Of a stretch of 64,000 nucleotides of DNA, positions 1 to 64,000 are shown piece after piece. A model generated the notes under the pieces. That model ran no database searches and was not told the DNA's origin. It worked only from the letters and a program-made list of their open reading frames with translations. This stretch comes from Armatimonadota bacterium. Its GTDB lineage: Bacteria; Armatimonadota; Fimbriimonadia; Fimbriimonadales; Fimbriimonadaceae. The DNA lies in assembly GCA_037138755.1 (NCBI GenBank), contig JBAXHT010000001.1:95805-159804 (forward strand). Reading direction: 5' to 3'. The translations under genes were made by a program, and so were the position numbers. The first letter of the stretch is position 1. Every line of letters begins with the position of its first letter.

Positions 1-580
1 GTTACGTCGAGCCCGTTTGGGGCATCACTTTTCTGTGCGCCAAATGGCGGTCTTAGCGGGATTAAGCAAGACATCCGTAGTGCAAGCCGAGGCGGGCCGA
101 ACCTCGAGACGCTCGACCTATGAAAAGATTGGATTAGCTTTGCATTTGCGCATGGAGTCTTTGCTCTCAATCACTCAGAGCACGACGGATCCATTCTCAG
201 TACACCGACAGGCCGACGACCGTTGGTATCGACTGGCTCACTTTAATGAGGGGCCGATCCAGGACCAGTCCGAGGAAGGCCGCAAGAAAGCGGTCGCCGC
301 CGGCGCAACCCCATTCTGTTACCTTTCTTCCCGCCTTCACGGAGGGGCAATCAAGCCGAATATTCTAGAGGTTCATGCGCAGTCGGAGAAACGATCTCAT
401 CCTGGTGAGGAGTTTGCCTTTGTCATGCAAGGTCGTGCACTGCTAGAGATTGGAGAGTCCGTCATCGAGCTTTCGGAGGGCGAGAGCGTGACGTTCTGGA
501 GCGGCGAGCCACATTCCTACGGCCCTGCTCCGGGCTCCCCGCTTCCGGTGCGAATTCTGAGCGTTAGAGTCGATCCATGA
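1..580 (+). CDS. XRE-family regulator with cupin sensor domain (5' end cut by window edge)
   Basis: The reading frame is open from base 2, so the start codon lies outside the window; an internal TTG at 17 is probably not the start. The first ~50 residues form a Cro/CI-type helix-turn-helix (SVRQMAVLAGLSKTSV followed by VQAEAGR, matching the usual recognition-helix/SxIERG pattern). The last ~70 residues form a single cupin barrel with the HPGEEFAFVMQG metal-site motif. This XRE-plus-cupin arrangement is typical of small-molecule-responsive repressors. Its stop overlaps the next gene's start (ATGA), so it is probably co-translated with the acetyltransferase. The ligand cannot be inferred. Confidence 0.85.
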   Translation, partial: LRRARLGHHFSVRQMAVLAGLSKTSVVQAEAGRTSRRSTYEKIGLALHLRMESLLSITQSTTDPFSVHRQADDRWYRLAHFNEGPIQDQSEEGRKKAVAAGATPFCYLSSRLHGGAIKPNILEVHAQSEKRSHPGEEFAFVMQGRALLEIGESVIELSEGESVTFWSGEPHSYGPAPGSPLPVRILSVRVDP

Positions 581-1293
581 CAATTCCCAAGGCAGTCGAG
601 ATTTTTGTTCAGGCGTTCAGTCAAGAAAAGAGCCGGACTTATCCGTATGTTCCAACCCAACTAGAACCTTGGCTCTGGGTGATGCAGGACACTCCGGATC
701 GGAAGAAGGCACGGAAACGCGAGGTGATTTCGATCTCTGGCGATCCGGCACAGACGGTCAACAGAATTGAAGAAGCGGGTTTCGGCTGGCACTTCATCTG
801 TGAGATCCACCCTCCGGACGTGGATTTCGAGTCGATTCGGTCGGAATACAAGCGTCTGGGTTACCGCGCGATCTCAACGGAATGGTTGTATGTCCATCGG
901 CTGGATACTCTCCCAGACCGCACTCAGAAGATCGAAATTGTCAAGATTGAGTCCGAGGAGATCATGGCGACGATTCCACAGACCGCCTCCCAAAAGCGAA
1001 AGCTGATGGAAGGGACCACAAAGTTTGCGATTCACGACGGCAACCAGGATCTCGGGTGGGTGACCCACATCCCGATGCTGGGGAGCAACTGGGTTTCCAG
1101 TCTCTGGGTAAGGCCGGAGTATCGGAGTAAGGGAATGGGAAGAGCCTTGATGACAGAGCTACTGCACCATGCCAAAACACGAGGCGATGCCGCAAGCGTG
1201 CTACTCGCCAGCTCCGATGGCGCGCGCCTCTACCCAAAGGTTGGGTACGAGTTGATCGCGGTTCTCCAGATGTTCTGTCCAGCAAAGCGGTAA
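577..1293 (+). CDS. GNAT-family N-acetyltransferase
   Basis: A 238-residue protein whose C-terminal half has the GNAT acetyl-CoA fold. SSLWVRPEYRSKGMGRALM is the conserved beta4/alpha3 pyrophosphate-binding region (R/Q-x-x-G-x-G/A), and the end reads ARLYPKVGYELI, the usual 'YxxxGF/Y' terminal motif. The N-terminal ~120 residues are not recognisable as a second GNAT copy by eye. The start ATG overlaps the stop of the XRE/cupin gene by 4 bases, indicating translational coupling and possible regulation by that protein. The substrate is unknown. The stop codon directly abuts the stop of the convergent pyrG with no intergenic base. Confidence 0.82.
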   Translation: MTIPKAVEIFVQAFSQEKSRTYPYVPTQLEPWLWVMQDTPDRKKARKREVISISGDPAQTVNRIEEAGFGWHFICEIHPPDVDFESIRSEYKRLGYRAISTEWLYVHRLDTLPDRTQKIEIVKIESEEIMATIPQTASQKRKLMEGTTKFAIHDGNQDLGWVTHIPMLGSNWVSSLWVRPEYRSKGMGRALMTELLHHAKTRGDAASVLLASSDGARLYPKVGYELIAVLQMFCPAKR

Positions 1294-2916
1294 CTACTTC
1301 AAAGCAGCCTTTTGCTTACTCTCAAGGGCAGCCTTGACCAGCCCTTGGAAGAGGGGATGCGCTCTGTTCGGTCGGCTCTTGAACTCGGGGTGGGCTTGGG
1401 TGCCAACGAAGAACGGGTGAGCGGGCACTTCGACCATTTCGACCAGGCGATAGTCAGGCGAAACTCCCGAGATGATCATTCCTTGCTCCTGGAGCTTTTC
1501 GCGGAAGTCGTTGTTGACCTCGTAGCGATGGCGGTGCCGCTCTGTGATACGCGTCGCACCGTACAGCTTCGCGCTCAAAGTGTCGTGAACCAAGTTGCAG
1601 GGGTACGAGCCGAGGCGCATCGAGGCACCTTTGTCGGTTACATCTTTCTGCTCAGGCAGGAGGTGGATGACCGGATACGGCGGGTTGGGAAGCATTTCTT
1701 CAGAGTTCGCTCCGACCAGACCACAGATGTTACGGGCGTACTCGATGACCGCCATCTGCATCCCGAGGCAGATCCCGAAGAACGGCATCCCGCTCTCGCG
1801 CGCAATGCGAATCGCTTCGATCTTCCCTTCGATTCCGCGACCTCCGAATCCGGGGCCGACAACGAGGCCATCAATATCTTTAAGGGCGTCTTCGGGAGAA
1901 AGTTCACCTTCCAAGGTGTCACTTTCGATCCATTTGACGTTGACTTTACAGTCGTTCGGAATTCCTGCGTGAACCAGGGCTTCGGCGATGGACTTGTAGG
2001 CGTCCCCGTTGGAGGTGTACTTCCCAACCACCGCGATCGTGACATCGTTGGACGGGTTCTTGAGTGTTCCGACGAGCTTGCGCCATTCTTCCATCTGATC
2101 CGGTCGATGCTCAAGACCGAGGCGTTTGGAAACGAATTCTCCCAGGCCGAGGTCTTCGTACATCAGCGGAACTTCGTACACCGTGTCGAGATTCTGAGAC
2201 TGGATAACGGCTTCCTTAGGGACTCCGCAGAACAGACTGATCTTCTCGATCACGTCGATTTCCATCTTGACTTCGCAGCGGCAGACGAGGACGTCGGGTG
2301 CGATACCGATTTCTCTCAGTTTGTAGACGGAGTGCTGGGTGGGTTTAGTTTTGACTTCGTGCCACGGCCCGACGGTGGGGACCATAGTGACGTGCACGTA
2401 CATCGTGTTTTCGTAGCCGAGGTCGGTTCGCATTTGACGAATGGCTTCGAGGAACGGAAGGCTTTCGATGTCGCCAACGGTTCCACCGATTTCTGCGATG
2501 ACGACATCGGCTTCTTGCTCGACAGCGACCTTCTGGACCAACGCCTTGATTTCGTTGGTGACGTGGGGGATGACCTGGACTGTGCCTCCCAGGTAGTCAC
2601 CGCGGCGCTCGGCTTCGATGACGTTTTTGTAGACCTTTCCGGTGGTGACGCTGCTGCCTTTGGAGCAGTTGACGTCCATAAAGCGCTCGTAGTGGCCAAG
2701 GTCGAGGTCGGTTTCGGCACCGTCTTCGGTAACAAAGACTTCGCCGTGCTGGAAAGGGTTCATTGTTCCAGCGTCGACGTTGATGTAGGGGTCAAGTTTG
2801 ATGGGGGCGACGGTGAAGCCACGGTTTCGGAGAAGCCTTCCTAGGCTTGCGGTGGCGACTCCTTTGCCAATCCCGCTCACAACTCCGCCCGTTACAAAGA
2901 TATATTTCGTCGCCAT
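1294..2916 (-). CDS. pyrG: CTP synthase
   Basis: Converts UTP to CTP using ATP and glutamine in the cytosol. The N-terminal amidoligase domain begins KYIFVTGGVVSGIGKG, the hallmark P-loop of the family, and the C-terminal class I glutamine amidotransferase domain has FGICLGMQ (Cys nucleophile) and QAHPEFKSRP (His-Glu). At 540 residues it has the normal family length. I place the start at 2916 (MATKYIFV) rather than the upstream TTG at 2940, because the conserved N-terminus starts there and an AAGG Shine-Dalgarno-like stretch lies just upstream. It is convergent with the GNAT gene. No neighbour belongs to pyrimidine metabolism. Confidence 0.98.
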   Translation of the reverse strand: MATKYIFVTGGVVSGIGKGVATASLGRLLRNRGFTVAPIKLDPYINVDAGTMNPFQHGEVFVTEDGAETDLDLGHYERFMDVNCSKGSSVTTGKVYKNVIEAERRGDYLGGTVQVIPHVTNEIKALVQKVAVEQEADVVIAEIGGTVGDIESLPFLEAIRQMRTDLGYENTMYVHVTMVPTVGPWHEVKTKPTQHSVYKLREIGIAPDVLVCRCEVKMEIDVIEKISLFCGVPKEAVIQSQNLDTVYEVPLMYEDLGLGEFVSKRLGLEHRPDQMEEWRKLVGTLKNPSNDVTIAVVGKYTSNGDAYKSIAEALVHAGIPNDCKVNVKWIESDTLEGELSPEDALKDIDGLVVGPGFGGRGIEGKIEAIRIARESGMPFFGICLGMQMAVIEYARNICGLVGANSEEMLPNPPYPVIHLLPEQKDVTDKGASMRLGSYPCNLVHDTLSAKLYGATRITERHRHRYEVNNDFREKLQEQGMIISGVSPDYRLVEMVEVPAHPFFVGTQAHPEFKSRPNRAHPLFQGLVKAALESKQKAALK

Positions 2917-3050
2917 TTTGACCTTTTGGTAAAACCCCAAAAAGGATGACGTTCGGCAAAGGCCGAAGGGAGGTGGGGTTTGGAGAAGTATACACGCTGG
3001 AGAGCGCGAGACAATTGCCCCACGCTCTCAGCGCTACATTCCGGAGAACT

Positions 3051-4721
3051 CTAACCTCCGCCTTTCACCTTGAGCGGAAGCCGCGGCAAGAAATTGATCG
3101 GATTGCCAAACTGGAATTGCGGCGCATCCAGCATGATGATTGGATTGGTTTGGTCTAGAGTCACGTTGAGATTCTGGTTCGTGCAGATTTCCCGTAGATC
3201 CTTTCCATCACTGTAGTAGAAACGAAGGCCACGAAGAGTGAATGAATCTGGATTCCAGGTCCCACCGCCGGGACCTGGTCGAATGCCGATCCCCAGGGCC
3301 ATGATCCGGCTGATAAATGGAGTGAGATTAGATTCTACGGTCGGTACCGGTACGGGTGCGATCCAACCAAACCGAAGGGTTGAATTGGCTGGAACGGAGG
3401 AGCCTCGCCAAAGTCCGGTTAATCCCGGTCGGTCAACGCCTTTGCCCCAGTTGACAACTTGGACGACCTTTTCCGGCTGGCTCCACATATCCTTGGGTTT
3501 AAGAATCGTAATCAGCTCCAACGTTGAGTCATCACGAAGATCGTCTGGCCCGGCCGTAATCTCAAAGCCCAGACTTGCCGGAATGTCCTTTGGAAGAACA
3601 AGTGGGGTCAGGCTCGGAGTTGACCAACGTGTAGCATTTCCACTGAATTTGGCGCCCGGGGTCCAGCATCCCCACTCGCGTGTGAGGCGATCTCCTTCTA
3701 CGGCGCTGACTCGAAGCTGAGCCATATCTGCTCGATTCACCCGGAGACCATCGCCGGTGTTGACTCCGCAGTTGATTCCGTATCGTCGGATTTCCGTTCG
3801 ATTTACGCCCGGCACCTCGAGATACAGATTGAGTTCTCGACGCCCGTTAGCATTGAACGGCGCAAACTGGTTGAGCGCGTAAGTCTCCTTTGACTCGGTC
3901 ATCCCCCTTGGAACTCCGCTGGAGGAAAGTCTTTGCGCCGCACGCCAAGGCGTCTCAATTCGCCGTCCGTCGGCAAGGTCCACGTAGAACTGCCAATTCG
4001 CAGTGTCGTCCCAATCTCCCGCCGCGTTGCCTTGTGTGTTTCGAAACAGGCTGGAGGAAGTCACCGTTGCGCACAGCCGGTTGGTTCTAGTGAACTGCTC
4101 GTCTTTAAACGTCATCACTTCGCCACTTTTCCACTCATCGAAGGCATTAGCCGTGGTGAACTCATAGTTGACGGTGTCGTCAAACAGTAACTCTTCCTTT
4201 GCGTAGCCACCCTGCAAGGTCTCTGAGGCAAGTACTTGGACTCGGCCAATACGCCACTTGTCCGGCTTGAGAAGCTGGCCATCGCCCTTGTGAAGTTGAG
4301 TTGTAATTCCGATGTGCTTGATGCGACCGACCTCGAGCCAATCGGGGATGTCCCAGTGCCACGCAAGCATTGTGTTTCCTGCAAGTGGTACACCCGGCAC
4401 CGCCAGGGGAGCAGCCGCACGCGAGCCGTCTTCGAATTCAAAGAACAGAGATGCTGAGCCGCCGTCTCGCAGATCATCTCCCCCGGAAAGAACCGACACA
4501 AACATGTGCTTGAACTTGCGGAGAGGCTGTCTGGGTGCCCTCGGTAGCGGATTCGCATTATTCCCTGTCGCTTTGTTCGGGCTCAGTTTGAGGACGTCCA
4601 GCGAGGGGCGAAACTTCATATTGAAGATCGCGTGAGGTGGAGGGTTGAATTGTTGGGAGAGAATCGCGGGCTGCGGACGAGTCAGCTCATTTGCAATGAC
4701 GGCGAGAGTAATCAAGGACAT
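3051..4721 (-). CDS. Unknown protein with three repeated beta-rich modules
   Basis: A 556-residue protein that I cannot assign to a family. By eye it contains three related modules at about residues 73-165, 214-340 and 385-505. Modules 1 and 3 open with SGGDDLRD and AGPDDLRD. All three end with a 'GI...(x)n...D...L..L' segment: GITTQLHKGDG, GINCGVNTGDG and GIGIRPGPGGG, each followed by a PD- or AD-containing strand. The alternating hydrophobic pattern suggests beta-sandwich domains, as in extracellular or carbohydrate-associated proteins. The first ~15 residues are mildly hydrophobic and could be a weak signal peptide. The start is supported by a TAGAAT box exactly 6 nt upstream. It is divergent from the GH5-like gene. 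Confidence 0.7.
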   Translation of the reverse strand: MSLITLAVIANELTRPQPAILSQQFNPPPHAIFNMKFRPSLDVLKLSPNKATGNNANPLPRAPRQPLRKFKHMFVSVLSGGDDLRDGGSASLFFEFEDGSRAAAPLAVPGVPLAGNTMLAWHWDIPDWLEVGRIKHIGITTQLHKGDGQLLKPDKWRIGRVQVLASETLQGGYAKEELLFDDTVNYEFTTANAFDEWKSGEVMTFKDEQFTRTNRLCATVTSSSLFRNTQGNAAGDWDDTANWQFYVDLADGRRIETPWRAAQRLSSSGVPRGMTESKETYALNQFAPFNANGRRELNLYLEVPGVNRTEIRRYGINCGVNTGDGLRVNRADMAQLRVSAVEGDRLTREWGCWTPGAKFSGNATRWSTPSLTPLVLPKDIPASLGFEITAGPDDLRDDSTLELITILKPKDMWSQPEKVVQVVNWGKGVDRPGLTGLWRGSSVPANSTLRFGWIAPVPVPTVESNLTPFISRIMALGIGIRPGPGGGTWNPDSFTLRGLRFYYSDGKDLREICTNQNLNVTLDQTNPIIMLDAPQFQFGNPINFLPRLPLKVKGGG

Positions 4722-4727
4722 AGCCGA

Positions 4728-4733
4728 ATTCTA
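4728..4733 (-). promoter_or_regulatory. Leaderless-type -10 box (TAGAAT, 6 nt before start)
   Basis: On the minus strand TAGAAT is followed by 6 nt and then the ATG at 4721. This spacing would place transcription initiation on the start codon itself. No Shine-Dalgarno sequence is visible. Confidence 0.6.
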
Positions 4734-4794
4734 AGCCTTTGATATCCCAGATGGCAAGCAAAAGATCAGGCAAGCTAATGCCTAATGCCCGAGA

Positions 4795-4800
4795 TACAAT
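4795..4800 (+). promoter_or_regulatory. Leaderless-type -10 box (TACAAT, 6 nt before start)
   Basis: TACAAT, then CCTGAT, then the ATG at 4807. No ribosome binding site is visible. It forms a divergent promoter pair with the box at 4728-4733. Confidence 0.6.
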
Positions 4801-4806
4801 CCTGAT

Positions 4807-5832
4807 ATGTTGAGCGTAGTGATGAGCGGGGTTCTTTTGACAAGTCTAAACAACCAGTGGACTGCAGAGCAGGCAAACAAGTGGCAGGCGAAGCAGCCTT
4901 GGGTTGTTGGGGCGAATTTCTTGCCTTCGACTGCGATCAACCAGTTGGAGATGTGGCAGGCAGAATCCTGGGATCCGGTGACCATTGATCGCGAGCTCGG
5001 ATGGGCGGAAGGGATTGGGATGAACACGGTTAGGGTTTATTTGCATGATCTGGCTTACCAGGCTGATCCAAAAGGATTTAAGAAGCGAATGTCTTCTTTT
5101 TTGCAGATTGCTTCGAAGCACAAAATTCGACCGTTGTTTGTTTTCTTCGATGACTGCTGGAATCCGAATCCTTCTATCGGGATGCAACCGGCGCCCAAGA
5201 AGGGGGTTCATAACAGCGGCTGGGTTCGATCGCCGGGAGATTCTTCGCGGTCATTGGCTGAGTTTCCGAGGTTGAAGGTTTATGTTCAGGACATCCTTCG
5301 AACTTTCAGCAAAGACAAGCGGGTTTATCTTTGGGACCTTTACAACGAGCCGGGGAACTCGGGTTATGAACTCAAATCAGTTCCGTTGCTAAACGCAGTT
5401 TTTGATTGGGCGCAGGAGGTTCGGCCTTCTCAGCCGCTGTCGGTTGGGGTTTGGTATGGCAACGAAACTTTGAACAAGATACAGCTAGATCGGAGCGATG
5501 TGGTGACCTTCCATAACTACAACGACACTGCTTCTCTTTCGGGGCAGATTGCTTCGTTGAAGGCGCTGGGACGGCCGGTGGTTTGTACGGAGTGGATGGC
5601 TCGGACCAACAATTCACGGGTACTGACCCATCTTGGTGTGTTCAAAGATGCCGGCGTCGCGGCGATCAACTGGGGACTGGTTTCTGGAAAGTCGAACACG
5701 ATTTTCCCCTGGGGGTCGAAGGAAGGTGGCGAGGAGCCTAAGGTTTGGTTCCACGATTTGTTCCGGCAGGATGGGACGCCGTTTGATGCGGCGGAGATTG
5801 CGGAGTTTCGGCGGCTGACTGGGCGATCGTAG
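4807..5832 (+). CDS. GH5-like (cellulase/mannanase superfamily) glycoside hydrolase
   Basis: A 341-residue TIM-barrel glycosidase of clan GH-A. LWDLYNEPGN carries the conserved Asn-Glu (acid/base) and VVCTEWMART near the C-terminus the second catalytic Glu (nucleophile). The N-terminal section with GMNTVRVYLHDL and the later HNYND fit the same fold. Close homologues are often labelled 1,4-beta-xylanase or endo-mannosidase, but the substrate cannot be fixed from sequence. The first ~14 residues are hydrophobic and could be a short export signal. It stands alone: divergent from the modular unknown protein and convergent with the caspase-like gene. Confidence 0.8.
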   Translation: MLSVVMSGVLLTSLNNQWTAEQANKWQAKQPWVVGANFLPSTAINQLEMWQAESWDPVTIDRELGWAEGIGMNTVRVYLHDLAYQADPKGFKKRMSSFLQIASKHKIRPLFVFFDDCWNPNPSIGMQPAPKKGVHNSGWVRSPGDSSRSLAEFPRLKVYVQDILRTFSKDKRVYLWDLYNEPGNSGYELKSVPLLNAVFDWAQEVRPSQPLSVGVWYGNETLNKIQLDRSDVVTFHNYNDTASLSGQIASLKALGRPVVCTEWMARTNNSRVLTHLGVFKDAGVAAINWGLVSGKSNTIFPWGSKEGGEEPKVWFHDLFRQDGTPFDAAEIAEFRRLTGRS

Positions 5833-5835
5833 ATA

Positions 5836-5880
5836 CCCCTCGCAGGAGAGGGTTCGGTGAGCGAAGTGAACCGGGGGAGC
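5836..5880. repeat. Imperfect palindromic intergenic repeat (degenerate)
   Basis: Between two convergent genes. CCCTC/GAGGG (5837-5841 with 5848-5852) and GGTTC/GAACC (5851-5855 with 5868-5872) form two adjacent small hairpins. The block resembles the widespread extragenic 'CCCTC...GAGGG...GGTTC...GAACC' stem-loop repeats of many bacteria. Only one copy is visible here, so its status as a repeat is inferred. Confidence 0.35.
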
Positions 5881-5974
5881 GGGAGGAGTCTTGTCGGTTC
5901 TGGAGTTACACGTGGTTAAAGTCTGGTAGTTTCGAACTCTCTCCAGCCCGCCGGACTGCTGCTTGCCCACGAAT

Positions 5975-7147
5975 TTACGGGTTCGGCCGGCCAAGTGAAG
6001 TACTGATCGGGCGGATCCGACTTGGGCCGAACCACTCATCCTTCGTCGGAGGCAAACCGTCCACCCGACATCCATGCAAGCTCTCGAATGTGGCAAGTAC
6101 GGTCGCTGGGTGCCACTTGCCATCCGTACCACTTTTCACCTCGACCCTATGTCCAACTTTATACCGTGGGAACTGGGGCACTCTGACATCATCTGCTGAA
6201 ACGACCTCGTCCTCATCAGACTTCGTGTTCTTCGTGTAGTGAATCTTGAACCCATCCGGGGTGACGGCGAGAATCTCGGCTCGGTACCACTTGCCTTTCC
6301 ACCTCACCTCAACAAGCTCTCCAACCCTATCGGGTGCCTGTCCCTTAGCAACCGTGAGCCGCATGTTGAGATCAAACGCTCCTGAGGTTGCGAACATCGG
6401 CTTACCTTCTGCGGCATGCGCCATGTATCGCTTGGTGTACCACGCAAGCTCCCCAAAAGTCACATAGCCATCCTTGTCCAAGTCCACGACCGGATTTCCG
6501 CCAAATCCCCGAAGCAGGCTCTGATAGAATCGGCACCCACTTGATGCAGATTGCTGAGAGAAGGTCGAACTGAGGGCGCCATAGCTAATTCGACTTCGGC
6601 GGCGATCGATCAAGTCCACAACTCCACCCGAGTAACAGCTATCGATGAACAACAGCGCATGACTTCCGCGGAAGTTCGTCTCAATCGCATCAATCAACCA
6701 AGTCTTCTGCAAGCTCCGGTCATGCATGCTCAGGATGTTGCGTCCGCTATGCCCGCTGAAGGCAAAGATCAGCATTTCGCCCGGGCGGCTTTGGCGAAGG
6801 AAAGCGGCGAACTGGTTTGACACGTTCTGGGCGGTCGCCTGCTGTTTGGTCAACAGCATGATCTGATTTGCGGGTACCCCAAGCTCTCGGAACTGATCCA
6901 CAAATGCCGACGAGGGAATCTCAAGCCACGATGCGGGCGGCGCACTCTCTCCCTCATAAAGCAGAACGTCAATGAAGAAGACCCGGGTCTTTGCGGGCGT
7001 CCATCCGAGTTGGTTTGGCGTTTGAGCGAATGCGGTTGCCCCGCATGAAAGCAAATAAAGCAATACTAACCAAACCCGATACAGCGATGTCTGGTTGATC
7101 CTCTCGATTGCTTCCATGAGGACTTTGAAGTTCCGTCCGGACCACAT
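5975..7147 (-). CDS. Secreted caspase-like (C14) protease with EF-hand and two Tudor-like modules
   Basis: A 390-residue protein. A signal peptide is likely (hydrophobic stretch ~residues 24-41 ending AFAQ); the start may instead be the internal ATG at 7117. Residues ~50-215 form a caspase/metacaspase fold with His133 (FSGHSG) and Cys171 (IDSCYSGG), both catalytic. Residues 222-233 (DLDKDGYVTFGE) match a complete EF-hand calcium loop. Two C-terminal Tudor/Agenet-like beta modules follow: ~274-323 (VEVRWKGKWYRAEILAV) and ~329-380 (VEVKSGTDGKWHPATVLA). Caspase homologues are known; this domain order is unusual. Calcium dependence and export are inference. The substrate is unknown. Confidence 0.85.
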   Translation of the reverse strand: MWSGRNFKVLMEAIERINQTSLYRVWLVLLYLLSCGATAFAQTPNQLGWTPAKTRVFFIDVLLYEGESAPPASWLEIPSSAFVDQFRELGVPANQIMLLTKQQATAQNVSNQFAAFLRQSRPGEMLIFAFSGHSGRNILSMHDRSLQKTWLIDAIETNFRGSHALLFIDSCYSGGVVDLIDRRRSRISYGALSSTFSQQSASSGCRFYQSLLRGFGGNPVVDLDKDGYVTFGELAWYTKRYMAHAAEGKPMFATSGAFDLNMRLTVAKGQAPDRVGELVEVRWKGKWYRAEILAVTPDGFKIHYTKNTKSDEDEVVSADDVRVPQFPRYKVGHRVEVKSGTDGKWHPATVLATFESLHGCRVDGLPPTKDEWFGPSRIRPISTSLGRPNP

Positions 7148-7387
7148 GATCTCTCATTCCCTCGGCCGCCTCCGCTCATCAGTTGCCGGCGGCCACCCGT
7201 GTTGTTTGAAGATACGTCACACATTGAGACGCGGTTGGCGTTACTCCCCGGAATGGCTCAAGATTATCTTTTTAGCCTGAATGATCCCCAATTTGAACGA
7301 GGACACCCCGTGAACGCATACGACAATTATCGTACAGAACACATTTAGAAGAATGTGAAGGAGCTTCTGGATGCAGATCTCTATGAA

Positions 7388-8083
7388 TCAGTCCTTAAAC
7401 AGCGGCGTGAATTCCAGCGGTGTCTCGCCTTCTCGATCCACATCGAACGCTCCTGCCCTCTCACGATCGACAACGACCTTGTGGAACTCCTCGTTCACAA
7501 AGTGGACCGCCGCTCCATCCGTAGCGGCGTAGCCGGGGGCGATGGTTTGTTCTCGGAGCATTTGGCGCAGGAGGGGTTTACGTTCGGGTTCGGAGTCGTA
7601 GTGGGGGGTGAAGCTGCCGGGGAGCCAGCCTAGGCAGGGCATGACCTGGATTCCGGGGCCGAGGGAGTCGGTGGTGCACTGCTCGAACCAGATGTTGGCT
7701 CCGGCGGAGATTCCGGCGAGGATGGTGCCTTGGTTGTAGGCTTTGCGCAGGATCGTGTCGATTCCCCAGGCTTGCCAGAGGAGCATCATGTTCATGGTGC
7801 TGCCTCCGCCTACGAAGATGAGGTCTTGGTCGAGGAGCATTTCTTCAGGGGTTCCGGTCCAGGTTTGGGATCGGAAGAGTTGGAAGACGCTGGTTTGGGC
7901 GCCGAGGGATTTGTAGGCGGTTTCGAATTTGGCGATGTAGTCGAGCGAATCTCCACTGGCGGTGGGGATAAAGCAGACTTTTGGTTTGCTGGCGGCGCAG
8001 AGGGAGAGGAGGTACTCGTCGAGGCGAAGGTTTTCGAGGCTGGACCCGAAGCCTCCGCCGCCGAGGGCGATGATCTGGCGCAT
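7388..8083 (-). CDS. pepE: Peptidase E-like (family S51) peptidase
   Basis: A 231-residue cytosolic class-I-amidotransferase-fold serine peptidase. IFVGGGSTMNMM and GISAGANIWFE (nucleophilic Ser in GxSAG) are the S51 signatures, and a later His in SFTPHYDS fits the catalytic triad region. Dipeptidase E cleaves N-terminal Asp-X dipeptides; members outside enterobacteria vary in specificity, so the aspartyl preference is inferred. No cyanophycin genes are nearby, although cyanophycinase belongs to the same family. It lies downstream of the small 93- to 87-residue acidic gene on the same strand. Confidence 0.85.
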   Translation of the reverse strand: MRQIIALGGGGFGSSLENLRLDEYLLSLCAASKPKVCFIPTASGDSLDYIAKFETAYKSLGAQTSVFQLFRSQTWTGTPEEMLLDQDLIFVGGGSTMNMMLLWQAWGIDTILRKAYNQGTILAGISAGANIWFEQCTTDSLGPGIQVMPCLGWLPGSFTPHYDSEPERKPLLRQMLREQTIAPGYAATDGAAVHFVNEEFHKVVVDRERAGAFDVDREGETPLEFTPLFKD

Positions 8084-8131
8084 TTGCTGGTTGGGGGTTT
8101 GGGGCGAGGGTTGTTCCCACCCCTTGAGGTG

Positions 8132-8395
8132 TTATTGAGCTTCTTCGGTTGATTCGTCGGCTGGGGCAGAGTCGCCTAGGAATTTGTCGAGCATTCCGTC
8201 GATCGCGCTACCTTCGGGGGCAAATTTGTTTTTGAGTTCGTCGAGCATGTCGCCGTGGAGGGCGTCGTCGATTTGGCCTTCGATGCTGTCGGGGATCTTA
8301 TCTCGGAATTTATCGAGAACGTCTCCGGCTTTGCCTTCGAGTTCTTCGTGGGTCATGCCGAATTTGGAGGCGATTTGGTTGAGGAAGTCGCTCAT
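8132..8395 (-). CDS. Small acidic helical protein of unknown function
   Basis: An 87-residue protein (if it starts at MSDFLNQI, 8395; an upstream ATG at 8413 would add six residues). It is rich in Asp, Glu and Lys and predicted helical: LNQIASKFGM, DVLDKFRDKIPDSIEGQI and MLDKFLGD form amphipathic stretches. The tail is acidic (ADESTEEAQ). The repeated 'L-x-x-F' pattern resembles small phage-shock/antitoxin-like or CsbD-like stress proteins, but I do not recognise a family. TACAAT lies 9 nt upstream of the chosen start and there is no Shine-Dalgarno sequence. Its neighbours on the same strand are pepE downstream and a 49-residue ORF upstream. Confidence 0.6.
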   Translation of the reverse strand: MSDFLNQIASKFGMTHEELEGKAGDVLDKFRDKIPDSIEGQIDDALHGDMLDELKNKFAPEGSAIDGMLDKFLGDSAPADESTEEAQ

Positions 8396-8414
8396 TTCGG
8401 GTTCATTGTACACG

Positions 8415-8564
8415 CTATCCGGGGTTCTGTTTGCGGATGCGCTGGCTGCTCTGCTTGGGCGTGAGCTTGCTGTTGTCGCTGGCGGGAGTTTGGTTTTGGG
8501 CCGGAGCAGCGTCTCGCAGTTTGTCGAGGGCGGCTTTGATGTCTTTTTTGGATGGACGGGACAT
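8415..8564 (-). CDS. 49-residue small protein
   Basis: ATG at 8564 to TAG at 8415 encodes a 49-residue basic, low-complexity protein beginning MSRPSKKDIKAALDKLRDAA and ending KQNPG. The first 20 residues form an amphipathic basic helix and the rest is Gln/Asn/Ser/Pro-rich and probably disordered. An AAGGA Shine-Dalgarno sequence sits 8 nt upstream. That ribosome site is fused to the U-tract of the terminator at 8584-8613, so expression may depend on read-through. The family is unknown. It is supported as a gene by the good ribosome site and tight fit between neighbours on the same strand. Confidence 0.5.
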   Translation of the reverse strand: MSRPSKKDIKAALDKLRDAAPAQNQTPASDNSKLTPKQSSQRIRKQNPG

Positions 8565-8583
8565 GGTGGGATTCCTTAAAGAA

Positions 8584-8613
8584 AAAGCGACGAGCTGTTT
8601 GGCTCGTCGCTTT
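8584..8613 (-). terminator. Rho-independent terminator after the 34-residue basic protein
   Basis: AAAGCGACGAGC pairs with GCTCGTCGCTTT across a 6-nt loop, a perfect 12-bp stem. On the minus strand it is followed by a T-rich run (TTTTTCTTT) that merges directly into the AAGGA ribosome site of the 49-residue gene. Confidence 0.85.
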
Positions 8614-8636
8614 GAGTCGATCTGGAGTGGTGGAAA

Positions 8637-8741
8637 TTAAGAAGTCTTGAGCTTCGCGGAACCCTTCTTGATCGCGCGATTCTTCTTCTTGACTTTCTTG
8701 ACGCTTGCTTGCATCTTCACTTTAACGAGAGACTTTGCCAT
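8637..8741 (-). CDS. 34-residue lysine-rich small protein
   Basis: ATG at 8741 to TAA at 8637 encodes 34 residues, MAKSLVKVKMQASVKKVKKK then NRAIKKGSAKLKTS. Thirteen of 34 residues are lysine and there is no acidic residue. TATAAC lies 8 nt upstream of the ATG and a strong intrinsic terminator follows, so it looks like a monocistronic, strongly delimited transcript. Such extreme basic composition is typical of ribosome- or nucleic-acid-binding peptides; that role is inference and I do not recognise a ribosomal protein in it. It is too short for ordinary gene callers. Confidence 0.6.
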   Translation of the reverse strand: MAKSLVKVKMQASVKKVKKKNRAIKKGSAKLKTS

Positions 8742-8757
8742 ATCTTCTAGTTATACC

Positions 8758-10011
8758 CTAAGCCAAAACCGCGAGTAACTCCTGCACTTCAAGCATTGCG
8801 GTATTGAGTGCCGAAACGGCGTGGTCAACCTGCTCGGCGTTGATGATGAGCGGCGGTTCCCAGCGGAGGACTCTTGGGTTGTTGAGGGCGTAGGCGACGC
8901 AGACGCCTTCTTTCATCAGAGTGGCGACGGCGACTTCGCCGACTTCGTCTTCGGTGAACTCGATTCCGATCATGAGTCCGCGACCACGAACGTCGCCAAG
9001 GATAGCGGGGTATCGAGATTGGATTTCTCGGAACCCGTTGATCATTCGCTCGCCCATTCTTTGGGAGTTCTCGATGAGCTCGGGGGAAAGTTGGGAGAGG
9101 GCGGCGAGACCGGCGGCGCAGGCGAGGGGGTTTCCGCCGAAAGTGGAGGTGTGGATCATCGGGTTTTCGCCGTAGACCTTGTTGTAGATGTCCTCTGTAT
9201 AGACGGTGACGCCGAGGGGCATGACTCCACCGCCGATGGCTTTGGCGAGGGTCATGATGTCTGGGGTGATGCCCTCGTAGTTACAGGCAAAGGCGTAGCC
9301 GGTTCGGCCAAGTCCGCTTTGGACTTCGTCGAGGATGAGTAGCGCGCCGTGCTTATCGCAAGCTTCTCGAGCGGCTCGTAGATAGCCATCTGGAGGAACG
9401 ATGATTCCACCTTCACCTTGGACGGGTTCGAGGATGACGCAGGCGGTTTGGTCGTCGATGGCTTGGACGAGGGCATCGGTGTTACCGTAGTTCACGAACT
9501 CAACGCCGGGCATCAGCGGGAAGAATTTCTTGCGGTACTTCTCACGGCCGGTGGTGGCGAGGGCTCCGAGGGTTTTGCCGTGGTAGCTACCGTTGGTGGA
9601 GACGATTTTTGCGCGACCGGTTGCGCCTTTGGCGAGTTTGAGCGCGGCTTCGACGGCCTCGGCTCCAGAGTTACAGAAGAAGGAGAATTGGAGATTGCCG
9701 GGGGTGATTTCGGCGAGCTTTTCGGCGAGGTCGGCTTGTTGTTTGGTGAAGAACGCCTTTCCGCTGAGGGCGATTTGGTCGAGTTGAACTTTGACGGCTT
9801 CGATGACGACGGGGTTGCGGTGGCCGAAGGTGAAGGTTCCGTAGCCGCCGAGACAGTCGAGGAATTGCCGACCTTCGTGGTCGTAGATGTAGCACCCTTC
9901 CGCCCGCATTTCGACCCCGAATCCGGCGAAGCCCATGAGCTTGGCGAGGTTGGGGTTGATGTACTTCGTGTACTTTTCGTAAACGTCGGTGTAGAGGGCG
10001 TCGGCGCTCAT
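8758..10011 (-). CDS. Class III PLP-dependent aminotransferase (putrescine/acetylornithine type)
   Basis: A 417-residue cytosolic fold-type I PLP enzyme. FFCNSGAEAVEAALKLAK is the phosphate-binding loop, LLILDEVQSGLGRTG the cofactor Asp-Glu-x-Gln motif, and MTLAKAIGGGVMPLG carries the Schiff-base lysine. It most resembles putrescine:2-oxoglutarate or acetylornithine-type transaminases (ARG/GABA-T branch). With no arg or polyamine genes beside it, the donor amine cannot be fixed. The start is supported by TATACT exactly 6 nt upstream. The divergent MarR/epimerase pair lies just beyond. Confidence 0.88.
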   Translation of the reverse strand: MSADALYTDVYEKYTKYINPNLAKLMGFAGFGVEMRAEGCYIYDHEGRQFLDCLGGYGTFTFGHRNPVVIEAVKVQLDQIALSGKAFFTKQQADLAEKLAEITPGNLQFSFFCNSGAEAVEAALKLAKGATGRAKIVSTNGSYHGKTLGALATTGREKYRKKFFPLMPGVEFVNYGNTDALVQAIDDQTACVILEPVQGEGGIIVPPDGYLRAAREACDKHGALLILDEVQSGLGRTGYAFACNYEGITPDIMTLAKAIGGGVMPLGVTVYTEDIYNKVYGENPMIHTSTFGGNPLACAAGLAALSQLSPELIENSQRMGERMINGFREIQSRYPAILGDVRGRGLMIGIEFTEDEVGEVAVATLMKEGVCVAYALNNPRVLRWEPPLIINAEQVDHAVSALNTAMLEVQELLAVLA

Positions 10012-10017
10012 ATTGTG

Positions 10018-10023
10018 AGTATA
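10018..10023 (-). promoter_or_regulatory. Leaderless-type -10 box (TATACT, 6 nt before start)
   Basis: On the minus strand TATACT, then CACAAT, then the ATG at 10011 of the aminotransferase. No ribosome binding site is visible. It lies within the 15 bases between this gene and the marR-like gene's 3' end. Confidence 0.6.
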
Positions 10024-10026
10024 CGG

Positions 10027-10485
10027 CTAGTCGGTCGGCGAGGGTGCAAGCGGGGCAAGATGCAATCCCTTCCAGATGAGGTGCTTCACCCTTTGAATGG
10101 CTTCGATATCTTCCGGTTCAAGCTGGTGGAACAGTTCCCCGATGTGGGTTTCGAGAGCCGCCTGACCTTTCCGCAGCATCATCTGTCCCTTCTCGGTTCG
10201 AACAAGGTTGAACTGGCGGCGATCCGTCGGATGAACTTCCCGGACGATCAGGCCCTTCTTTTCTAGCTCGTTGATGATGCTTGTGATCGACGACGCCGGG
10301 GCACCCAGGGCTTTTCGGAGTTCACCGGGGGTTCTTTGCTTCTCGATGATGGCCAGGACAACCATCTGCTTGCTGCCAATGCCGAACTCTTCGAACGCCT
10401 CGGAGGCGCCTTCGAAGGTCTGCGAGAGGAACATCCAGATTGTCTGGACAAATTCCCATCCCAAGGCGTGCGGCTGCGGAGACAT
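10027..10485 (-). CDS. MarR-family transcriptional regulator
   Basis: A 152-residue dimeric winged-helix regulator. ELRKALGAPASSITSIINEL is the recognition helix region and KKGLIVREVHPTDRRQFNLV the wing with the conserved DxR. The start is placed at 10485 (MSPQPHALG), since the longer reading frame runs back into the facing gene. It is divergently transcribed from an NAD-dependent epimerase with only 29 bp between starts, and that gap contains two overlapping palindromes. This argues for autoregulation and control of the epimerase. The effector is unknown. Confidence 0.88.
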   Translation of the reverse strand: MSPQPHALGWEFVQTIWMFLSQTFEGASEAFEEFGIGSKQMVVLAIIEKQRTPGELRKALGAPASSITSIINELEKKGLIVREVHPTDRRQFNLVRTEKGQMMLRKGQAALETHIGELFHQLEPEDIEAIQRVKHLIWKGLHLAPLAPSPTD

Positions 10486-10491
10486 TTTTAT

Positions 10492-10512
10492 TACGAATAT
10501 CGTATTATACGA
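10492..10512. promoter_or_regulatory. Overlapping palindromes, probable MarR operator
   Basis: TACGAATATCGTA (10492-10504) and TCGTATTATACGA (10500-10512) are two overlapping perfect 13-bp palindromes sharing TCGTA. The second covers the TATTAT box of the rightward gene, and its complement contains TATAAT for the leftward gene. Binding of the adjacent MarR dimer here would block both promoters. The assignment rests on position and symmetry. Confidence 0.65.
10503..10508 (+). promoter_or_regulatory. Leaderless-type -10 box (TATTAT, 6 nt before start)
   Basis: TATTAT, then ACGAAC, then the ATG at 10515. It is embedded in the palindromic operator, so repressor and RNA polymerase binding would be mutually exclusive. 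Confidence 0.6.
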
Positions 10513-10514
10513 AC

Positions 10515-11525
10515 ATGGAATCAAGCCAGACAGTTTTCGTGACCGGCTCGACGGGCCTGCTTGGAGTTAACCTCATTCATGCTTTATTGGATCGGGGATA
10601 CACGGTTCGCGCATTGGTCCGCTCGGTGGAGAAGGCGAAGCGGGTTCTGCCTTCCTCGGACCGTCTGGAGGTGATCGAAGGAGATTTGGATCAAGTTGCA
10701 GCGTGGCTTTCCGACGCGACATCCTCCGACTTTGTGGTTCACGCGGCCGCCTACTTCCGCGAGTATTTTGGACGTGGCGACCACGATGTTAAGCTTCAGC
10801 GGCAGAACGTAGATGTTCCTGTCGAACTCGCCAAGGCGTGTCTGGCGAGCGGAGTCTCTCGGCTGGTGATGGTCTCAAGCTCGGGAGCGATTTCGCCTCC
10901 AACGGACGGAAAACCCGTGACCGAGGAGAGTCCCGCCGAGGGGCAACTTCCGCACAACGGCTACATGCAAAGCAAATCCCGCATGGAAAAGGAGCTTCAC
11001 AAGCTCGCTATTCCCGCGTCGCGGATGGTGATTGTGCGGCCGGGCTGGATGTGGGGCCCTCATGACAACGCGCCGACGGGGTCGGGGCAGATCTATCTCG
11101 ATATGCGTAAAGTTCGGAAGTATCAGTTTATCGACGGACCGGCATTTGGGATTGTGGATGCGCGGGACGTGGCTCGGGGAATCGTGGCTTGCTTAGAGGT
11201 CGAAAATCCATCACCGATTTACAACATCTCGGGCGAAAATATGTCGCCCTTGGCGGCGATTCGGGCGATCGCGGCGGTCCACGGCAAAACGACGATCTCG
11301 CCAGTACCGCTGAAGTTTGCAATGATGATGAGTCGGATTCTCGAACTGATTACGCGTCCGCTCGGTAAGCGGAATCCGCTACCTCTACAGGGTTTGCAGG
11401 TTCTTGGGTCAAACTTCGCAATGAGTTCGGAACTGGCAAAACGGGAGCTCGGAGTGACGTTCCGCCCGTTCTCGGAGACAGCGCGGGAGACAGTCGAGCA
11501 TTTGGATCGAGTCTTCCCGCTTTAG
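10515..11525 (+). CDS. NAD(P)-dependent epimerase/reductase (extended SDR)
   Basis: A 336-residue Rossmann enzyme. FVTGSTGLLGVNLIHALL is the TGxxGxxG cofactor site and NGYMQSKSRMEKE contains the YxxxK catalytic pair, with upstream Ser in MVSSSGAISP. It resembles the dihydroflavonol-4-reductase/3-beta-HSD branch. The start at 10515 is chosen because a TATTAT box lies 6 nt upstream; a longer frame would overlap the MarR gene. Regulation by the adjacent MarR protein through the shared palindrome is likely. The substrate is unknown. Confidence 0.85.
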   Translation: MESSQTVFVTGSTGLLGVNLIHALLDRGYTVRALVRSVEKAKRVLPSSDRLEVIEGDLDQVAAWLSDATSSDFVVHAAAYFREYFGRGDHDVKLQRQNVDVPVELAKACLASGVSRLVMVSSSGAISPPTDGKPVTEESPAEGQLPHNGYMQSKSRMEKELHKLAIPASRMVIVRPGWMWGPHDNAPTGSGQIYLDMRKVRKYQFIDGPAFGIVDARDVARGIVACLEVENPSPIYNISGENMSPLAAIRAIAAVHGKTTISPVPLKFAMMMSRILELITRPLGKRNPLPLQGLQVLGSNFAMSSELAKRELGVTFRPFSETARETVEHLDRVFPL

Positions 11526-11584
11526 GAACATCACGAAATATTTTGTGCGGAGTAGTTTCTGTTCCTCTTCGACAGGAAAGAACT

Positions 11585-11590
11585 TATAAT
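11585..11590 (+). promoter_or_regulatory. Leaderless-type -10 box (consensus TATAAT, 6 nt before start)
   Basis: A perfect TATAAT, then CTCAAC, then the ATG at 11597. No Shine-Dalgarno sequence. This box decides the start of the erythromycin-esterase-like gene against an upstream alternative at 11543. Confidence 0.7.
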
Positions 11591-11596
11591 CTCAAC

Positions 11597-13063
11597 ATGC
11601 TTGCGGCGCTCAGTTTGGCTACAGTTCTTTCCCTCCAAGGAAACTGGCTGGGTCAGAACGCCATTCCGCTCTCTCCTTCCGGAAAATTCTCGCAGTATGA
11701 CGACCTGAAAAAACTACGTTCTATGCTGGATGGCGTTCGCATCGTCGGAATGGGAGAGGCGACGCACGGAACTCGGGAATTTTTTGAGACCAAGCACCGA
11801 ATGTTCCGCTTCCTCGTGGAGGAGATGGGGTTTCGGGTCTTCATTCTCGAAGCCTCGATGGCGGGGTGCCTAATGATGGATGACTACGTTTTGGGGAAGA
11901 AAGTCGATGTGAAGGAGGCGATCTATCGGCAGCAGTTTTGGACTTGGTCAGTGGTAGAGCTGAGGGAGTTGCTGGAGTGGATGCGGGAGTACAACCGGAC
12001 CCACGCGGAGAAGTTGAGGGTGTTCGGTAATGACATGCAGAACTCTGAAGATCCGATGGTCTACTTCTTAAGCATCAAAGGGCGGCTTAAGAACTTCCCA
12101 AATGACACCAAGTTCCCTACGCAGGACGCTGAGTGGGAGAGCTGGCTACCACTAATCAAGGCTCAGTTGGGAGAGGAGGAGTTCAGGATTTCTGAGCTAG
12201 TTCTTGCTACCTATCGTCAAGCAAAGGGGAACGACTGGATTTCGGAGTTGCGCCTACTTCAGCAGCGGGTGATTCCGAAAATGCAAGAAACGTTCTCTGA
12301 CGCTGAGAAACTCCTGAAGGAATTGCCGAACCTCGATCCGGCGGCAAGAAGCGGATTGGAATTTGTGGATCAGCACAAAACAAAGCTCGTCCAGGAGGCG
12401 GAAAACACGAGAGAGGGGGCTCAAAAAATGAAAGAGTGGAAAGTGGCACTAATCGCCGCGCAATCGAAAGCGACGTCCGACAAAAAGCTCTCCGAACGCA
12501 TTCGCCTCCAAGTTGATCTCCTGGATTTTCTACTCTTCATCGGGACAATGCCGAAGGGCTTGAACCCAGGAAACTATCGTGACCAGTGCATGGCAACCAA
12601 CTCTACTACGATTATCGAAACGGTTCTGCCGAGTAGTAAGGCAATGATCTGGGCGCACAACGGGCACATTGGTCGTGCCAAGTTTGCGCAAGGATTCGAG
12701 GCGATGGGTTGGCACCTTGATAATCTGTGGAAGGAAAAGTACGTACCCTTAGCGTTCGCATTTTCCGAGGGATCGTTCCGAGCATCAGACGGGAATCAAG
12801 TCAAAACTCACAAGGTAGGCGCCTCGAAGGGTGGGCTCGAAACCCTTTTGCGCAAGGAAGGTCCAAAAGAAGACTTCTTCCTACCAGTACGCGGCCCCAG
12901 CGGCCTCCCAGATTTCCTCCGCCCCGACCTGACTTCGCGGCAGATTGGAGCAATCTGGAACGCACAAGTTGAGAAGGTGTCGACGCAGCCGTTCAACCTG
13001 CCCTTGTGGTATGACGGACTGTTCTTCTTTCATAAGACGACTTCGGCACGAGCGCTAAACTAG
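11597..13063 (+). CDS. Erythromycin esterase family protein, exported
   Basis: A 488-residue protein. A short signal peptide (MLAALSLATVLSLQG) precedes the erythromycin-esterase/EreA-like fold. The signature region is RIVGMGEATHGTREFFETKH, holding the conserved Glu-His pair and the second Glu/His used for water activation; WAHNGHIGR near residue 355 is the second conserved His motif. Family members hydrolyse macrolide lactones, but most environmental homologues have unknown substrates, so resistance should not be assumed. The start is set by TATAAT 6 nt upstream. Its TAG stop shares CTAG with the stop of the convergent dehydrogenase. Confidence 0.83.
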   Translation: MLAALSLATVLSLQGNWLGQNAIPLSPSGKFSQYDDLKKLRSMLDGVRIVGMGEATHGTREFFETKHRMFRFLVEEMGFRVFILEASMAGCLMMDDYVLGKKVDVKEAIYRQQFWTWSVVELRELLEWMREYNRTHAEKLRVFGNDMQNSEDPMVYFLSIKGRLKNFPNDTKFPTQDAEWESWLPLIKAQLGEEEFRISELVLATYRQAKGNDWISELRLLQQRVIPKMQETFSDAEKLLKELPNLDPAARSGLEFVDQHKTKLVQEAENTREGAQKMKEWKVALIAAQSKATSDKKLSERIRLQVDLLDFLLFIGTMPKGLNPGNYRDQCMATNSTTIIETVLPSSKAMIWAHNGHIGRAKFAQGFEAMGWHLDNLWKEKYVPLAFAFSEGSFRASDGNQVKTHKVGASKGGLETLLRKEGPKEDFFLPVRGPSGLPDFLRPDLTSRQIGAIWNAQVEKVSTQPFNLPLWYDGLFFFHKTTSARALN

Positions 13064-14010
13064 ACAATCTGATCGACAAGCGGTTCGTTGGTTTGGCACC
13101 GGCGGAAGTTTTCGACGAAGTGATCGAGAAGGGTTTGGGCTTCGTTTTGGAGGCCACCGGCGATGTGGGGGGTGATCCAGCAGTTGGGGGCGGTCCAGAG
13201 GGGGTGGCCCTCGGGCAGAGGTTCGGGGGAGACGACGTCGAGGAGGGCAGCGGCGAGGTCTTTGTTGAGGGCTTGGAGCAGGGCGGTTTGGTCGACGGTG
13301 TCGCCTCGGCCGATGTTCGTGAACGTTGCGCCGGGCTTCATCGCTTTGAACTCCTTTTCGCCAAATATGAGCTCGGTGGAGGCGTTGAGAGGGAGAATGT
13401 TGACGACGTGGTCGGCCCAGCCGAGCTGCTCTTTGAGTTCGGAAATCCGGTAGCAGGGGACACGCTCGGTGCCTCGGGGTTCCCTTCTCAGGCCGCGGAC
13501 TGTGCAGCGGAAAGGTTGGAGGAGTTCAGAGAGGCGTTCGCCGATGGCTCCGTAGCCGACGATAAGAACGGTTTGTCCTTCGAGGATTCTTGTTTGGGGT
13601 CTTAACTCTCCGTAGGTCCAGGTCTTGGCGTCGAGGGACGGGGCAAGGCGGCGGTTGTGAGCGAGGATGAAGGCGAGAGCGTGCTCGGCGCAGGGGGAGT
13701 CGTAGACGCTGCTGGAGTTGGTGAATGCGGTTTTCGTTTCTTTGAGGTGCCCGAGGATTTCGGAGGTGTCGTAGCGGGTGTAGCCGGCACTGGTGATGTG
13801 CATCCACTTTTTGGTTGTGCTGTTGAGGAGGTCTTCTACGGCGGGTTGACCGAAAAGGATTTCTGCTTCTTGGGCGCGGGGGTCTCCGGCCCCGGCGGTG
13901 AGGTTATTGACTCCGCTGGCGTCGATGACGAGGTCGTAGGGGGCGATTTTCTCGCGCAGCCAGGCTTCTTCGGAGGCGGAGAGCACGACGTTTGTCCAGA
14001 CGGTGGGCAC
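13060..14010 (-). CDS. D-2-hydroxyacid dehydrogenase
   Basis: A 316-residue NAD(H)-dependent dehydrogenase. VLIVGYGAIGERLSELL is the cofactor site. The catalytic triad is visible as Arg in TFTNIGRGDTVD, Glu in SPEPLPEGHPLW and His in NCWITPHIAGG. The N-terminal substrate domain is divergent from the GhrA/SerA group. The substrate is not deducible; glyoxylate/hydroxypyruvate-type activity is possible. It starts with GTG at 14010, preceded at exactly 6 nt by TAGAAT. It is divergent from dinB-like, with 41 bp holding both promoters, and convergent with the esterase gene (CTAG overlap). Confidence 0.87.
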   Translation of the reverse strand: MPTVWTNVVLSASEEAWLREKIAPYDLVIDASGVNNLTAGAGDPRAQEAEILFGQPAVEDLLNSTTKKWMHITSAGYTRYDTSEILGHLKETKTAFTNSSSVYDSPCAEHALAFILAHNRRLAPSLDAKTWTYGELRPQTRILEGQTVLIVGYGAIGERLSELLQPFRCTVRGLRREPRGTERVPCYRISELKEQLGWADHVVNILPLNASTELIFGEKEFKAMKPGATFTNIGRGDTVDQTALLQALNKDLAAALLDVVSPEPLPEGHPLWTAPNCWITPHIAGGLQNEAQTLLDHFVENFRRCQTNEPLVDQIV

Positions 14011-14016
14011 GGCTTG

Positions 14017-14022
14017 ATTCTA
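14017..14022 (-). promoter_or_regulatory. Leaderless-type -10 box (TAGAAT, 6 nt before GTG)
   Basis: On the minus strand TAGAAT, then CAAGCC, then the GTG at 14010. It shows the same spacing rule applied to a GTG start. Confidence 0.6.
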
Positions 14023-14039
14023 CTGCCTATCGGGGCAGG

Positions 14040-14045
14040 TACATT
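14040..14045 (+). promoter_or_regulatory. Leaderless-type -10 box (TACATT, 6 nt before start)
   Basis: TACATT, then CACAGC, then the ATG at 14052 of the DinB-family gene. It fixes this start against the longer frame from 13992. Confidence 0.6.
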
Positions 14046-14051
14046 CACAGC

Positions 14052-14468
14052 ATGACCGCACGAGAACTCATCGAAAAACAACTGGACGAGACTGGATTCC
14101 AGTTCAACGCCTGTCTGAAGGACCTGACGGAGGAGACCTTTGAGGCGAAACCGGTCGCGGTTTTGATGTCCTGTAAAGAGACGGTGGAGCACAGCATGGA
14201 GGCGCTTCAGGCGGTGATTACCGGAGTGGCTGGGGGGACGCACAGTTGGGGAACATACCAGGCTCCTGCATTACCGATGACTCAACTTATCGAAACATTC
14301 AATTCGTTGAGGGGGCTGGCTATTGAGGCAGGGCTATCGGTTTTTGATGACGATGCTCATTGGCTGAATGACTACTTGGTCTTGCACGAGGTCTATCACG
14401 TCGGGCAGATGGCGGCGGTTCGGCATGCGCTGGGTGATGGGTGGGACAGCTACGCGATCTATCGCTAG
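14052..14468 (+). CDS. DinB-family metal-binding helical-bundle protein
   Basis: A 138-residue four-helix bundle of the DinB/YfiT superfamily. The three metal-ligand histidines fit ETVEHSMEAL (helix 2) and HEVYHVGQMAAVRH (helix 4, HxxxH). Members include thiol transferases (bacillithiol, mycothiol) and uncharacterised stress proteins; the reaction here is unknown. The start is set by TACATT 6 nt upstream and by the conserved N-terminal helix MTARELIEKQLDET. It is divergent from the hydroxyacid dehydrogenase. Confidence 0.82.
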   Translation: MTARELIEKQLDETGFQFNACLKDLTEETFEAKPVAVLMSCKETVEHSMEALQAVITGVAGGTHSWGTYQAPALPMTQLIETFNSLRGLAIEAGLSVFDDDAHWLNDYLVLHEVYHVGQMAAVRHALGDGWDSYAIYR

Positions 14469-14495
14469 AAAACTATTCTCGCTTTGCTGGATTCT

Positions 14496-15233
14496 TTACA
14501 GCCGGACCGCATAGCCGGCACCGAAAAACCAGTTACCCCCAGCGCCGCCTTCAAAGGTTCTTCCTAAATGGAAATCGGCTTGTTGACGATGGTTATGGGC
14601 AAATGTTTTACCCAAGTGCATTGTGTGCGTAGTTGGCTGATCTTTCGTCCAAGTTCCGAGCCATTCCACAAAGATCGAGGAGTTTTTGCTTGTGTTTTGA
14701 CTGAGCATCATTGCAATGCTGTAAGCCGGGATGATGTCGGTCCCGATTCGTTTCCACTGGGCAAAATCTGACATCGTAATTGACGAGTTTTTAGTGATCT
14801 GCCGAGATGCAGAAAAGTACGCCTGTGTGTCGAACGAATTCGAAGTTAAATCCGCTTGACCAAGGGGCAGGCTCGTCCCAATTCCAGCGGCGGTATCCCA
14901 CCCACTTAACCAACTGAGCTGCTTACTCAGATAGAAGCTTGAGTCTCCGAACCCACTGAAGTCGATGCCGCGCCCGCCAAACGAAAAGTTGGGAAGCGTG
15001 AAATCGAGTTCAGTCCCTCCTGAACGACCCAGTCTTAGAACTGCTTCGGGACCAGATAACCCATCCGTATTGTGATCATGCTGAAATGTGGTTCCGAACT
15101 CTAGGATAATTTCGCCCTTTGCTAGTAATAACGCGTTGGTCGTAAAATTTGGCCTGTTCGCGTTGAGCGGCTCCTCGTCCGCAAGAATCAGACCTGTTAA
15201 ACAACTTGCCAAGAGTAATAGGAGTATCTTCAT
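14496..15233 (-). CDS. Outer-membrane beta-barrel protein (phenol MetA-like transporter family)
   Basis: A 245-residue protein with a clear signal peptide (KILLLLLASCLTGLILA). Alternating aromatic beta-strands follow, ending FFGAGYAVRL, a barrel-type C-terminal strand. NANRPNFTTNALLLAKGEII and ELDFTLPNFSF match the putative MetA-pathway/transporter family of outer-membrane proteins. The function of that family is poorly defined, and transport of small hydrophobic molecules is only suggested. Its ATG overlaps the stop of the DUF4337 gene (ATGA), so the two are co-translated; the pair may form one envelope unit. Confidence 0.72.
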   Translation of the reverse strand: MKILLLLLASCLTGLILADEEPLNANRPNFTTNALLLAKGEIILEFGTTFQHDHNTDGLSGPEAVLRLGRSGGTELDFTLPNFSFGGRGIDFSGFGDSSFYLSKQLSWLSGWDTAAGIGTSLPLGQADLTSNSFDTQAYFSASRQITKNSSITMSDFAQWKRIGTDIIPAYSIAMMLSQNTSKNSSIFVEWLGTWTKDQPTTHTMHLGKTFAHNHRQQADFHLGRTFEGGAGGNWFFGAGYAVRL

Positions 15234-15796
15234 GTCCCTAAAAAGTTTGCCAACGCGTTCGGATGAAGCGGCCAGTTAAACATCCCGGCGAGTCCCATCA
15301 CTAACCCAAAAATCGCAAAAATGAGTGCAAAACTGTACAGCCATCGTTTCCGTGCGAGGGCAGTAACCGCCAGAAGGGCAATGGCAACGGATATTGCCGA
15401 ATCCGACATATCAAATTGATCGTCACGAAAGTTCAAAGCGTTGTAAAGCTTCTCGGCATCCTCGGCCTTGGCTTTCACATCGTTACCCTCACCGGCTTGC
15501 TTTTTGACAAGTGCCTCCCACTTCTCAGCCCCTGCCCTAATAGAGTTTCGAGACTCGATCGCCTTGAGAGTGTCGACTGTTGCTTCGGCAGTCTCGAGAC
15601 GAGATTTATGTGCTTGGTACCAGCCCCAGTTGTCGATTCGATCAGCCTGCGCCTGCTGCATCGCCTGACAAATGTTGTCGTCTTTGATCTTAAAGATCCC
15701 CATGAAAACTGCTAAGAACGCGATAGTGATCGCCACAATGCTCGTCAATCGATCCTTGTTTGCGCTATCGGAATCAAACAGATCAGAGGGTTCCAT
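15230..15796 (-). CDS. DUF4337-like inner-membrane protein
   Basis: A 188-residue protein with an N-terminal transmembrane helix (TSIVAITIAFLAVFMGIF), a charged helical periplasmic or cytosolic middle (~40-125) and two C-terminal helices (AISVAIALLAVTALA and FALIFAIFGLVMGLAGMF). The sequence around QAMQQAQADRIDNWGWYQAHK is the recognisable core of DUF4337, a family of unknown function. It is the first gene of a two-gene unit with the outer-membrane protein (4-base overlap). Confidence 0.75.
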   Translation of the reverse strand: MEPSDLFDSDSANKDRLTSIVAITIAFLAVFMGIFKIKDDNICQAMQQAQADRIDNWGWYQAHKSRLETAEATVDTLKAIESRNSIRAGAEKWEALVKKQAGEGNDVKAKAEDAEKLYNALNFRDDQFDMSDSAISVAIALLAVTALARKRWLYSFALIFAIFGLVMGLAGMFNWPLHPNALANFLGT

Positions 15797-15938
15797 TCGA
15801 CCGCCTCGCCACCGAAATACATACCCCTTCCCGGTATCTAGATATCATCAACCGAAAGGACGATTGAATCGATTATTTGTTCATTACCGTGTTCACTACC
15901 GCACAAATTTGAACGTTAATCGTCAGAATCGGAAGACA

Positions 15939-16874
15939 CTAAGCCGCAACTGCATACTGCTCAACGTGTTTCAAACAACAAGCTCGCACCCGAGCCCTGA
16001 TTCGGTTGATGTACTTGGCTCGTTCGGTAACGCTCACGGCGCCCCGGGCGTCAAGGAGGTTGAACACATGGGAGCACCTGAGCGCGAGGTCTAGAGCGGG
16101 GTAGACGAGGCCCTTCGGGCCGGCTCCGGCGGGCGGGGTGCCTTCGGCTTGGGCAGAGGTGAGGATTCCTTGTTTCTCGTCCCAGAAGACTTCGGTTTCG
16201 ATGACGCGCTTGGATTCCTCCTCGTACATGTCGAACATCTTGAAGAGCATGTCGGTGGAGGCGACTTCGAAGTTGTAGACGTTGTCTTGCAGCTCCAGTT
16301 GATAATCGACATCCTTATACGAGAGGTCGTCGCTCCATTGGAGGTCCTTCCAGAAGGACTGCTGGTTGTTGAGCATCAGGCAGAGGCGCTCGGGGCCGTA
16401 GGTGATTTCGGCACAGACCGGGTTGCACTCGATTCCGCCCATTTGCTGGAAGAAGGTGAACTGGGTGACTTCGGCACCGTTGATCCAGACTTCCCAGCCG
16501 ACTCCGCTAGCTCCGGCGGCTTGGCTTTCCCAGTCGTCTTCGACGAACCGAATGTCGTTCTTGGAGGTATCGATTCCGATGGCATCGAGCGAGCCGAGGT
16601 AGAGGTCAACAATGTTCTCCGGTGACGGCTTCATGATGACCTGGTACTGGTAGTACCGCTGACTGCGCTGGGGGTTGAGGGTGTAGCGGCCGTCAGCGGG
16701 TCTTCTTGAAGGTTGGATGTAGGCGACGTTCCATGCATCGGGTCCGAGGACGCGGAGCGTGGTTGCGGGGTGCATGGTTCCGGCTCCGACTTCGACGTCG
16801 TAAGGCTGGAGGATGGCGCATCCTTGGGCTGACCAGTATTCGTTAAGGCGTCGGATCAGCTCCTGGAAAGTCAT
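15939..16874 (-). CDS. glyQ: Glycyl-tRNA synthetase alpha chain
   Basis: A 311-residue catalytic subunit of the bacterial alpha2beta2 glycyl-tRNA synthetase. [49 protein letters not shown] and [12 protein letters not shown] are hallmark motifs. Length and N-terminus are normal for the family. The beta subunit gene glyS, usually immediately downstream, is absent; the next gene on this strand is the unrelated DUF4337 membrane protein. CATAAT lies 7 nt upstream of the start and there is no Shine-Dalgarno sequence. Confidence 0.97.
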
Positions 16875-16893
16875 GCGTTAGATTATGACAGGA

Positions 16894-16920
16894 AGCGGGT
16901 GCCTATTCTAGGCACCCGCT
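16894..16920 (-). terminator. Terminator-like hairpin after the PEP-CTERM gene
   Basis: AGCGGGTGCC pairs perfectly with GGCACCCGCT across a 7-nt loop. It begins just past the stop of the PEP-CTERM gene (16928) on the minus strand and lies upstream of glyQ. It lacks a good U-tract, so termination strength is uncertain. Confidence 0.6.
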
Positions 16921-16927
16921 GACCCCG

Positions 16928-17893
16928 TCAGTTCTTCCGTCGCTTTCTTGCGAACGCCGCGAGGCCCAGGCCGAGAGCGGCGAGGGAAGCTGGCTCCGGA
17001 ACTACGGCTACCGTGGCGAGGTAACCCATGTTGTGGCCAGTGCTGATTGTTCCGTTCGCGGCCCAAGCGGATCCGTTCCACAGGTAACGAGAGATGTTAT
17101 CACTCTGGTGTCCCGAGACGAACATTTCGGCACCATCAGGGCTGAAGGCAAGACCGATGGCCTGTTGCGGCGTGGCGACACTTGTCTTTGCAATCGGCTC
17201 GAAGTTTGCGTTGAGGTCGACTTTGTAGACTTGGCCTGCGTTTGCATACGTCGTCACGTACAACGCGCCGCCCTGGTATTGCATTTGGTGAGCAAAGTTA
17301 CCATCCAGCGCAAAGAAGGTCGATGTATTCGTGGTCAGATTTGTCACGCGAAGTCCAGTGTTTTGAGACTCAATCAGTCGCTTGCCGTCTGGGCTTACCC
17401 AGGCGTCTCGAACAGGTAGAAAAGAGGAGCCGCCGACATCAGTGCTTCCCGTGTAATGTCGCGACCCGTTATTGACTGTCGAGACCCAGATGTCTCCATC
17501 GGGCGCAAAGTTGAAGCCGTGAAATCCCTGGAAGTTCGCGTTTGAAGCAGTCAGGATTTCGGCACCTCCGGTGAAACCAGTTTGTGTGATTCCGAACCTC
17601 TGTATCGAGCCCTGCCCGAGTGTGTTTCCGTACCTGTTACTCACATAGAGATCACTACCGCGAACAACGACGCCAATCGCATCATGAAGCGCAGATGCTG
17701 GAATCCCAGTTCCAGCTGCAGCCGCACCTCCGGTTGTTGCGAAGTCGTAAACCTGGACTCCTCCATACTGCGCGGTATTACCGCCGACTGAACCCGACGT
17801 CGTTTCGGCTGCGATAAGCCGGAATTGGGCAAACGAAGTTGCCGAGATTAAGGTTGCCAAAGCAACAAGATAGCCTTTTTTCAATGCATTCAT
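16928..17893 (-). CDS. PEP-CTERM-anchored beta-propeller-like exported protein
   Basis: A ~321-residue secreted protein. An N-terminal signal peptide (ALKKGYLVALATLISATSFA) is followed by NHL/SMP-30-like beta-propeller strands (e.g. DLYVSNRYGNTLGQGSIQRF, GLAFSPDGAEMFVSG). The end, VVPEPASLAALGLGLAAFA followed by RKRRKN, is a canonical PEP-CTERM sorting signal, recognised by exosortase and implying surface or matrix delivery. A GTG at 17902 is an alternative start. No exosortase or exopolysaccharide genes are in the window. The ligand is unknown. Confidence 0.88.
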   Translation of the reverse strand: MNALKKGYLVALATLISATSFAQFRLIAAETTSGSVGGNTAQYGGVQVYDFATTGGAAAAGTGIPASALHDAIGVVVRGSDLYVSNRYGNTLGQGSIQRFGITQTGFTGGAEILTASNANFQGFHGFNFAPDGDIWVSTVNNGSRHYTGSTDVGGSSFLPVRDAWVSPDGKRLIESQNTGLRVTNLTTNTSTFFALDGNFAHQMQYQGGALYVTTYANAGQVYKVDLNANFEPIAKTSVATPQQAIGLAFSPDGAEMFVSGHQSDNISRYLWNGSAWAANGTISTGHNMGYLATVAVVPEPASLAALGLGLAAFARKRRKN

Positions 17894-17989
17894 GATCTTC
17901 ACGAGTAAGCGAACTGCTCACCCGCAATACTATCAGGAATTGGCAGATACAGACGAGCAGTTTTAACGCAACGGGTCTGAAACTTAGTG

Positions 17990-18589
17990 TTAGGCCGAGC
18001 CAATCGGCTGGATGATAAGCTCTGCTCGTAGGAACGCCTCGACAACCTCCGGATTCCATTCCTTGCCCGCGCTGCGCTCGATTTCTTCGAGGGCGATTTC
18101 GCGCATGATCGGGTCTTTCCAGGAGGCGCCGTGAAGCATGACGTCAAAGGCTTCGCAGAGTCCGATGATTTGGGCGGCGAGGGGGATTTCTTCGGCGACG
18201 AGGCCGTCGGGGTATCCTGCGCCGTTCCACCGTTCGTGGTGGTAGCGAATTCCGGGGATGGCGGGGGTGAGCCAGTCGTAGGATTCGACGAGGCGGACAG
18301 AGAATTCGGCGTGGCGGCGAATGACGTCGAGTTCGGCGTCGGTCAGGGATCCCACTTTGGACAGGACGGTCGCGTCGAGTTTTGTCTTGCCCACATCGTG
18401 AAGGAGGGCAGAATAGCGGAGCCGCAGCAGCTCGGCCTCCGAGAGCCCCAACTCGGCCCCCGTTCCCACCGAATAAACCGCAACGCGCTCGGCGTGTTCG
18501 CGCTCTCCGGGAGCGTTGAGGTCGAGCGCCACCAGGAGAGCCCGGATTGTTTCGTTACGCTGCCGCCGTTCTTCGTTCGAAATTTCCAT
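17990..18589 (-). CDS. HD-GYP-type phosphohydrolase
   Basis: A 199-residue single-domain protein. The HD motif is ALLHDVGKTKLD and the GYP-type region reads YHHERWNGAGYPDGL, matching HHExxDGxGYP apart from Asn in place of Asp. Such domains hydrolyse cyclic di-GMP or related nucleotides, here with no receiver or other sensory domain attached. ERVAVYSVGTGAELGLSE is the conserved first helix region. The start at 18589 (MEISNEE) is preferred to the upstream frame start at 18628. The orphan context gives no substrate clue. Catalysis is likely since the metal ligands are retained. Confidence 0.83.
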   Translation of the reverse strand: MEISNEERRQRNETIRALLVALDLNAPGEREHAERVAVYSVGTGAELGLSEAELLRLRYSALLHDVGKTKLDATVLSKVGSLTDAELDVIRRHAEFSVRLVESYDWLTPAIPGIRYHHERWNGAGYPDGLVAEEIPLAAQIIGLCEAFDVMLHGASWKDPIMREIALEEIERSAGKEWNPEVVEAFLRAELIIQPIGSA

Positions 18590-18663
18590 TGCAATTACGT
18601 TTCTGGGACGTTTGCACCCCTTCCGCAACCGGAGAGATGTTGGTACAGTAAACCTTAATCAAC

Positions 18664-19383
18664 ATGCAAACACCTCCTCCTTTCAACCGTCCGCCAGAGG
18701 GCCAATACTATCAGCAACCGATGAAGCCGAAGAAGAATCCTTTGGTGATTGTGTTTGCGATATTGGGCGTTCTCACTCTTTGCTGCGGGGCCCCACTCGG
18801 AGGATTGTTCTACTTCGGTAAGAAGGTTGTTGATGCAGGAATGGGAGCCGGGGAATGCGCTATCAACGTGAAGATGATGTCGGCCGCTTTGAAAAACTAC
18901 CAAGCCGCGAACGGTGGCAAATTGCCGAAAGCGGAGACCTGGCAGACCGATATCTCAAAGTACCTCATGCCGGACAAGGACTTGAACGACATGAAAGAAT
19001 CTCCGATCAAATTCAACATCTGGACTCCCGGTGGTGAGTGGAGCTGTGGCAGCAAGACGAAAACTGGCTTCGCTTTCAACGAAGCTTTCTCGGGCAAAAC
19101 TCTCCCAGAGGCAATCAAGATTTCCGCAACCGATCCGGCAATCTTTGAGATTAAGTCCGTTGGGTACAACCAACACACCAAGTACAAGGCCCTTCCGGAA
19201 AGCGAAAGCCCACAGATGTTGGAGGGTATCGCCGACTCCAACCGGGGCTGGTTCCTTGTTACTCCAGATGGCGCGATCAAAGGGATGAACAGCAAGAAGA
19301 AGGGTGGCGGTTCGGTTGACTTCAATTTTGATTCTTCATCGGATGAGAAGAAGCCGAGCAAAGAATCTGCGAACTCGGAGTAG
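18664..19383 (+). CDS. Membrane-anchored protein with pilin-like soluble domain
   Basis: A 239-residue protein. The N-terminus is Pro/Gln-rich and cytosolic (PPPFNRPPEGQYYQQP), followed by one transmembrane helix (~residues 27-52: NPLVIVFAILGVLTLCCGAP). After it, an exported region starts with a helix (NVKMMSAALKNYQAANGGKLP) that resembles the exposed part of type II secretion pseudopilins and DUF1559-like proteins. The C-terminus is Lys/Ser/Glu-rich and probably disordered. No family is recognised. It precedes the three tatA-like genes by 21 bp, so co-transcription is possible. Confidence 0.65.
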   Translation: MQTPPPFNRPPEGQYYQQPMKPKKNPLVIVFAILGVLTLCCGAPLGGLFYFGKKVVDAGMGAGECAINVKMMSAALKNYQAANGGKLPKAETWQTDISKYLMPDKDLNDMKESPIKFNIWTPGGEWSCGSKTKTGFAFNEAFSGKTLPEAIKISATDPAIFEIKSVGYNQHTKYKALPESESPQMLEGIADSNRGWFLVTPDGAIKGMNSKKKGGGSVDFNFDSSSDEKKPSKESANSE

Positions 19384-19404
19384 TACACTAGCGTTAAGGC
19401 AATT

Positions 19405-19629
19405 ATGGCAAACCTCTTTCTCGCGGCTTTTGGACTCCCGGCAGGTGCGGAGCTTTGGATCATCGGTGGTGTTGTTCTGCTTCTTTTCGGCGGAGCAAAG
19501 ATTCCCCAGTTGATGCGCGGGCTTGGACGCGGAGTCGGAGAGCTTAAAGTCGGGCTTGAAGAAGGCAAAAAGGCTTTCAGCGAAGCCGGCGGCGAAGAGA
19601 AGAAAGACGACGATAAGAAAGGCGAGTGA
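19405..19629 (+). CDS. tatA: Sec-independent translocase subunit TatA/E (first of three)
   Basis: A 74-residue protein with the TatA architecture: a short N-terminal transmembrane helix (ELWIIGGVVLLLFGG), the FGG-x-K-x-P hinge (FGGAKIPQLMRGLGRGVGEL), an amphipathic helix and a charged tail (EEKKDDDKKGE). TatA oligomers form the protein-conducting component for folded Tat substrates. Two Tat-type Gfo/Idh oxidoreductases in this window are candidate substrates. The stop overlaps the next start (TGATG), so the trio is co-translated. tatC is not in the window. Confidence 0.92.
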   Translation: MANLFLAAFGLPAGAELWIIGGVVLLLFGGAKIPQLMRGLGRGVGELKVGLEEGKKAFSEAGGEEKKDDDKKGE

Positions 19630-19820
19630 TGCTGGCTGCATTTGGATTGCCTCCAGGGCCCGTCGAGATGTTCTTTCTGGCGTTCCTTGTACTCAAGATC
19701 GGCTTGATCGTTGCTTTGGTTTCCTATCTGTTTCGCAAGTTTCCGTCGATAATGCGGGGTCTGGGTCGCGGCATCGAGCAGTTCCAACGCGGAGTTGACG
19801 AAGGGCCCGGAGGTAAGTAA
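19629..19820 (+). CDS. Divergent TatA-like small membrane protein (second of three)
   Basis: A 63-residue protein resembling its neighbours after the membrane segment (FPSIMRGLGRGIEQFQRGVDE compares with QLMRGLGRGVGELKVGLEE). Its helix (MFFLAFLVLKIGLIVALVSYLF) lacks the FGG hinge motif, contains a lysine in its middle and is longer. The charged tail is almost missing (GPGGK). It starts TGATG on the stop of the first tatA and its TAA overlaps the third start (TAATG). It is a possible specialised TatA/TatE variant or a modulator of the other two; that is inference. Confidence 0.75.
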   Translation: MLAAFGLPPGPVEMFFLAFLVLKIGLIVALVSYLFRKFPSIMRGLGRGIEQFQRGVDEGPGGK

Positions 19821-20020
19821 TGCCTGGATTACCTGGTGGTTCTGAGTGGATTTTGATTGGGCTGGTTGTCCTCCTCCTTTTCGGCGGCGAGAAACTTCCT
19901 TCTTTGATGCGCGGAATTGGAAAAGGCGTCGGCGAGCTCAAGGCCGGGCTTGAAGACGGTAAGCGGAAGTTGCAGGACGCGATGGAAGAAGCGGCGGATC
20001 AGAAGGGCGACACACACTAG
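19820..20020 (+). CDS. tatA: Sec-independent translocase subunit TatA/E (third of three)
   Basis: A 66-residue TatA/E protein: helix GSEWILIGLVVLLLFGG, hinge FGGEKLPSLMRGIGKGVGEL, amphipathic helix and acidic tail ending DQKGDTH. It is very similar to the first copy (LLLFGG...LMRG.G.GVGELK.GLE.GK), indicating local duplication. It is coupled to the middle gene by TAATG. The stop TAG lies in a CTAG shared with the convergent gene at 20017. Confidence 0.92.
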   Translation: MPGLPGGSEWILIGLVVLLLFGGEKLPSLMRGIGKGVGELKAGLEDGKRKLQDAMEEAADQKGDTH

Positions 20021-20691
20021 AGTCGCAAGAACTTAGCTCTTTTCGCTTGGTCACTGAGGGAGACTTTCCAGCGGGAAGCCCACTTTGGGGTCTCAATCTC
20101 CTCGAAGGTTGCCTTTTCGAACACGTACAGCACGCTTTCGTCGGCCCGCAGAACCCCATTTTTAATAGTGAGAGTGCGCTCTTGGTGGTTGTCCTGGGCT
20201 CGGTCTGAACCCCGACCATTGCCGCCTAGCAGCTCCTTTGCGTTTATGATTTGGTAGGGGCAGTCCGGTTCGACGTAATCGCGCTTCGGTGCTCGTTCGC
20301 CTCCCCGGTACCACTCATAAGACAGAACGCTGATCGTTTGGTCTCCAAAACTAGCGTCTGCCCAACTGCAATGCGATGTACCCCACCAAGCTAGCGCGGT
20401 ACAGAATGGCGGCTTCGCAACTGCAATGTAGGCAGATGGATAATCATTGAAATTCTCGCAATAGTAGGCGAAGAGATCGCCTACTGTGCTCATCGAGAGC
20501 ACACTTGCTCTTCCTGCCACAAATTGCCCGGGAACCAAACGGTCCGATCGCAAATCAAGTAGAAAAAACCTGCTGAGCCGACCCGAAAAACCGATTGAAA
20601 TGACGGCCCAATGCGATCCTCGCGAACTCGCAATCGAACAAGTCCAGTTCTCAGGAGGATTCCCGGTTCGCCGAGTTAACCTTCTGGACAT
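20017..20691 (-). CDS. Unknown protein, paralogous to the gene at 45463
   Basis: A 224-residue protein with no recognised family. It aligns by eye with the 208-residue protein at 45463: LSRFFLLDLRSD/LSRVFYWNLQDD, VPGQ/EPGQ, CTALAWW/FSALAWF, DCPYQI/GCPFEI, and near the C-terminus FEEIETPKWASRW/FRAIPPPGWAQAW. Both look like small WD/beta-propeller fragments reporting 'value plus display', but that is speculation. The start ATG at 20691 is supported by TAACAT exactly 6 nt upstream. No signal peptide or membrane helix. It is convergent with the third tatA, sharing CTAG as both stop codons. Confidence 0.65.
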   Translation of the reverse strand: MSRRLTRRTGNPPENWTCSIASSRGSHWAVISIGFSGRLSRFFLLDLRSDRLVPGQFVAGRASVLSMSTVGDLFAYYCENFNDYPSAYIAVAKPPFCTALAWWGTSHCSWADASFGDQTISVLSYEWYRGGERAPKRDYVEPDCPYQIINAKELLGGNGRGSDRAQDNHQERTLTIKNGVLRADESVLYVFEKATFEEIETPKWASRWKVSLSDQAKRAKFLRL

Positions 20692-20697
20692 TGGTTC

Positions 20698-20703
20698 ATG
20701 TTA
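20698..20703 (-). promoter_or_regulatory. Leaderless-type -10 box (TAACAT, 6 nt before start)
   Basis: On the minus strand TAACAT, then GAACCA, then the ATG at 20691. An earlier out-of-frame ATG overlaps this box and would encode only seven residues. Confidence 0.5.
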
Positions 20704-20825
20704 CTCCCCTTGGTTAAGAGCATATAGGGGGGTGCAAAGTGCCCACTGTGCTACCAGGTAAACTGCCTTCGAAAAGTTGTGTGCTCGCCGATGATGCCGG
20801 GCGTTTGCAATGTAATTCGGAGAAA

Positions 20826-20831
20826 TAGATT
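20826..20831 (+). promoter_or_regulatory. Leaderless-type -10 box (TAGATT, 6 nt before start)
   Basis: TAGATT, then CACCTT, then the ATG at 20838 of pyruvate phosphate dikinase. No Shine-Dalgarno sequence is visible, notable for a probably highly expressed gene. Confidence 0.6.
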
Positions 20832-20837
20832 CACCTT

Positions 20838-23510
20838 ATGAGTAACAAGCGCGTCTGGCTGTTTCGTGAGGGTAACGCAACTCTGCGTGACCTCCTCGGT
20901 GGTAAGGGTGCAAACCTTGCCGAAATGACCAATATCGGTCTTCCTGTCCCTCCTGGCTTCACGATTACCACTGAAGTTTGCACCGAATACTACGCCACAG
21001 GGCGACAGCTTCCGGCTGGCCTGATGGAAGAGATGACGACGGCTCTCGCCGACGTTGAGAAGGACCTCGGCAAGAAGTTTGGCGATGCTTCCAATCCGCT
21101 TCTTCTCTCGGTTCGATCCGGTGCTAAGTTCTCGATGCCGGGAATGATGGACACCGTTTTGAACCTTGGTCTTACCGACGAAATCGTCGATGCGCTCTGC
21201 AAAGTCTCCGATCCTCGATTTGTTTACGACAGCTACCGCCGCCTCATCATGATGTTGTCGGACGTTGCTTACTCCGATAAGTACGAGCACATTTCCAAGC
21301 ACGACTTCGAGCACCTTTTTGCTGACCTGAAGAAGGAACTCGGCGTTAAGGAAGATCTTGAAGTCGATGCAGAGGGCCTCAAGAAGCTCTGCGAGCAGTA
21401 TAAGGCTCACGTCCTCAAGGTCACCGGAAAGGAGTTCCCACAGGATCCGTTCGTTCAGATGAAAGAAGCCGTTGAGGCCGTCTTCCGCTCCTGGAACAAC
21501 GACCGAGCAATCGTGTACCGACGGAAGGAGAAGATTCCGGACGAGATCGGAACTGCGGTCAACATCCAGGCAATGGTCTTCGGAAACCGAGGCGACGACT
21601 GCGGAACCGGCGTTGCGTTCACTCGAAACGCTTCGACTGGCGAGAACGTTGTTTTCGGCGAGTACTTGATGAACGCACAGGGCGAAGACGTCGTTGCCGG
21701 CGTTCGCACCCCGCTCGAGATCGCTGACCTCCAGAAGGCAAACCCTGCGATCTACCAAGAGTTTGATGACACTTGTAAGAAGCTCGAAGCTCACTACAAG
21801 GACATGCAGGACATCGAGTTCACCATCGAGCACGGCAAGCTGTTCATTCTCCAGTGCCGATCCGGTAAGCGAACTGGACCAGCCGCGATCAAGATCGCGG
21901 TTGACCAGGTCAACGAAGGACTTATCACCAAGGACCAGGCTCTTCTCCGAGTCGATCCTGAGCTGTTGAACCACTGCCTTCTTCCGGTCATCGCTCCGGG
22001 AACCAAGTATGCAACCATCGCCAAGGGTCTTCCCGCAGGTCCTGGTGCGGCGACTGGTATCGCTATCTTCGACTCCGAAAAGGCTGCTGAGCTCGGAAAG
22101 GGCGGACTTGGTCAGAACGTGATCTTGGTTCGCGCTGAGACCTCGCCCGACGATCTGAAGGGAATGCTCGCGGCACAAGGCGTTCTGACCGAAAAGGGTG
22201 GAATGACCTCGCACGCCGCGCTCGTTGCTCGTGGATTTGGTATCCCAACCGTTGCTGGCTGCTCCGAAATCTCGGTTAACGCCGGTAAGAAGGAGTTCGC
22301 CTACGCTGGCGGAACCATCAAGGAAGGCGATCTGATCTCCCTGAACGGAACCCTTGGTGAAGTCATCAACGGTAGCGTTCCCGTAGAGCCTCCGATGATG
22401 ACCGGCGAGTTCGGCACCTTCCTTGGCTGGGCTGACTCCGAGCGAACCCTCGGTATTCGAACCAACGCTGACACCCCAGAAGACACCGAGCTTGCAATCA
22501 AGTTTGGTGCCGAAGGAATCGGTCTCTGCCGAACCGAGCACATGTTCTTCGAAGGCGAGCGACGCCCGGTCGTTCAGCGCATGATCCTTGCTGAGAACGA
22601 TGCCGAGCGAAAGGCAGCTCTCGACGAGCTTTTGGTCTTCCAACGCGAAGACTTCAAGGGCATCTTCGAAGCCCTGAAGGGGATGCCGATGACGGTCCGC
22701 CTCATCGATCCTCCTCTCCACGAGTTCCTTCCTTCCTTGGCTTCGTTGATCGAGGAAGTTGCGGTTGCAAAGGCAAGCGGCAAGCCAGACACGGCGAAAG
22801 AAGAGCTTCTTCACACCGTTGAAGGAATGCACGAAATCAACCCGATGATGGGACTCCGAGGCTGCCGACTCAGCATCGTGTTCCCTCAGATCGTCGAGAT
22901 GCAGACTCGAGCAATCCTCGAAGGCGCCGCTCTCGTGATCAAGGCGGGCGGAAAGGCTAAGCCTGAGATCATGATTCCTCTCGTCGGCCACGTGAACGAG
23001 CTTCGCTTCGTTCGTGAGCGACTTGAAGCAACCGCTAAGAAGGTTGTCGAAGAGCAAGGCGTCGAGATTCCTTACGAGTTCGGCACCATGATCGAAGTTC
23101 CTCGCGGTGCTCTCACCGCCGACGAGATCGCAGCTGAGGCTTCGTTCTTCTCGTTCGGAACTAACGACCTTACACAGATGACCTTCGGCTTCTCGCGAGA
23201 CGACTCGGACAAGTTCCTCAAGCCATACGTGGCCCAGAAGATCCTCCCCGGCGATCCGTTCGAGTCCATCGACCAGACCGGCGTTGGTTTGTTGATGGAG
23301 ATTGCGGTTGAGAAGGGCAGAAAGGTCCGGCCAGGCCTCAAGATGGGAATCTGTGGCGAGCACGGCGGCGAGCCCCGATCGATTGCGTTCTGCAACAAGA
23401 TCGGCCTCGACTACGTCAGCTGCTCCCCGTTCCGAGTGCCTATCGCTCGCCTCGCGGCGGCACAGGCTGCGATCCTTGCCAGCAAAGGCGGCGCCGAGCG
23501 CGACAAGTAA
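20838..23510 (+). CDS. ppdK: Pyruvate, phosphate dikinase
   Basis: Interconverts pyruvate, ATP and phosphate with phosphoenolpyruvate, AMP and pyrophosphate. It is 890 residues, the normal length. The N-terminal ATP-grasp domain starts VWLFREGNATLRDLLGGKGANLAEM. The central phosphohistidine domain has GGMTSHAALVARGFGIP with the swivelling His. The C-terminal PEP/pyruvate barrel has SFGTNDLTQM and the catalytic Cys in MGICGEHGGEP. Codon use is strongly biased (few TTA, CTA or TCA), which leaves a long artefactual antisense reading frame. It is monocistronic, with a leaderless-type start and a strong terminator. Role: gluconeogenesis or PPi-linked glycolysis. Confidence 0.98.
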   Translation: MSNKRVWLFREGNATLRDLLGGKGANLAEMTNIGLPVPPGFTITTEVCTEYYATGRQLPAGLMEEMTTALADVEKDLGKKFGDASNPLLLSVRSGAKFSMPGMMDTVLNLGLTDEIVDALCKVSDPRFVYDSYRRLIMMLSDVAYSDKYEHISKHDFEHLFADLKKELGVKEDLEVDAEGLKKLCEQYKAHVLKVTGKEFPQDPFVQMKEAVEAVFRSWNNDRAIVYRRKEKIPDEIGTAVNIQAMVFGNRGDDCGTGVAFTRNASTGENVVFGEYLMNAQGEDVVAGVRTPLEIADLQKANPAIYQEFDDTCKKLEAHYKDMQDIEFTIEHGKLFILQCRSGKRTGPAAIKIAVDQVNEGLITKDQALLRVDPELLNHCLLPVIAPGTKYATIAKGLPAGPGAATGIAIFDSEKAAELGKGGLGQNVILVRAETSPDDLKGMLAAQGVLTEKGGMTSHAALVARGFGIPTVAGCSEISVNAGKKEFAYAGGTIKEGDLISLNGTLGEVINGSVPVEPPMMTGEFGTFLGWADSERTLGIRTNADTPEDTELAIKFGAEGIGLCRTEHMFFEGERRPVVQRMILAENDAERKAALDELLVFQREDFKGIFEALKGMPMTVRLIDPPLHEFLPSLASLIEEVAVAKASGKPDTAKEELLHTVEGMHEINPMMGLRGCRLSIVFPQIVEMQTRAILEGAALVIKAGGKAKPEIMIPLVGHVNELRFVRERLEATAKKVVEEQGVEIPYEFGTMIEVPRGALTADEIAAEASFFSFGTNDLTQMTFGFSRDDSDKFLKPYVAQKILPGDPFESIDQTGVGLLMEIAVEKGRKVRPGLKMGICGEHGGEPRSIAFCNKIGLDYVSCSPFRVPIARLAAAQAAILASKGGAERDK

Positions 23511-23531
23511 GCGGGTTCAAATAGAGCTTAT

Positions 23532-23563
23532 GGCCCCGCGCAGATTGCGCGGGGCCCTTTTTT
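23532..23563 (+). terminator. Rho-independent terminator after ppdK
   Basis: GGCCCCGCGCA pairs with TGCGCGGGGCC across a 3-nt loop (11-bp GC-rich stem) and is followed by CTTTTTT. It is one of very few classical terminators in the window. Confidence 0.95.
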
Positions 23564-23599
23564 ACACCGACGAAGCACATTGGGTCAACCTTTAGTGCT

Positions 23600-23605
23600 T
23601 AGAAC
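23600..23605 (+). promoter_or_regulatory. Leaderless-type -10 box (TAGAAC, 6 nt before start)
   Basis: TAGAAC, then AGCTCC, then the ATG at 23612. It favours this start over the internal ATG at 23642, although the last base departs from TANNNT. Confidence 0.45.
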
Positions 23606-23611
23606 AGCTCC

Positions 23612-24658
23612 ATGTTATGTGGTGCCTTCGCCACCAACATTATGTTTGCTCTCTACGTTGTCACCCTTCTAGCTCAACCAACCGAACTGACCGAGACGCT
23701 CAAAGCTGAAACTCTCAACGAGTTTGCTCGGGAGTTGGATCGCTCTTATGTCCACCGTGATGTTGCCAAGCGCATCGGAGCGGAGTTTGACAAGTGGAAA
23801 CTCACACCCGATTACGAGCAAGTCAGCTCTGGAGAGGAGTTCGCAAATCGCATCAACGCAATCATGAGGGGGCAGGTGACCGACGGGCATCTCTCGATCC
23901 GGTATTCAGCTGAAAAGCTCCCGCCGAGGCAGGAGCGGATGAAGCCGAGCCAAGAGGAGATTGCCCAGGATCAGAAGATGATGCGCATGACAAACGCCGG
24001 CTTTACCAAAGTCGAGCGGCTGGGAGGCAACATCGGTTACGTCAAGATCAACCAGTTCTTCCAACTTGCCGACTCTAAGCGTCCCATACAGGCGTCGATG
24101 AAGTTCCTTTCCAATACAGACGCAATGATCATCGACCTCCGCGAGCATCGCGGCGGGCACAGTGAGACTGCTGACTTCTTCACCAGCATTTTCTTTGACC
24201 CGAAGGCACCGGTCAAGTTCTGGGACGTTTACGACCGACTGCAGGATAAAAAGTTTGCGGTTTGGTCGTCGAAGAACACGATGGGACTCCGCTACACGAA
24301 ACCAATCTACGTTCTCATCAGCGGAGCAACCGGTTCAGCCGGCGAGAGTGTGGCTTATAACCTTCAAGCCTACAAGCGATCCACCACAATTGGATCGAAG
24401 AGCTACGGAATCGCGAATATGGGCAACTTCTTTCGGATCAACGATCACTTCATGAGCCTTATCCCCTTCGCCCAGGGCCGAAATCCAGTGACGGGCACGA
24501 ACTGGGAGAAGGTTGGCGTGGTGCCAGAGATTAAGGCTTCGATCACGGAATCGCTGGTCGAGGCTCAAAAGCTCGCGCTAGAAAACCTGATGTCCGCCAC
24601 CCAAGACCCGTCAGACAAGGCGGCCCTCAGCGGCGCTCTGGCTCGGCTCAAAGCTTAA
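23612..24658 (+). CDS. S41-family (tail-specific/IRBP-like) peptidase, exported
   Basis: A 348-residue protein. An N-terminal hydrophobic signal (NIMFALYVVTLLAQP) precedes an IRBP-type S41 domain. It has a three-helix N-terminal segment, GNIGYVKINQFFQ, IIDLREHRGGHSETADF (conserved DLR-x-N/H-x-GG), and the nucleophile region VLISGATGSAGESVAYNLQ (Ser in 'GS-A-GE'). The catalytic Lys candidate lies in STTIGSKSYG. No PDZ domain is obvious, as in the retinol-binding/tricorn-core subgroup. The substrate is unknown. Its 3' end overlaps the convergent oxidoreductase by 11 bases. Confidence 0.83.
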   Translation: MLCGAFATNIMFALYVVTLLAQPTELTETLKAETLNEFARELDRSYVHRDVAKRIGAEFDKWKLTPDYEQVSSGEEFANRINAIMRGQVTDGHLSIRYSAEKLPPRQERMKPSQEEIAQDQKMMRMTNAGFTKVERLGGNIGYVKINQFFQLADSKRPIQASMKFLSNTDAMIIDLREHRGGHSETADFFTSIFFDPKAPVKFWDVYDRLQDKKFAVWSSKNTMGLRYTKPIYVLISGATGSAGESVAYNLQAYKRSTTIGSKSYGIANMGNFFRINDHFMSLIPFAQGRNPVTGTNWEKVGVVPEIKASITESLVEAQKLALENLMSATQDPSDKAALSGALARLKA

Positions 24659-25721
24659 TCGGTTTTCCACCCGCATCAGCTGATCGCAGAATCGCATCCA
24701 TGATCCTCACGTCGCGGAGGCCCATATCGCCGCCGGTCTTGAGGGTCATTTTCGGGTCACGAATGCACTGACTCAGATGGTCCATTTGGAGTGCCCATTG
24801 GTTGGACTCTTTCGGAATGATCGGCTGGCCGTTGAGGGTGAATTGGTGGTTTTCGTAGCCGGTGGCGGGTTCGGCGTCAATGCGTCCGGCGTTGCCGTAG
24901 ATGCGGACGTTGTTGGCATTCCAGCTATAGCTGGTGGCGCCTTGGCCCGTAATTCCGTTGGGGAAGACGAGGGTGAAGTGGTTGGAGTCTTCGACTTCTT
25001 TGAAGAGCTTGTTGCTGCTCTTGTCGCGAGTTCCGGTGACTTCGATCGGGTCGGCTCCGGCGAACATGCACATCGCTTGAATGGCGTAGATTCCAATCTC
25101 GCTGATCGCGCCGAAACCGCCGATGGCGCGCTTGTGGTGCCACTGGCTCCAGTCGCCTAATGTGAAGCCGTGGTCGCTGCGGATGTAACGGATGGTGCCA
25201 AGTTTGCCTTCCTTGCAAAGCCTTTGGGCTTCCAGGTTGTGAGGCTCGAAGTGACAGCGGTAGCCAACGCCGAGTCGCTTGTTTCGCTTCTTGGCTTCCT
25301 CGACCATTTCAATGGCTTGCTTCAAATCGCCGGTCATCGGCTTCTCGCAGCTGACGTGCTTGCCCGCTCTGAGGGCTCGCATGACGAACTCGTGGTGGGT
25401 GCCGGGAGGGGTGATCACGTAGACGACGTCGATATCTGGGTCGTTGGCGATCTTTTCGAGGTTCTTGTAATCGTAAATCTTGTTCTCAGGAATGCCGTAC
25501 TGTGCACCGTACATCTTCCCTTTCTCAGGCGAGCCAGTGATGAGGGACACCAGCCGACTGTGCTTACAATGCTTGAAGTTCGGCATGATATTTCGGGTGG
25601 CGTATCCGCCGAGACCAAGCACTGCCCAGCCGACGGGTTTGTCTTGTCCGAGGTTGCCGAGTGCGGCGGCTCCTAGAGCAGAACTAGAGGCTGCAAGAAG
25701 TTCGCGTCGAGAGAGGTCCAT
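24648..25721 (-). CDS. Tat-exported Gfo/Idh/MocA oxidoreductase (glucose-fructose oxidoreductase-like)
   Basis: A 357-residue protein. A twin-arginine signal (LSRRELLAASSSALGAAALG) precedes a Rossmann domain (GWAVLGLGGYATRNIM) with the family's second motif EKPMTGDLKQA (Lys of EKP). The C-terminal dimerisation domain includes GFGAISEIGIYAIQAMCMF. NAD(P) is probably bound before export, as in Zymomonas glucose-fructose oxidoreductase. The substrate is a sugar or inositol-like compound, not fixed. The start at 25721 is supported by the Tat signal and a TAAACT box 7 nt upstream. Confidence 0.88.
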   Translation of the reverse strand: MDLSRRELLAASSSALGAAALGNLGQDKPVGWAVLGLGGYATRNIMPNFKHCKHSRLVSLITGSPEKGKMYGAQYGIPENKIYDYKNLEKIANDPDIDVVYVITPPGTHHEFVMRALRAGKHVSCEKPMTGDLKQAIEMVEEAKKRNKRLGVGYRCHFEPHNLEAQRLCKEGKLGTIRYIRSDHGFTLGDWSQWHHKRAIGGFGAISEIGIYAIQAMCMFAGADPIEVTGTRDKSSNKLFKEVEDSNHFTLVFPNGITGQGATSYSWNANNVRIYGNAGRIDAEPATGYENHQFTLNGQPIIPKESNQWALQMDHLSQCIRDPKMTLKTGGDMGLRDVRIMDAILRSADAGGKPIKL

Positions 25722-25728
25722 GAGTCGC

Positions 25729-25734
25729 AGTTTA
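25729..25734 (-). promoter_or_regulatory. Leaderless-type -10 box (TAAACT, 7 nt before start)
   Basis: On the minus strand TAAACT is followed by 7 nt and the ATG at 25721. One base longer than the common spacing. Confidence 0.45.
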
Positions 25735-25759
25735 CGCTTGATCCAAGAGGAATTGATTG

Positions 25760-25765
25760 TAGAAT
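25760..25765 (+). promoter_or_regulatory. Leaderless-type -10 box (TAGAAT, 6 nt before GTG)
   Basis: TAGAAT, then TTGATT, then the GTG at 25772. It decides the GTG start over an overlapping in-frame TTG at 25766. Confidence 0.55.
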
Positions 25766-25771
25766 TTGATT

Positions 25772-26284
25772 GTGTTAGGCTTCCTTTTTGGTGAGGATCG
25801 GGAACCCCAACCTTCGCCCTGGCTCCGAGAATGGCAAACAAGGGACGATGCCCCGATCATTCGGCTGGTCGATGCGATCTTAGCGCAGGCGGTGAACGAA
25901 AGGTCTTCTGGAATCAGATTCGTTGTAGATCCCAACCGCATCCATATTGATGTTCCAACAGAGGAGCAATGGCAGAAGCGTGTCGAAATCGAGTCATGGA
26001 TGACTGAGAACAAGATTCCAAGATCGGACCAGGGAGACACTGACCCAGAGCTGTGGGTCGACTACGAAATCGATAACCAGTGGCGCGTCGCGATGATTGT
26101 TCCGGGGAACCTGACCGACCCAACAATTTGCAGACTACGAGTTAGACTCAATTATAAGCGATTCGCGTCTCTGGAGGAACCAGAGAATCTAATCTACGTC
26201 GACGGATCATTCCTACATATCGAAAGGTTTTCGCTGACTGATTCAGTCCGTGCTCTTATCCGAATCGAACCTGACCCTGACTAG
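25772..26284 (+). CDS. Unknown protein with GspE/PilB N-terminal-like segment
   Basis: A 170-residue protein. Residues ~25-55 (DDAPIIRLVDAILAQAVNER then SSGIRFVVDPNRIHIDVP) strongly resemble the start of the N2/PAS-like subdomain of type IV pilus and type II secretion ATPases, where the sequence usually reads 'PVVKLVNxILxxAIxxxASDIHIEP'. There is no P-loop NTPase domain and the rest is unrecognised. It could be a stand-alone relict or adaptor domain. The start is a GTG chosen from the 6-nt spacing to TAGAAT. It is convergent with the DUF2314 gene, sharing CTAG for both stops. Confidence 0.65.
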   Translation: MLGFLFGEDREPQPSPWLREWQTRDDAPIIRLVDAILAQAVNERSSGIRFVVDPNRIHIDVPTEEQWQKRVEIESWMTENKIPRSDQGDTDPELWVDYEIDNQWRVAMIVPGNLTDPTICRLRVRLNYKRFASLEEPENLIYVDGSFLHIERFSLTDSVRALIRIEPDPD

Positions 26285-26781
26285 CCCTCAACGTCCGGCA
26301 GCGGCGCAAACATCGCCATCAGTTGCTCATACTGGGCCTTCCCCATCGTGTGCGGTTTCGCCAGAACTCGGGCCGTGTAGTTACCGTGCATTTTGTCGCC
26401 TTCGGAGTACATCCAGTCTGAAATCTTTGACTCTGGAACCGTCACCAGTTCGCCAAATTTTACGTTTTTAACAATTCCAGGATCGTTCCCTAGTTTTCCT
26501 CTAACCGACTCGCCTTCGATGACGGGGTTCTCGAGCCAGAAGTGCTCAACCATTGCGCCATCTTCGATGGCAGCTTTGACCATATAGTCCTCGGGGTTCA
26601 GGGCCGAGGCTCGCTTGTCCCAGAAATACGGCAGGGTCTTTCGGGCGTTGGCGACGGCTTCGACCATTTCTGGGCTATCTGGATCAACTCGGGTCAACGT
26701 CTCCGGCATGGAGCGCATTCGAACGAAGTTCATGAATACAAGAAAGAAGACGACACCTAAGGCGATCCAAACAGCTAGCAT
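26281..26781 (-). CDS. DUF2314 membrane-anchored protein
   Basis: A 166-residue protein. One N-terminal transmembrane helix (AVWIALGVVFFLVFMNFV) is followed by a ~110-residue soluble domain. YMVKAAIEDGAMVEHFWLEN, VRGKLGNDPGIVKNVKFGEL and SDWMY match DUF2314 (YegJ-like), a family of unknown function that also occurs next to ankyrin and immunity proteins. Its start is set by TAGAAT at 6 nt. It is convergent with the GspE-N-like gene. Confidence 0.78.
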   Translation of the reverse strand: MLAVWIALGVVFFLVFMNFVRMRSMPETLTRVDPDSPEMVEAVANARKTLPYFWDKRASALNPEDYMVKAAIEDGAMVEHFWLENPVIEGESVRGKLGNDPGIVKNVKFGELVTVPESKISDWMYSEGDKMHGNYTARVLAKPHTMGKAQYEQLMAMFAPLPDVEG

Positions 26782-26787
26782 GGGCGC

Positions 26788-26793
26788 ATTCTA
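26788..26793 (-). promoter_or_regulatory. Leaderless-type -10 box (TAGAAT, 6 nt before start)
   Basis: On the minus strand TAGAAT, then GCGCCC, then the ATG at 26781. Confidence 0.55.
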
Positions 26794-26880
26794 CTCCCCA
26801 ACTAGATTCTTGACAACCCATTCAATAACACCGGGGAACTGGACGTATGCCGCACAAGTCGCTATGATGAGGAAAACGCC

Positions 26881-27465
26881 ATGGACATGATCAACCGCAT
26901 CACCATCGGAATCCGGCTTCCGGAGTCAACAGTTCAGGAACTGGAACAAGCTCTCTTGCTCATCAAACGCAAGCCGGGGATTCTGGATGTTCGGTGGAGT
27001 CAGCCCGGAGAGTGGATCGTTCCGCTGATGCCGGTCGGTGAAGTCGGGGTTTCAACGGCGGCTGCGATTAAAGACAAGCTCGGTCCATTCGTCGCTAACA
27101 TTAATCACTTCCAAGCCAACTTCGCCGGATTTTCCGGGGTGCCAAACCTGATTCAGCCCCGCTATGTGTCGCTGGTCTTTGACGAAACTTATAGCGGGGC
27201 TCTGATGCGTATCGCGACGGCCATTGAACAGCAAGTCGCACCGATTATTCCCCCTAAGGACATCAAGAACTTGCAAAACTACATCACGTTAGGGCGGCTC
27301 AAAACCGAAAGCGAGCAACTCCGGGTCGCCCTAGGTCGCGCACTCAAGATTCCGGAGCAGCCCGTTCTCAGCCCCCTGCCTGTGAGTTCAATTGATCTTC
27401 TGAGTGCGTTTGCCTCCACTAGCGGAATGAGTTACAAGGTGATTGAGTCGTTTCCGATGAAGTAA
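26881..27465 (+). CDS. 2H phosphoesterase/2'-5' RNA ligase relative lacking both catalytic histidines
   Basis: A 194-residue protein whose layout matches ThpR/LigT. It has RITIGIRLPESTVQELEQA, then VRWSQPGEWIVPLMPVGEV aligned to the usual 'RWVxPENxHLTLxFLGEV', and NYITLGRLK aligned to 'HITLARxK'. The two HxT motifs are altered: His to Ile46 with Thr to Pro48, and His to Tyr134 with Thr136 kept. It is therefore probably not an active cyclic phosphodiesterase or ligase. It may be a binding or regulatory derivative. A GAGGA-like ribosome site precedes the ATG. It is followed 13 bp later by the M28 peptidase. Confidence 0.65.
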   Translation: MDMINRITIGIRLPESTVQELEQALLLIKRKPGILDVRWSQPGEWIVPLMPVGEVGVSTAAAIKDKLGPFVANINHFQANFAGFSGVPNLIQPRYVSLVFDETYSGALMRIATAIEQQVAPIIPPKDIKNLQNYITLGRLKTESEQLRVALGRALKIPEQPVLSPLPVSSIDLLSAFASTSGMSYKVIESFPMK

Positions 27466-27478
27466 TCTGCGACTTAAC

Positions 27479-28948
27479 ATGACCCTCGCCGCCTTTGCCC
27501 TCGCGCTCTCATACGTTCCGCAGTCCACCGACGAAATTGTCGCCAAGATCGTCAATGAGGCGAAATCGAACTCGCAGGCGATGAAGTCGCTCCAGGACTT
27601 GACATCTAAGTTCGGCCCGCGCCTGACGTCTTCCTCTAACCTCGATCAAGCCCAACGCTGGATGGCGAATCAATTCAAAAAGGCCGGTTGCACAAATGTG
27701 CATTTAGAACCTTGGGGTTCGATTCCGGTTGGGTTTGATCGTGGCCGAAACTCCTTTGGGCGGATGAACACCCCGGTTGCTCGTCAGTTTGAGTTCACTT
27801 CGCCAAGCTGGACCGAAGGCACGAAGGGAGCCATGAAGGGGCTGGCTATCGCCTGCCCGAAGGACAAAGCAGAGCTAGACGCGATGAAAGAAAAGTTGAA
27901 AGGAGCATGGGTGGTGATGGATCGTCAGCCACGGCGCTCACGTCCAGGGGCAGATGCGCCTTCGCCAGAGGTACAGGCGCAGATCGATTTGGATGCCGCA
28001 ATTGATGGACTCGGAATCGCGGGGCGCGTCTATGCCTCGCGAAGCGAGCTTGTCATCACTTCCGGAAGTTTCCGAGATAAGACCTTCGAGAAGCACCCGA
28101 TGGACCGAAGCGTGACGATTCGCAAGTCGGACATGGACGCTCTGAAGGCTTCGATGGCGGAAGGCAAAGCGGTTGAACTAGAGTTCAATTTGGACCAGAA
28201 GTTCCGCAAAGGGCCAGTTGTTCAAAACAACGTAATCGCCGAAATCAAAGGCACCGAGAAGCCGGACGAGGTGGTGATCATCAGCGGGCACATTGATAGC
28301 TGGGATGGACCGGGAGCAGTTGGAGCTTCGGATAATGGCACCGGTTCTTGCACCGCTCTGGAAGCAGCTAGGCTACTCCTGAAAGCAGGAGCCAAGCCTA
28401 AACGCACAATTCGATTCATCCTTTGGGGCGGCGAAGAGCAAGGGCTTTATGGCTCACGAAGCTACGTCATCCAGCACGAAAAAGAGCTGGACAAGATCAG
28501 CGCGGTATTCGTGGATGACGGCGGAAGCAACTACATCGGCGGCTATAACGGTCATCCCGACATGAAGCCAATCCTTCAACGAGGGATGGATCAGGTCGTC
28601 GCCGCATTCCCAGATTTGCCGATGCGTTACACCGAGCGGACGAACCCCAAGACTCAGATTGGTTCCGACCAGGACAGCTTCAACGCGGTCGGCGTGCCCG
28701 GGTTCTTCACCCTCGAAACCGGTTCCGAGAAGTACGGGTCTCAGGACTACAACTTCATCCACCACACCCAGCACGACACAATGAAGTACGTGATCCCCAT
28801 GTACATGGTCCAGTCGTCGGTCGCCCACGCGGTCGTCGGCCTCCAGGTCGCCAACGCCGAGACAATGCTTCCTCGCTATCCAAAGTTCGAGTACAAGCTC
28901 AATCCAGACGGCGTTCCGGGGCTTGCTGCGCTTTTGATGAAGAAGTAA
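27479..28948 (+). CDS. M28-family zinc aminopeptidase/carboxypeptidase Q-like, exported
   Basis: A 489-residue protein. A short hydrophobic N-terminus (TLAAFALALSYV) acts as signal. A propeptide-like/PA-insert region covers ~50-220. The M28 catalytic core follows: His in ISGHIDSWDG, bridging Asp in GASDNGTGS, Glu pair in WGGEEQGLYG, Asp in VFVDDGGSN, and final His in HHTQHDTM. This is a complete dinuclear zinc set. The layout resembles plasma glutamate carboxypeptidase. Likely role: extracytoplasmic peptide degradation. The next downstream element on this strand is the his leader. Confidence 0.87.
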   Translation: MTLAAFALALSYVPQSTDEIVAKIVNEAKSNSQAMKSLQDLTSKFGPRLTSSSNLDQAQRWMANQFKKAGCTNVHLEPWGSIPVGFDRGRNSFGRMNTPVARQFEFTSPSWTEGTKGAMKGLAIACPKDKAELDAMKEKLKGAWVVMDRQPRRSRPGADAPSPEVQAQIDLDAAIDGLGIAGRVYASRSELVITSGSFRDKTFEKHPMDRSVTIRKSDMDALKASMAEGKAVELEFNLDQKFRKGPVVQNNVIAEIKGTEKPDEVVIISGHIDSWDGPGAVGASDNGTGSCTALEAARLLLKAGAKPKRTIRFILWGGEEQGLYGSRSYVIQHEKELDKISAVFVDDGGSNYIGGYNGHPDMKPILQRGMDQVVAAFPDLPMRYTERTNPKTQIGSDQDSFNAVGVPGFFTLETGSEKYGSQDYNFIHHTQHDTMKYVIPMYMVQSSVAHAVVGLQVANAETMLPRYPKFEYKLNPDGVPGLAALLMKK

Positions 28949-28969
28949 GCGCGGTTGACAACGTAGGAT

Positions 28970-29003
28970 TCAGCATGCAAGACTAGAGGGGTCTTGATGC
29001 TGA
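28970..29003 (+). promoter_or_regulatory. Hairpin enclosing the his leader ribosome site
   Basis: TCAGCAT and CAAGAC (with one bulged G) pair with GTCTTG and ATGCTGA. The AGAGGGG Shine-Dalgarno sequence (28985-28991) lies in the loop and the leader start codon in the 3' strand. TTGACA (28955-28960) and a TAGGAT box (28965-28970) lie just upstream. If transcription starts near 28977, only the inner six pairs would be in the RNA. Confidence 0.55.
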
Positions 29004-29044
29004 GTCTTCACCATCACCACCATATCCATCATCATTGCGCCTAA
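28997..29044 (+). CDS. hisL: his operon leader peptide (8 histidine codons)
   Basis: ATG at 28997, preceded by AGAGGGG at 5 nt spacing, encodes the 15-residue peptide MLSLHHHHHIHHHCA and stops at TAA 29042-29044. Eight of 15 codons are histidine. The last His codons overlap the 5' arm of the terminator hairpin that lies between this ORF and hisG. A ribosome stalled for lack of charged tRNA-His would sit on that arm and prevent termination. This is the classical attenuation logic known from enterobacterial his operons; here it is deduced from sequence. The peptide itself presumably has no function. Confidence 0.92.
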   Translation: MLSLHHHHHIHHHCA

Positions 29045-29065
29045 GTTGCCGCAATGATGTTTTTT
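29030..29065 (+). terminator. his operon attenuator terminator
   Basis: CATCATTGCG (29030-29039) pairs perfectly with CGCAATGATG (29050-29059) across a 10-nt loop and is followed by six T. The 5' arm contains the last two full His codons and the Cys codon of the leader peptide, and the leader stop lies in the loop. It ends 51 nt before hisG. Confidence 0.93.
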
Positions 29066-29116
29066 GGTTTGCCGTTCCGCGCGAGCCACTTCCCCTTCTC
29101 TTCTCACAATTTGAAT

Positions 29117-29971
29117 ATGAACCTTAAACTTGCCCTCCCAACTGGGCGCATTCAGCAAAACGTGTACAAGCTTCTTGAGGAAGCGGGAATCCGCATTTCG
29201 GGCGGGCCGCGCTCCTACCGACCGACTCTCAGCGCTGAAGGGTTTGATACCAAGATTCTGAAGACGCAGAATATCGTGGAGATGCTCGCGATTGGTCGCC
29301 GAGACATCGGCTTTGCCGGGCATGACTGGGTTCGCGAGAAACGGGCGGACGTGGTTCATCTGCTGGACACCGGCTTTGACAAAGTTCGAATTGTTGCCGC
29401 GGCGCCTTCCGGATTTCCGTCGGCGGAGGCGTATCAGGGCCGAACGCTGGTGATCGCGACCGAGTATGTTCAGCTTGCTCAAGATTGGATTGACCTCAAA
29501 GGGATGGACGCGAAGGTCATTCGGAGTTACGGAACGACTGAGGTCTTTCCACCAGAAGATGCGGATTGCATCGTCGATAACACCTCAACTGGCGAGACCC
29601 TCAAGGCCTCTGGTTTGCAAATCATCGATGAGCTGATGCAGTCTTCGACCGCGCTTTTTGCCAGCCAGCAAGCAATGGCAAACCCTGATCTGCGAGGAAG
29701 GATTGAGGATTTTGTGCTTTTGATTCGATCGGTTTTGGATGCTCGTGACCGGGTGATGGTTGAAGTCAACGTGAGCCGAGAGTCGCTGGAAGCAGTGGCG
29801 GCCTGCTTGCCGTCCATGCGTCAGCCGACGGTGGCTGCGCTTCACGGAGACGCAGGATTCGTCGTGAAATCGGCGGTCAAGCGAACCGATTTGGTGACGC
29901 TGATTCCGCTGATCAAGGCGAAAGGGGGCACCGATATCGTGGTTTCAGCGATATCGAACGTCATCCCATGA
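29117..29971 (+). CDS. hisG: ATP phosphoribosyltransferase (long form)
   Basis: First step of histidine synthesis: ATP plus PRPP gives phosphoribosyl-ATP. A 284-residue protein starting MNLKLALPTGRIQQNVYKLL. DADCIVDNTSTGETLKAS carries the PRPP-loop-like signature. The C-terminal ~75 residues (DRVMVEVNVSRESLEAVAAC to DIVVSAISNVIP) are the ACT-like regulatory domain of the long HisG form, which binds histidine as feedback inhibitor and needs no HisZ. The start at 29117 follows the conserved N-terminus; the longer frame would begin inside the attenuator. Its stop overlaps hisH by ATGA. Confidence 0.96.
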   Translation: MNLKLALPTGRIQQNVYKLLEEAGIRISGGPRSYRPTLSAEGFDTKILKTQNIVEMLAIGRRDIGFAGHDWVREKRADVVHLLDTGFDKVRIVAAAPSGFPSAEAYQGRTLVIATEYVQLAQDWIDLKGMDAKVIRSYGTTEVFPPEDADCIVDNTSTGETLKASGLQIIDELMQSSTALFASQQAMANPDLRGRIEDFVLLIRSVLDARDRVMVEVNVSRESLEAVAACLPSMRQPTVAALHGDAGFVVKSAVKRTDLVTLIPLIKAKGGTDIVVSAISNVIP

Positions 29972-30558
29972 GCCGCGTCGTCGGGGTGATCGATACTCGC
30001 GTGGCGAACACCGCCAGCATCTTTGCTGGGTTGCGTCGGGCTGGGTTGGAGCCGGTTGCGGTCGGTTCGGCGGCCGATTTGGAGGGGCAAGAAGCTGTGG
30101 TTCTTCCCGGCGTTGGAGCATTTGCCGCTGGCATGTCTGCTCTCGACAGAATGTGTTTGGTGGAGCCACTGCAGGACTGGATCGCGGCGGATCGGCCGTT
30201 CTTGTCGGTTTGTTTGGGAATGCAGTTGCTGTTTGAATCGAGCGAAGAATCGCCAGGAGTTGCCGGTTTAGGAGTCGTGCCAGGTGCGGTCACCCGATTC
30301 CCGGATGGAGTCGTCATCCCTCACTTCGGCTGGAATCAGATTGCTTCGTCGTCCGATTTTTTTGCTGATGGAGACGTGTACTTTGCCAATTCCTTTCGCG
30401 CTACAGAGGCGCCGGAGGGGTGGGAAACGGCCACTTGTGATCATGGCGGATCGTTCCTCGCGGGAATTCGGAAGGGCCGAGTTGCGGCGGTCCAGTTCCA
30501 CCCCGAAATCTCCGGAGCCGTCGGAGCTTCGCTTCTAGATAGGTGGGCTCAATGGTAA
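29968..30558 (+). CDS. hisH: Imidazole glycerol phosphate synthase, glutaminase subunit
   Basis: A 196-residue class I glutamine amidotransferase that supplies ammonia to HisF. LSVCLGMQLLFESSEE contains the nucleophilic Cys and VQFHPEISG the catalytic His-Glu pair. LPGVGAFAAGMSAL and PHFGWNQI are HisH-specific. It overlaps hisG by 4 bases and hisF by 7, giving strong coupling with its partner subunit. Confidence 0.97.
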   Translation: MSRVVGVIDTRVANTASIFAGLRRAGLEPVAVGSAADLEGQEAVVLPGVGAFAAGMSALDRMCLVEPLQDWIAADRPFLSVCLGMQLLFESSEESPGVAGLGVVPGAVTRFPDGVVIPHFGWNQIASSSDFFADGDVYFANSFRATEAPEGWETATCDHGGSFLAGIRKGRVAAVQFHPEISGAVGASLLDRWAQW

Positions 30559-31304
30559 CCAAACGGATCATCCCCTGCCTGGATTGCCGCGACGGTCGTG
30601 TCGTCAAGGGCATCAACTTTCAGGGCCTGAAGGATGCAGGTTCTCCTGTCGAGCTTTCCTTGCGCTACCAGGATGAAGGCGCGGACGAGATTGTCATTCT
30701 GGACGTTGGCGCGACAGTTGAAGGGCGGCAAAACCAGCTCGACACGATTCGCGCTGTGCGGGTTGATCTCGCGATTCCGCTGACGGTTGGCGGCGGGGTT
30801 CGCGAACTTCGGGATATCGAGGCCCTGCTTGATGCGGGTGCCGATAAGGTTTCGATCAACACCGCCGGAGTGGATCGCCCTGAGTTGATTCGTGAGGCTT
30901 CGGAGGCGTTCGGGGCACAGTGTACGGTGGTCGCAATTGACACCAAGTGGATCGGCGACAGATGGAGCGTGCTTACGAGAGCAGGACGAGATGTTCGAGA
31001 TATCGACACCCTCGCGTGGTGTCGCGAAGTCGCAGCACTGGGGGCAGGAGAGATTCTGTTAACTAGTTTTGATAGGGATGGGACCAAGGAGGGCTACGAT
31101 CTCAAGTTGCTTCGAGCCGCTAGCGAGGCGGTTTCCATTCCGATCATCGCAAGCGGCGGCGCACGGGTTGCAGACGATCTCTTCGACGCCTTCGAAGCCG
31201 GGGCTAACGCGGCCCTCGCCGCATCGATTTTCCACTACGACAACCTGCATATCTCCGATATTAAAGCCCATCTGGCGGGCAAAGGAATCACGATAAGACA
31301 ATGA
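30552..31304 (+). CDS. hisF: Imidazole glycerol phosphate synthase, cyclase subunit
   Basis: A 250-residue TIM barrel. KRIIPCLDCRDGRVVKGINF carries the first catalytic Asp, TVVAIDTKW the second, and LTSFDRDGTKEGYD and IIASGGAR form phosphate sites. It makes IGP and AICAR from PRFAR and ammonia. ATG at 30552 overlaps the end of hisH by 7 bases; a GTG three codons upstream is a less likely start. It overlaps the fused hisA gene by 4 bases. Confidence 0.97.
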   Translation: MVTKRIIPCLDCRDGRVVKGINFQGLKDAGSPVELSLRYQDEGADEIVILDVGATVEGRQNQLDTIRAVRVDLAIPLTVGGGVRELRDIEALLDAGADKVSINTAGVDRPELIREASEAFGAQCTVVAIDTKWIGDRWSVLTRAGRDVRDIDTLAWCREVAALGAGEILLTSFDRDGTKEGYDLKLLRAASEAVSIPIIASGGARVADDLFDAFEAGANAALAASIFHYDNLHISDIKAHLAGKGITIRQ

Positions 31305-32560
31305 TCATTCCAAGCATCGACCTTCAAAGCGGCAAGGCCGTACAGCTGATCGGCGGTAAAGAGTTCGCCGTTGACGGCGGGGACCCACGCGCTTGGGCAC
31401 GGGAGTTTGGGATTGCCGGAGAGATTGGAGTGATCGACCTGGATGCCGCACTCGGAACGGGCAATAATCGCGATACAATTGTCGGGATTCTGAAAGATCA
31501 CCGTTGCCGAGTCGGCGGCGGAATTCGCACTCTGGAGGACGCTTTGTTCTATTTGGATGCCGGTGCACTCCAGGTGATTATCGGCACTAAGGCGACCCCT
31601 CAGTTCTGCTCTCAATTGCCGCGAGCCCGCGTGATGGCAGCGCTGGATACGGTGCATGGCGAGGTCGTGGTGGATGGCTGGCAAACCAACACCAGGAAGC
31701 CAATCGAAGAGCGAATCGCCGAACTTCGTGACCACGTTGGCGGGTTCTTGGTCACATTTGTTGAGCGCGAAGGACGAATGGTGACGATGGATATGGACCG
31801 TTGCCGTGCTCTCAAAGAGCTTTGTGGAGAAGTGCCTTTGACAGTTGCAGGTGGGCTTTCGACGGTGGATGAGGTGGCTGAATTGGACGCGATGGGGATC
31901 GATGTTCAGGTCGGAATGGCGCTCTACACACGCAAGGTCGACTACATCGACTGCGTTCTTTCGCCCCTCAAACGAAGACTTCCGGATCAGCTTTGGCCAA
32001 CTGTTGTAGCAGACGAACAGGGACGGGCTTTAGGTTTGGTTTGGAGCAGTGAAGAGTCTGTGCGGCTCGCCGCGAAAGAGCGGCGTGGAATTTACTATTC
32101 GCGCTCGCGCAAGGAGATTTGGAGAAAGGGCGAGACCAGCGGGGCGGTTCAGGAGCTACTGAGGATTGATTTGGATTGCGACCGGGACGCTCTAAAGTTC
32201 ACCGTCAGGCAATCTGGAAGCGGGTTCTGCCACAAGCAGACTGACTCGTGCTGGGGTGATTTGGGCGGCCTCCCTGTCCTGGAGTCAACCCTTGAATCCC
32301 GAAAGATGGACGCTCCAGCAGGTTCCTACTCGGCTCGCCTGTTCACCGAAGAAGGATTACTTGAGAGTAAGTTGACCGAAGAAGCCAAGGAACTCGCCGA
32401 GGCGACCGACCGCGAGCATATTATCGCAGAAGCAGCTGACCTTCTTTACTTCGTGACCGCGAAACTAGCCCAAAACGGCATTTCACACGCCGAAGTCGAG
32501 CGAGAACTTGACCGACGAAGTAAGAAAATCACCCGACGGGGAGGCGACCGAAAGGCATGA
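31301..32560 (+). CDS. Trifunctional HisA-HisI-HisE fusion
   Basis: A 419-residue protein joining three steps. Residues ~1-222 are HisA (ProFAR isomerase): PSIDLQ with Asp7, VGGGIRTLEDA, Asp116 in ALDTVHGEVVVDGW, and a second phosphate site near VAGGLS. Residues ~228-320 are HisI (PR-AMP cyclohydrolase): SRSRKEIWRKGETSGAVQ, DCDRD zinc/magnesium motif at 292-296 and FCHKQTDSC thiols. Residues ~322-410 are HisE (PR-ATP pyrophosphatase): LTEEAKELAEA and EAADLLYF. HisIE fusions are common; adding HisA is unusual. No frameshift or stop separates the domains. It is coupled by 4-base overlaps to hisF and hisD. Confidence 0.93.
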   Translation: MIIPSIDLQSGKAVQLIGGKEFAVDGGDPRAWAREFGIAGEIGVIDLDAALGTGNNRDTIVGILKDHRCRVGGGIRTLEDALFYLDAGALQVIIGTKATPQFCSQLPRARVMAALDTVHGEVVVDGWQTNTRKPIEERIAELRDHVGGFLVTFVEREGRMVTMDMDRCRALKELCGEVPLTVAGGLSTVDEVAELDAMGIDVQVGMALYTRKVDYIDCVLSPLKRRLPDQLWPTVVADEQGRALGLVWSSEESVRLAAKERRGIYYSRSRKEIWRKGETSGAVQELLRIDLDCDRDALKFTVRQSGSGFCHKQTDSCWGDLGGLPVLESTLESRKMDAPAGSYSARLFTEEGLLESKLTEEAKELAEATDREHIIAEAADLLYFVTAKLAQNGISHAEVERELDRRSKKITRRGGDRKA

Positions 32561-33873
32561 TTCCTATATACAACTACTCAGCACTAGGTGAAGCCGACCG
32601 CAAGCGGCTGATGCGCCGAAGTCAGGCCTCGCTGACTGATATCGCGCCGACGGTTCAGCAGTGGCTTGTGCGGATCGAAGAAGAAGGTGATGGGGCAGTG
32701 CTCGACTATATCCGAACCTTCGATCAGAAGGAAGGCAAACTTGGATGGCAAGAGTCAGGTAGTTTCCGCATGGAAATCTCCGCCGAGGATATCTCCAGAG
32801 CCTACGAATCGCTTGAGCCAAGCCTGGTTGAGGCCATCCGGAAGCAAGTTTTTCTATCGCGAAAGTTCCACACCGAGTACGCCTCAACACTTCTAGGCGA
32901 ATGGGAGACAGTGCAGATCGAAGGCGTTCGGGCGGGCTACCGCCGCGTGCCCATCGCTCGGGCCGGGCTTTACGTTCCCGCTGGAAAGGCACCCCTGCCG
33001 ACGGTTGCTCAGATACTCACAGTCGCAGCGAAAGCTGCCGGAGTTGGAATCGCTGTCGTTACCTTTCCGCCGTGCCCGTGGGAAAGTGAGGCGGCGATCA
33101 TCGTCGCCGCAAACGAGGCGGGTGCGGATCGAATCTTTCGGGTGGGCGGCATCGCCGCCATAGGGGCTCTCGCCTTCGGAACCGAGAGCGTTCCGCAGGT
33201 CGACAAGATTGCAGGACCGGGAAACCTTTACGTTCAAGCCGCCAAACTGTTCGTTTCCGACCGAGTCGGGATCGACATGTTTGCTGGACCAAGTGAGGCG
33301 ATGTTCATCGCTGACGAGACAGCGAATCCTGCGTTCATTGCCGCCGATGTTCTAGGTCAATGCGAGCATGGTCCAGACTCTGCAGGGGTGCTAGTTACAA
33401 CATCCCACCATGTAGCGCTGGAAATCCGATCCCATATTGACCTTCAGCTTCAAGAAATGGACAGGCAAGCCTACGCCGAAAAGGCGCTTGATCGCTACTC
33501 GGCAATCCTTGTATTTGAAACGGAACAAGAACTGCTCAACTACGTTGACGAATACGCCCCCGAGCACCTCGAAATCCAAACCGGAAACCCCTCTGAAACT
33601 CTGTCAAAGCTCAGGAACGTCGGTTCGGTTTTCCTCGGCCAATTCTCTCCGGTCGCAGCGGGCGACTATGCCACGGGAACTAACCACACCCTTCCTACGG
33701 GCGGTGCAGCGCGATACGCCTCGGCGGTTAGCCCTGAGACGTTTATGCGGACGATCCAATTTCAGGAAGTCACCCGGACGGGATTGAAACAGCTCGAGCC
33801 AATTGTCTCAGAGATCGCCAACGCGGAGGGATTAACAGCCCACAGAGACTCAGTTCAAATCAGGTTCAAGTAA
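32557..33873 (+). CDS. hisD: Histidinol dehydrogenase
   Basis: A 438-residue enzyme oxidising L-histidinol to L-histidine with two NAD. RAGLYVPAGKAPLPTV, VDKIAGPGNLYVQAAK and GIDMFAGPSEAMFIADE are family blocks. Zinc ligands are visible in LGQCEHGPDS, YAPEHLEI and AAGDYATGTNHTLPTGG. Normal length. ATG overlaps the HisA-I-E gene stop by 4 bases. It is the last gene of the operon in this window; hisB and hisC are elsewhere. The TAA stop forms the first bases of the next gene's -10 box. Confidence 0.97.
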   Translation: MIPIYNYSALGEADRKRLMRRSQASLTDIAPTVQQWLVRIEEEGDGAVLDYIRTFDQKEGKLGWQESGSFRMEISAEDISRAYESLEPSLVEAIRKQVFLSRKFHTEYASTLLGEWETVQIEGVRAGYRRVPIARAGLYVPAGKAPLPTVAQILTVAAKAAGVGIAVVTFPPCPWESEAAIIVAANEAGADRIFRVGGIAAIGALAFGTESVPQVDKIAGPGNLYVQAAKLFVSDRVGIDMFAGPSEAMFIADETANPAFIAADVLGQCEHGPDSAGVLVTTSHHVALEIRSHIDLQLQEMDRQAYAEKALDRYSAILVFETEQELLNYVDEYAPEHLEIQTGNPSETLSKLRNVGSVFLGQFSPVAAGDYATGTNHTLPTGGAARYASAVSPETFMRTIQFQEVTRTGLKQLEPIVSEIANAEGLTAHRDSVQIRFK

Positions 33874-33876
33874 AGT
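33871..33876 (+). promoter_or_regulatory. Leaderless-type -10 box (TAAAGT, 6 nt before start)
   Basis: TAAAGT, whose first three bases are the hisD stop codon, then AGTTCT, then the ATG at 33883. It gives the sugar dehydrogenase its own promoter inside the end of the his operon. Confidence 0.6.
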
Positions 33877-33882
33877 AGTTCT

Positions 33883-35082
33883 ATGCGAACATCGCTACTT
33901 ATCGGGCTCGCCGCCGTCACCATGTGGAGTTGCGGAGGATCGGGTTCGTCCGCCGTCGCGCCAACTCTAGGCAAGCAACTCCTCGCCTCCGGACTCAACC
34001 AGCCGATGCAGTATCAAGCCGTTCCCGGCCAGCCGGGCCTGGCGTACGTTCTGGAGCGTGGCGGCGTGATCAGAGTTCTCAGCGCAGACGTCCTTCAAGC
34101 CGCGCCGTTGATGAACATCAGTACTCTGCTGAGTTCGGTCGGCGAAGGCGGTCTTTTCGGAATCGCGTTTGACCCGAATTTTGCGACCAACCGTTACATC
34201 TACCTCCACTTCTCAACAGGCACTGATGTCGACACCCAAATCACGCGATTTACCGTAAATCCAAGTTTCCTGACAGCCAACTTCTCAAGCGCATTTTCCA
34301 TCCTAAGAGTCAGCCAAGCCCCTTACACAAACCACAAAGGTGGCTCGATCAACTTCGGGGGAGATGGACTACTGTACGTCGCACTCGGAGACGGCGGAAG
34401 TGGAAATGACCCTCTGAACCGGTCTCAGGACAAGACGACACTTCTCGGAAAGATGCTTCGGATTGACCCAACCAGCGACGCGTATCCGGTGGACGCCGAT
34501 AACAATTATTCGATTCCCACAGGGAATCCATTTCTTGCGGATTCTGCTGTTCGGCCCGAGATCTGGGCGTTCGGCCTCCGGAATCCGTTCCGCTGGAACT
34601 ACGACTCCACACTAGGCGGGTTCTTCATCGCCGACGTTGGACAGGATTCCTACGAGGAGGTCAACTTCGTCGCTCAGACAAATGGAGGTCGAAATTTCGG
34701 CTGGAGAGTTCGTGAGGGCAAACATTCCATCACAAACCCCGGTCCTACGTTTGGGACAGTTTTCACCGACCCCTTCATCGAATACCCCCGTTCCGCGGGC
34801 CGTTCGATCACGGGTGGCTTCCTCTATCGAGGAAACGACATCCCCAACTTCGGCGGAAACTATATCATGGGCGACTATGTCACCAACCGCATCTGGGGCG
34901 TCGTGCCCATCTTCGCGGGAGGCGAAGCAACGAGCATGGACTTCTCCGCCGCCAAGCAGCTTGACATCACCGGAGGCCTGAACGGTGTGGTCTCCATTGA
35001 CGAAGACCACTTCCAAGAGCCGATCATCACGGAACTTAACGCGGGAACCGTCTCACGATTGATCCCGCTCGTGGTCAATTAG
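33883..35082 (+). CDS. PQQ-dependent sugar (glucose/sorbosone) dehydrogenase-like lipoprotein
   Basis: A 399-residue protein. A lipoprotein signal (LLIGLAAVTMWSCGG, Cys at the lipobox) tethers it outside the cytoplasmic membrane. The rest is a six-bladed propeller of the GSDH family: GLFGIAFDPNFATNRYIYLH, NHKGGSINFGGDGLLYVALGD, EIWAFGLRNPFRW and RGNDIPNFGGNYIMGDY, covering PQQ- and calcium-site regions. Soluble homologues oxidise aldose sugars; many members have unknown substrates and may not bind PQQ. No pqq genes are in the window. It is probably transcribed independently of the his operon. Confidence 0.85.
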   Translation: MRTSLLIGLAAVTMWSCGGSGSSAVAPTLGKQLLASGLNQPMQYQAVPGQPGLAYVLERGGVIRVLSADVLQAAPLMNISTLLSSVGEGGLFGIAFDPNFATNRYIYLHFSTGTDVDTQITRFTVNPSFLTANFSSAFSILRVSQAPYTNHKGGSINFGGDGLLYVALGDGGSGNDPLNRSQDKTTLLGKMLRIDPTSDAYPVDADNNYSIPTGNPFLADSAVRPEIWAFGLRNPFRWNYDSTLGGFFIADVGQDSYEEVNFVAQTNGGRNFGWRVREGKHSITNPGPTFGTVFTDPFIEYPRSAGRSITGGFLYRGNDIPNFGGNYIMGDYVTNRIWGVVPIFAGGEATSMDFSAAKQLDITGGLNGVVSIDEDHFQEPIITELNAGTVSRLIPLVVN

Positions 35083-35125
35083 CCTCAAAGCCTGTTGACG
35101 AACTAGCGTGGTAACTTGTATTCAA

Positions 35126-36013
35126 GTGGCACAGAAGAAGTCAAAACCTATTTCGGCCCGATTTAAGCGGTACGTTGTTCCTGTACAAACGACTCTGCAG
35201 ACGATGGGTGGGGTCGGAACTCCTGCGGAGGTAACCGCGAAGGTGATCGAAAGCCTCGGTATTACCGAGCAAGAGCAAGGCGAACGTTCTGGAACTGGGG
35301 TCGCAATCGTTCAAAACGACATCGCTTGGGCAAGAAATCTTTTGCGAGAGAATGGAATCATCAGCAATGAGCAACGGGGTCTTTGGAAACTAACAGCCCT
35401 GGGATACAGCACTGTAATCGACGAGCCTGTACTCGATGAATGGATACGCGAATCGAGAGCCAGCAAGGCCATTAACAAAAAATCTAAAGCAGCATCAAGT
35501 GCATCAGACGACGCTACAGATTTCGCAGAAGTAGAAGTAGAAGAGCCGGAGGAGATGCTCGATGAACGAGTTTTGGCAATACTCAAATCATTGTCCAGCA
35601 CCGGATTCGAGCGTTTTTGTCAAGCCCTTTTGCACCAGTGCGGTCTGCGCAATATCGAACTAACAAAGCAATCGGGAGACGGCGGCGTCGACGGAATAGG
35701 GGAACTCGAGGTCGCCCATTTGGTGCGGTTCAAAGTGATCTTTCAATGCAAAAGATATGATACGAACCAGGTAACTTCTCCCGATATCCGCAACTTCAGA
35801 GGTGCAATGGATGGTCGAACAGATAAGGGCATCTTCCTAACGACCAGCACGTTCACTGCCGATGCCCGGAAAGAGGCGGTTAGAGATGGTGCGAAGCCTA
35901 TCGAACTGGTCGACGGCCAAAGACTAGTCGAATTCCTCAAAGAGTTCAGACTGGGGCTCGTCCCGGTAACCGCCTATGAGATCGACCACGCCTTCTTCAG
36001 GAACTTTCAATAA
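35126..36013 (+). CDS. Mrr-type restriction endonuclease
   Basis: A 295-residue protein. Residues ~15-110 form a winged-helix Mrr_N domain (VPVQTTLQTMGGVGTPAEVT and DIAWARNLLRENGII). A Ser/Lys/Glu-rich linker follows. Residues ~155-280 form the Mrr_cat PD-(D/E)xK fold: GFERFCQALLHQCGL, SGDGGVDGIGEL (Asp) and VIFQCKRYDTNQV (QxK). The family is type IV, cleaving modified DNA. No methyltransferase is adjacent. The start is uncertain: GTG at 35126 is preferred, with GTG 35108 as alternative. Its end lies 8 bp from the convergent mutase gene. Confidence 0.85.
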   Translation: MAQKKSKPISARFKRYVVPVQTTLQTMGGVGTPAEVTAKVIESLGITEQEQGERSGTGVAIVQNDIAWARNLLRENGIISNEQRGLWKLTALGYSTVIDEPVLDEWIRESRASKAINKKSKAASSASDDATDFAEVEVEEPEEMLDERVLAILKSLSSTGFERFCQALLHQCGLRNIELTKQSGDGGVDGIGELEVAHLVRFKVIFQCKRYDTNQVTSPDIRNFRGAMDGRTDKGIFLTTSTFTADARKEAVRDGAKPIELVDGQRLVEFLKEFRLGLVPVTAYEIDHAFFRNFQ

Positions 36014-36021
36014 GTCCTTAA

Positions 36022-37368
36022 TTAGCCCCGAATAATCTCCAGTAGCTCTTCAGTCTTCGCAACCATCATCGTATGATCACCTCGCGTCTCGACGTTGAGG
36101 CGGATGACCGGCTCGGTGTTCGACCCGCGAAGGTTGAAGCGCCAGTCTGGATATTCGATGGAGAGGCCGTCGATTCGGGTGATAGTTCCGCCCGGTGCGT
36201 ACTTTTCTTCCACTGCAGCCAGGATCGTCTGAACGTCCGACACCTTTGAGTTCACCTCGCCCGAGCAGGGATAGTTGGCAACCATCTCGGAAACCAGATC
36301 GCCGAGCGAACGACCTGTTGAAGAAACCAAGCGAGCAATCAGCAGGAACGGGATCATGCCGCTATCGCAGTACCAGTGATCCTTGAAGTAGTGGTGAGCG
36401 GACATTTCGCCACCATAAGTGGCATCCTCGGCTCGCATCTTCTCCTTGATGAAGGCGTGGCCGGACTTGCACATCACCGCACGTCCGCCGAGCTTCTCGA
36501 CAATGTCGAGGGTATTCCAAGTGAGTCGCGGGTCGTAGACGATGGTCGCCGACGGGTCCTTCTGCAGAACCGCTTGGGCAAGCAGTCCGACGATGTAGTA
36601 GCCCTCGATGAAGTTGGCGTGCTCGTCGAAGAAGAAGCAGCGGTCGTAGTCGCCGTCCCAGGCAACGCCGAAGTCGTACGAACCAGCCTTCATATCGGCG
36701 ATGGCACCAGCTCGGGCTTCCTCCAGAATCGGGTTTGGAACGCCGTTCGGGAAGTTGCCGTCGGGGGTGAATAGTCGGTTGGTTGACTCAAGCGGCAGGT
36801 GGGGTAGAAGCTGTTCGAGCGCGACTCCTGCAGCACCGTTTCCGACATCACAGAGAACCTTTAGCGGCTTCAGTGAGGAAGGCGAGACAATCTTGAGCAG
36901 GTGATCAATGAAGTCCTTGTAAACGTCCTGCTCGATTCGCTTTCCTTCTCCGGTGCGCTGCCAGTTTTGCTCATGGGCTCGACGCTCAATCTCGTTCAGT
37001 CCAGTATCGGAAGACACCGGGCGGCTCTCTTGGCGGACCATTTTGAGACCGTTGTACTCTGGCGGGTTGTGGCTGGCGGTGATCATGCAACCGCCATCGT
37101 AGCCATAGAACGCGGTGGCGAAGTAGACCATCTCGGTTCCGACCAAACCAAGGTGGACAACATCGACTCCAGCATCATTCAAGCCCCGCGCAAACGCATC
37201 ATAAAGCTCAGGACCCGAAAGTCGGATATCGTAGCCGACGCACACGGTTTTAGGCTGAAGCTCGTCGGCAAACGCCCGTCCAACTCGGTACGCCACGTCA
37301 GGGTTCAGCTCAGTCGGAACGATGCCCCGGATGTCGTACGCCTTGAATGCTGGAAAGTATTTGCCCAT
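36022..37368 (-). CDS. Phosphomannomutase/phosphoglucomutase
   Basis: A 448-residue alpha-D-phosphohexomutase. KAYDIRGIVPTELN is the N-terminal signature, MITASHNPPEYNGLK the phosphoserine loop, WDGDYDRCFFFDE the magnesium site, GGEMSAHHYFKD the sugar-recognition GEMS loop and LRGSNTEPVIRLNVE the phosphate-binding end. GEMSAHHYF is the form found in dual-specificity PMM/PGM enzymes such as AlgC/CpsG. It supplies mannose-1-P or glucose-1-P for glycan synthesis. A TAAGGG ribosome site precedes ATG by 4 nt. It is divergent from nfo. Confidence 0.95.
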   Translation of the reverse strand: MGKYFPAFKAYDIRGIVPTELNPDVAYRVGRAFADELQPKTVCVGYDIRLSGPELYDAFARGLNDAGVDVVHLGLVGTEMVYFATAFYGYDGGCMITASHNPPEYNGLKMVRQESRPVSSDTGLNEIERRAHEQNWQRTGEGKRIEQDVYKDFIDHLLKIVSPSSLKPLKVLCDVGNGAAGVALEQLLPHLPLESTNRLFTPDGNFPNGVPNPILEEARAGAIADMKAGSYDFGVAWDGDYDRCFFFDEHANFIEGYYIVGLLAQAVLQKDPSATIVYDPRLTWNTLDIVEKLGGRAVMCKSGHAFIKEKMRAEDATYGGEMSAHHYFKDHWYCDSGMIPFLLIARLVSSTGRSLGDLVSEMVANYPCSGEVNSKVSDVQTILAAVEEKYAPGGTITRIDGLSIEYPDWRFNLRGSNTEPVIRLNVETRGDHTMMVAKTEELLEIIRG

Positions 37369-37430
37369 GAGACCCTTAGTTCTTACCTCATGGTTGGCAA
37401 ATTGTGCTGTCTCTTAACCATCATAGATGA

Positions 37431-38276
37431 ATGCCAGCACAACTTCTAGGTGCCCACACCCCAATCAAAAACGGCCTCGGAGGGGCTCTGCGCGAAGGTC
37501 ACCGCATTGGTTGTACGGCGGTGCAGGTGTTCACCAAGAGTCCGCAGCTTTGGAAGGCGAAGGAGATTTCGGTGGAGATGGTGGCGGATTTTAAGGCGGC
37601 TCAAGCGGAGACGGGGATCACGGAGGTTGTCGTGCACGACTCGTACCTGATTAACATGGCTTCGGCGGCAGAAGAAGGACGGGAGAAGTCGATTCAGGGG
37701 TTGACGGATGAACTGAATCGATGCGCCCGGTACGGGATTCGCTTTTGCAATTCGCACATGGGCGCGCACGTTGGGCAAGGGGTTGAGGAAGGTCTTCGGC
37801 TGTTGGTGGCAGGTGCCAAACGGGTTTTGGCGGATTCCGATCCCTCTGTCATGCTTCTGATGGAAACCACGGCGGGCTCAGGGTCCTCCTTGGGTTCTAC
37901 ATTTGAGGAGTTACAGGCGGTCTTGGACGGTCTTCACGGCGATGCGCGGGTTGGGGTTTGTGTGGATACTTGCCACATCTTCGCAGCTGGTTATGATTTG
38001 CGAACGGCAGAGACCTATGAGGCGACTTGGGTGAAGTTCGCGGATGTGATCGGTTTTGATCGGCTGAAAGCAGTCCACTGCAATGATTCACTAAAGCCGT
38101 TCGGCTCGCGAAAGGATCGCCACGCACAGCTCTCAGAAGGCGAAATCGGCGAAACGCCGTTTCGCATGATGGTCAACGACGAGCGTTTCCGCCGAATTCC
38201 GATCTTGTTAGAAACTCCGATCGAGAACGACGGGCACGAGCGGGATTTGGCGAAGCTGAAGAGCTATATCACCTGA
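37431..38276 (+). CDS. nfo: Endonuclease IV (AP endonuclease)
   Basis: A 281-residue TIM-barrel AP endonuclease with three zinc ions. GAHTPIKNGL (first His), VVVHDSYLINMAS, FCNSHMGAHVGQG, VGVCVDTCHIFAAGYD, LKAVHCNDS and PILLETP contain the successive His/Asp/Glu ligands in order. It cleaves 5' to abasic sites in base excision repair. Length is normal. Its stop overlaps the start of a 38-residue ORF (TGATG). Confidence 0.96.
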   Translation: MPAQLLGAHTPIKNGLGGALREGHRIGCTAVQVFTKSPQLWKAKEISVEMVADFKAAQAETGITEVVVHDSYLINMASAAEEGREKSIQGLTDELNRCARYGIRFCNSHMGAHVGQGVEEGLRLLVAGAKRVLADSDPSVMLLMETTAGSGSSLGSTFEELQAVLDGLHGDARVGVCVDTCHIFAAGYDLRTAETYEATWVKFADVIGFDRLKAVHCNDSLKPFGSRKDRHAQLSEGEIGETPFRMMVNDERFRRIPILLETPIENDGHERDLAKLKSYIT

Positions 38277-38392
38277 TGGAAAACAAGGGTCAAGTGACCG
38301 TCTTTCTTGCTCACGGATATTCAGGGAAACTGGTAGACGAAGCGAGACTTCCATGGGCTCAATCTGCCAAAATTGAACCTGAATTCCCTTGA
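38276..38392 (+). CDS. 38-residue ORF coupled between nfo and the J-domain gene
   Basis: ATG at 38276 overlaps the nfo stop (TGATG) and its TGA overlaps the TTG start of the downstream J-domain gene (TTGA). The peptide begins MENKGQVTVFLAHGYSGKLV and ends PEFP; no family is recognised. The double overlap suggests a translated coupling peptide that hands ribosomes to the J-domain gene. It could also be a fortuitous frame filling the gap. Confidence 0.4.
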   Translation: MENKGQVTVFLAHGYSGKLVDEARLPWAQSAKIEPEFP

Positions 38393-39540
38393 CCACCTCC
38401 GCACCAACCTATTACGATATCCTGGGTGTGGGGCCTGTTGCCGATTCCGAAACGATTCGTCGTGCGTATCGACGGCTTGCCCAGAAGCACCACCCGGACG
38501 TGAGCGACTCTCCAGACGCTCACGAAAACATGGCGCGGATCAACGAGGCGTTTGAGACCCTCACGGACAAGATACGGCGGGAAGAGTACGACGCGCTCCT
38601 TGCGGGTGGAAGCCAAGAACCCGAGCATGCTACGCCGCAGACGCCGGTCATGGTGCGCCTGATCAAGCGGCTCCACGGCCACAAAACGCCGGTCTACGCC
38701 TTGGCATTTGCGCCGGACAGCGGACAGCTGATGTCAGTCGGCTTCGACAACGAACTGATTTGGTGGGCGGAAGAAGGCGAGACCACGCGACAAACAAAAC
38801 TAGAGAGCGGTGCAGTTTCGACTTTGCGCGCTTTCTCAGGCGGACGGGTCATGGCGGCGGGTTCTACCGAGAGCCACGTCAACGTGTGGCGGCTCGACGG
38901 CGAAGAAGTGAAGAACTGGAAGGGCGTTCAAGAAGAGTGGGTAAGTTGCGTAGCCATCTCGGGAGATGGCTCGTCGATTGCCGCCGGTTCGGTTCACGCT
39001 CAGCTTCGTGTGTGCGACTCCGCCACCGGGGCGGCGATGTACACCCTCCGAAGCGCGGATGCCAGCGTGACGGCAGTTGCCTTTAGTTCCGACGGTCGGC
39101 TACTTGCCGGAGGAACGGCAGATGCCCGAGTCACGATTCGAGAAGCCAAAACAGGGCGGTGGGTTCGGACGATTGAGCGGCTCCGGTCGATGGTCACCGC
39201 AATTGCCTTCAGTGCCGACAGCGAGTACCTCGCCGTCGCCGGAGTTGACCTCAGCATTCGCGTCTTTGAACTTTCGACAGGGAATTTGCTAAAGATGGTC
39301 TACGGGCACTCGAAACCCATAGAAGCCCTAGCATTTCACCCGAACGGCTGGCTCTTTGCTTCGGGCTCGCGGGACGGAACGATTGGGCTTTGGAATGCAG
39401 CAAAGGGGATCGGGAGTGTACGGATCGAGGCTTCTTCGAGGCCGATTTCTTGCGTTGCGTTTAACTCCGATGGTTCGCGCCTAGCAGCAAGTGGACAAGA
39501 CAAGCTCGTCCGCCTGTTCGAGATTACGGCGAAAAGCTGA
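38389..39540 (+). CDS. J-domain/WD40 repeat fusion protein
   Basis: A 383-residue protein. Residues ~7-68 are a DnaJ J-domain (YYDILGVGPVADSETIRRAY, HPD at 35-37). After a ~20-residue linker, residues ~92-383 are about seven WD40 repeats (TPVYALAFAPDSGQLMSVG, VTAVAFSSDGRLLAGG, IEALAFHPNGWLFASGSRDG, ISCVAFNSDGSRLAASGQDK). It has no Gly/Phe or zinc-finger region. The propeller probably replaces the client-binding part of DnaJ and recruits specific clients to a DnaK. It starts with TTG, overlapping the small ORF's TGA. Its 3' end overlaps the thioredoxin-like gene by 17 bases. Confidence 0.9.
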   Translation: MTTSAPTYYDILGVGPVADSETIRRAYRRLAQKHHPDVSDSPDAHENMARINEAFETLTDKIRREEYDALLAGGSQEPEHATPQTPVMVRLIKRLHGHKTPVYALAFAPDSGQLMSVGFDNELIWWAEEGETTRQTKLESGAVSTLRAFSGGRVMAAGSTESHVNVWRLDGEEVKNWKGVQEEWVSCVAISGDGSSIAAGSVHAQLRVCDSATGAAMYTLRSADASVTAVAFSSDGRLLAGGTADARVTIREAKTGRWVRTIERLRSMVTAIAFSADSEYLAVAGVDLSIRVFELSTGNLLKMVYGHSKPIEALAFHPNGWLFASGSRDGTIGLWNAAKGIGSVRIEASSRPISCVAFNSDGSRLAASGQDKLVRLFEITAKS

Positions 39541-39973
39541 GCGAGCAGCCGACGGGTTTTGTCTCTTTGGGGTTTGGTTCTTTGCCACTCAAGGCAGCTT
39601 TGATTGCGTTGCGCAAGTCCGGAGATTTGGAGGTTCGCCACTTATAATCCGAGCCGTACGCATCATCAATTCGACCCCGATAAACCAACTTGGAACCAGA
39701 ATAAACGACTGCGGTTGGCACCACCTTCGCCCCGGCTCGCCTCGCCTCAATCCCTTTCGGATCGAGCAAAAATGGAGCCAGCATCTTGAATTCCTTCTGG
39801 TGCTTCTTCACCACCGCTACCGTGATCCCCGGCTCCGAGTAAACCATCCGAAACTTCGCCGCCGGAAAGTCCCGCACAATCCGATTCATCTCCGGCGAGT
39901 AGCGCCGGCAAATCGGGCAGTCAGAGGTGATGAAGAAATCAACCTTGATAGCAGGGGCAAAGTATGGAAGCAT
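39524..39973 (-). CDS. Thioredoxin-fold protein with CPIC motif
   Basis: A 149-residue protein: KVDFFITSDCPICRRYSPEM has a CxxC redox motif, KVVPTAVVYS the cis-Pro loop, and VYRGRIDDAYG resembles the redoxin/SCO-like group that ends in a conserved 'P-x-GC' (here ETKPVGCSLSF). No signal peptide is visible, so it is probably cytosolic unless the start lies further upstream. It is downstream of pruA on the same strand, separated by a hairpin. Partner unknown. Confidence 0.72.
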   Translation of the reverse strand: MLPYFAPAIKVDFFITSDCPICRRYSPEMNRIVRDFPAAKFRMVYSEPGITVAVVKKHQKEFKMLAPFLLDPKGIEARRAGAKVVPTAVVYSGSKLVYRGRIDDAYGSDYKWRTSKSPDLRNAIKAALSGKEPNPKETKPVGCSLSFSP

Positions 39974-39982
39974 TTAAAGGTT

Positions 39983-40007
39983 GAACGCCGGAGGTCATCC
40001 GGCGTTC
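39983..40007 (-). terminator. Hairpin between pruA and the thioredoxin-like gene
   Basis: GAACGCCGGA pairs perfectly with TCCGGCGTTC across a 5-nt loop, 8 bases after the pruA stop on the minus strand. No U-tract follows; it may be a weak terminator or processing/stabilising stem. Confidence 0.6.
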
Positions 40008-40014
40008 TCAGATA

Positions 40015-41649
40015 TTATTCACTCGCTAGGAACGGATAGCGGTAGTCGGTCGGAGGAACGAAAGTTTCCTTAATCGTTCGAGCCGAGAGCCAGCGGTAGA
40101 GGTTGAGTGCCGAACCCGCCTTATCGTTTGTTCCGCTCGCCCGGGCTCCGCCGAAGGGCTGTTGACCAACGACAGCGCCGGTCGGCTTGTCGTTGATGTA
40201 GAAGTTTCCAGCGGCATTTCGAAGCATCTTGGTTGCCGTTTCGACCGCATAGCGATCTTGGGAGATCACCGCACCGGTGAGGGCGTAAGGTGAGGTCTCA
40301 TCGACCAGTTTGAGAGTCTCTTCCCACCTCTCTTCGTCGTAAACGTACATCGTTAAAACTGGCCCGAAGATCTCTTCGCACATCGTGCGGTACTTCGGAT
40401 CAGTGACTTCGATGACGGTCGGCTCGACAAAGTAGCCCACAGACTTATCGTAACTACCGCCCACCAAAATGTTCTGACCATCCGCCCTAGCTTTGTCGAT
40501 GTAGGCCGCGATGTTGTCAAAGCTCTTCTCATCAATCACCGCATTCACAAAGCAGCCGAAGTCCTCGACCGAACCTTGCTTGAATGACTTCGCACCTTCA
40601 ATCAATAGTTCGCGAACGCGAGGAGCGATGTTCGAGGGAACGTAGCATCGCGAAGCCGCAGAGCACTTCTGCCCTTGATACTCAAAAGCCCCGCGCAAGA
40701 GTGCAGTTGCGACGACAGCCGGATCTGCCGACTTGTGGGCGACAACAAAGTCCTTTCCACCCGTCTCACCGACGATTCGAGGATACGACTTGTAGATGTT
40801 GGTTGCAAGCCCTTCGCCGATCTGCTTCCACATCGTGTTGAAGACTCCGGTTGAGCCAGTGAAGTGGACTCCAGCGAAGTCGCGGTGGTTGAAGCAAACC
40901 CGTCCGATGGTCGGTCCATCCACGTAAATGAGGTTAATAACGCCATCCGGAAGTCCGGCTTCCTTCAGGACTCGCATGAACATCTGCGCGCTGTAGACCT
41001 GAGTGCTCGCGGGCTTCCAGACGACCACGTTTCCGCACATCGCCGCCGAGGTAGGCAGGTTTCCGCCGATGGCGGTGAAGTTGAACGGAGTGACGGCGAG
41101 AACAAAACCCTCGAGCGGTCGGTATTCCAAGCGGTTGTGCATTCCGGGTCCGCTAATCGGCTGTTGGGCATAGATTTCGCTGAGGAAGTGGACGTTGAAG
41201 CGGAGGAAGTCGATGATCTCGCAAGCGGCATCAATCTCAGCCTGGAAGGCGTTCTTCGACTGTGCCAGCATCGTGGTGCCGTTCATGTAGGGACGGTACT
41301 TGGTGGCAATCAGGTCGGCGGCTCGGAGGAAGATGTTCGCCCGGCTTTCCCAGCTCATGTTGCTCCAAGCCTCGCGAGCGGCAAGTGCGGCTTCGATGGC
41401 TTCCTCAACATGGGATGAATCTCCAGCGTGGAAAACACCTAGCGTGTGAGCTCGCTCGTGCGGTGGGTGCATGGTCACCGTTTTCCCGGTTCGGACTTCT
41501 TCGCCGCCGATGTACATAGGAACATCCACTTGCTCCGCCTTCAGCTCTGCCAGAGCTTCCTTCAGTCGCGCCCGCTCTGGGGTGCCCGGAGCGTAGCTCA
41601 AAACGGGTTCATTGACGGGCAGAGCGTAGTGAAAGTCACCATAATTCAT
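40015..41649 (-). CDS. pruA: L-glutamate gamma-semialdehyde (P5C) dehydrogenase
   Basis: A 544-residue ALDH that oxidises glutamate semialdehyde to glutamate, the second step of proline breakdown. FNFTAIGGNLPTSAAMCGN and KPASTQ are cofactor-binding regions; GETGGKD holds the general-base Glu and FEYQGQKCSAASRCYVP the nucleophilic Cys. The N-terminal start NYGDFHYALPVNEPVLSYAPG is typical of the single-domain, mitochondrial-like P5CDH group. No proline dehydrogenase gene is adjacent. It also fits disposal of glutamate semialdehyde from other routes. The start is set by TAAACT 6 nt upstream. Confidence 0.96.
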   Translation of the reverse strand: MNYGDFHYALPVNEPVLSYAPGTPERARLKEALAELKAEQVDVPMYIGGEEVRTGKTVTMHPPHERAHTLGVFHAGDSSHVEEAIEAALAAREAWSNMSWESRANIFLRAADLIATKYRPYMNGTTMLAQSKNAFQAEIDAACEIIDFLRFNVHFLSEIYAQQPISGPGMHNRLEYRPLEGFVLAVTPFNFTAIGGNLPTSAAMCGNVVVWKPASTQVYSAQMFMRVLKEAGLPDGVINLIYVDGPTIGRVCFNHRDFAGVHFTGSTGVFNTMWKQIGEGLATNIYKSYPRIVGETGGKDFVVAHKSADPAVVATALLRGAFEYQGQKCSAASRCYVPSNIAPRVRELLIEGAKSFKQGSVEDFGCFVNAVIDEKSFDNIAAYIDKARADGQNILVGGSYDKSVGYFVEPTVIEVTDPKYRTMCEEIFGPVLTMYVYDEERWEETLKLVDETSPYALTGAVISQDRYAVETATKMLRNAAGNFYINDKPTGAVVGQQPFGGARASGTNDKAGSALNLYRWLSARTIKETFVPPTDYRYPFLASE

Positions 41650-41655
41650 TCCGAG

Positions 41656-41661
41656 AGTTTA
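41656..41661 (-). promoter_or_regulatory. Leaderless-type -10 box (TAAACT, 6 nt before start)
   Basis: On the minus strand TAAACT, then CTCGGA, then the ATG at 41649 of pruA. It lies 12 bases from the REP-like element. Confidence 0.6.
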
Positions 41662-41672
41662 CCGGGGCATTA

Positions 41673-41796
41673 TGGAGTGCGGTGGCACGGCACCGCTTTG
41701 AATGTGCCGAGCTTGCTCGGCTCTCGATAGTAGTTTTCAGAAAACCACCGCGACAAGTCGCCAGAAACCAAAGCGGTGCCGTGCCACCGCACTCCA
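41673..41796. repeat. REP-like element with 28-bp terminal inverted repeats
   Basis: A perfect 28-bp inverted repeat (41673-41700 with 41769-41796) starts TGGAGTGCGGTGGCACGG, with 68 bp between. Inside are GCCGAGC-TT-GCTCGGC and GCGAC-AA-GTCGC hairpins. The GCGACAAGTCGC core followed by AAAGCGGT recurs in the element at 42168. It lies immediately next to the DUF2200 stop. Likely a REP/MITE-like element moved by a RAYT-type transposase not present in the window. Confidence 0.8.
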
Positions 41797-41798
41797 AC

Positions 41799-42149
41799 CT
41801 AACTTCGCAAAATTTTCGCCATCGGACGACCCTTCGCTAGCTCATCAACAAGCTTGTCCATGTACCGAAGTTCCTTCATCAGCGGATCCTCGATCTCTTC
41901 GATCCGAACCCCACAGATCAATCCAGTGATCAAAGCCCGATTCGGATTCAACGCAGGAGCTTGGGCAAACATGTCCTCAAAGTTCGTCCGAGCCTCGATT
42001 AGCCCCTCTAACTGCTCCTGCGAATAGCCCGTCAGCCACCGAATCACCTCATCCAGCTCCGATTTGGTCCGCCCCTTTTTCTCGACCTTCACAAGGTAAT
42101 GCGGATACACACCCGCAAAGGCCATCGTGTAGATTCGGTGCTTTTCCAT
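41799..42149 (-). CDS. DUF2200 family protein
   Basis: A 116-residue protein matching DUF2200: [34 protein letters not shown] and [20 protein letters not shown] followed by [20 protein letters not shown]. The family is small, cytosolic and uncharacterised, frequently annotated only by this domain. An AAGGAG Shine-Dalgarno sequence lies 7 nt before the ATG, unlike the leaderless genes nearby. It is bracketed by two related REP-like palindromes, which hints that this short segment was mobile or recently inserted. Confidence 0.88.
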
Positions 42150-42167
42150 AGGTTTACTCCTTCAAAA

Positions 42168-42234
42168 ACAGCGTTACCGCTTTAGATCGCGACAAGTCGC
42201 TGATAGTCTAAAGCGGTAACAAGTGAAACGCTGT
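42168..42234. repeat. Second REP-like palindrome flanking DUF2200
   Basis: GTTACCGCTTTAGA (42173-42186) pairs with TCTAAAGCGGTAAC (42207-42220). CAGCGTT and AACGCTG (42169-42175 with 42227-42233) pair on the outside. The centre contains GCGACAAGTCGC (42189-42200), identical to the core of the element at 41673. Confidence 0.72.
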
Positions 42235-42245
42235 CCCAAACGGCG

Positions 42246-43568
42246 TCAGACTTTAACTGAGAACCCTGGTCGGAAGTCTGGTTTGATTAGAGAATCAAAC
42301 TCAGACGTTCCCTTCACCTTCATGTTCTTCGCGTCCCACTCCAGGCGAGGGCCGTCGGCCCAGATCGCGAGGTTTCCAAGTAGAACGGCTTCCGTCAATG
42401 GCCCAGAGTAACCAGGGAAGTTGGAGACGGCTTGGGTGCCGGTCATGCAGGCGTTGACCCACTCCTTCATGTGCCCTGGCGAGACCACGACTTCGGTGTC
42501 CGGAATCGGATTTCCGCTGACCAAGCTGAAACGAGTGTTGCTCTCATCTGCTCCGAAAACGGTGTCCTTTTCGCAAACGACGATCACACCGTTTCCGCCA
42601 TAAGTGAACAGCTCAGCCAACTCTTGCGGTGGCTTTTTGCCGCCGTCATACCAGTGGAGCGTGAACGGGTCCATTTTGCCTTTGGCTCCGTACTCGTAAG
42701 TGACGTGCGCCCAGGTCGGGAAAGACTCCTTGTTGTGTCCGCTCGTCTTCGCCTGAACGGCGAGCGGCGCGTCTAGCCCGAGAGCCATGTGCGGCATGTT
42801 AAAGATGTGGCATCCCATGTCGCCAAGGGCCCCGGTGCCGAAATCCCAGAATCCGCGCCATGAGAAGTGGTGGTAGCCGTCTGCGTAGTCTCGCATCGGT
42901 CGAGGTCCGACCCACATGTCCCAATCCAGACCCTTGGGAACCGGCTTTGAAGCTGGTCGGGGAATTCCTTGCTCCCAATAAACCTTGGCCCGGTCGGTCC
43001 AAAGGTGAATCTCCTTCACTTTGCCCCAGGTGCCTTCACGAATCAGTTTCGCGACCTTTCGCATCTGCGTGCTCTGGGTCGAGTTGTTGCCCATCTGAGT
43101 AATCGCTTTCTTCTTCTTGGCCAGAATGGCAAGCTGACGGGCTTCCCATATCGTTCGGCAAAGCGGCTTTTCGGTGTAAGTGTGCATTCCGGCGTGAAGA
43201 GCCAGGACCGTTGCCGGAGCGTGGTGGTGATCCGGAGTGCTGATGATCACCGCGTCCATCTTGCCCTTCATCATCGCAATCATCTCTCGGTAGTCATCGA
43301 ATGCCGCCGCCTTCATGTGCTCGCGCTGCGCCTTGATTCGGTCTTCCAGATCAACATCGCAAAGGGCAACGACCTCAACGCCCGCCTCTACCGCCTGCTC
43401 GCGGCCGCTCCAACCTTTGCCTCCGCAACCGATGATTCCGACCCGAAGCTTTTGCCCGGGAGCCATTGGCTTCTGGGTCTCACCCAGTGCCGAAGCACCT
43501 AATCCCAATCCAACCGTAGCGGCAACACCGCCCCGCAATACGTCCCTTCGTGAATAATTTCCGCTCAT
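42246..43568 (-). CDS. Tat-exported Gfo/Idh/MocA oxidoreductase
   Basis: A 440-residue protein with a twin-arginine signal (YSRRDVLRGGVAATVGLGLG), a Rossmann nucleotide site (LRVGIIGCGGKGWSGREQA), STPDHHHAPA and EKPLCRTIWEA. GRRGFWDFGTGALGDMGCHI-type dimerisation sequences (FWDFGTGALGDMGCHIFNMP) place it in the large planctomycete/armatimonad-type oxidoreductase group. A GGGAGG ribosome site precedes the start. It is downstream of and co-directional with a DUF1080 hydrolase, 18 bp apart, which suggests a 3-keto-sugar pathway with oxidation first. The specific sugar is unknown. Confidence 0.88.
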   Translation of the reverse strand: MSGNYSRRDVLRGGVAATVGLGLGASALGETQKPMAPGQKLRVGIIGCGGKGWSGREQAVEAGVEVVALCDVDLEDRIKAQREHMKAAAFDDYREMIAMMKGKMDAVIISTPDHHHAPATVLALHAGMHTYTEKPLCRTIWEARQLAILAKKKKAITQMGNNSTQSTQMRKVAKLIREGTWGKVKEIHLWTDRAKVYWEQGIPRPASKPVPKGLDWDMWVGPRPMRDYADGYHHFSWRGFWDFGTGALGDMGCHIFNMPHMALGLDAPLAVQAKTSGHNKESFPTWAHVTYEYGAKGKMDPFTLHWYDGGKKPPQELAELFTYGGNGVIVVCEKDTVFGADESNTRFSLVSGNPIPDTEVVVSPGHMKEWVNACMTGTQAVSNFPGYSGPLTEAVLLGNLAIWADGPRLEWDAKNMKVKGTSEFDSLIKPDFRPGFSVKV

Positions 43569-43586
43569 AACCAGACCTCCCCGATG

Positions 43587-44264
43587 TTACTTCTTAGCCT
43601 TCACTTTCAGTGGACGAATCTTGATATTTTTGAATGAAACGAGTCCATGGTCGCCTTGGATCGCAATGTGGCCGATCCCTGCTTTCGCAAACTCGGGGTA
43701 CACGTGAAACTTGCTCTTTTGCACCCGCTCCAAAAAGTCAGGACTGCCTAATACGAAGTCGAAGTAACGGACTCCGTTCACCTCAACAAAGCACTTCTTC
43801 GGATCGATCATGATTCGGAATCGATTCCACTCGCCTATTGGCTTGACGGCATCTTTGTCGGAGCGATACAACTCGTAAAGGAAGCCCGCAAGCTGACCCT
43901 TCGGGTCAACTGCCTTATCCATAATCTGGATTTCCGGACCGCTAAACCAAGGTGCTCCACCTGAGTCCAGGACGTGGAACATCACTCCGCTGTTTTGCAT
44001 GGCTGGCATCTTCCAGTCGAGTTGAAGCTCAAACCAGTCGTACTTCTCGTCAGTCAGGATATCCCCCGCGTTATGCGGATCCTTGCACTGCAGCTCGCCA
44101 TTCTCGATCACCCAGCCAGGCTTGACTCCGGTGCCCTTAAAGTTGTGCCACCCCTTAGTCGATTGACCATCGAAAAGCAGCTTCCATCCCTGCCGCGCTT
44201 CCTTGGCGGAGAGGACGTTGTCAGGACCAAACAAAAAAAGGGCGCACAGTGCAGAAGCAACCAT
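43587..44264 (-). CDS. DUF1080 (3-keto-glycoside hydrolase/lyase-like) exported protein
   Basis: A 225-residue protein: signal peptide (ASALCALFLFGPDNVLS), then a concanavalin-like beta-sandwich. GWKLLFDGQSTKGWHNFKG, GWVIENGELQCKD, FELQLDWKMPAMQNSGVMFH and GHIAIQGDHGLVSFKNIKI are the classic DUF1080/3-keto-disaccharide hydrolase motifs. Members cleave glycosides after oxidation of C3 by Gfo/Idh enzymes, matching the downstream neighbour. The start is set by TAGAAT exactly 6 nt upstream. Confidence 0.88.
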   Translation of the reverse strand: MVASALCALFLFGPDNVLSAKEARQGWKLLFDGQSTKGWHNFKGTGVKPGWVIENGELQCKDPHNAGDILTDEKYDWFELQLDWKMPAMQNSGVMFHVLDSGGAPWFSGPEIQIMDKAVDPKGQLAGFLYELYRSDKDAVKPIGEWNRFRIMIDPKKCFVEVNGVRYFDFVLGSPDFLERVQKSKFHVYPEFAKAGIGHIAIQGDHGLVSFKNIKIRPLKVKAKK

Positions 44265-44270
44265 GCGCCA

Positions 44271-44276
44271 ATTCTA
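44271..44276 (-). promoter_or_regulatory. Leaderless-type -10 box (TAGAAT, 6 nt before start)
   Basis: On the minus strand TAGAAT, then TGGCGC, then the ATG at 44264 of the DUF1080 gene. Confidence 0.6.
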
Positions 44277-44291
44277 CTTCAATGAACCTAT

Positions 44292-44483
44292 TTACTTAGG
44301 CATTGCTGCGCGAGACTCAATTTCCTCTTTGGAGTAGCCTCTGTCTTGCATCACCTGACTCTGAGATTTTGTTGGTGGCGGTGCGAACTGGGAGCCATCG
44401 CTTCCAGTCGGTTCGCCACAGCCAGCCGAAGCAACGTAGCCCACCAGCAACGCCGCGGCAACGTATCTCAGTCGTTCGACCAA
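44292..44483 (-). CDS. Small lipoprotein
   Basis: A 63-residue protein. A signal peptide with lipobox (VGYVASAGCGEP) would leave a mature lipoprotein of ~40 residues, Gly/Ser/Pro/Gln-rich and ending KEEIESRAAMPK. No family recognised. Its start lies 16 bases inside the end of the prepilin gene, so the two are coupled; a role in the pilin-like system is possible only by context. Confidence 0.65.
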   Translation of the reverse strand: MVERLRYVAAALLVGYVASAGCGEPTGSDGSQFAPPPTKSQSQVMQDRGYSKEEIESRAAMPK

Positions 44484-45274
44484 GCTCGCCCCCAGAACTT
44501 GTGGATGTCCTTTGTTTGCATCACATTGCAGTACTGAGCGGTTGTTCCCGCCTCAGTCAATGCCGGGTTGATCGAACTGTAGCCGACGAACTTCTCCCGA
44601 CCAAACTTTGCTGCGTGGCCATCGGCATATCCTCCAACCAACTTGTTGTTCGGATAGAACCGCCGCGCATCCCAAACCAGGTTGTCCCAGCTAAATCCAT
44701 CGATGTATTGATCGATGTACGGCCACGAGGCATTGCGACCAAAGAATCGCATCCAACCGTAGTCGAGCCTGCCGTATTGAACCGGAGCGAGTGCCAGCCT
44801 CGAAGCTGAATCTTCGAACGATGTGAGCGAGCGTGATGCTTCGACCGACCAGTTCACTGACGTACAGGTTCCGCTGTAAACCTTTGAGTAACCGTCGGTG
44901 TTAAGCGAAAGATTCACGGCCCACTGCCACGCGTACGAGTATCCCGGATAGTACGGGTCGGGGAAGTTGGTGCCGAGTCGCTCAGCGCGGGTCTTGTCCC
45001 AGAAGATCGAACGATTCTTGACATATGGATCGATTCGTCCCACCCAAGTGTCGGTCGAGGTGTAAGGTGCGGAACCGTACTCAGGCACTGCCATGTCGTC
45101 AGCGTCAGTGCTGTACATAGGCAATGCAATCGCCAGTTGCTTCACACCAGACAGCGTTGAAGCGATCTTCGCCGAAGTCTTCGCCTGAGCAAAAACTGGG
45201 AAGAGGATTGCGGCGAGAATGGCAATGATGGCAATGACTACAAGTAGCTCGATGAGTGTAAACGCTCTTCGCAT
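44468..45274 (-). CDS. Prepilin-type exported protein (type IV pilin/pseudopilin N-terminus)
   Basis: A 268-residue protein. MRRAFTLIELLVVIAIIAIL is a perfect class III prepilin leader: short basic leader, cleavage before Phe, Glu5 of the mature protein and a long hydrophobic helix. FPVFAQAK after the helix is characteristic of Armatimonadota prepilins. The C-terminal ~200 residues have the aromatic, Asn/Asp-rich look of DUF1559-like globular heads with GGYADGHAAKFGREKF, the conserved 'DGH' loop. It would be processed by a PilD-type peptidase and exported by a type II/IV system; those genes are not here. Confidence 0.9.
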   Translation of the reverse strand: MRRAFTLIELLVVIAIIAILAAILFPVFAQAKTSAKIASTLSGVKQLAIALPMYSTDADDMAVPEYGSAPYTSTDTWVGRIDPYVKNRSIFWDKTRAERLGTNFPDPYYPGYSYAWQWAVNLSLNTDGYSKVYSGTCTSVNWSVEASRSLTSFEDSASRLALAPVQYGRLDYGWMRFFGRNASWPYIDQYIDGFSWDNLVWDARRFYPNNKLVGGYADGHAAKFGREKFVGYSSINPALTEAGTTAQYCNVMQTKDIHKFWGRAWSND

Positions 45275-45445
45275 AGCCTATTGTCGCGGGGGAAGATTAG
45301 GGCCTGGTTAAGTATATGTTTAGGTTTCGTTATTAACTCAAGCTATCGCTTCTTGCTCCAGAGTCTCAGACTCAAGCTAATCAACTCAACTTCCATGTCT
45401 CAATCTTGCGATCGGCTGAGATTTGCTGACAGTCAAATGGCAAGC

Positions 45446-45456
45446 TACATAATGTA
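45446..45456. promoter_or_regulatory. Palindromic promoter element
   Basis: TACATAATGTA is a perfect palindrome overlapping a -10-like TAATGT (45450-45455) located 7 nt before the ATG at 45463. It may be an operator; no regulator gene is adjacent. Confidence 0.35.
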
Positions 45457-45462
45457 CAGCGC

Positions 45463-46089
45463 ATGGACGAAGTGAACTCAAACAGTGTCGCCACTTTCGC
45501 CGTCGCTCCAAGGGCGGGCGTAGGCATCGTGTGCGTGCGCTACAACTCAAATCTGAGCCGAGTTTTTTATTGGAACTTGCAAGACGACTCCTTTGAACCC
45601 GGTCAAATGATCAAGGCAAGCGCATTTGTCACCACAATCTCTTCGGATGGCAAGTATTTCGGCTACTGGGCGGATGATTGGGGAGAACTGGTTGAGTGTT
45701 ACTTGTGCTTGGCCCATGTCGGCTACTTCTCAGCTCTAGCTTGGTTTCCAACGTACGTCAACACGGTGAGAAACATTCAGTTTCTGCCTAACGGCAATGT
45801 CGAATACGTTTCGAATCGAGCGTATGCCGTCCGGACAGGCGAAGTATGCCCGCCAGATATCATCACTCCAGGATGCCCTTTTGAAATTCACCCTGCCTCG
45901 TGGGACTCAATCGGTCACAGCGACGGACTTCGCGAGTGGCACGATCCTCGTCGAGACCGAAGATATTGGACCGAACGCAACCAACTGCTTTACCGCGTAG
46001 GCGAGAGTGAGGAAGTCCATATCCTCCGTACCTTCGAGCGCGAACGGTTTCGAGCCATTCCGCCGCCCGGCTGGGCTCAAGCGTGGTAA
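45463..46089 (+). CDS. Unknown protein, paralogous to the gene at 20017
   Basis: A 208-residue cytosolic-looking protein with no known family. Shared blocks with the 20017 protein cover the whole length: AGVGIVCVRYNSNLSRVFYW, EPGQ, ISSDGKYFGYWA, FSALAWF, GCPFEI and a C-terminal P-x-W-A-x-x-W. The C-terminal third differs by a WHDPRRDRRYWTERNQLLY insertion. TACATAATGTA (45446-45456), an 11-nt palindrome containing a TAATGT box 7 nt from the ATG, lies just upstream. Its 3' end overlaps dus by 13 bases. Confidence 0.62.
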   Translation: MDEVNSNSVATFAVAPRAGVGIVCVRYNSNLSRVFYWNLQDDSFEPGQMIKASAFVTTISSDGKYFGYWADDWGELVECYLCLAHVGYFSALAWFPTYVNTVRNIQFLPNGNVEYVSNRAYAVRTGEVCPPDIITPGCPFEIHPASWDSIGHSDGLREWHDPRRDRRYWTERNQLLYRVGESEEVHILRTFERERFRAIPPPGWAQAW

Positions 46090-47039
46090 GACTTGATTCC
46101 TTGCATTAACTCGTAAATTGTTTCAGCCCGTTTTACGGCCTGAAACCCATGGAAATCGCCGTGGCGATGAGCGATGTTGAGCCACTGCTTCAGCCGAGCC
46201 AGAGTCCGCCGATCCGTCCCCGGATGAAACTGCTCACACCAGTAAATGAGCCGCTGCAGCCGCTCAACCCAATCCAAAGGCTCCATGCCCGTCCCTAACC
46301 CCAACTCCAACCCGATTCGCGATGCGAGCCCCGGAGTCGCCAGCCCACCGCGACCGATCATAAAGTGCTCGCATCCTGTCACCTCGCGACACTTCAAAAA
46401 ATCCTCAAACGAAAAAATATCCCCATTCGCCACCACCGGAACCCCGACGAGTTCCCGAACTCGTCCCAAGTGCGGCCAAAACACCGGCGGCTCGTATCGC
46501 TGGGTCCGGGTTCGTGCATGCAGAGTTAACCAACTCGCCCCACCTTCGACCGCCATCGGAGCATTCTCGAAAACATCGTCAATCGATTCCCAACCCAGCC
46601 TGAGCTTCGCTGAAACTGGAACTTCGGCGGGAAGGGCATCTCGTACGGCGCGGACGACTTCACGAATCCGACAAGGAGTCCTCAGCAACGAGGCGCCACC
46701 GTCGTTCCCGTTCACCGTGGGTGATGGGCAGCCGAAGTTGATGTCGATCGACTTCGCCCCCGCCCGGACTGCCGCCATCGCAGACTGCGCCATGCGCTCC
46801 GGATGCCCTCCCAGGATCTGAACCTGAACCGGCAACCCGGTCACCGTCCGACCCTCGTTTTCCAACTCAGGCACTTCGCGTCGAAAGACCTTCGCGGGCA
46901 ACGCCTCTCCGCTCACGCGAACAAACTCGGTAACACAATAACTGAAGCAACCCCACTCTCCCACCAGTGCCCGCATCGGGGCATCGGTGATGCCATCCAT
47001 CGGAGCAAAAACCAGAGCAGGGGTACCAGCGCGGATCAA
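46077..47039 (-). CDS. tRNA-dihydrouridine synthase, DusC-like
   Basis: A 320-residue FMN-dependent TIM-barrel reductase. APMDGITDAPMR, TEFVRVSGEALP, INFGCPSPTVNGNDGGASLL (catalytic Cys), SAKLRLGW, HARTRTQRYEPP, PVVANGDIFS and FMIGRGGLATPGL are diagnostic. The TVNGNDGGASLL and ITEFVRV-like segments match the DusC (U16) subgroup better than DusA/B. It starts with TTG at 47039; the conserved N-terminus leaves no better start. It is convergent with the unknown gene at 45463. Confidence 0.93.
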   Translation of the reverse strand: MIRAGTPALVFAPMDGITDAPMRALVGEWGCFSYCVTEFVRVSGEALPAKVFRREVPELENEGRTVTGLPVQVQILGGHPERMAQSAMAAVRAGAKSIDINFGCPSPTVNGNDGGASLLRTPCRIREVVRAVRDALPAEVPVSAKLRLGWESIDDVFENAPMAVEGGASWLTLHARTRTQRYEPPVFWPHLGRVRELVGVPVVANGDIFSFEDFLKCREVTGCEHFMIGRGGLATPGLASRIGLELGLGTGMEPLDWVERLQRLIYWCEQFHPGTDRRTLARLKQWLNIAHRHGDFHGFQAVKRAETIYELMQGIKSYHA

Positions 47040-47072
47040 GATGAAACCAGTAAACCCGGTACCCTCAGGCGG

Positions 47073-47951
47073 ATGGGCTTTCCGACTTCAATGCCGGACA
47101 TACTGAACTTGGCACACGAGCTGGTCCCTTACTCAAAAGTCGTGTCTTCGACTCCGCTCAAGGGCGGAATTTCGGCGCAGATGTTCCTGCTTACGCTCGA
47201 AGGCCCGGATGGTGCGGTCGAAGCATTTACCCTCCGAAAGCCAGGAGACTGGGGCGATGAAGAGTATTCGACGAAGGCCAAGCGGGAGTTCCTGAAGTAC
47301 CAGTTTGCGTTCGAGGCAGGGCTTCTCGGGCCAGAACCTGTCAAGTGTTTTGATGCCTTCTTCGTGCTACGATACATTGACGGCGCGCCGGACTTGTCCG
47401 TTGAGCAGGCGAGCGCGTTTGCAAGTCAGCTCCCCGGACACTTGGCGAAAATACACCGAACCGAGATTTCGGACCCCGCTGCCTCAATGTTGCCAAAGAC
47501 CAACCCCTCCCCTACGGGAACGGACTGGCAACCACGCGTTCGAGAAATATTGCTTGAGCATGGTCCTCCTAGAGATGAGCCAGTGGCACTCTGTCATGGA
47601 GACTGTTGGCCTGGGAATGTGCTGTGGAATGGAGCGCAAATAGTCGGCCTGATCGATTGGGCGGAGATTCACGTCGGGCCACCGCTTGTCGATTTGGCGA
47701 TCTCGCGGTTCGACCTCTTCCTTGCATTCGGCTGGGAGACGGTACACGAATTCACTCGGCAATACTTCGAATACAACCCTATCGATTCAGAGTATCTCGC
47801 CTACTGGGACCTCCGGTGCTCGCAGAGGATCGGCGACAAATACGAGGACTGGGCCGCGAGCTTTGTTCCGCTGGGAAGACCGGACGTTACCGCTGACTTC
47901 ATGCGACACCGCCAAACGGAATTCATCGAAGACGCCATCGCCAGGCTGTAA
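47073..47951 (+). CDS. Aminoglycoside phosphotransferase (APH) family kinase
   Basis: A 292-residue kinase-like-fold protein. CHGDCWPGNVLW is the Brenner-type catalytic loop (HGD-x4-N) and GLIDWAEIHVGPPLVDLA the metal-binding DW-x-E region, with a nucleotide Lys in the N-lobe (TLRKPGDW). Members phosphorylate small molecules such as homoserine, choline or methylthioribose; drug resistance should not be assumed. The reading frame extends far upstream but inside dus, so I start at ATG 47073; ATG 47091 is equally possible. It is followed 11 bp later by an SDR gene. Confidence 0.8.
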   Translation: MGFPTSMPDILNLAHELVPYSKVVSSTPLKGGISAQMFLLTLEGPDGAVEAFTLRKPGDWGDEEYSTKAKREFLKYQFAFEAGLLGPEPVKCFDAFFVLRYIDGAPDLSVEQASAFASQLPGHLAKIHRTEISDPAASMLPKTNPSPTGTDWQPRVREILLEHGPPRDEPVALCHGDCWPGNVLWNGAQIVGLIDWAEIHVGPPLVDLAISRFDLFLAFGWETVHEFTRQYFEYNPIDSEYLAYWDLRCSQRIGDKYEDWAASFVPLGRPDVTADFMRHRQTEFIEDAIARL

Positions 47952-47962
47952 ACTCCTATTCG

Positions 47963-48844
47963 ATGCGAATTTTGGTCACGGGGGCGACGGGCAATATCGG
48001 GACGGGGATCATTCCCCTCCTGCACAGCAAGGGGTATGAACTAGTCCTGTCGGACCTCGGGAAGCTTCCCGAGTCTCTTCAGCCATTCACCGAGAGCTAC
48101 CACCAACTCGATATTCAAACCGGATTCGGCCTCGACCGTGCCGCTGAAGGCTGCGATCTCATTCTGCACCTTCCGGCTTGGCACGGCATCCACTGGAACG
48201 TCAAAACCGAAGTTGATTTTTGGAGGCTGAACGTTGATGGCACGTTCTACGCCTTCCAAGCCGCCCGGGCCAACGGCATCAAGAAGTTCGTCTTCCTCAG
48301 CAGCCAGGCATGGCATGGCCACTATGACAAATACGGCTTCACGAAGCGCGTCGGCGAGGAGCTTTGCGAGTATCACAAACACCAGAACGACATCAGCTAC
48401 GTTGCAATTCGTCCGGCAGACCTCACGCCCTGGAGAGACTGGGTTTCGCATTACGGACCGAGGCTGCTGTACGGTGGTGTTGATCGGCGAGACGTTCTCG
48501 AAGCCATCTTTTGCTCGGTCAATCACTTGCTTCAGAACGACGAGTTGCAAGGCTTCCCGGTCGACGCGATGCGCCCCAATGCCTTCACCGCGGAGCAGAT
48601 CGAAAACTGGGAAACCGACCCACTCGTAACCTGCGAAGCCATTTTTCCGGGCTATCGCGACTTGGTCGAGAAGTACGGACTGGAGATTTCTAGGAAACCG
48701 GGACTCACTCCACCCCTTCTCGGTGCCGAGACAGTCGGCTTCAAACCCGCGATTAACTTCGGAACGTTTCTCACGGAATTGCGAAAGTTGGACTCTGAAA
48801 TTGGCGAAGAAGCCGTGCGGGCGATCACCTGCGATTACCGTTGA
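47963..48844 (+). CDS. NAD-dependent epimerase/dehydratase-type oxidoreductase
   Basis: A 293-residue extended SDR. RILVTGATGNIGTGIIPLL is the cofactor loop, DLILHLPAW a strand-4 motif, and FLSSQAWHGHYDKYGFTKRV holds Ser and the YxxxK pair. The fold matches uronate dehydrogenase or UDP-sugar epimerase relatives; given the hexuronate genes 5 kb away a uronate role is possible but unproven. TAAACT lies 8 nt upstream of ATG. Confidence 0.8.
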   Translation: MRILVTGATGNIGTGIIPLLHSKGYELVLSDLGKLPESLQPFTESYHQLDIQTGFGLDRAAEGCDLILHLPAWHGIHWNVKTEVDFWRLNVDGTFYAFQAARANGIKKFVFLSSQAWHGHYDKYGFTKRVGEELCEYHKHQNDISYVAIRPADLTPWRDWVSHYGPRLLYGGVDRRDVLEAIFCSVNHLLQNDELQGFPVDAMRPNAFTAEQIENWETDPLVTCEAIFPGYRDLVEKYGLEISRKPGLTPPLLGAETVGFKPAINFGTFLTELRKLDSEIGEEAVRAITCDYR

Positions 48845-48873
48845 GACGGTGCAAAACTTTTTGTAGACACCTC

Positions 48874-48902
48874 TTGCAATATAGTAGATTCTTGTCTATA
48901 CT
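48874..48902 (+). promoter_or_regulatory. Sigma-70-type promoter of recQ
   Basis: TTGCAA (48874-48879), a 17-bp spacer, then TATACT (48897-48902). TGTAGACA (48862-48869) and TTGTCTAT (48893-48900) form a spaced inverted repeat around it and could be an operator. Confidence 0.7.
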
Positions 48903-48920
48903 TCTTTCCGAGGCAGAAGG

Positions 48921-51080
48921 ATGGTCGCGGAGCGGAAATTGATGGATGGGTTGAGCGAAACCCTCAAACGGATCTGGGGATTCGAGTCTTTGCGGCCGTT
49001 GCAGCAGGAAGTTGTAGAGTCATCGCTGGCAAACCGGGATGCGGTTGTGGTGATGCCGACCGGCGGAGGAAAGAGTCTCTGCTTTCAACTTCCTGCTTTG
49101 CTTTCGTCGTCGCTTACAGTGGTGATTTCGCCGCTGATTGCGCTGATGAAGGATCAAGTCGATGCGCTTCGGGTTGTGGGAGTTGAAGCGGCGGCACTCA
49201 ACTCTTCGATGGAGGAGGAAGAAGAGGCCGATACTCGGCGTAAGGTTTTGCGCGGGGAAATGCGGTTGCTGTACGTCAGCCCCGAGCGGTTGCTTTTGTC
49301 TTCTACGTTGGATTTATTGCGGCAAGCAAAGGTTGCCCGGTTCGCTGTGGACGAGGCGCACTGCATCAGCGCGTGGGGACACGATTTTCGGCCCGAGTTC
49401 CGCCAGTTGGGGCGGCTCAAAGAGCTGTTTCCAGAGATTCCGGTTCAGGCGTTTACGGCGACTGCGACTCCGCAGGTTCAGCGCGACATTGCAATTCAAC
49501 TGCGGATGGAAAAACCGCGTCGGTTTGTCGGGGTCTTTGATCGTCCCAATCTGACTTACCGGATCGTTGCGAAAGACGACGCGGTTCGGCGGACTGTCGA
49601 GGCCGTGCAGCGCTACCCTGATGAGGGAGTGATTGTTTACTGCCTGTCGCGAAAGGACACCGAGACGATCGCGGGAGCCTTGATCCAGCACGGCATTGAG
49701 GCCGTGGCGTACCACGCAGGGCTTCCAAACGGAACGAGGAAACGGATCAGTGAGGATTTCGCCCAAGAGCGGGCGAACATCATTGTCGCAACCGTGGCAT
49801 TCGGAATGGGGATCGACCGCGCCAACGTCCGGTGCGTGATCCACGAGTGCTTGCCGAAGAGCATGGAAGGTTACCAGCAAGAAACCGGTCGAGCCGGACG
49901 AGATGGGTTGCCCAGCGAGTGTGTGTTGCTGTACAACCACGGCGACATTCTTCGGCTGAAGAGGCTATTGGAGGGCGGTGAAGCCGACCTCATGGCTCAT
50001 CAGCTAAAGCTGTTAGAAGAAGTTCGGAAGTTTGCGACGAGCCACCAGTGCCGGCACAAATCTTTGAGCGAATACTTCGGCCAAGACTATGCGATTGACT
50101 CGGAAGGGTGCGGGGCGTGTGACGTGTGCTTAGGTGGAATGCAGCCGCTCGAAGGGGCAACCGACAAGGCCCATCAGATTCTGCGAACGGTACTCAGTTT
50201 GCGGTCCAAAGCCGGAGTTGCGTTTATCGCGGGAGTTCTCACCGGGTCTCGAGCCAAGAAAATCTCCGATCGGAGCGGGCACCTTGCGGCGGGGTTTGGC
50301 GCATTTGCTTCCGAAGGTGCGGACCGAGTCACTGCATGGGTTCATCAACTACTGGACCTGGGATTGCTCGTAAGCGAAGAGGGCCCATATCCAACGATCT
50401 CGGTGACGCAAGAGGGACGGAATGTTCTTGACAGCGGAGTGGAAGTCGAAATGATCGAAAACTCTGCTCTCGTTCAACCGGCGAAAGCCCGGGCGGCAAA
50501 GGGAGCCATCGAGGTTCCCGGAATGGATCACTCCCTGTTCGAAGTGCTTCGCGCCTGGCGAAAGGAGACGGCGCAACGACTTGCGGTCCCGGCCTACGTG
50601 ATTCTGCACGATGCAACCCTAATGCGGCTGTCGGCGGTTCGACCGTCAACGATTCAAAGGTTAAAGTCGTTGCCTGGGATCGGAGAAAAGCAAGCGACCA
50701 GCTATGGAGACGAGCTTTTGGAACTGATCGCGGCAAGCGGGTTAGCGATGGATCAAGAACTGGTGGTTGTTCCAAAAGAGAAAGTATCCAACCTGCCGGA
50801 CAGCACCAAGAAATACGCCGCGAGTTTCCGAGAGGGCAAGGACCCCGCAGAAGTGGCAAGACTGCACGGGATATCGGAGCGGACGGCTTGGAATCATCTC
50901 GCAACCTGGATTGAGTACGAGAAGCCTGAGACCGTTCGATGGGTATCTGAAGAAGTATTCGCGAAGGTGAAGACGGCGTTGGAAGTGACTAAAGCAGACC
51001 TACTCAAGCCGGTTTTCGAGCACCTCAACGGTGAGGTGCCCTACGAACACATTCAGGTTGTGAGAGCAAGCCTACGGTAA
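48921..51080 (+). CDS. recQ: ATP-dependent DNA helicase RecQ
   Basis: A 719-residue 3'-5' superfamily 2 helicase for recombination and fork repair. SLRPLQQEV, VVMPTGGGKSLCFQLPAL (Walker A), VDEAHCIS (DExH), FTATATPQV and QQETGRAGRDG are the helicase motifs. Zinc cysteines lie in HQCRHKSLSEYF and CGACDVC, an RQC winged helix follows, then an HRDC domain (FEVLRAWRKETAQR) and a C-terminal helix-turn-helix domain (EVARLHGISERTAWNHL). The start could be ATG 48942, which has GGAG 9 nt upstream, whereas 48921 abuts AGAAGG directly. It has a consensus-like promoter. Confidence 0.96.
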   Translation: MVAERKLMDGLSETLKRIWGFESLRPLQQEVVESSLANRDAVVVMPTGGGKSLCFQLPALLSSSLTVVISPLIALMKDQVDALRVVGVEAAALNSSMEEEEEADTRRKVLRGEMRLLYVSPERLLLSSTLDLLRQAKVARFAVDEAHCISAWGHDFRPEFRQLGRLKELFPEIPVQAFTATATPQVQRDIAIQLRMEKPRRFVGVFDRPNLTYRIVAKDDAVRRTVEAVQRYPDEGVIVYCLSRKDTETIAGALIQHGIEAVAYHAGLPNGTRKRISEDFAQERANIIVATVAFGMGIDRANVRCVIHECLPKSMEGYQQETGRAGRDGLPSECVLLYNHGDILRLKRLLEGGEADLMAHQLKLLEEVRKFATSHQCRHKSLSEYFGQDYAIDSEGCGACDVCLGGMQPLEGATDKAHQILRTVLSLRSKAGVAFIAGVLTGSRAKKISDRSGHLAAGFGAFASEGADRVTAWVHQLLDLGLLVSEEGPYPTISVTQEGRNVLDSGVEVEMIENSALVQPAKARAAKGAIEVPGMDHSLFEVLRAWRKETAQRLAVPAYVILHDATLMRLSAVRPSTIQRLKSLPGIGEKQATSYGDELLELIAASGLAMDQELVVVPKEKVSNLPDSTKKYAASFREGKDPAEVARLHGISERTAWNHLATWIEYEKPETVRWVSEEVFAKVKTALEVTKADLLKPVFEHLNGEVPYEHIQVVRASLR

Positions 51081-51989
51081 AACGTTGCCTGCGGCGCGGT
51101 AGATCTCGTACCAGTGTGGTCGGGACAAGGTGATCTTGCACGCTTCGGCGACTTGACGAACACGGTCTGGTGTCGTGGTGCCAAGAACCGTCTGCATCTT
51201 CGCCGGATGCCGCTGGAGCCAGGCGATCGCGAGTCCGGTCGAAGTCACGCCGTATTCCGCTGCCAATGTCGACAAGACCTTGTTCAATTCAGGGAACTTG
51301 GGGTTGTCAACGAAGACGCCTTCGAAGAACCCAAATTGAAATGGCGACCAAGGCTGAATCGTGATTTTTTTGAGACGGCAATAGTCCAAGATCCCGCCGT
51401 CCCGGTCAACCGAAGTCTCCCACTTCATGTTCGCCGCGATTCCTTGATCGATCATGCCGGTGTGCATGATGCTCATCTGCAACTGGTTAGCGTGGAGGTG
51501 CATAGGAAGAGCCGACTGCAGCAGCTCGATCTGGTTAGGAGTTTGGTTACTCACCCCAAAGTGCCGAACCTTACCAGAAGTCACGAGAGTATCGAACGCA
51601 GAAGCAACCTCGTCCGGTTCGACCAGAGTGTCCGGACGGTGAAGGAGCAGGAAGTCCAAATAGTCAGTGTCGAGCCGAGACAGGATTGCATCAACCGACG
51701 ACAAAATGTGTTCCTTGGAAAAGTCGAAGAACCCTTTTCGAATCCCGCACTTGCTCTGGATAACCAACTGAGAACGGGACAACCCGAGACGCTTCACAGA
51801 AGCCGCAAAAACCTCCTCGCACTTCCCACCGCCATAGATGTCGGCATGATCGAAGAAGTCAATTCCGAGGTCAAGCGAAGAGGAAATCAGCTTGTCCAGA
51901 TCCCCGTTCGCCATCCCTCCGATGCGCATACAGCCAATGGAAACCTCCGAAGCCATCACCCCCGAAGTGCCGATCTCAATTCGATTCAT
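51072..51989 (-). CDS. Aldo/keto reductase (YdhF-like)
   Basis: A 305-residue NADP(H)-dependent TIM barrel. The catalytic set is visible: Asp/Tyr in DFFDHADIYGGGKCEE, Lys in LVIQSKCGI and His in DFLLLHRPDTLVE. TIQPWSPFQ and TVLGTTTPDRVRQ form the cofactor end. It resembles E. coli YdhF. Its start overlaps the stop of the GH29 fucosidase (ATGA), so it is the distal gene of a GH67-GH29-AKR unit and may reduce a released sugar. It overlaps recQ tail to tail by 9 bases. Confidence 0.87.
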   Translation of the reverse strand: MNRIEIGTSGVMASEVSIGCMRIGGMANGDLDKLISSSLDLGIDFFDHADIYGGGKCEEVFAASVKRLGLSRSQLVIQSKCGIRKGFFDFSKEHILSSVDAILSRLDTDYLDFLLLHRPDTLVEPDEVASAFDTLVTSGKVRHFGVSNQTPNQIELLQSALPMHLHANQLQMSIMHTGMIDQGIAANMKWETSVDRDGGILDYCRLKKITIQPWSPFQFGFFEGVFVDNPKFPELNKVLSTLAAEYGVTSTGLAIAWLQRHPAKMQTVLGTTTPDRVRQVAEACKITLSRPHWYEIYRAAGNVLP

Positions 51990-53026
51990 CGCGGCGAGTC
52001 TACTAGAATCTGACCAACCTTCTCCAAAATCGCAGAATGTTCGGGATGGATTCGCCCGTCGGGCGTCGGTCCGATTCCGAGTAAGAAGTTGCCGCCTCGT
52101 TCGTTAGTAAATCGAATCTCGTCTACGACTGTCTCGGCGGATTTGGCTGTCTGACCTTCGACGTATTTCCAATCAGGACAGAGTGGCAAGCAGGCTTCCC
52201 AGGTAGAAGGCAGGGCTTCGGCAGGTATCTCACGCTCGGGCGTCACGAAGTCCTCGAATTCGTCGCCGACGGCGCGGTTCGCGACGATCAGCCCCGGCTG
52301 CAACGTGCGAGCCATGGTGACCAGCTCCGCCATGCGAATGTCTTCTTTGGCTCGGACCCAACCACCGTCTAGCCAGAGGATATCGACGGGGCCGTAGTTG
52401 GCCATCAGCTCTCGAATCTGCTCGTGGGTGAAAGATACGAACTTCTCCCATTTTTCGGGGTCGTCAACTGTATTCGCACGTTGCGAAGTAGGATTCAAGG
52501 CCGGGTCCCAATAGTGCTTGCAGTGCCAATCTGGCTTCGAAAAGTACACCGAAATCGCTATGCCAGCCCTGCGGCAGGCATCGAACAGTTCACGGGTTAC
52601 GTCTCGGTCGAACGGGCAGACTGAGCCAGTGATTTTGTAATCCGTCGTGGCCGTATCCCACATGCAAAAGCCGTCGTGGTGCTTCGTGGTGAAGCAGACG
52701 TACTTCGCTCCAGCAGCGACGAACGCCGCTACCCACTCGTTAGCATCGAACTTAGTCGGGTTAAACGTTCCGGGCAACGCCCAATAGTCGGCTTGGTAGC
52801 GGGCTAAATCGCGATCCCGTTCGACCCAAGACTTGATCTCGTCGCGCCGCGACCACTCGCAGTCCTGCACCAGAGTCCAACTCTCGCAGCAGTCCCACTG
52901 CGAATACGGCCCCCAATGAACAATGATCCCGAACTTCAGCGACCGAAACCACTCAAGCCGACCCTCCAACCACTCCGGCTTCTCGTACTTCTGGTCCTTC
53001 GTGTAGCTAACGACGTCTTCTCTCAT
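51986..53026 (-). CDS. Alpha-L-fucosidase (GH29)
   Basis: A 346-residue GH29 enzyme. WFRSLKFGIIVHWGPYS is the family N-terminal signature, FTTKHHDGFCMWDT the His-rich substrate site, and PVDILWLDGGW holds the Asp nucleophile. GRGGNFLLGIGPTPDGRI-type ending (RGGNFLLGIGPTPDGRIHPE) is conserved. No signal peptide when started at the ATG at 53026; the longer frame would run into the GH67 gene. It lies 2 bp after the GH67 stop and overlaps the reductase. It probably trims fucose or a related deoxy sugar from oligosaccharides in the cytosol. Confidence 0.92.
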   Translation of the reverse strand: MREDVVSYTKDQKYEKPEWLEGRLEWFRSLKFGIIVHWGPYSQWDCCESWTLVQDCEWSRRDEIKSWVERDRDLARYQADYWALPGTFNPTKFDANEWVAAFVAAGAKYVCFTTKHHDGFCMWDTATTDYKITGSVCPFDRDVTRELFDACRRAGIAISVYFSKPDWHCKHYWDPALNPTSQRANTVDDPEKWEKFVSFTHEQIRELMANYGPVDILWLDGGWVRAKEDIRMAELVTMARTLQPGLIVANRAVGDEFEDFVTPEREIPAEALPSTWEACLPLCPDWKYVEGQTAKSAETVVDEIRFTNERGGNFLLGIGPTPDGRIHPEHSAILEKVGQILVDSPR

Positions 53027-53028
53027 TA

Positions 53029-55140
53029 TTATCCCGTGTGCGTATTCCCTGGCGCATAAGGGTGGGAGATGGATTTGTAGTATTCGAGCGAGTGCTCTGG
53101 AGCATCGAAGCCTTTTGGCAAAGGCAAGCCATTCAAGCTCTGCCAGTAGGCAATCGAAGCATCTCGCCACCACTTGGCTTCCTTGTGCTGAATCTTGAGG
53201 AACTCTGTGACTTGGCCATGGCGAGCGGGGTCGATTTTGGACTTCAGTTTCGCCCATTCATCTTGCATAGAGGCGACTTCGGACACGCCAGAGGTGTATC
53301 GCGAGACGAGCTCCTCCCAGACGGTTTTTCCCGAGCCGAGGCAGTGGGTCCAGGGGACGTGGTGGAACCAGAGGAGCAAGTTGTCGGGGGTGGTTGAGGG
53401 CTTGCCCCAGATCTCCTGCCAGCCTGGCGCATACTGCTTCAAAGTCCCCGCCGCCACCCGATCAAACCCGATTCCATTCTGATTTGCGCGGTGGAAGTAC
53501 ACCGGGTTCCAGTCGGCTCGGCCCAGGTTGTTCACCCAAGGACCGGGGCCGTAGTGATGCCCGGTCGCCATAAGGTGAGTCAGGCCGAGCGGGCCGGTGT
53601 AGTTCACAACCGCCTCTCGTGAGCGCATCATCATCCGGCCAATCGGCTTGGCCACCGCTGGACCAAAGGTCATCCGAGCCCACTCATCAGCGACTCTTTC
53701 GGCACCCAGGGTTGGGTCCCAAGCGAGTCGTCCGAGTGCGTACCAGTTGGCCTGATCGAAGTGAGAACCACACCAGTTTCGATCCGAGCCGATGTTGGAA
53801 ACCCCGGCGATGCCGGTCAAGGTGTCTAAAACCTTCTGTTTGCCAACAAGTCGGGTCGGAGAAGCTAGGGCCTCCTGCCACATGGTTCCAAGATACGCTA
53901 GGTGGGTCGCGAAGCCTAGATATTCCTTTGTCACCTGAACCTCCATAAGCGACGGAGTCTTTTGCAGAGCGCCGAACAAAGGGCTGAATGGCTCGCGAGG
54001 TTGGAAGTCGATAGGACCGTTCTTCACCTGGACGATCACGTTTGGAAGGAACTTTCCGTCCAAAGGCTTGAATTCGTTGTAAGCCTGAGCAGCGCGGTCT
54101 ACCGGAGTTTTGTCGTCATACACAAACGCCCGCCACATGAGGATTCCGCCGTGAAGCCCAAGAGCCTCCGCGATCATGTTTGCCCCGTCGGCGTGTGATC
54201 GTCCGTAGTTCTGGGGTCCCGGTTGGCCTTCAGAGTTGGCTTTGACGACGAATCCGCCAAAGTCATGAATCTCCCCGTAGATCTCGGCGACTTTTTCTTT
54301 CCACCACTGCCTGACTTGGGGATCCTGAGGGTCAGCTGTTTTCAGTCCGCCAAGCTCAATAGGAGCCGAGAAGCGTGCGGTGAGATAGACCTTGATTCCA
54401 TAGGGTCGGAGAGTATCGGCGATCGCTTTGGTTTTGAGGATGTAGTCCGCGCGAAGCACCATGGCGTTTGCGTTGACATTCGTCAAGACCGTCCCATTAA
54501 TACCAATCGAGGCATTTGCCCGGGCGTAGTCGGTGATACGCGGATCAACGTATTCAGGCAGTTTGTGCCAATCCCAAATGGACTGCCCTGCGTAGCCGCG
54601 CTCCACTGAACGGTTCAAGTTATCCCAGTGGTTGAGCAAGCGCAAATTGTAGCGGGGCGCCGAGTAGTACCGCTTTGTTGGAAGCGGCTTTCCGCTTTGC
54701 AACTGGCGAAGGAACCAAAACGAGCCGTACATGACTCCGAGCATCTCGTGTCCCGTAATCACGTGGACTCGCTTACCGTTTATCACCGCTGGCAAATACA
54801 CGAATGCCTCATCGTGCAACGGTCCAAGATCGACATTCAGCTCTCCGATCAGCTGGTTCGACAATGGTGTGCCAATGACAACGGCATCTTGCTTTGTCAA
54901 CTTAGTACCAAGCGGAACCGAGCGTCCAAGCATCGCTTTTAACCCCAATTTGAGTTCAGTGTGCGCCTGTTTCAGGTATTGGCTGGTGGGTAGCTGACAC
55001 ACGATTTGGCTAACCTCCACTCGGTTCGGGACTGACAACAACCCATACCGCATCCAAAGCTCGTACCCATCTTCGGCGAGCAGGGACGACGAGGCGACGG
55101 CAGTTAGCATGAGAATCAAAAGGCGGCGGAGAAACACCAC
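53029..55140 (-). CDS. Alpha-glucuronidase (GH67), exported
   Basis: A ~703-residue enzyme that removes (4-O-methyl) glucuronic acid from xylo-oligosaccharides. GYELWMRYGLL, YGSFWFLRQLQSG, DWHKLPEYVDPRI, GFVVKANSEGQPGPQNYGRS and VKNGPIDFQPREPFSPLFG (catalytic acids) are GH67 signatures. A signal peptide (FLRRLLILMLTAVASSSLLA) argues for export. I choose a GTG at 55140 because the longest frame (TTG at 55194) would overlap the divergent transporter start; GTG 55137 is also possible. TAAAAT lies about 10 nt upstream. It is the first gene of the GH67-GH29-AKR unit. Confidence 0.92.
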   Translation of the reverse strand: MVFLRRLLILMLTAVASSSLLAEDGYELWMRYGLLSVPNRVEVSQIVCQLPTSQYLKQAHTELKLGLKAMLGRSVPLGTKLTKQDAVVIGTPLSNQLIGELNVDLGPLHDEAFVYLPAVINGKRVHVITGHEMLGVMYGSFWFLRQLQSGKPLPTKRYYSAPRYNLRLLNHWDNLNRSVERGYAGQSIWDWHKLPEYVDPRITDYARANASIGINGTVLTNVNANAMVLRADYILKTKAIADTLRPYGIKVYLTARFSAPIELGGLKTADPQDPQVRQWWKEKVAEIYGEIHDFGGFVVKANSEGQPGPQNYGRSHADGANMIAEALGLHGGILMWRAFVYDDKTPVDRAAQAYNEFKPLDGKFLPNVIVQVKNGPIDFQPREPFSPLFGALQKTPSLMEVQVTKEYLGFATHLAYLGTMWQEALASPTRLVGKQKVLDTLTGIAGVSNIGSDRNWCGSHFDQANWYALGRLAWDPTLGAERVADEWARMTFGPAVAKPIGRMMMRSREAVVNYTGPLGLTHLMATGHHYGPGPWVNNLGRADWNPVYFHRANQNGIGFDRVAAGTLKQYAPGWQEIWGKPSTTPDNLLLWFHHVPWTHCLGSGKTVWEELVSRYTSGVSEVASMQDEWAKLKSKIDPARHGQVTEFLKIQHKEAKWWRDASIAYWQSLNGLPLPKGFDAPEHSLEYYKSISHPYAPGNTHTG

Positions 55141-55184
55141 GGACGGCGTGATTTTACGAGAAATCTGATAAGATTTGGCGAATC

Positions 55185-56807
55185 GTGGCAACAAAGGCCT
55201 CCGCTACCCCCACTCGAGTCCGCTGGACAGTCTGCGCACTGCTGTTTTTTGCGACCACGATCAACTACCTCGACCGGCAGCTTTTCTCGAATCTGGTTCC
55301 TTATCTCGAAGATGATCTACGACTCGGACCCGTCGATCTTTCGCTCATCAACGTCAGCTTTCTGATGTCGTACGGACTCGGAATGCTCTTTGTGGGAAGG
55401 CTGATTGATACGTTTGGCACCAAGAAGGGCCTCGGGATTTCGTTCCTTCTGTGGAACGTCTCGGCGATGCTCCACGGGCTGGTGGGCGGGTTCGGCGCAC
55501 TCGCGGTTGTCAGAGCTTATCTGGGAATCACTGAAGCCGCAAACTACCCGGCTTGCGTCAAGACGGTCGGGGAGTGGTTTCCGAAACAGGAGCGCGCGAC
55601 GGCAAATGGTTGGTTCAATGCAGGCTCAAACATCGGGGCCGTACTTGCTCCGATCCTAGCGATCTCACTCGCCGAGGCGGTCGGCTGGAAGGCGTGTTTC
55701 TTCATCCTCGGCGGAGCCGGGCTCACATGGATTTTCTTCTGGCGGCGCTTGTATCACGCGCCGTCTGAACACCCTTCGGTTTCTAACGAAGAACTCGCGT
55801 ACATACGGCAGGATGGCGAGAACGAGTCGGAAAAGATGTCGTACTCAATCCTTTTGGGTCTGAGACCTGTATATGCCGTCGCGATTGCCAAGTGCATCAG
55901 CGAGTCGCCTTGGTGGTTCTATCTCACTTGGCTGCCAAAGTTTCTCTCCGACGAGTTTCATCTCAACGCGACTTTCATGCGGATCGCGATACCGGTTGTG
56001 TATCTCATCGCAGACTTTGGCGCGGTCGGTGGTGGCTGGTTCTCTTCACGTTTGATCCAGAACGGCGTCGAAGTTGGGTTTGCGAGGAAACGGGCAATGC
56101 TGATTTGCGCGCTTTGTGCTCTGCCTGTCATGTCAGTCGGCTGGCTGATTCAAGCTAAGGAAGTCATGGGTATCCCAGCGGTCGCGATTGTGATTCTACT
56201 CGTTGCCATCGCTGCCTCGGCTCACCAAGGGTGGAGTTCGAACCTGTACACAATCATTTCGGACACGGTTCCGAAGTCGGGAGTCGCGATGACGGTCGGC
56301 GTTGCGACCTGTGCCGGAGTTACGGGAGCTTCGATCTTTCAAGTCTTTGTTGGCAAGGCGGTGGAGCTAACGGGTTCCTACTCGGTGTGCTTCATCATCG
56401 CCGGGACCCTTTATTTGTTTGCTCTCTTAGCGCTGCATCTTTTGCTCCCGAAAGTGGAAATGAGCAAGCCTTCCGTCCGAGTTTCTCCGGTGATGGTTGG
56501 CGGGATTGCTCTGGCGCTAGTAGGAGTGTTGGTCGTGCTCCAGACTCAGCTAACAAAACCTCCTTTCCAAACCCAGGGCGACTATGAGGCAAAGATCATT
56601 AGCAAAGGCGGGACGTCCCGTCCGCTGGTAGATGCCAAAGTCGGCTGGATGCGAGCGACCTGGTTCAGACTCAGCGAACCAGGAAAGCCGGACCGGTTCG
56701 AACTCGTGAAGTTTGACGACGCCAGTAGGCCGGTGATTGAAAAGAAGCCAATCAAAGACCTCAAGAAGTATCAGGGCCCGACGATGGCTGAGATCGAGAA
56801 ACTATAG
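55185..56807 (+). CDS. MFS hexuronate-type transporter with C-terminal extension
   Basis: A 540-residue protein. About 12 transmembrane helices (residues ~12-425) of the anion:cation symporter (ExuT/GudP) type. INYLDRQLFSNLVPYLEDDL, GRLIDTFGTKKGLGIS, GITEAANYPACVKTVGEWFP and WFYLTWLPKFLSDEFHL match hexuronate transporters. Beyond the usual end are a 13th hydrophobic segment (MVGGIALALVGVLVVLQ) and a ~95-residue soluble tail, not typical of the family. It starts with GTG and is divergent from alpha-glucuronidase, the obvious source of its substrate. Confidence 0.9.
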   Translation: MATKASATPTRVRWTVCALLFFATTINYLDRQLFSNLVPYLEDDLRLGPVDLSLINVSFLMSYGLGMLFVGRLIDTFGTKKGLGISFLLWNVSAMLHGLVGGFGALAVVRAYLGITEAANYPACVKTVGEWFPKQERATANGWFNAGSNIGAVLAPILAISLAEAVGWKACFFILGGAGLTWIFFWRRLYHAPSEHPSVSNEELAYIRQDGENESEKMSYSILLGLRPVYAVAIAKCISESPWWFYLTWLPKFLSDEFHLNATFMRIAIPVVYLIADFGAVGGGWFSSRLIQNGVEVGFARKRAMLICALCALPVMSVGWLIQAKEVMGIPAVAIVILLVAIAASAHQGWSSNLYTIISDTVPKSGVAMTVGVATCAGVTGASIFQVFVGKAVELTGSYSVCFIIAGTLYLFALLALHLLLPKVEMSKPSVRVSPVMVGGIALALVGVLVVLQTQLTKPPFQTQGDYEAKIISKGGTSRPLVDAKVGWMRATWFRLSEPGKPDRFELVKFDDASRPVIEKKPIKDLKKYQGPTMAEIEKL

Positions 56808-56882
56808 CGCGCCAAAAACTTCCCACTTTCAACTTCTTCCCTCCAACTCGTTGCGAGGTACCTTCTAACCACCGAGGCTCAT

Positions 56883-58571
56883 ATGTCCACAACACCGTCG
56901 TTGAGTTCCGCCCGCACCGTTCGCGCCCCCCGTGGAACCGAGTTGTCCTGCAAAAGCTGGCTCACCGAAGCTGCCTACCGCATGATCCAGAACAACTTGG
57001 ACCCTGACGTCGCCGAGCGACCGGAGGACCTGGTTGTTTACGGTGGCATCGGCAAAGCCGCTCGGAACTGGGCCTGTTTCGATGCGATTCTTGCCGCTTT
57101 GCAAGAGCTTAACGACGACGAGACTCTCCTTGTACAAAGTGGCAAGCCTGTCGGGGTGGTTCGGACTCACCCAGATGCACCTCGTGTCCTAATTGCAAAC
57201 TCCAACCTCGTGCCGAAATGGGCGACGTGGGAGCATTTCAACGAACTCGACCGGAAGGGCCTCATGATGTATGGGCAGATGACGGCTGGGTCATGGATCT
57301 ACATTGGAACCCAGGGCATCGTGCAAGGGACCTACGAGACATTCATGGAGCTTGGTCGCCAGCACTACGGCGGTGATTGGTCGAACAAATGGATTCTAAC
57401 CGCTGGACTCGGCGGAATGGGCGGTGCTCAACCCCTGGCTGCGGTGATGGCGGGTGCACACTGCATCGTCATCGAGTGTCAGGAGTCGCGCATCGACTTC
57501 CGGCTACGCACACGATATGTTGATCATAAGGCAACTTCAATTGAACAAGCACTGGCGATCATCCAAACTGCGATCGAACCGACTTCGGTTGGGCTGCTCG
57601 GAAACGCCGCCGAGATGATGCCAAAATTTGTTATGCTCGCCAGAAACGGCGGGCCAAAACCCCATGCCGTTACTGATCAGACTTCGGCGCATGACCTCTT
57701 TAATGGCTATCTCCCGGCTGGTTGGACGGTCGATCAGTGGGAAGCACATCGAAAAGGTACCGACGCTGACCGGCTTCTCTTGGTCAAAGACGCCGCCAGG
57801 GGGTGCGCGACTCATGTACGCGCAATGCTCGATTTTCATGAGATGGGAGTTCCGACCATCGACTACGGGAATAACATTCGGCAAGTCGCCTTGGACGAAG
57901 GTGTGTCAAACGCATTCGACTTCCCTGGATTCGTCCCGGCTTGTATCCGACCACTATTCTGCGAAGGCAAGGGTCCCTTCCGTTGGGTTGCACTGAGCGG
58001 CGATCCAGAAGATATCTACAAGACGGACGCAAAGATTCGGTCTCTCTTCCCCCATAACGTACATCTTCACCGCTGGTTAGACCAAGCCCGGGAGCGAATA
58101 TCCTTCCAGGGACTTCCCGCACGCATCTGCTGGCTGGGTCTTGGTGAGCGTCACTTAGCGGGTCTTGCGTTGAACGAAATGGTTCGCACTGGCGAGCTCA
58201 AGGCTCCGATCGTCATCGGCCGGGATCATCTGGACTGCGGCTCTGTAGCCAGCCCGAACCGCGAGACCGAAGCGATGATGGACGGCTCCGATGCGGTTTC
58301 CGACTGGCCGCTTCTGAACGCCATGACTGCGGTAAGCGGGGGTGCGACCTGGGTCAGCCTTCATCACGGAGGCGGGGTCGGGATGGGGTATTCCCAACAC
58401 AGCGGGGTCGTCATCGTCGCAGACGGCTCTGTTGAAGCGGACGAAAGGATCAAGCGGGTGCTTTGGAATGACCCAGCTATGGGCGTCTTCCGGCACTCGG
58501 ACGCTGGTTATCACATCGCGAAAGAGACTGCCCTCAAACAGGAAGTGAAGATTCCCGAGGTGAACCGTTGA
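56883..58571 (+). CDS. hutU: Urocanate hydratase
   Basis: A 562-residue enzyme adding water to urocanate with tightly bound NAD+. [67 protein letters not shown] and [18 protein letters not shown] (catalytic Cys region) are diagnostic. Length is normal. A GAGG ribosome site precedes ATG. It is the first gene of a complete hutU-H-G-I operon; the order hutU before hutH is coupled through a TTGA overlap. No HutC/HutP regulator is visible. Confidence 0.98.
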
Positions 58572-60100
58572 TCAAACCTGGCGAAATGCCACTTGGTGAT
58601 CTGCGCCAACTGGCAAACCATTTTGCGCCCGTTAAACTTGATCATAGTTGCTGGGCTGCCGTCGAAGCTTCATCCCAAACGGTACAAGAAATCGTCAGAA
58701 AGGGCGATCCTGCCTACGGAATCAATACTGGTTTTGGAAAACTAGCGAAGGTACAGATCCCGAACGACCAGCTCTCTCAGTTGCAGCTCAACCTTGTTCG
58801 CTCCCACGCCGTCGGAGTTGGAGAATTGTTGGACAACCAGACGGTCCGGCTGATCCTTGTCCTCAAGATTGCGTCGCTTGCGCGAGGCTTCAGTGGGATT
58901 CGACGTGAGGTAATCGAAGCTCTGATCGAGATGCACAACTCCGAGGTCTGGCCCTGCATCCCTTGCCAAGGATCTGTCGGTGCATCCGGCGATCTGGCTC
59001 CGCTTGCGCACCTCGTGTTGCCATTGCTAGGCGAAGGAGAAGCGATTTATCAAGGTGAGCGGCTACCCGCTTCTGCGGCTCTTCAGAAGGCGGGGCTTAA
59101 ACCGATTAACCTTGGTCCGAAGGAGGGTCTCGCACTGCTCAATGGAACCCAAGTCTCCACAGCGATCGCCCTGAAAGGGCTCTTTTTGACCGAGCAAGCG
59201 TTCGCGGCGGCAATCGTTTCGGGAGCAATGAGTGTGGATGCCGCAAAGGGTTCAGACGAGCCGTTTGATTCTCGAATCCATGAGGTGCGAGGGCACCCAA
59301 CTCAGGTGACTGTCGCTCGGTTGTACCGAGACCTCCTCTCCGGAAGCGAGATTAGAGAGTCTCACCGAGAAGGAGACGATCGAGTTCAGGATCCGTATTC
59401 CCTTCGATGCCAACCCCAGGTAATGGGAGCTTGCCTTGAAATCATCCAGAATGCTGCCAGAACTCTGACGATCGAGGCTAATGCGGTGAGCGATAACCCG
59501 CTTGTCTTCTCGGACACGATCGAAGTACTGAGCGGTGGAAACTTCCACGCGGAGCCGGTGGCCTTTGCTGCCGACACGCTGGCTCTGGCGTGCGCCGAGA
59601 TTGGATCACTTGCAGAAAGAAGGATAGCTCTCCTGATCGATTCGGCGATATCCGGCCTCCCGGCTTTCTTGGTAGCAAAGCCCGGTCTTAACAGCGGATT
59701 TATGATCGCCCACGTCACTGCGGCAGCTCTGGTCAGCGAGAATAAGACGCTCTGTCACCCTGCCAGCATTGACTCAATCCCAACAAGTGCCAACCAAGAA
59801 GACCACGTTTCCATGGCAACATTTGCTGCCCGCAAACTCGCGACCATTGCCCAAAATGTGCGCCACGTGATCGCGATTGAACTACTTGCCGCCGCCCAAG
59901 GCATCGAATTTCATCGTCCGCTCAAAACTTCTTCGGCTTTAGAGGCCGTCCACCAACTCATCAGAGACCGCGTCGCCCCGTACGATGAAGATCGCTTCTT
60001 CGGCGGTGACTTTGCCGCGATCGAGAAGATGATTCACGACGATCTGCTCACCTCATTCAGCCAAGGAGTGCTGCCTTCGTTCCAGGAGGCAGATTGCTAG
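58568..60100 (+). CDS. hutH: Histidine ammonia-lyase
   Basis: A 510-residue enzyme that deaminates histidine to urocanate. [16 protein letters not shown] and [20 protein letters not shown] carry the family signature; Ala139-Ser140-Gly141 form the autocatalytic MIO cofactor. [31 protein letters not shown] and [20 protein letters not shown] are further core motifs. The start is TTG at 58568, within the hutU stop (TTGA). Its TAG is overlapped by the hutG TTG start region. Confidence 0.98.
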
Positions 60101-60993
60101 TCCCTGGCTGGTCTGGAAGGGACGACGAACCCGGCGAACGCTGGCATCAAGTGGTTCGGCAATGGGCACAATCAACTAGAGGGGGCGTCGCATTTTCAGG
60201 ATTTGCGGGCGACGAAGGAGTTCGGCGGAATCAAGGACGCCTGGGTGCGTCAGAGGGGCCTGCTGCTTTGCGGGCAATGATGTCTAACCTTGCGACTGTC
60301 CGGTCAGACCTGTTCGACTGTGGTGACGTCACTGTTAAGAGCCATGAGTTTGAAGTCGCTCAGCTCATCTATGCCGACAGAATCGCTCAGAGCATCAATA
60401 CCGAGAACCTCGCTATCGGCCTCGGCGGTGGACATGAGATCGCATTCGGTTCGTACCTAGGGCTGACTAAATCCGAACTGGTGGGCAAAGGCGACCGGAT
60501 CGGAATCATTAACCTGGATTCTCACTTCGACCTGAGACCCGGCGAGCCCTCTTCGGGAACCCCATTCGCCCAGGCACTTGAACTAGGGGGCGGCAACACC
60601 CACTACCTCGCGCTCGGAATCAGCGAGGCCGCCAACGGTAGATCGCTTTTTGAGCGAGCCGACGCGATGGGTGCACATTATGTCCTCGACCGTGATCTTG
60701 ATCAGGCTCCGGTCGCGCAAGTACGGGTCGCTCTCGACAAGGTTGATCACTTATACGTTTCGCTCGATTTAGATGTGTTACCAGCCTCAGTCGCCCCCGG
60801 CGTTTCGGCTCCGGCGGCGCGAGGTGTGCCCTTTGATGTCATCAATCAGATTCTCCAAATCACAGCGGCGAGCGGAAAACTGAGAGTCTTCGACGTTGCT
60901 GAACTAAACCCTAGATACGACATCGATAACCGCACCGCCCGAACCGCAGCTCGCTTAATCTGGGAAGTAGTGAGAGCATGGAAGCCGTCATGA
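60094..60993 (+). CDS. hutG: Formimidoylglutamase (arginase family)
   Basis: A 299-residue ureohydrolase cleaving N-formimidoyl-glutamate to glutamate and formamide. [29 protein letters not shown] and [16 protein letters not shown] contain the manganese-binding His/Asp residues. The context fixes the specificity against arginase/agmatinase. It starts with TTG at 60094, with a strong AGGAGG site 7 nt upstream, and overlaps hutH by 7 bases. The route is therefore the one-step formamide branch, not the HutF/formylglutamate branch. Confidence 0.95.
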
Positions 60994-62159
60994 ATCCATT
61001 TATGCCAATTCATAATGTCAACGTTGCCACAATGGTCGGCGAAGACTACGGGATTCTCTATAACCATGACATTGACTGCAAAGATGGTCTAATCAACTCC
61101 GTCACCCCGACTAGGAATCCTATCCCCACCACTACGTGGCTTACCCCCGGCTTGATTGACTGCCACACCCACCTCGTCTATGCTGGAGATCGCTCCAACG
61201 AGTTCGAAGCCCGACTCTCTGGCGACACCTACGCACAGATCGCTCATCGAGGCGGAGGCATTCTGAGCACTGTCGCGGCAACCAGAGACGCAAGCGAAGG
61301 TGAGCTTCGAATATTTGCCCAAAAGAGACTCAATAGGCTCACTTCAGAGGGAGTCACTACTGTCGAAGTCAAATCAGGATACGGACTGGATCTTGAGTCC
61401 GAAGCCAAGATCCTCAAGGTTGCTTCAATGCTACTTGGGGCAAACATCCGCCGAACACTTCTGGCTGCCCACACTGTCCCACCAGAGTTCAAGTCAAATA
61501 CGGACAGTTACGTTGATGAAGTGTGCAACGTCATCATTCCCGCCCTCGCCAACAATTGCGAAGCGGTCGATGCGTTCTGCGAAGGCGTAGCGTTTTCACC
61601 TTCCCAAACCCAACGCGTCTTCGATGCCGCAAAGAAGTTTGGACTTCCTGTTAAGCTACATGCGGATCAACTATCGGACCTCGGCGGGGCGGGTCTCGCA
61701 GCCCAAAATCGAGCACTTTCAGCGGATCACGTTGAATACACTTCGGAAGAATCTGTGCGTCAAATGAAAGAGAGCGGAACCGTCGCGGTTCTTCTCCCCG
61801 GAGCTTTCTATTATCTCCGTGAAACTCAAAAGCCACCCATCAATGCCTTTCGAGAACATGGAGTTCCAATGGCGGTAGCGACCGACCACAATCCCGGGAC
61901 CAGCCCATGCCTTTCGCTACTTCTGTGCATGAACATGGCGTGCGTCCTCTTCGGCCTGAGCCCTCTAGAAGCCCTTCAGGGAGTAACAAAAAACGCGGCC
62001 AAGGCTCTGGGAATGCAAGACCAAATCGGCACAATTGAACTAGGAAAGCGGGCTGATTTCGCTCTCTTTAACGTTGACCATCCTCGGGCAATAGCATCGA
62101 GTTTCGGTGTCAATCCCTGCCTCGGAACCTACATTGGTGGGTTCCTGCCTAACGACTAA
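60990..62159 (+). CDS. hutI: Imidazolonepropionase
   Basis: A 389-residue amidohydrolase opening imidazolonepropionate to formimidoylglutamate. LTPGLIDCHTHLVYAGDR (metal HxH), LAAHTVPPEF, VKLHADQLSDLGGAGLA (His) and ATDHNPGTSP (Asp) are the active-site motifs. I start at ATG 60990 because it overlaps the hutG stop as ATGA; ATG 60978 would add four residues. It is the last hut gene; the tail overlaps idi by 11 bases on the other strand. Confidence 0.97.
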   Translation: MNPFMPIHNVNVATMVGEDYGILYNHDIDCKDGLINSVTPTRNPIPTTTWLTPGLIDCHTHLVYAGDRSNEFEARLSGDTYAQIAHRGGGILSTVAATRDASEGELRIFAQKRLNRLTSEGVTTVEVKSGYGLDLESEAKILKVASMLLGANIRRTLLAAHTVPPEFKSNTDSYVDEVCNVIIPALANNCEAVDAFCEGVAFSPSQTQRVFDAAKKFGLPVKLHADQLSDLGGAGLAAQNRALSADHVEYTSEESVRQMKESGTVAVLLPGAFYYLRETQKPPINAFREHGVPMAVATDHNPGTSPCLSLLLCMNMACVLFGLSPLEALQGVTKNAAKALGMQDQIGTIELGKRADFALFNVDHPRAIASSFGVNPCLGTYIGGFLPND

Positions 62160-62670
62160 GCTCTTCAAACCCATCCAAGATCAACCCGAGCCAGGGAGCA
62201 AAATCCTCGGGCCGAGTGGCGAGCTCTGACCGCAGATCGGCCAGAGAGACCCAGCGGATCGCAGAAACTTCCTCTTCTGAAAACGGTACTTCCGCATCCC
62301 AGCGGCCAACGAAGACGCTGTCCAGCTCCTTCTCGGTCAATCCGGAAACCGGATCGGAAGCGGAGTAGCGAAACTCCCCGAGTTTTTTCAGTTCGACTTC
62401 GATTCCGAGTTCACGCTCTGCAGTCCTGACCGACGCAGACATTGTGCTTTCACCGGGCCAAGGATGCGAACAACAACTGTTCGCCCACTTTCCGGCAAAG
62501 TGGTACTTCGAAAGCGCGCGTTGCTGAATCAACAGTTGGCCCGCTGCGTTGAACAGAAACACAGAAATCGCCCGGTGCCAAGTCCCACCGTTTTGATGAG
62601 CAGCGAGCTTACCAATGGAGCCAATCGTCTCGCCTCGGTCGTTCACGACCTGCAGAAGCTCATCGACCAT
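62149..62670 (-). CDS. idi: Isopentenyl-diphosphate delta-isomerase, type 1
   Basis: A 173-residue Nudix-fold isomerase that interconverts IPP and DMAPP. GTWHRAISVFLFNAAGQLLI, KWANSCCSHPWPGES (catalytic Cys and metal His) and ASVRTAERELGIE are the type 1 signatures; the second catalytic Glu is in DSVFVGRWD-to-EEEVSAIRW. It overlaps crtB by 11 bases on the same strand and is the distal gene of an acyltransferase-crtB-idi unit, supplying precursors for carotenoids. Confidence 0.95.
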   Translation of the reverse strand: MVDELLQVVNDRGETIGSIGKLAAHQNGGTWHRAISVFLFNAAGQLLIQQRALSKYHFAGKWANSCCSHPWPGESTMSASVRTAERELGIEVELKKLGEFRYSASDPVSGLTEKELDSVFVGRWDAEVPFSEEEVSAIRWVSLADLRSELATRPEDFAPWLGLILDGFEELSR

Positions 62671-63559
62671 GCGCCACCAAATGGATCAGCACACGCTCAT
62701 CGTCGGCAACCACCCTGGCGGCGCAGAAGAGTTTCTGCCGCTTTGACGTCCGAGCCCGTTTGGTGAACACGTTGTAACGATTAGCCTCAATGCGCCCCAA
62801 AATTTCGGAGTACAGGATTCGAGCAACGAGGACGGCCTTTCGCATCCTCCGCGGTAAGCGGTAAGTGCCAGTATCGGAGAATCGGTAGAGCTCGCGGGCG
62901 CGATCAATCTCAAATTTCATGAGAGCTTCGATCTCTGGCGTCACAACCCCTCGTTCGAGATCTGCTCGTGAGACACCGAACCGTTCCATGTCCTCGCGCG
63001 GCAGGTACACCCGTTTCCGATCACGAAGGTCTTCTCCTACATCGCGGAGGAAGTTTGTAAGCTGCATCGCTTCACCCAGTGCTTTCGCTCGAAGCATTGT
63101 GTCTTCGTCTGTTGGAGCGTCCATTGCGTAGCACATCATCACCCCAATCGCACACGCGGAACCCCGCATGTAGCCTCGCAAGTCTTCGTACCTTTCGTAC
63201 TCAGCCTGATCAATGTCTTGGATCATGGCGTCGATGAAGCAGTGCGCCTCTTCGACGGGAATCCCACATTCGGCAACTGCGTCGCAAAAGGCTCTCATCG
63301 CCCAATGTTCCGGACGCTCACCAGCCAAACCACGAACCATTTGATTACGCCAATCCTCAAGATTTGCGCGCTGTTGCTCTAACGTAAGTCCGCCGGGGTT
63401 ATCTACCCACTCGTCGGCGATGCGTACAAAGCCATAGATCGCATGAACTCGTCGTCTGATCTTAGCTGGGAACCGCAAAGTGGCGTAGTAATATGTCGTC
63501 CCAAACTTCTTGTGGACCCTTCTGCACAGCTCGATATCATTGCGGCTTGCGTAACTCAT
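62660..63559 (-). CDS. crtB: Phytoene/squalene synthase
   Basis: A 299-residue head-to-head prenyl synthase. YGFVRIADEWVDNPGG contains the first Asp-rich motif (DExxD) and AMQLTNFLRDVGEDLRDRKR the second (DxxxD) plus the downstream VYLPREDMERFGV. With the isoprenoid isomerase beside it, phytoene synthesis from two GGPP is most likely; squalene synthase activity is possible. It overlaps both neighbours (4 and 11 bases). crtI and other carotenoid genes are not in the window. Confidence 0.9.
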   Translation of the reverse strand: MSYASRNDIELCRRVHKKFGTTYYYATLRFPAKIRRRVHAIYGFVRIADEWVDNPGGLTLEQQRANLEDWRNQMVRGLAGERPEHWAMRAFCDAVAECGIPVEEAHCFIDAMIQDIDQAEYERYEDLRGYMRGSACAIGVMMCYAMDAPTDEDTMLRAKALGEAMQLTNFLRDVGEDLRDRKRVYLPREDMERFGVSRADLERGVVTPEIEALMKFEIDRARELYRFSDTGTYRLPRRMRKAVLVARILYSEILGRIEANRYNVFTKRARTSKRQKLFCAARVVADDERVLIHLVAHGR

Positions 63560-64000
63560 TTCTTGGCAAACCTCTTCATGCTCATTCGCTCATTCACGTC
63601 GCCGGTTCCCTTCGCGAGTACCGAAAAATCTTCGCCGGTCGCGACGCGTTCCTTCAGATTGGCCAACTCGGTTGATAACCGATCATGACAATTTTCCAGA
63701 GAAGAAAACGAATGCGCCGTGCCCAAACTGACCCAGGCTTCCGGGCGCTCGTGGATCGAATGCTCGTAATAAATGGCGGTGGGCACTAACGTTACCCCTT
63801 TCACCTTTTCCGCAACGAGTTGGAGTGCCTTGCCGAGAGGCCAAATATGTGGTGGACGGTGCAAAATGCCCTCTGCAAAGAGCATCAAAGACTGTTGCTC
63901 AGAGTTCATCAGGCGAATCGTCTTTTTGATTGTCCCCGCGCGTCCAGTCGTATCGCCGGCGGCGTACCGCATCCCTCCGACCTTAGAAAACAGCGGAAAG
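63556..64000 (-). CDS. PlsC-type acyltransferase (N-terminus beyond window edge)
   Basis: The reading frame is open to the window end; about 148 C-terminal residues are visible, including a GGMRYAAGDTTGRAGT segment and SLMLFAEGILHRPPHIWPLG, which aligns with the FPEGTRS motif of 1-acylglycerol-3-phosphate acyltransferases (FAEGILH). The catalytic HxxxxD would lie outside the window. Its TGA overlaps the crtB start (ATGA). In carotenoid clusters such enzymes acylate carotenoid glycosides or membrane lipids; which applies cannot be said. Confidence 0.75.
   Translation of the reverse strand, partial: FPLFSKVGGMRYAAGDTTGRAGTIKKTIRLMNSEQQSLMLFAEGILHRPPHIWPLGKALQLVAEKVKGVTLVPTAIYYEHSIHERPEAWVSLGTAHSFSSLENCHDRLSTELANLKERVATGEDFSVLAKGTGDVNERMSMKRFAKK

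Follow-up and report, generated by a model that had tools for sequence, protein, structure and literature searches.

What kind of protein joins a caspase-like peptidase, an EF-hand and tandem Tudor-like modules behind an export signal, and is the calcium-type loop a genuine part of the enzyme? This question is raised by a 390-residue protein encoded in the window, by which we mean the whole 64,000-nucleotide stretch of DNA analysed here and to which all positions refer unless a locus is named. Our analyses revealed that the combination of caspase fold, EF-hand and tandem barrel is real, conserved and laterally distributed. The general protein type was already published in 2018, and the interesting part is the invariant EF-hand embedded in the peptidase fold.

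Overall architecture

The comparisons employ a set of eight proteins, consisting of the window protein and seven full-length homologues with all of its parts, from another class of the same phylum, Verrucomicrobiota and Chloroflexota (Table 1). In the contig search, a single-protein query found nothing, and a query made of a two-sequence alignment found homologues.

Table 1. Features of the locus and full-length homologues of the encoded protein
Feature	Position	Strand	Basis or remark
390-aa caspase-like protein, likely exported (P0001)	5975..7147	minus	ATG at 7147, stop 5975-5977; intact ORF
Likely signal peptide, residues 1-41	7025..7147	minus	Inspection and hydropathy; leader ...YRVWLVLLYLLSCGATAFA/QTP, end ATAFA/QTP
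Clan CD cysteine peptidase fold, residues 52-266	6350..6994	minus	AlphaFold2 model, structural comparison, profile match, Pfam
His133, catalytic dyad (SGH133)	6749..6751	minus	Invariant, 8/8 homologues
Asp169	6641-6643	minus	Also invariant
Cys171, catalytic dyad (DSC171YSGG)	6635..6637	minus	Invariant, 8/8 homologues
EF-hand helix-loop-helix, residues 204-244	6416..6538	minus	AlphaFold2; repeated in homologue model
12-residue EF loop DLDKDGYVTFGE, residues 222-233	6449..6484	minus	D222 (position 1) and E233 (position 12) invariant, 8/8
Tudor/Agenet/chromo-like module 1, residues 273-325	6173..6331	minus	Agenet 4e-9 (Pfam), profile, models
Tudor/Agenet/chromo-like module 2, residues 328-383	5999..6166	minus	Pfam, profile, models
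~1.56-kb segment with the gene	5827..7386	.	Missing in close relative, both flanks abutting
L035/L070 (same locus)			Full-length homologue, another class of the window's phylum
L069			Full-length homologue, Spartobacteria MAG
L068			Full-length homologue, Chloroflexota MAG
L074, L075			Full-length homologues, two further Verrucomicrobiota genomes
L080, L081			Full-length homologues, two further Chloroflexota genomes

The AlphaFold2 model, built on a four-sequence alignment (mean pLDDT 78, pTM 0.75), displays a clan CD fold over approximately residues 52-266 followed by two barrels, and a further model, for which the Spartobacteria homologue served as query, adopts the same arrangement (pLDDT 81). 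The dyad residues sit where strands 3 and 4 end: strand 125-132 runs up to H133, and strand 163-169 stops before C171. In the homologue alignment, Ser173 and Gly174 are as invariant as the dyad and Asp169 (8/8), and inspection places an acidic residue at Cys+7 in seven of the eight proteins. The fold matches legumain (Z 17.5), metacaspase-4 (Z 15.9), GPI8 (Z 15.6) and caspase-8 (Z 15.2), within an overall range of Z 14.4-17.5 for legumain, metacaspases, GPI8 and caspases (rmsd mostly ~3-4 over ~180-214 residues). Foldseek with the model puts a calcium-bound metacaspase on top, with FXR Tudor pairs close behind. At the sequence level, the first part of the eight-homologue profile matches metacaspases and the bacterial protein GSU0716, and Pfam Peptidase_C14 reaches 20.1 bits in the window protein against a cut-off of 21.4, with five of the seven homologues above it. 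An earlier note on this DNA had proposed a caspase fold with His133 and Cys171 as catalytic residues; the dyad is intact and the fold is supported by the model and the structural matches.

The same note had called the protein exported, which is supported as likely by its hydrophobic leader: the 15 residues starting at residue 27 have a mean Kyte-Doolittle value of 2.05, and the putative cleavage site after residue 41 was placed by eye. A hydrophobic N-terminus is found in five of the eight proteins. The other three are leaderless caspase-EF-Tudor proteins from Chloroflexota (L068:232-1281, L080:1459-2538 and L081:1447-2553), which start directly at the catalytic domain. The in-frame sequence upstream of L068 holds stops, and the L080 and L081 frames have no upstream hydrophobic stretch.

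The EF-hand within the peptidase fold

In all eight proteins, the loop has D at position 1, D/N at 3, D/N/S at 5, I/V at 8 and E at 12. The corresponding pattern, D.[DN].[DNS]..[ILV]...E, has a single match in the window, which is DLDKDGYVTFGE itself (1 in 40,355 residues, over all stop-to-stop frames of at least 100 aa), and the shuffled window protein yields it with a probability of 0.004. Because the pattern is shared at the same alignment column in all eight full-length proteins, the EF loop is not a product of chance, an explanation that the shuffles and the window-wide scan also rule out. The Pfam EF-hand models give sub-threshold scores in the window protein.

The AlphaFold2 model places a helix at residues 204-215, the loop, and a second helix at 231-244, with pLDDT ~90 over residues 211-240 of the window protein. 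EF-hand geometry is present, as judged from the secondary structure of the two models rather than from coordinates. The full 12-residue loop that the earlier note had recognised thus stands, together with its helix-loop-helix setting, but its placement after the caspase fold does not. In the model, the loop is followed by strands 251-255 and 263-266, which belong to the peptidase fold, and the EF-hand therefore lies inside the catalytic fold. As modelled, it is embedded between strands 5 and 6 and adjoins the expected substrate loop. One EF loop per chain was seen; a lone EF-hand is unusual, and most EF-hands pair. Judging from strand order in the model, residues 194-203 after strand 5 would occupy the place where clan CD enzymes keep the substrate loop (PMC4357240).

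Four C14 proteins of the same phylum (L045, L047, L048 and L049) have an EF-type loop that follows the catalytic motif by ~65 residues (DRNRDGAITFME and similar).

The tandem Tudor-like tail

The C-terminal part of the AlphaFold2 model consists of two separate beta barrels, at ~278-320 and 334-381. Pfam Agenet and Tudor-knot match all eight proteins, and the eight-homologue sequence profile matches the FXR1/FXR2/FMRP tandem Tudor across both modules, as the FXR tandem Tudor also does by fold. The two SH3/Tudor-like modules suggested earlier are accordingly borne out by Pfam, the profile and the barrels in both models, and a C-terminus formed by a single unrelated domain is ruled out by the profile match, AlphaFold2 and Foldseek.

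The barrel fold and the pattern G...WY..A.I...HY.G....DEW are shared with the FXR1/FXR2/FMRP tandem Tudor, the PHF20/PHF20L1 Tudor and MBT/chromo-barrel domains. However, proteins of the FXR, PHF20 and MBT types are intracellular and associated with chromatin or RNA, and the cage positions of module 2 are mostly non-aromatic in the window protein. By inspection, module 1 keeps Y288 and Y304, whereas module 2 has H346, V, L and K. Ligand reading may be weak here because the aromatic-cage positions of module 2 are mostly lost; most homologues retain several aromatics at their cage-like positions (inspection).

Two exported proteins from the kin of Verrucomicrobiota, L076:1228-2535 (+) and L077:1477-2601 (+), carry three and two Tudor/chromo-like modules, respectively, and no peptidase. 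L077 also matches a lipocalin-like domain weakly (2.7e-4).

Relation to known proteins

Kaur, Iyer, Subramanian and Aravind described in 2018 that bacterial chromo-like domains occur consistently in secreted proteins, that a caspase-like peptidase is one of their commonest linkages, in planctomycetes, cyanobacteria, bacteroidetes and chloroflexi, and that the EF-hand is among their other partners, at least as the text of that paper has it (PMC5906684). According to the same text, the domains were proposed to bind wall or matrix peptides and to anchor peptidases there. The window protein resembles these fusions in joining a likely signal peptide, a caspase-like peptidase and Tudor/chromo-like barrels, and the present family differs from those in the text by its leaderless Chloroflexota members and by phyla that include the window's own and Verrucomicrobiota. 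The leaderless proteins also conflict with the rule of consistent secretion as worded there. In the text of that paper, as distinct from its figures and supplement, we found no description of an EF-hand inside the peptidase fold of chromo-like fusions or of leaderless Chloroflexota members (PMC5906684).

An EF-hand motif is recorded in seven archaeal orthocaspases (PMC6426788). With orthocaspases such as MaOC1, the window protein shares the caspase p20 core and the His/Cys dyad, and with the archaeal ones the EF-hand motif (PMC6426788). Unlike them, it adds a tandem Tudor-like tail; in the window protein, the EF-hand lies between strands 5 and 6 of the catalytic fold. The architecture, which the earlier note did not recognise, is therefore not without precedent: secreted fusions of caspase and chromo-like (Tudor-like) domains were published in 2018, as the text of PMC5906684 shows, and archaeal EF-hand orthocaspases are on record (PMC6426788). 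A survey of prokaryotic metacaspases counted 71 Pfam domain types and names neither EF-hand nor Tudor/Agenet in its main text (PMC3501461). The window protein is like the metacaspases AtMC4, CgMCA1 and TbMCA2 in its fold (AtMC4, Z 15.9) and in the Asp at Cys-2. However, the metacaspase calcium site is formed by four Asp residues (PMC4357240), while the window protein has an EF-hand.

Secreted bacterial chromo-like proteins, often fused to caspase-like peptidases, are the proposed stock of eukaryotic chromatin readers, and no assay of any of them emerged from the literature consulted here. The window protein is a compact member, suited to testing whether calcium can gate bacterial caspase relatives at a site different from that of metacaspases, and whether modified peptides outside the cell are ligands of bacterial Tudor-like barrels.

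Possible mode of action

Many metacaspases are calcium-activated, and calcium is plentiful outside the cytoplasm. There is, in our estimation, about an even chance that the window protein acts as an exported, Arg/Lys-preferring cysteine protease, supported by calcium and docked by its barrel pair on an extracytoplasmic peptide, where we infer the calcium dependence, the substrate, the ligand and the export. It would be a clan CD endopeptidase of the orthocaspase type, with an intact His/Cys dyad and an EF loop inserted right behind the substrate-cleft loop. After export, the EF-hand would bind calcium, and the bound ion might order or activate the active-site side of the fold. In the metacaspase TbMCA2, calcium shifts the active-site loop, and several clan CD families are activated or accompanied by it (PMC4357240). 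The invariant acid two residues before the catalytic Cys may select Arg or Lys at P1, as in metacaspases; this specificity is proposed because Asp169, at Cys-2, is equivalent to Asp211 of TbMCA2, a residue of the S1 pocket (PMC4357240). The docking site of the barrel pair would be a peptide in the cell wall, envelope or extracellular matrix that is basic or carries some other mark, and it could belong to the cell itself or to a neighbour.

The most serious alternative, which we place well short of an even chance, is that the EF loop has a structural role only, stapling the fold with calcium or without metal, and that the enzyme is active at any calcium level. Such a role would suit a lone EF-hand, surroundings in which calcium is always abundant, and the related orthocaspases of the same phylum, some of which have a comparable loop at about +65 relative to the catalytic motif and many of which have none. 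The characterised orthocaspase MaOC1, whose autocatalysis is calcium-independent (PMC8283722), also counts against calcium activation. On the other hand, proteins from three phyla with ~30-37% identity all keep positions 1 and 12 unchanged, which is more than a mere turn requires, and in the model the loop lies directly against the substrate-loop region.

A binding scaffold or pseudo-enzyme, in which the barrel pair is the useful part and there is no peptidase in practice, is very unlikely. In its favour, the window protein has GHS instead of the GHG motif, by loss of the second Gly, with ~8 residues missing from the loop after His133, and Tudor-only exported proteins are known (L076 and L077). 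However, His133, Cys171, Asp169, Ser173 and Gly174 do not vary in any of the eight proteins. We regard as the least probable a legumain/GPI8-like (C13) action, in which the enzyme would be specific for Asn/Asp or would transfer peptides to an acceptor at the surface (transpeptidation). Legumain and GPI8 are among the best structural Z-scores and weak Peptidase_C13 matches occur, but metacaspase-4 scores close to them, metacaspases lead by sequence profile and Foldseek, C14 matches 8/8 members against 3/8 for C13, and metacaspases have the Asp at Cys-2 as their S1 residue.

The docked, calcium-supported protease may be extended from this protein to the three-phylum family, with the in-fold EF-hand serving as a different calcium switch from the four-Asp site of metacaspases, the barrels aimed at a modified (e.g. 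methyl-lysine) peptide outside the cell, and the family moving laterally. Taken as a whole, this broader reading seems rather unlikely. An export-linked calcium switch cannot be the logic of the entire family, because the three Chloroflexota homologues do not have a signal peptide.

Distribution and genomic context

A genome search found a single copy of the gene in its own 3.27-Mb genome; the 19 further congeneric genomes searched, and nearly all of the class, gave no match. Another genus of the same family has short caspase-only relatives, and one of these, L002, retains the EF loop. Searching the class for Agenet retrieved no other case at E 0.001, a threshold that misses this gene too (best single stretch 0.005), so that weak copies are poorly covered by this result. 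In a quick caspase-domain tree (SH-aLRT only, midpoint root), the eight proteins cluster with the short relatives in a single group with full support, within which the window protein pairs with L075 from the kin of Verrucomicrobiota (support 99) and not with the protein of its own phylum.

The close congener L108 aligns with window positions 4856-5826 (89%) and 7387-8200 (91%), with a gap of 43 bp between the flanks, and the genes on either side of the missing segment have 92 and 95% protein identity in the close congener. A second congener has an unrelated ORF there. Given the empty site in a close relative and a nearest protein in the tree from Verrucomicrobiota, the architecture is laterally distributed, and the gene appears to be a single-gene cassette that has moved laterally. 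Acquisition by this genome is more probable than repeated loss, a direction that we infer.

Across congeners, the spot between the GH5-like gene and the S51 peptidase gene contains this gene, an unrelated gene or nothing. A conserved operon partner was not found by ORF inspection, and the GH5-like hydrolase and S51 peptidase neighbours are unlike those of L069 and L070. A defence system was rejected: the generic PADLOC caspase match is weak (6e-7, residues 91-194) and no defence neighbours were noticed. A phage or plasmid origin was likewise rejected, with 0 matches in phages and 1 distant caspase in plasmids. Elsewhere in the window, positions 3051-4721 (-) encode a protein of 556 aa that no Pfam family matches at E 0.001, and positions 11543-13063 (+) encode an erythromycin-esterase family protein (PF05139, 3e-47).
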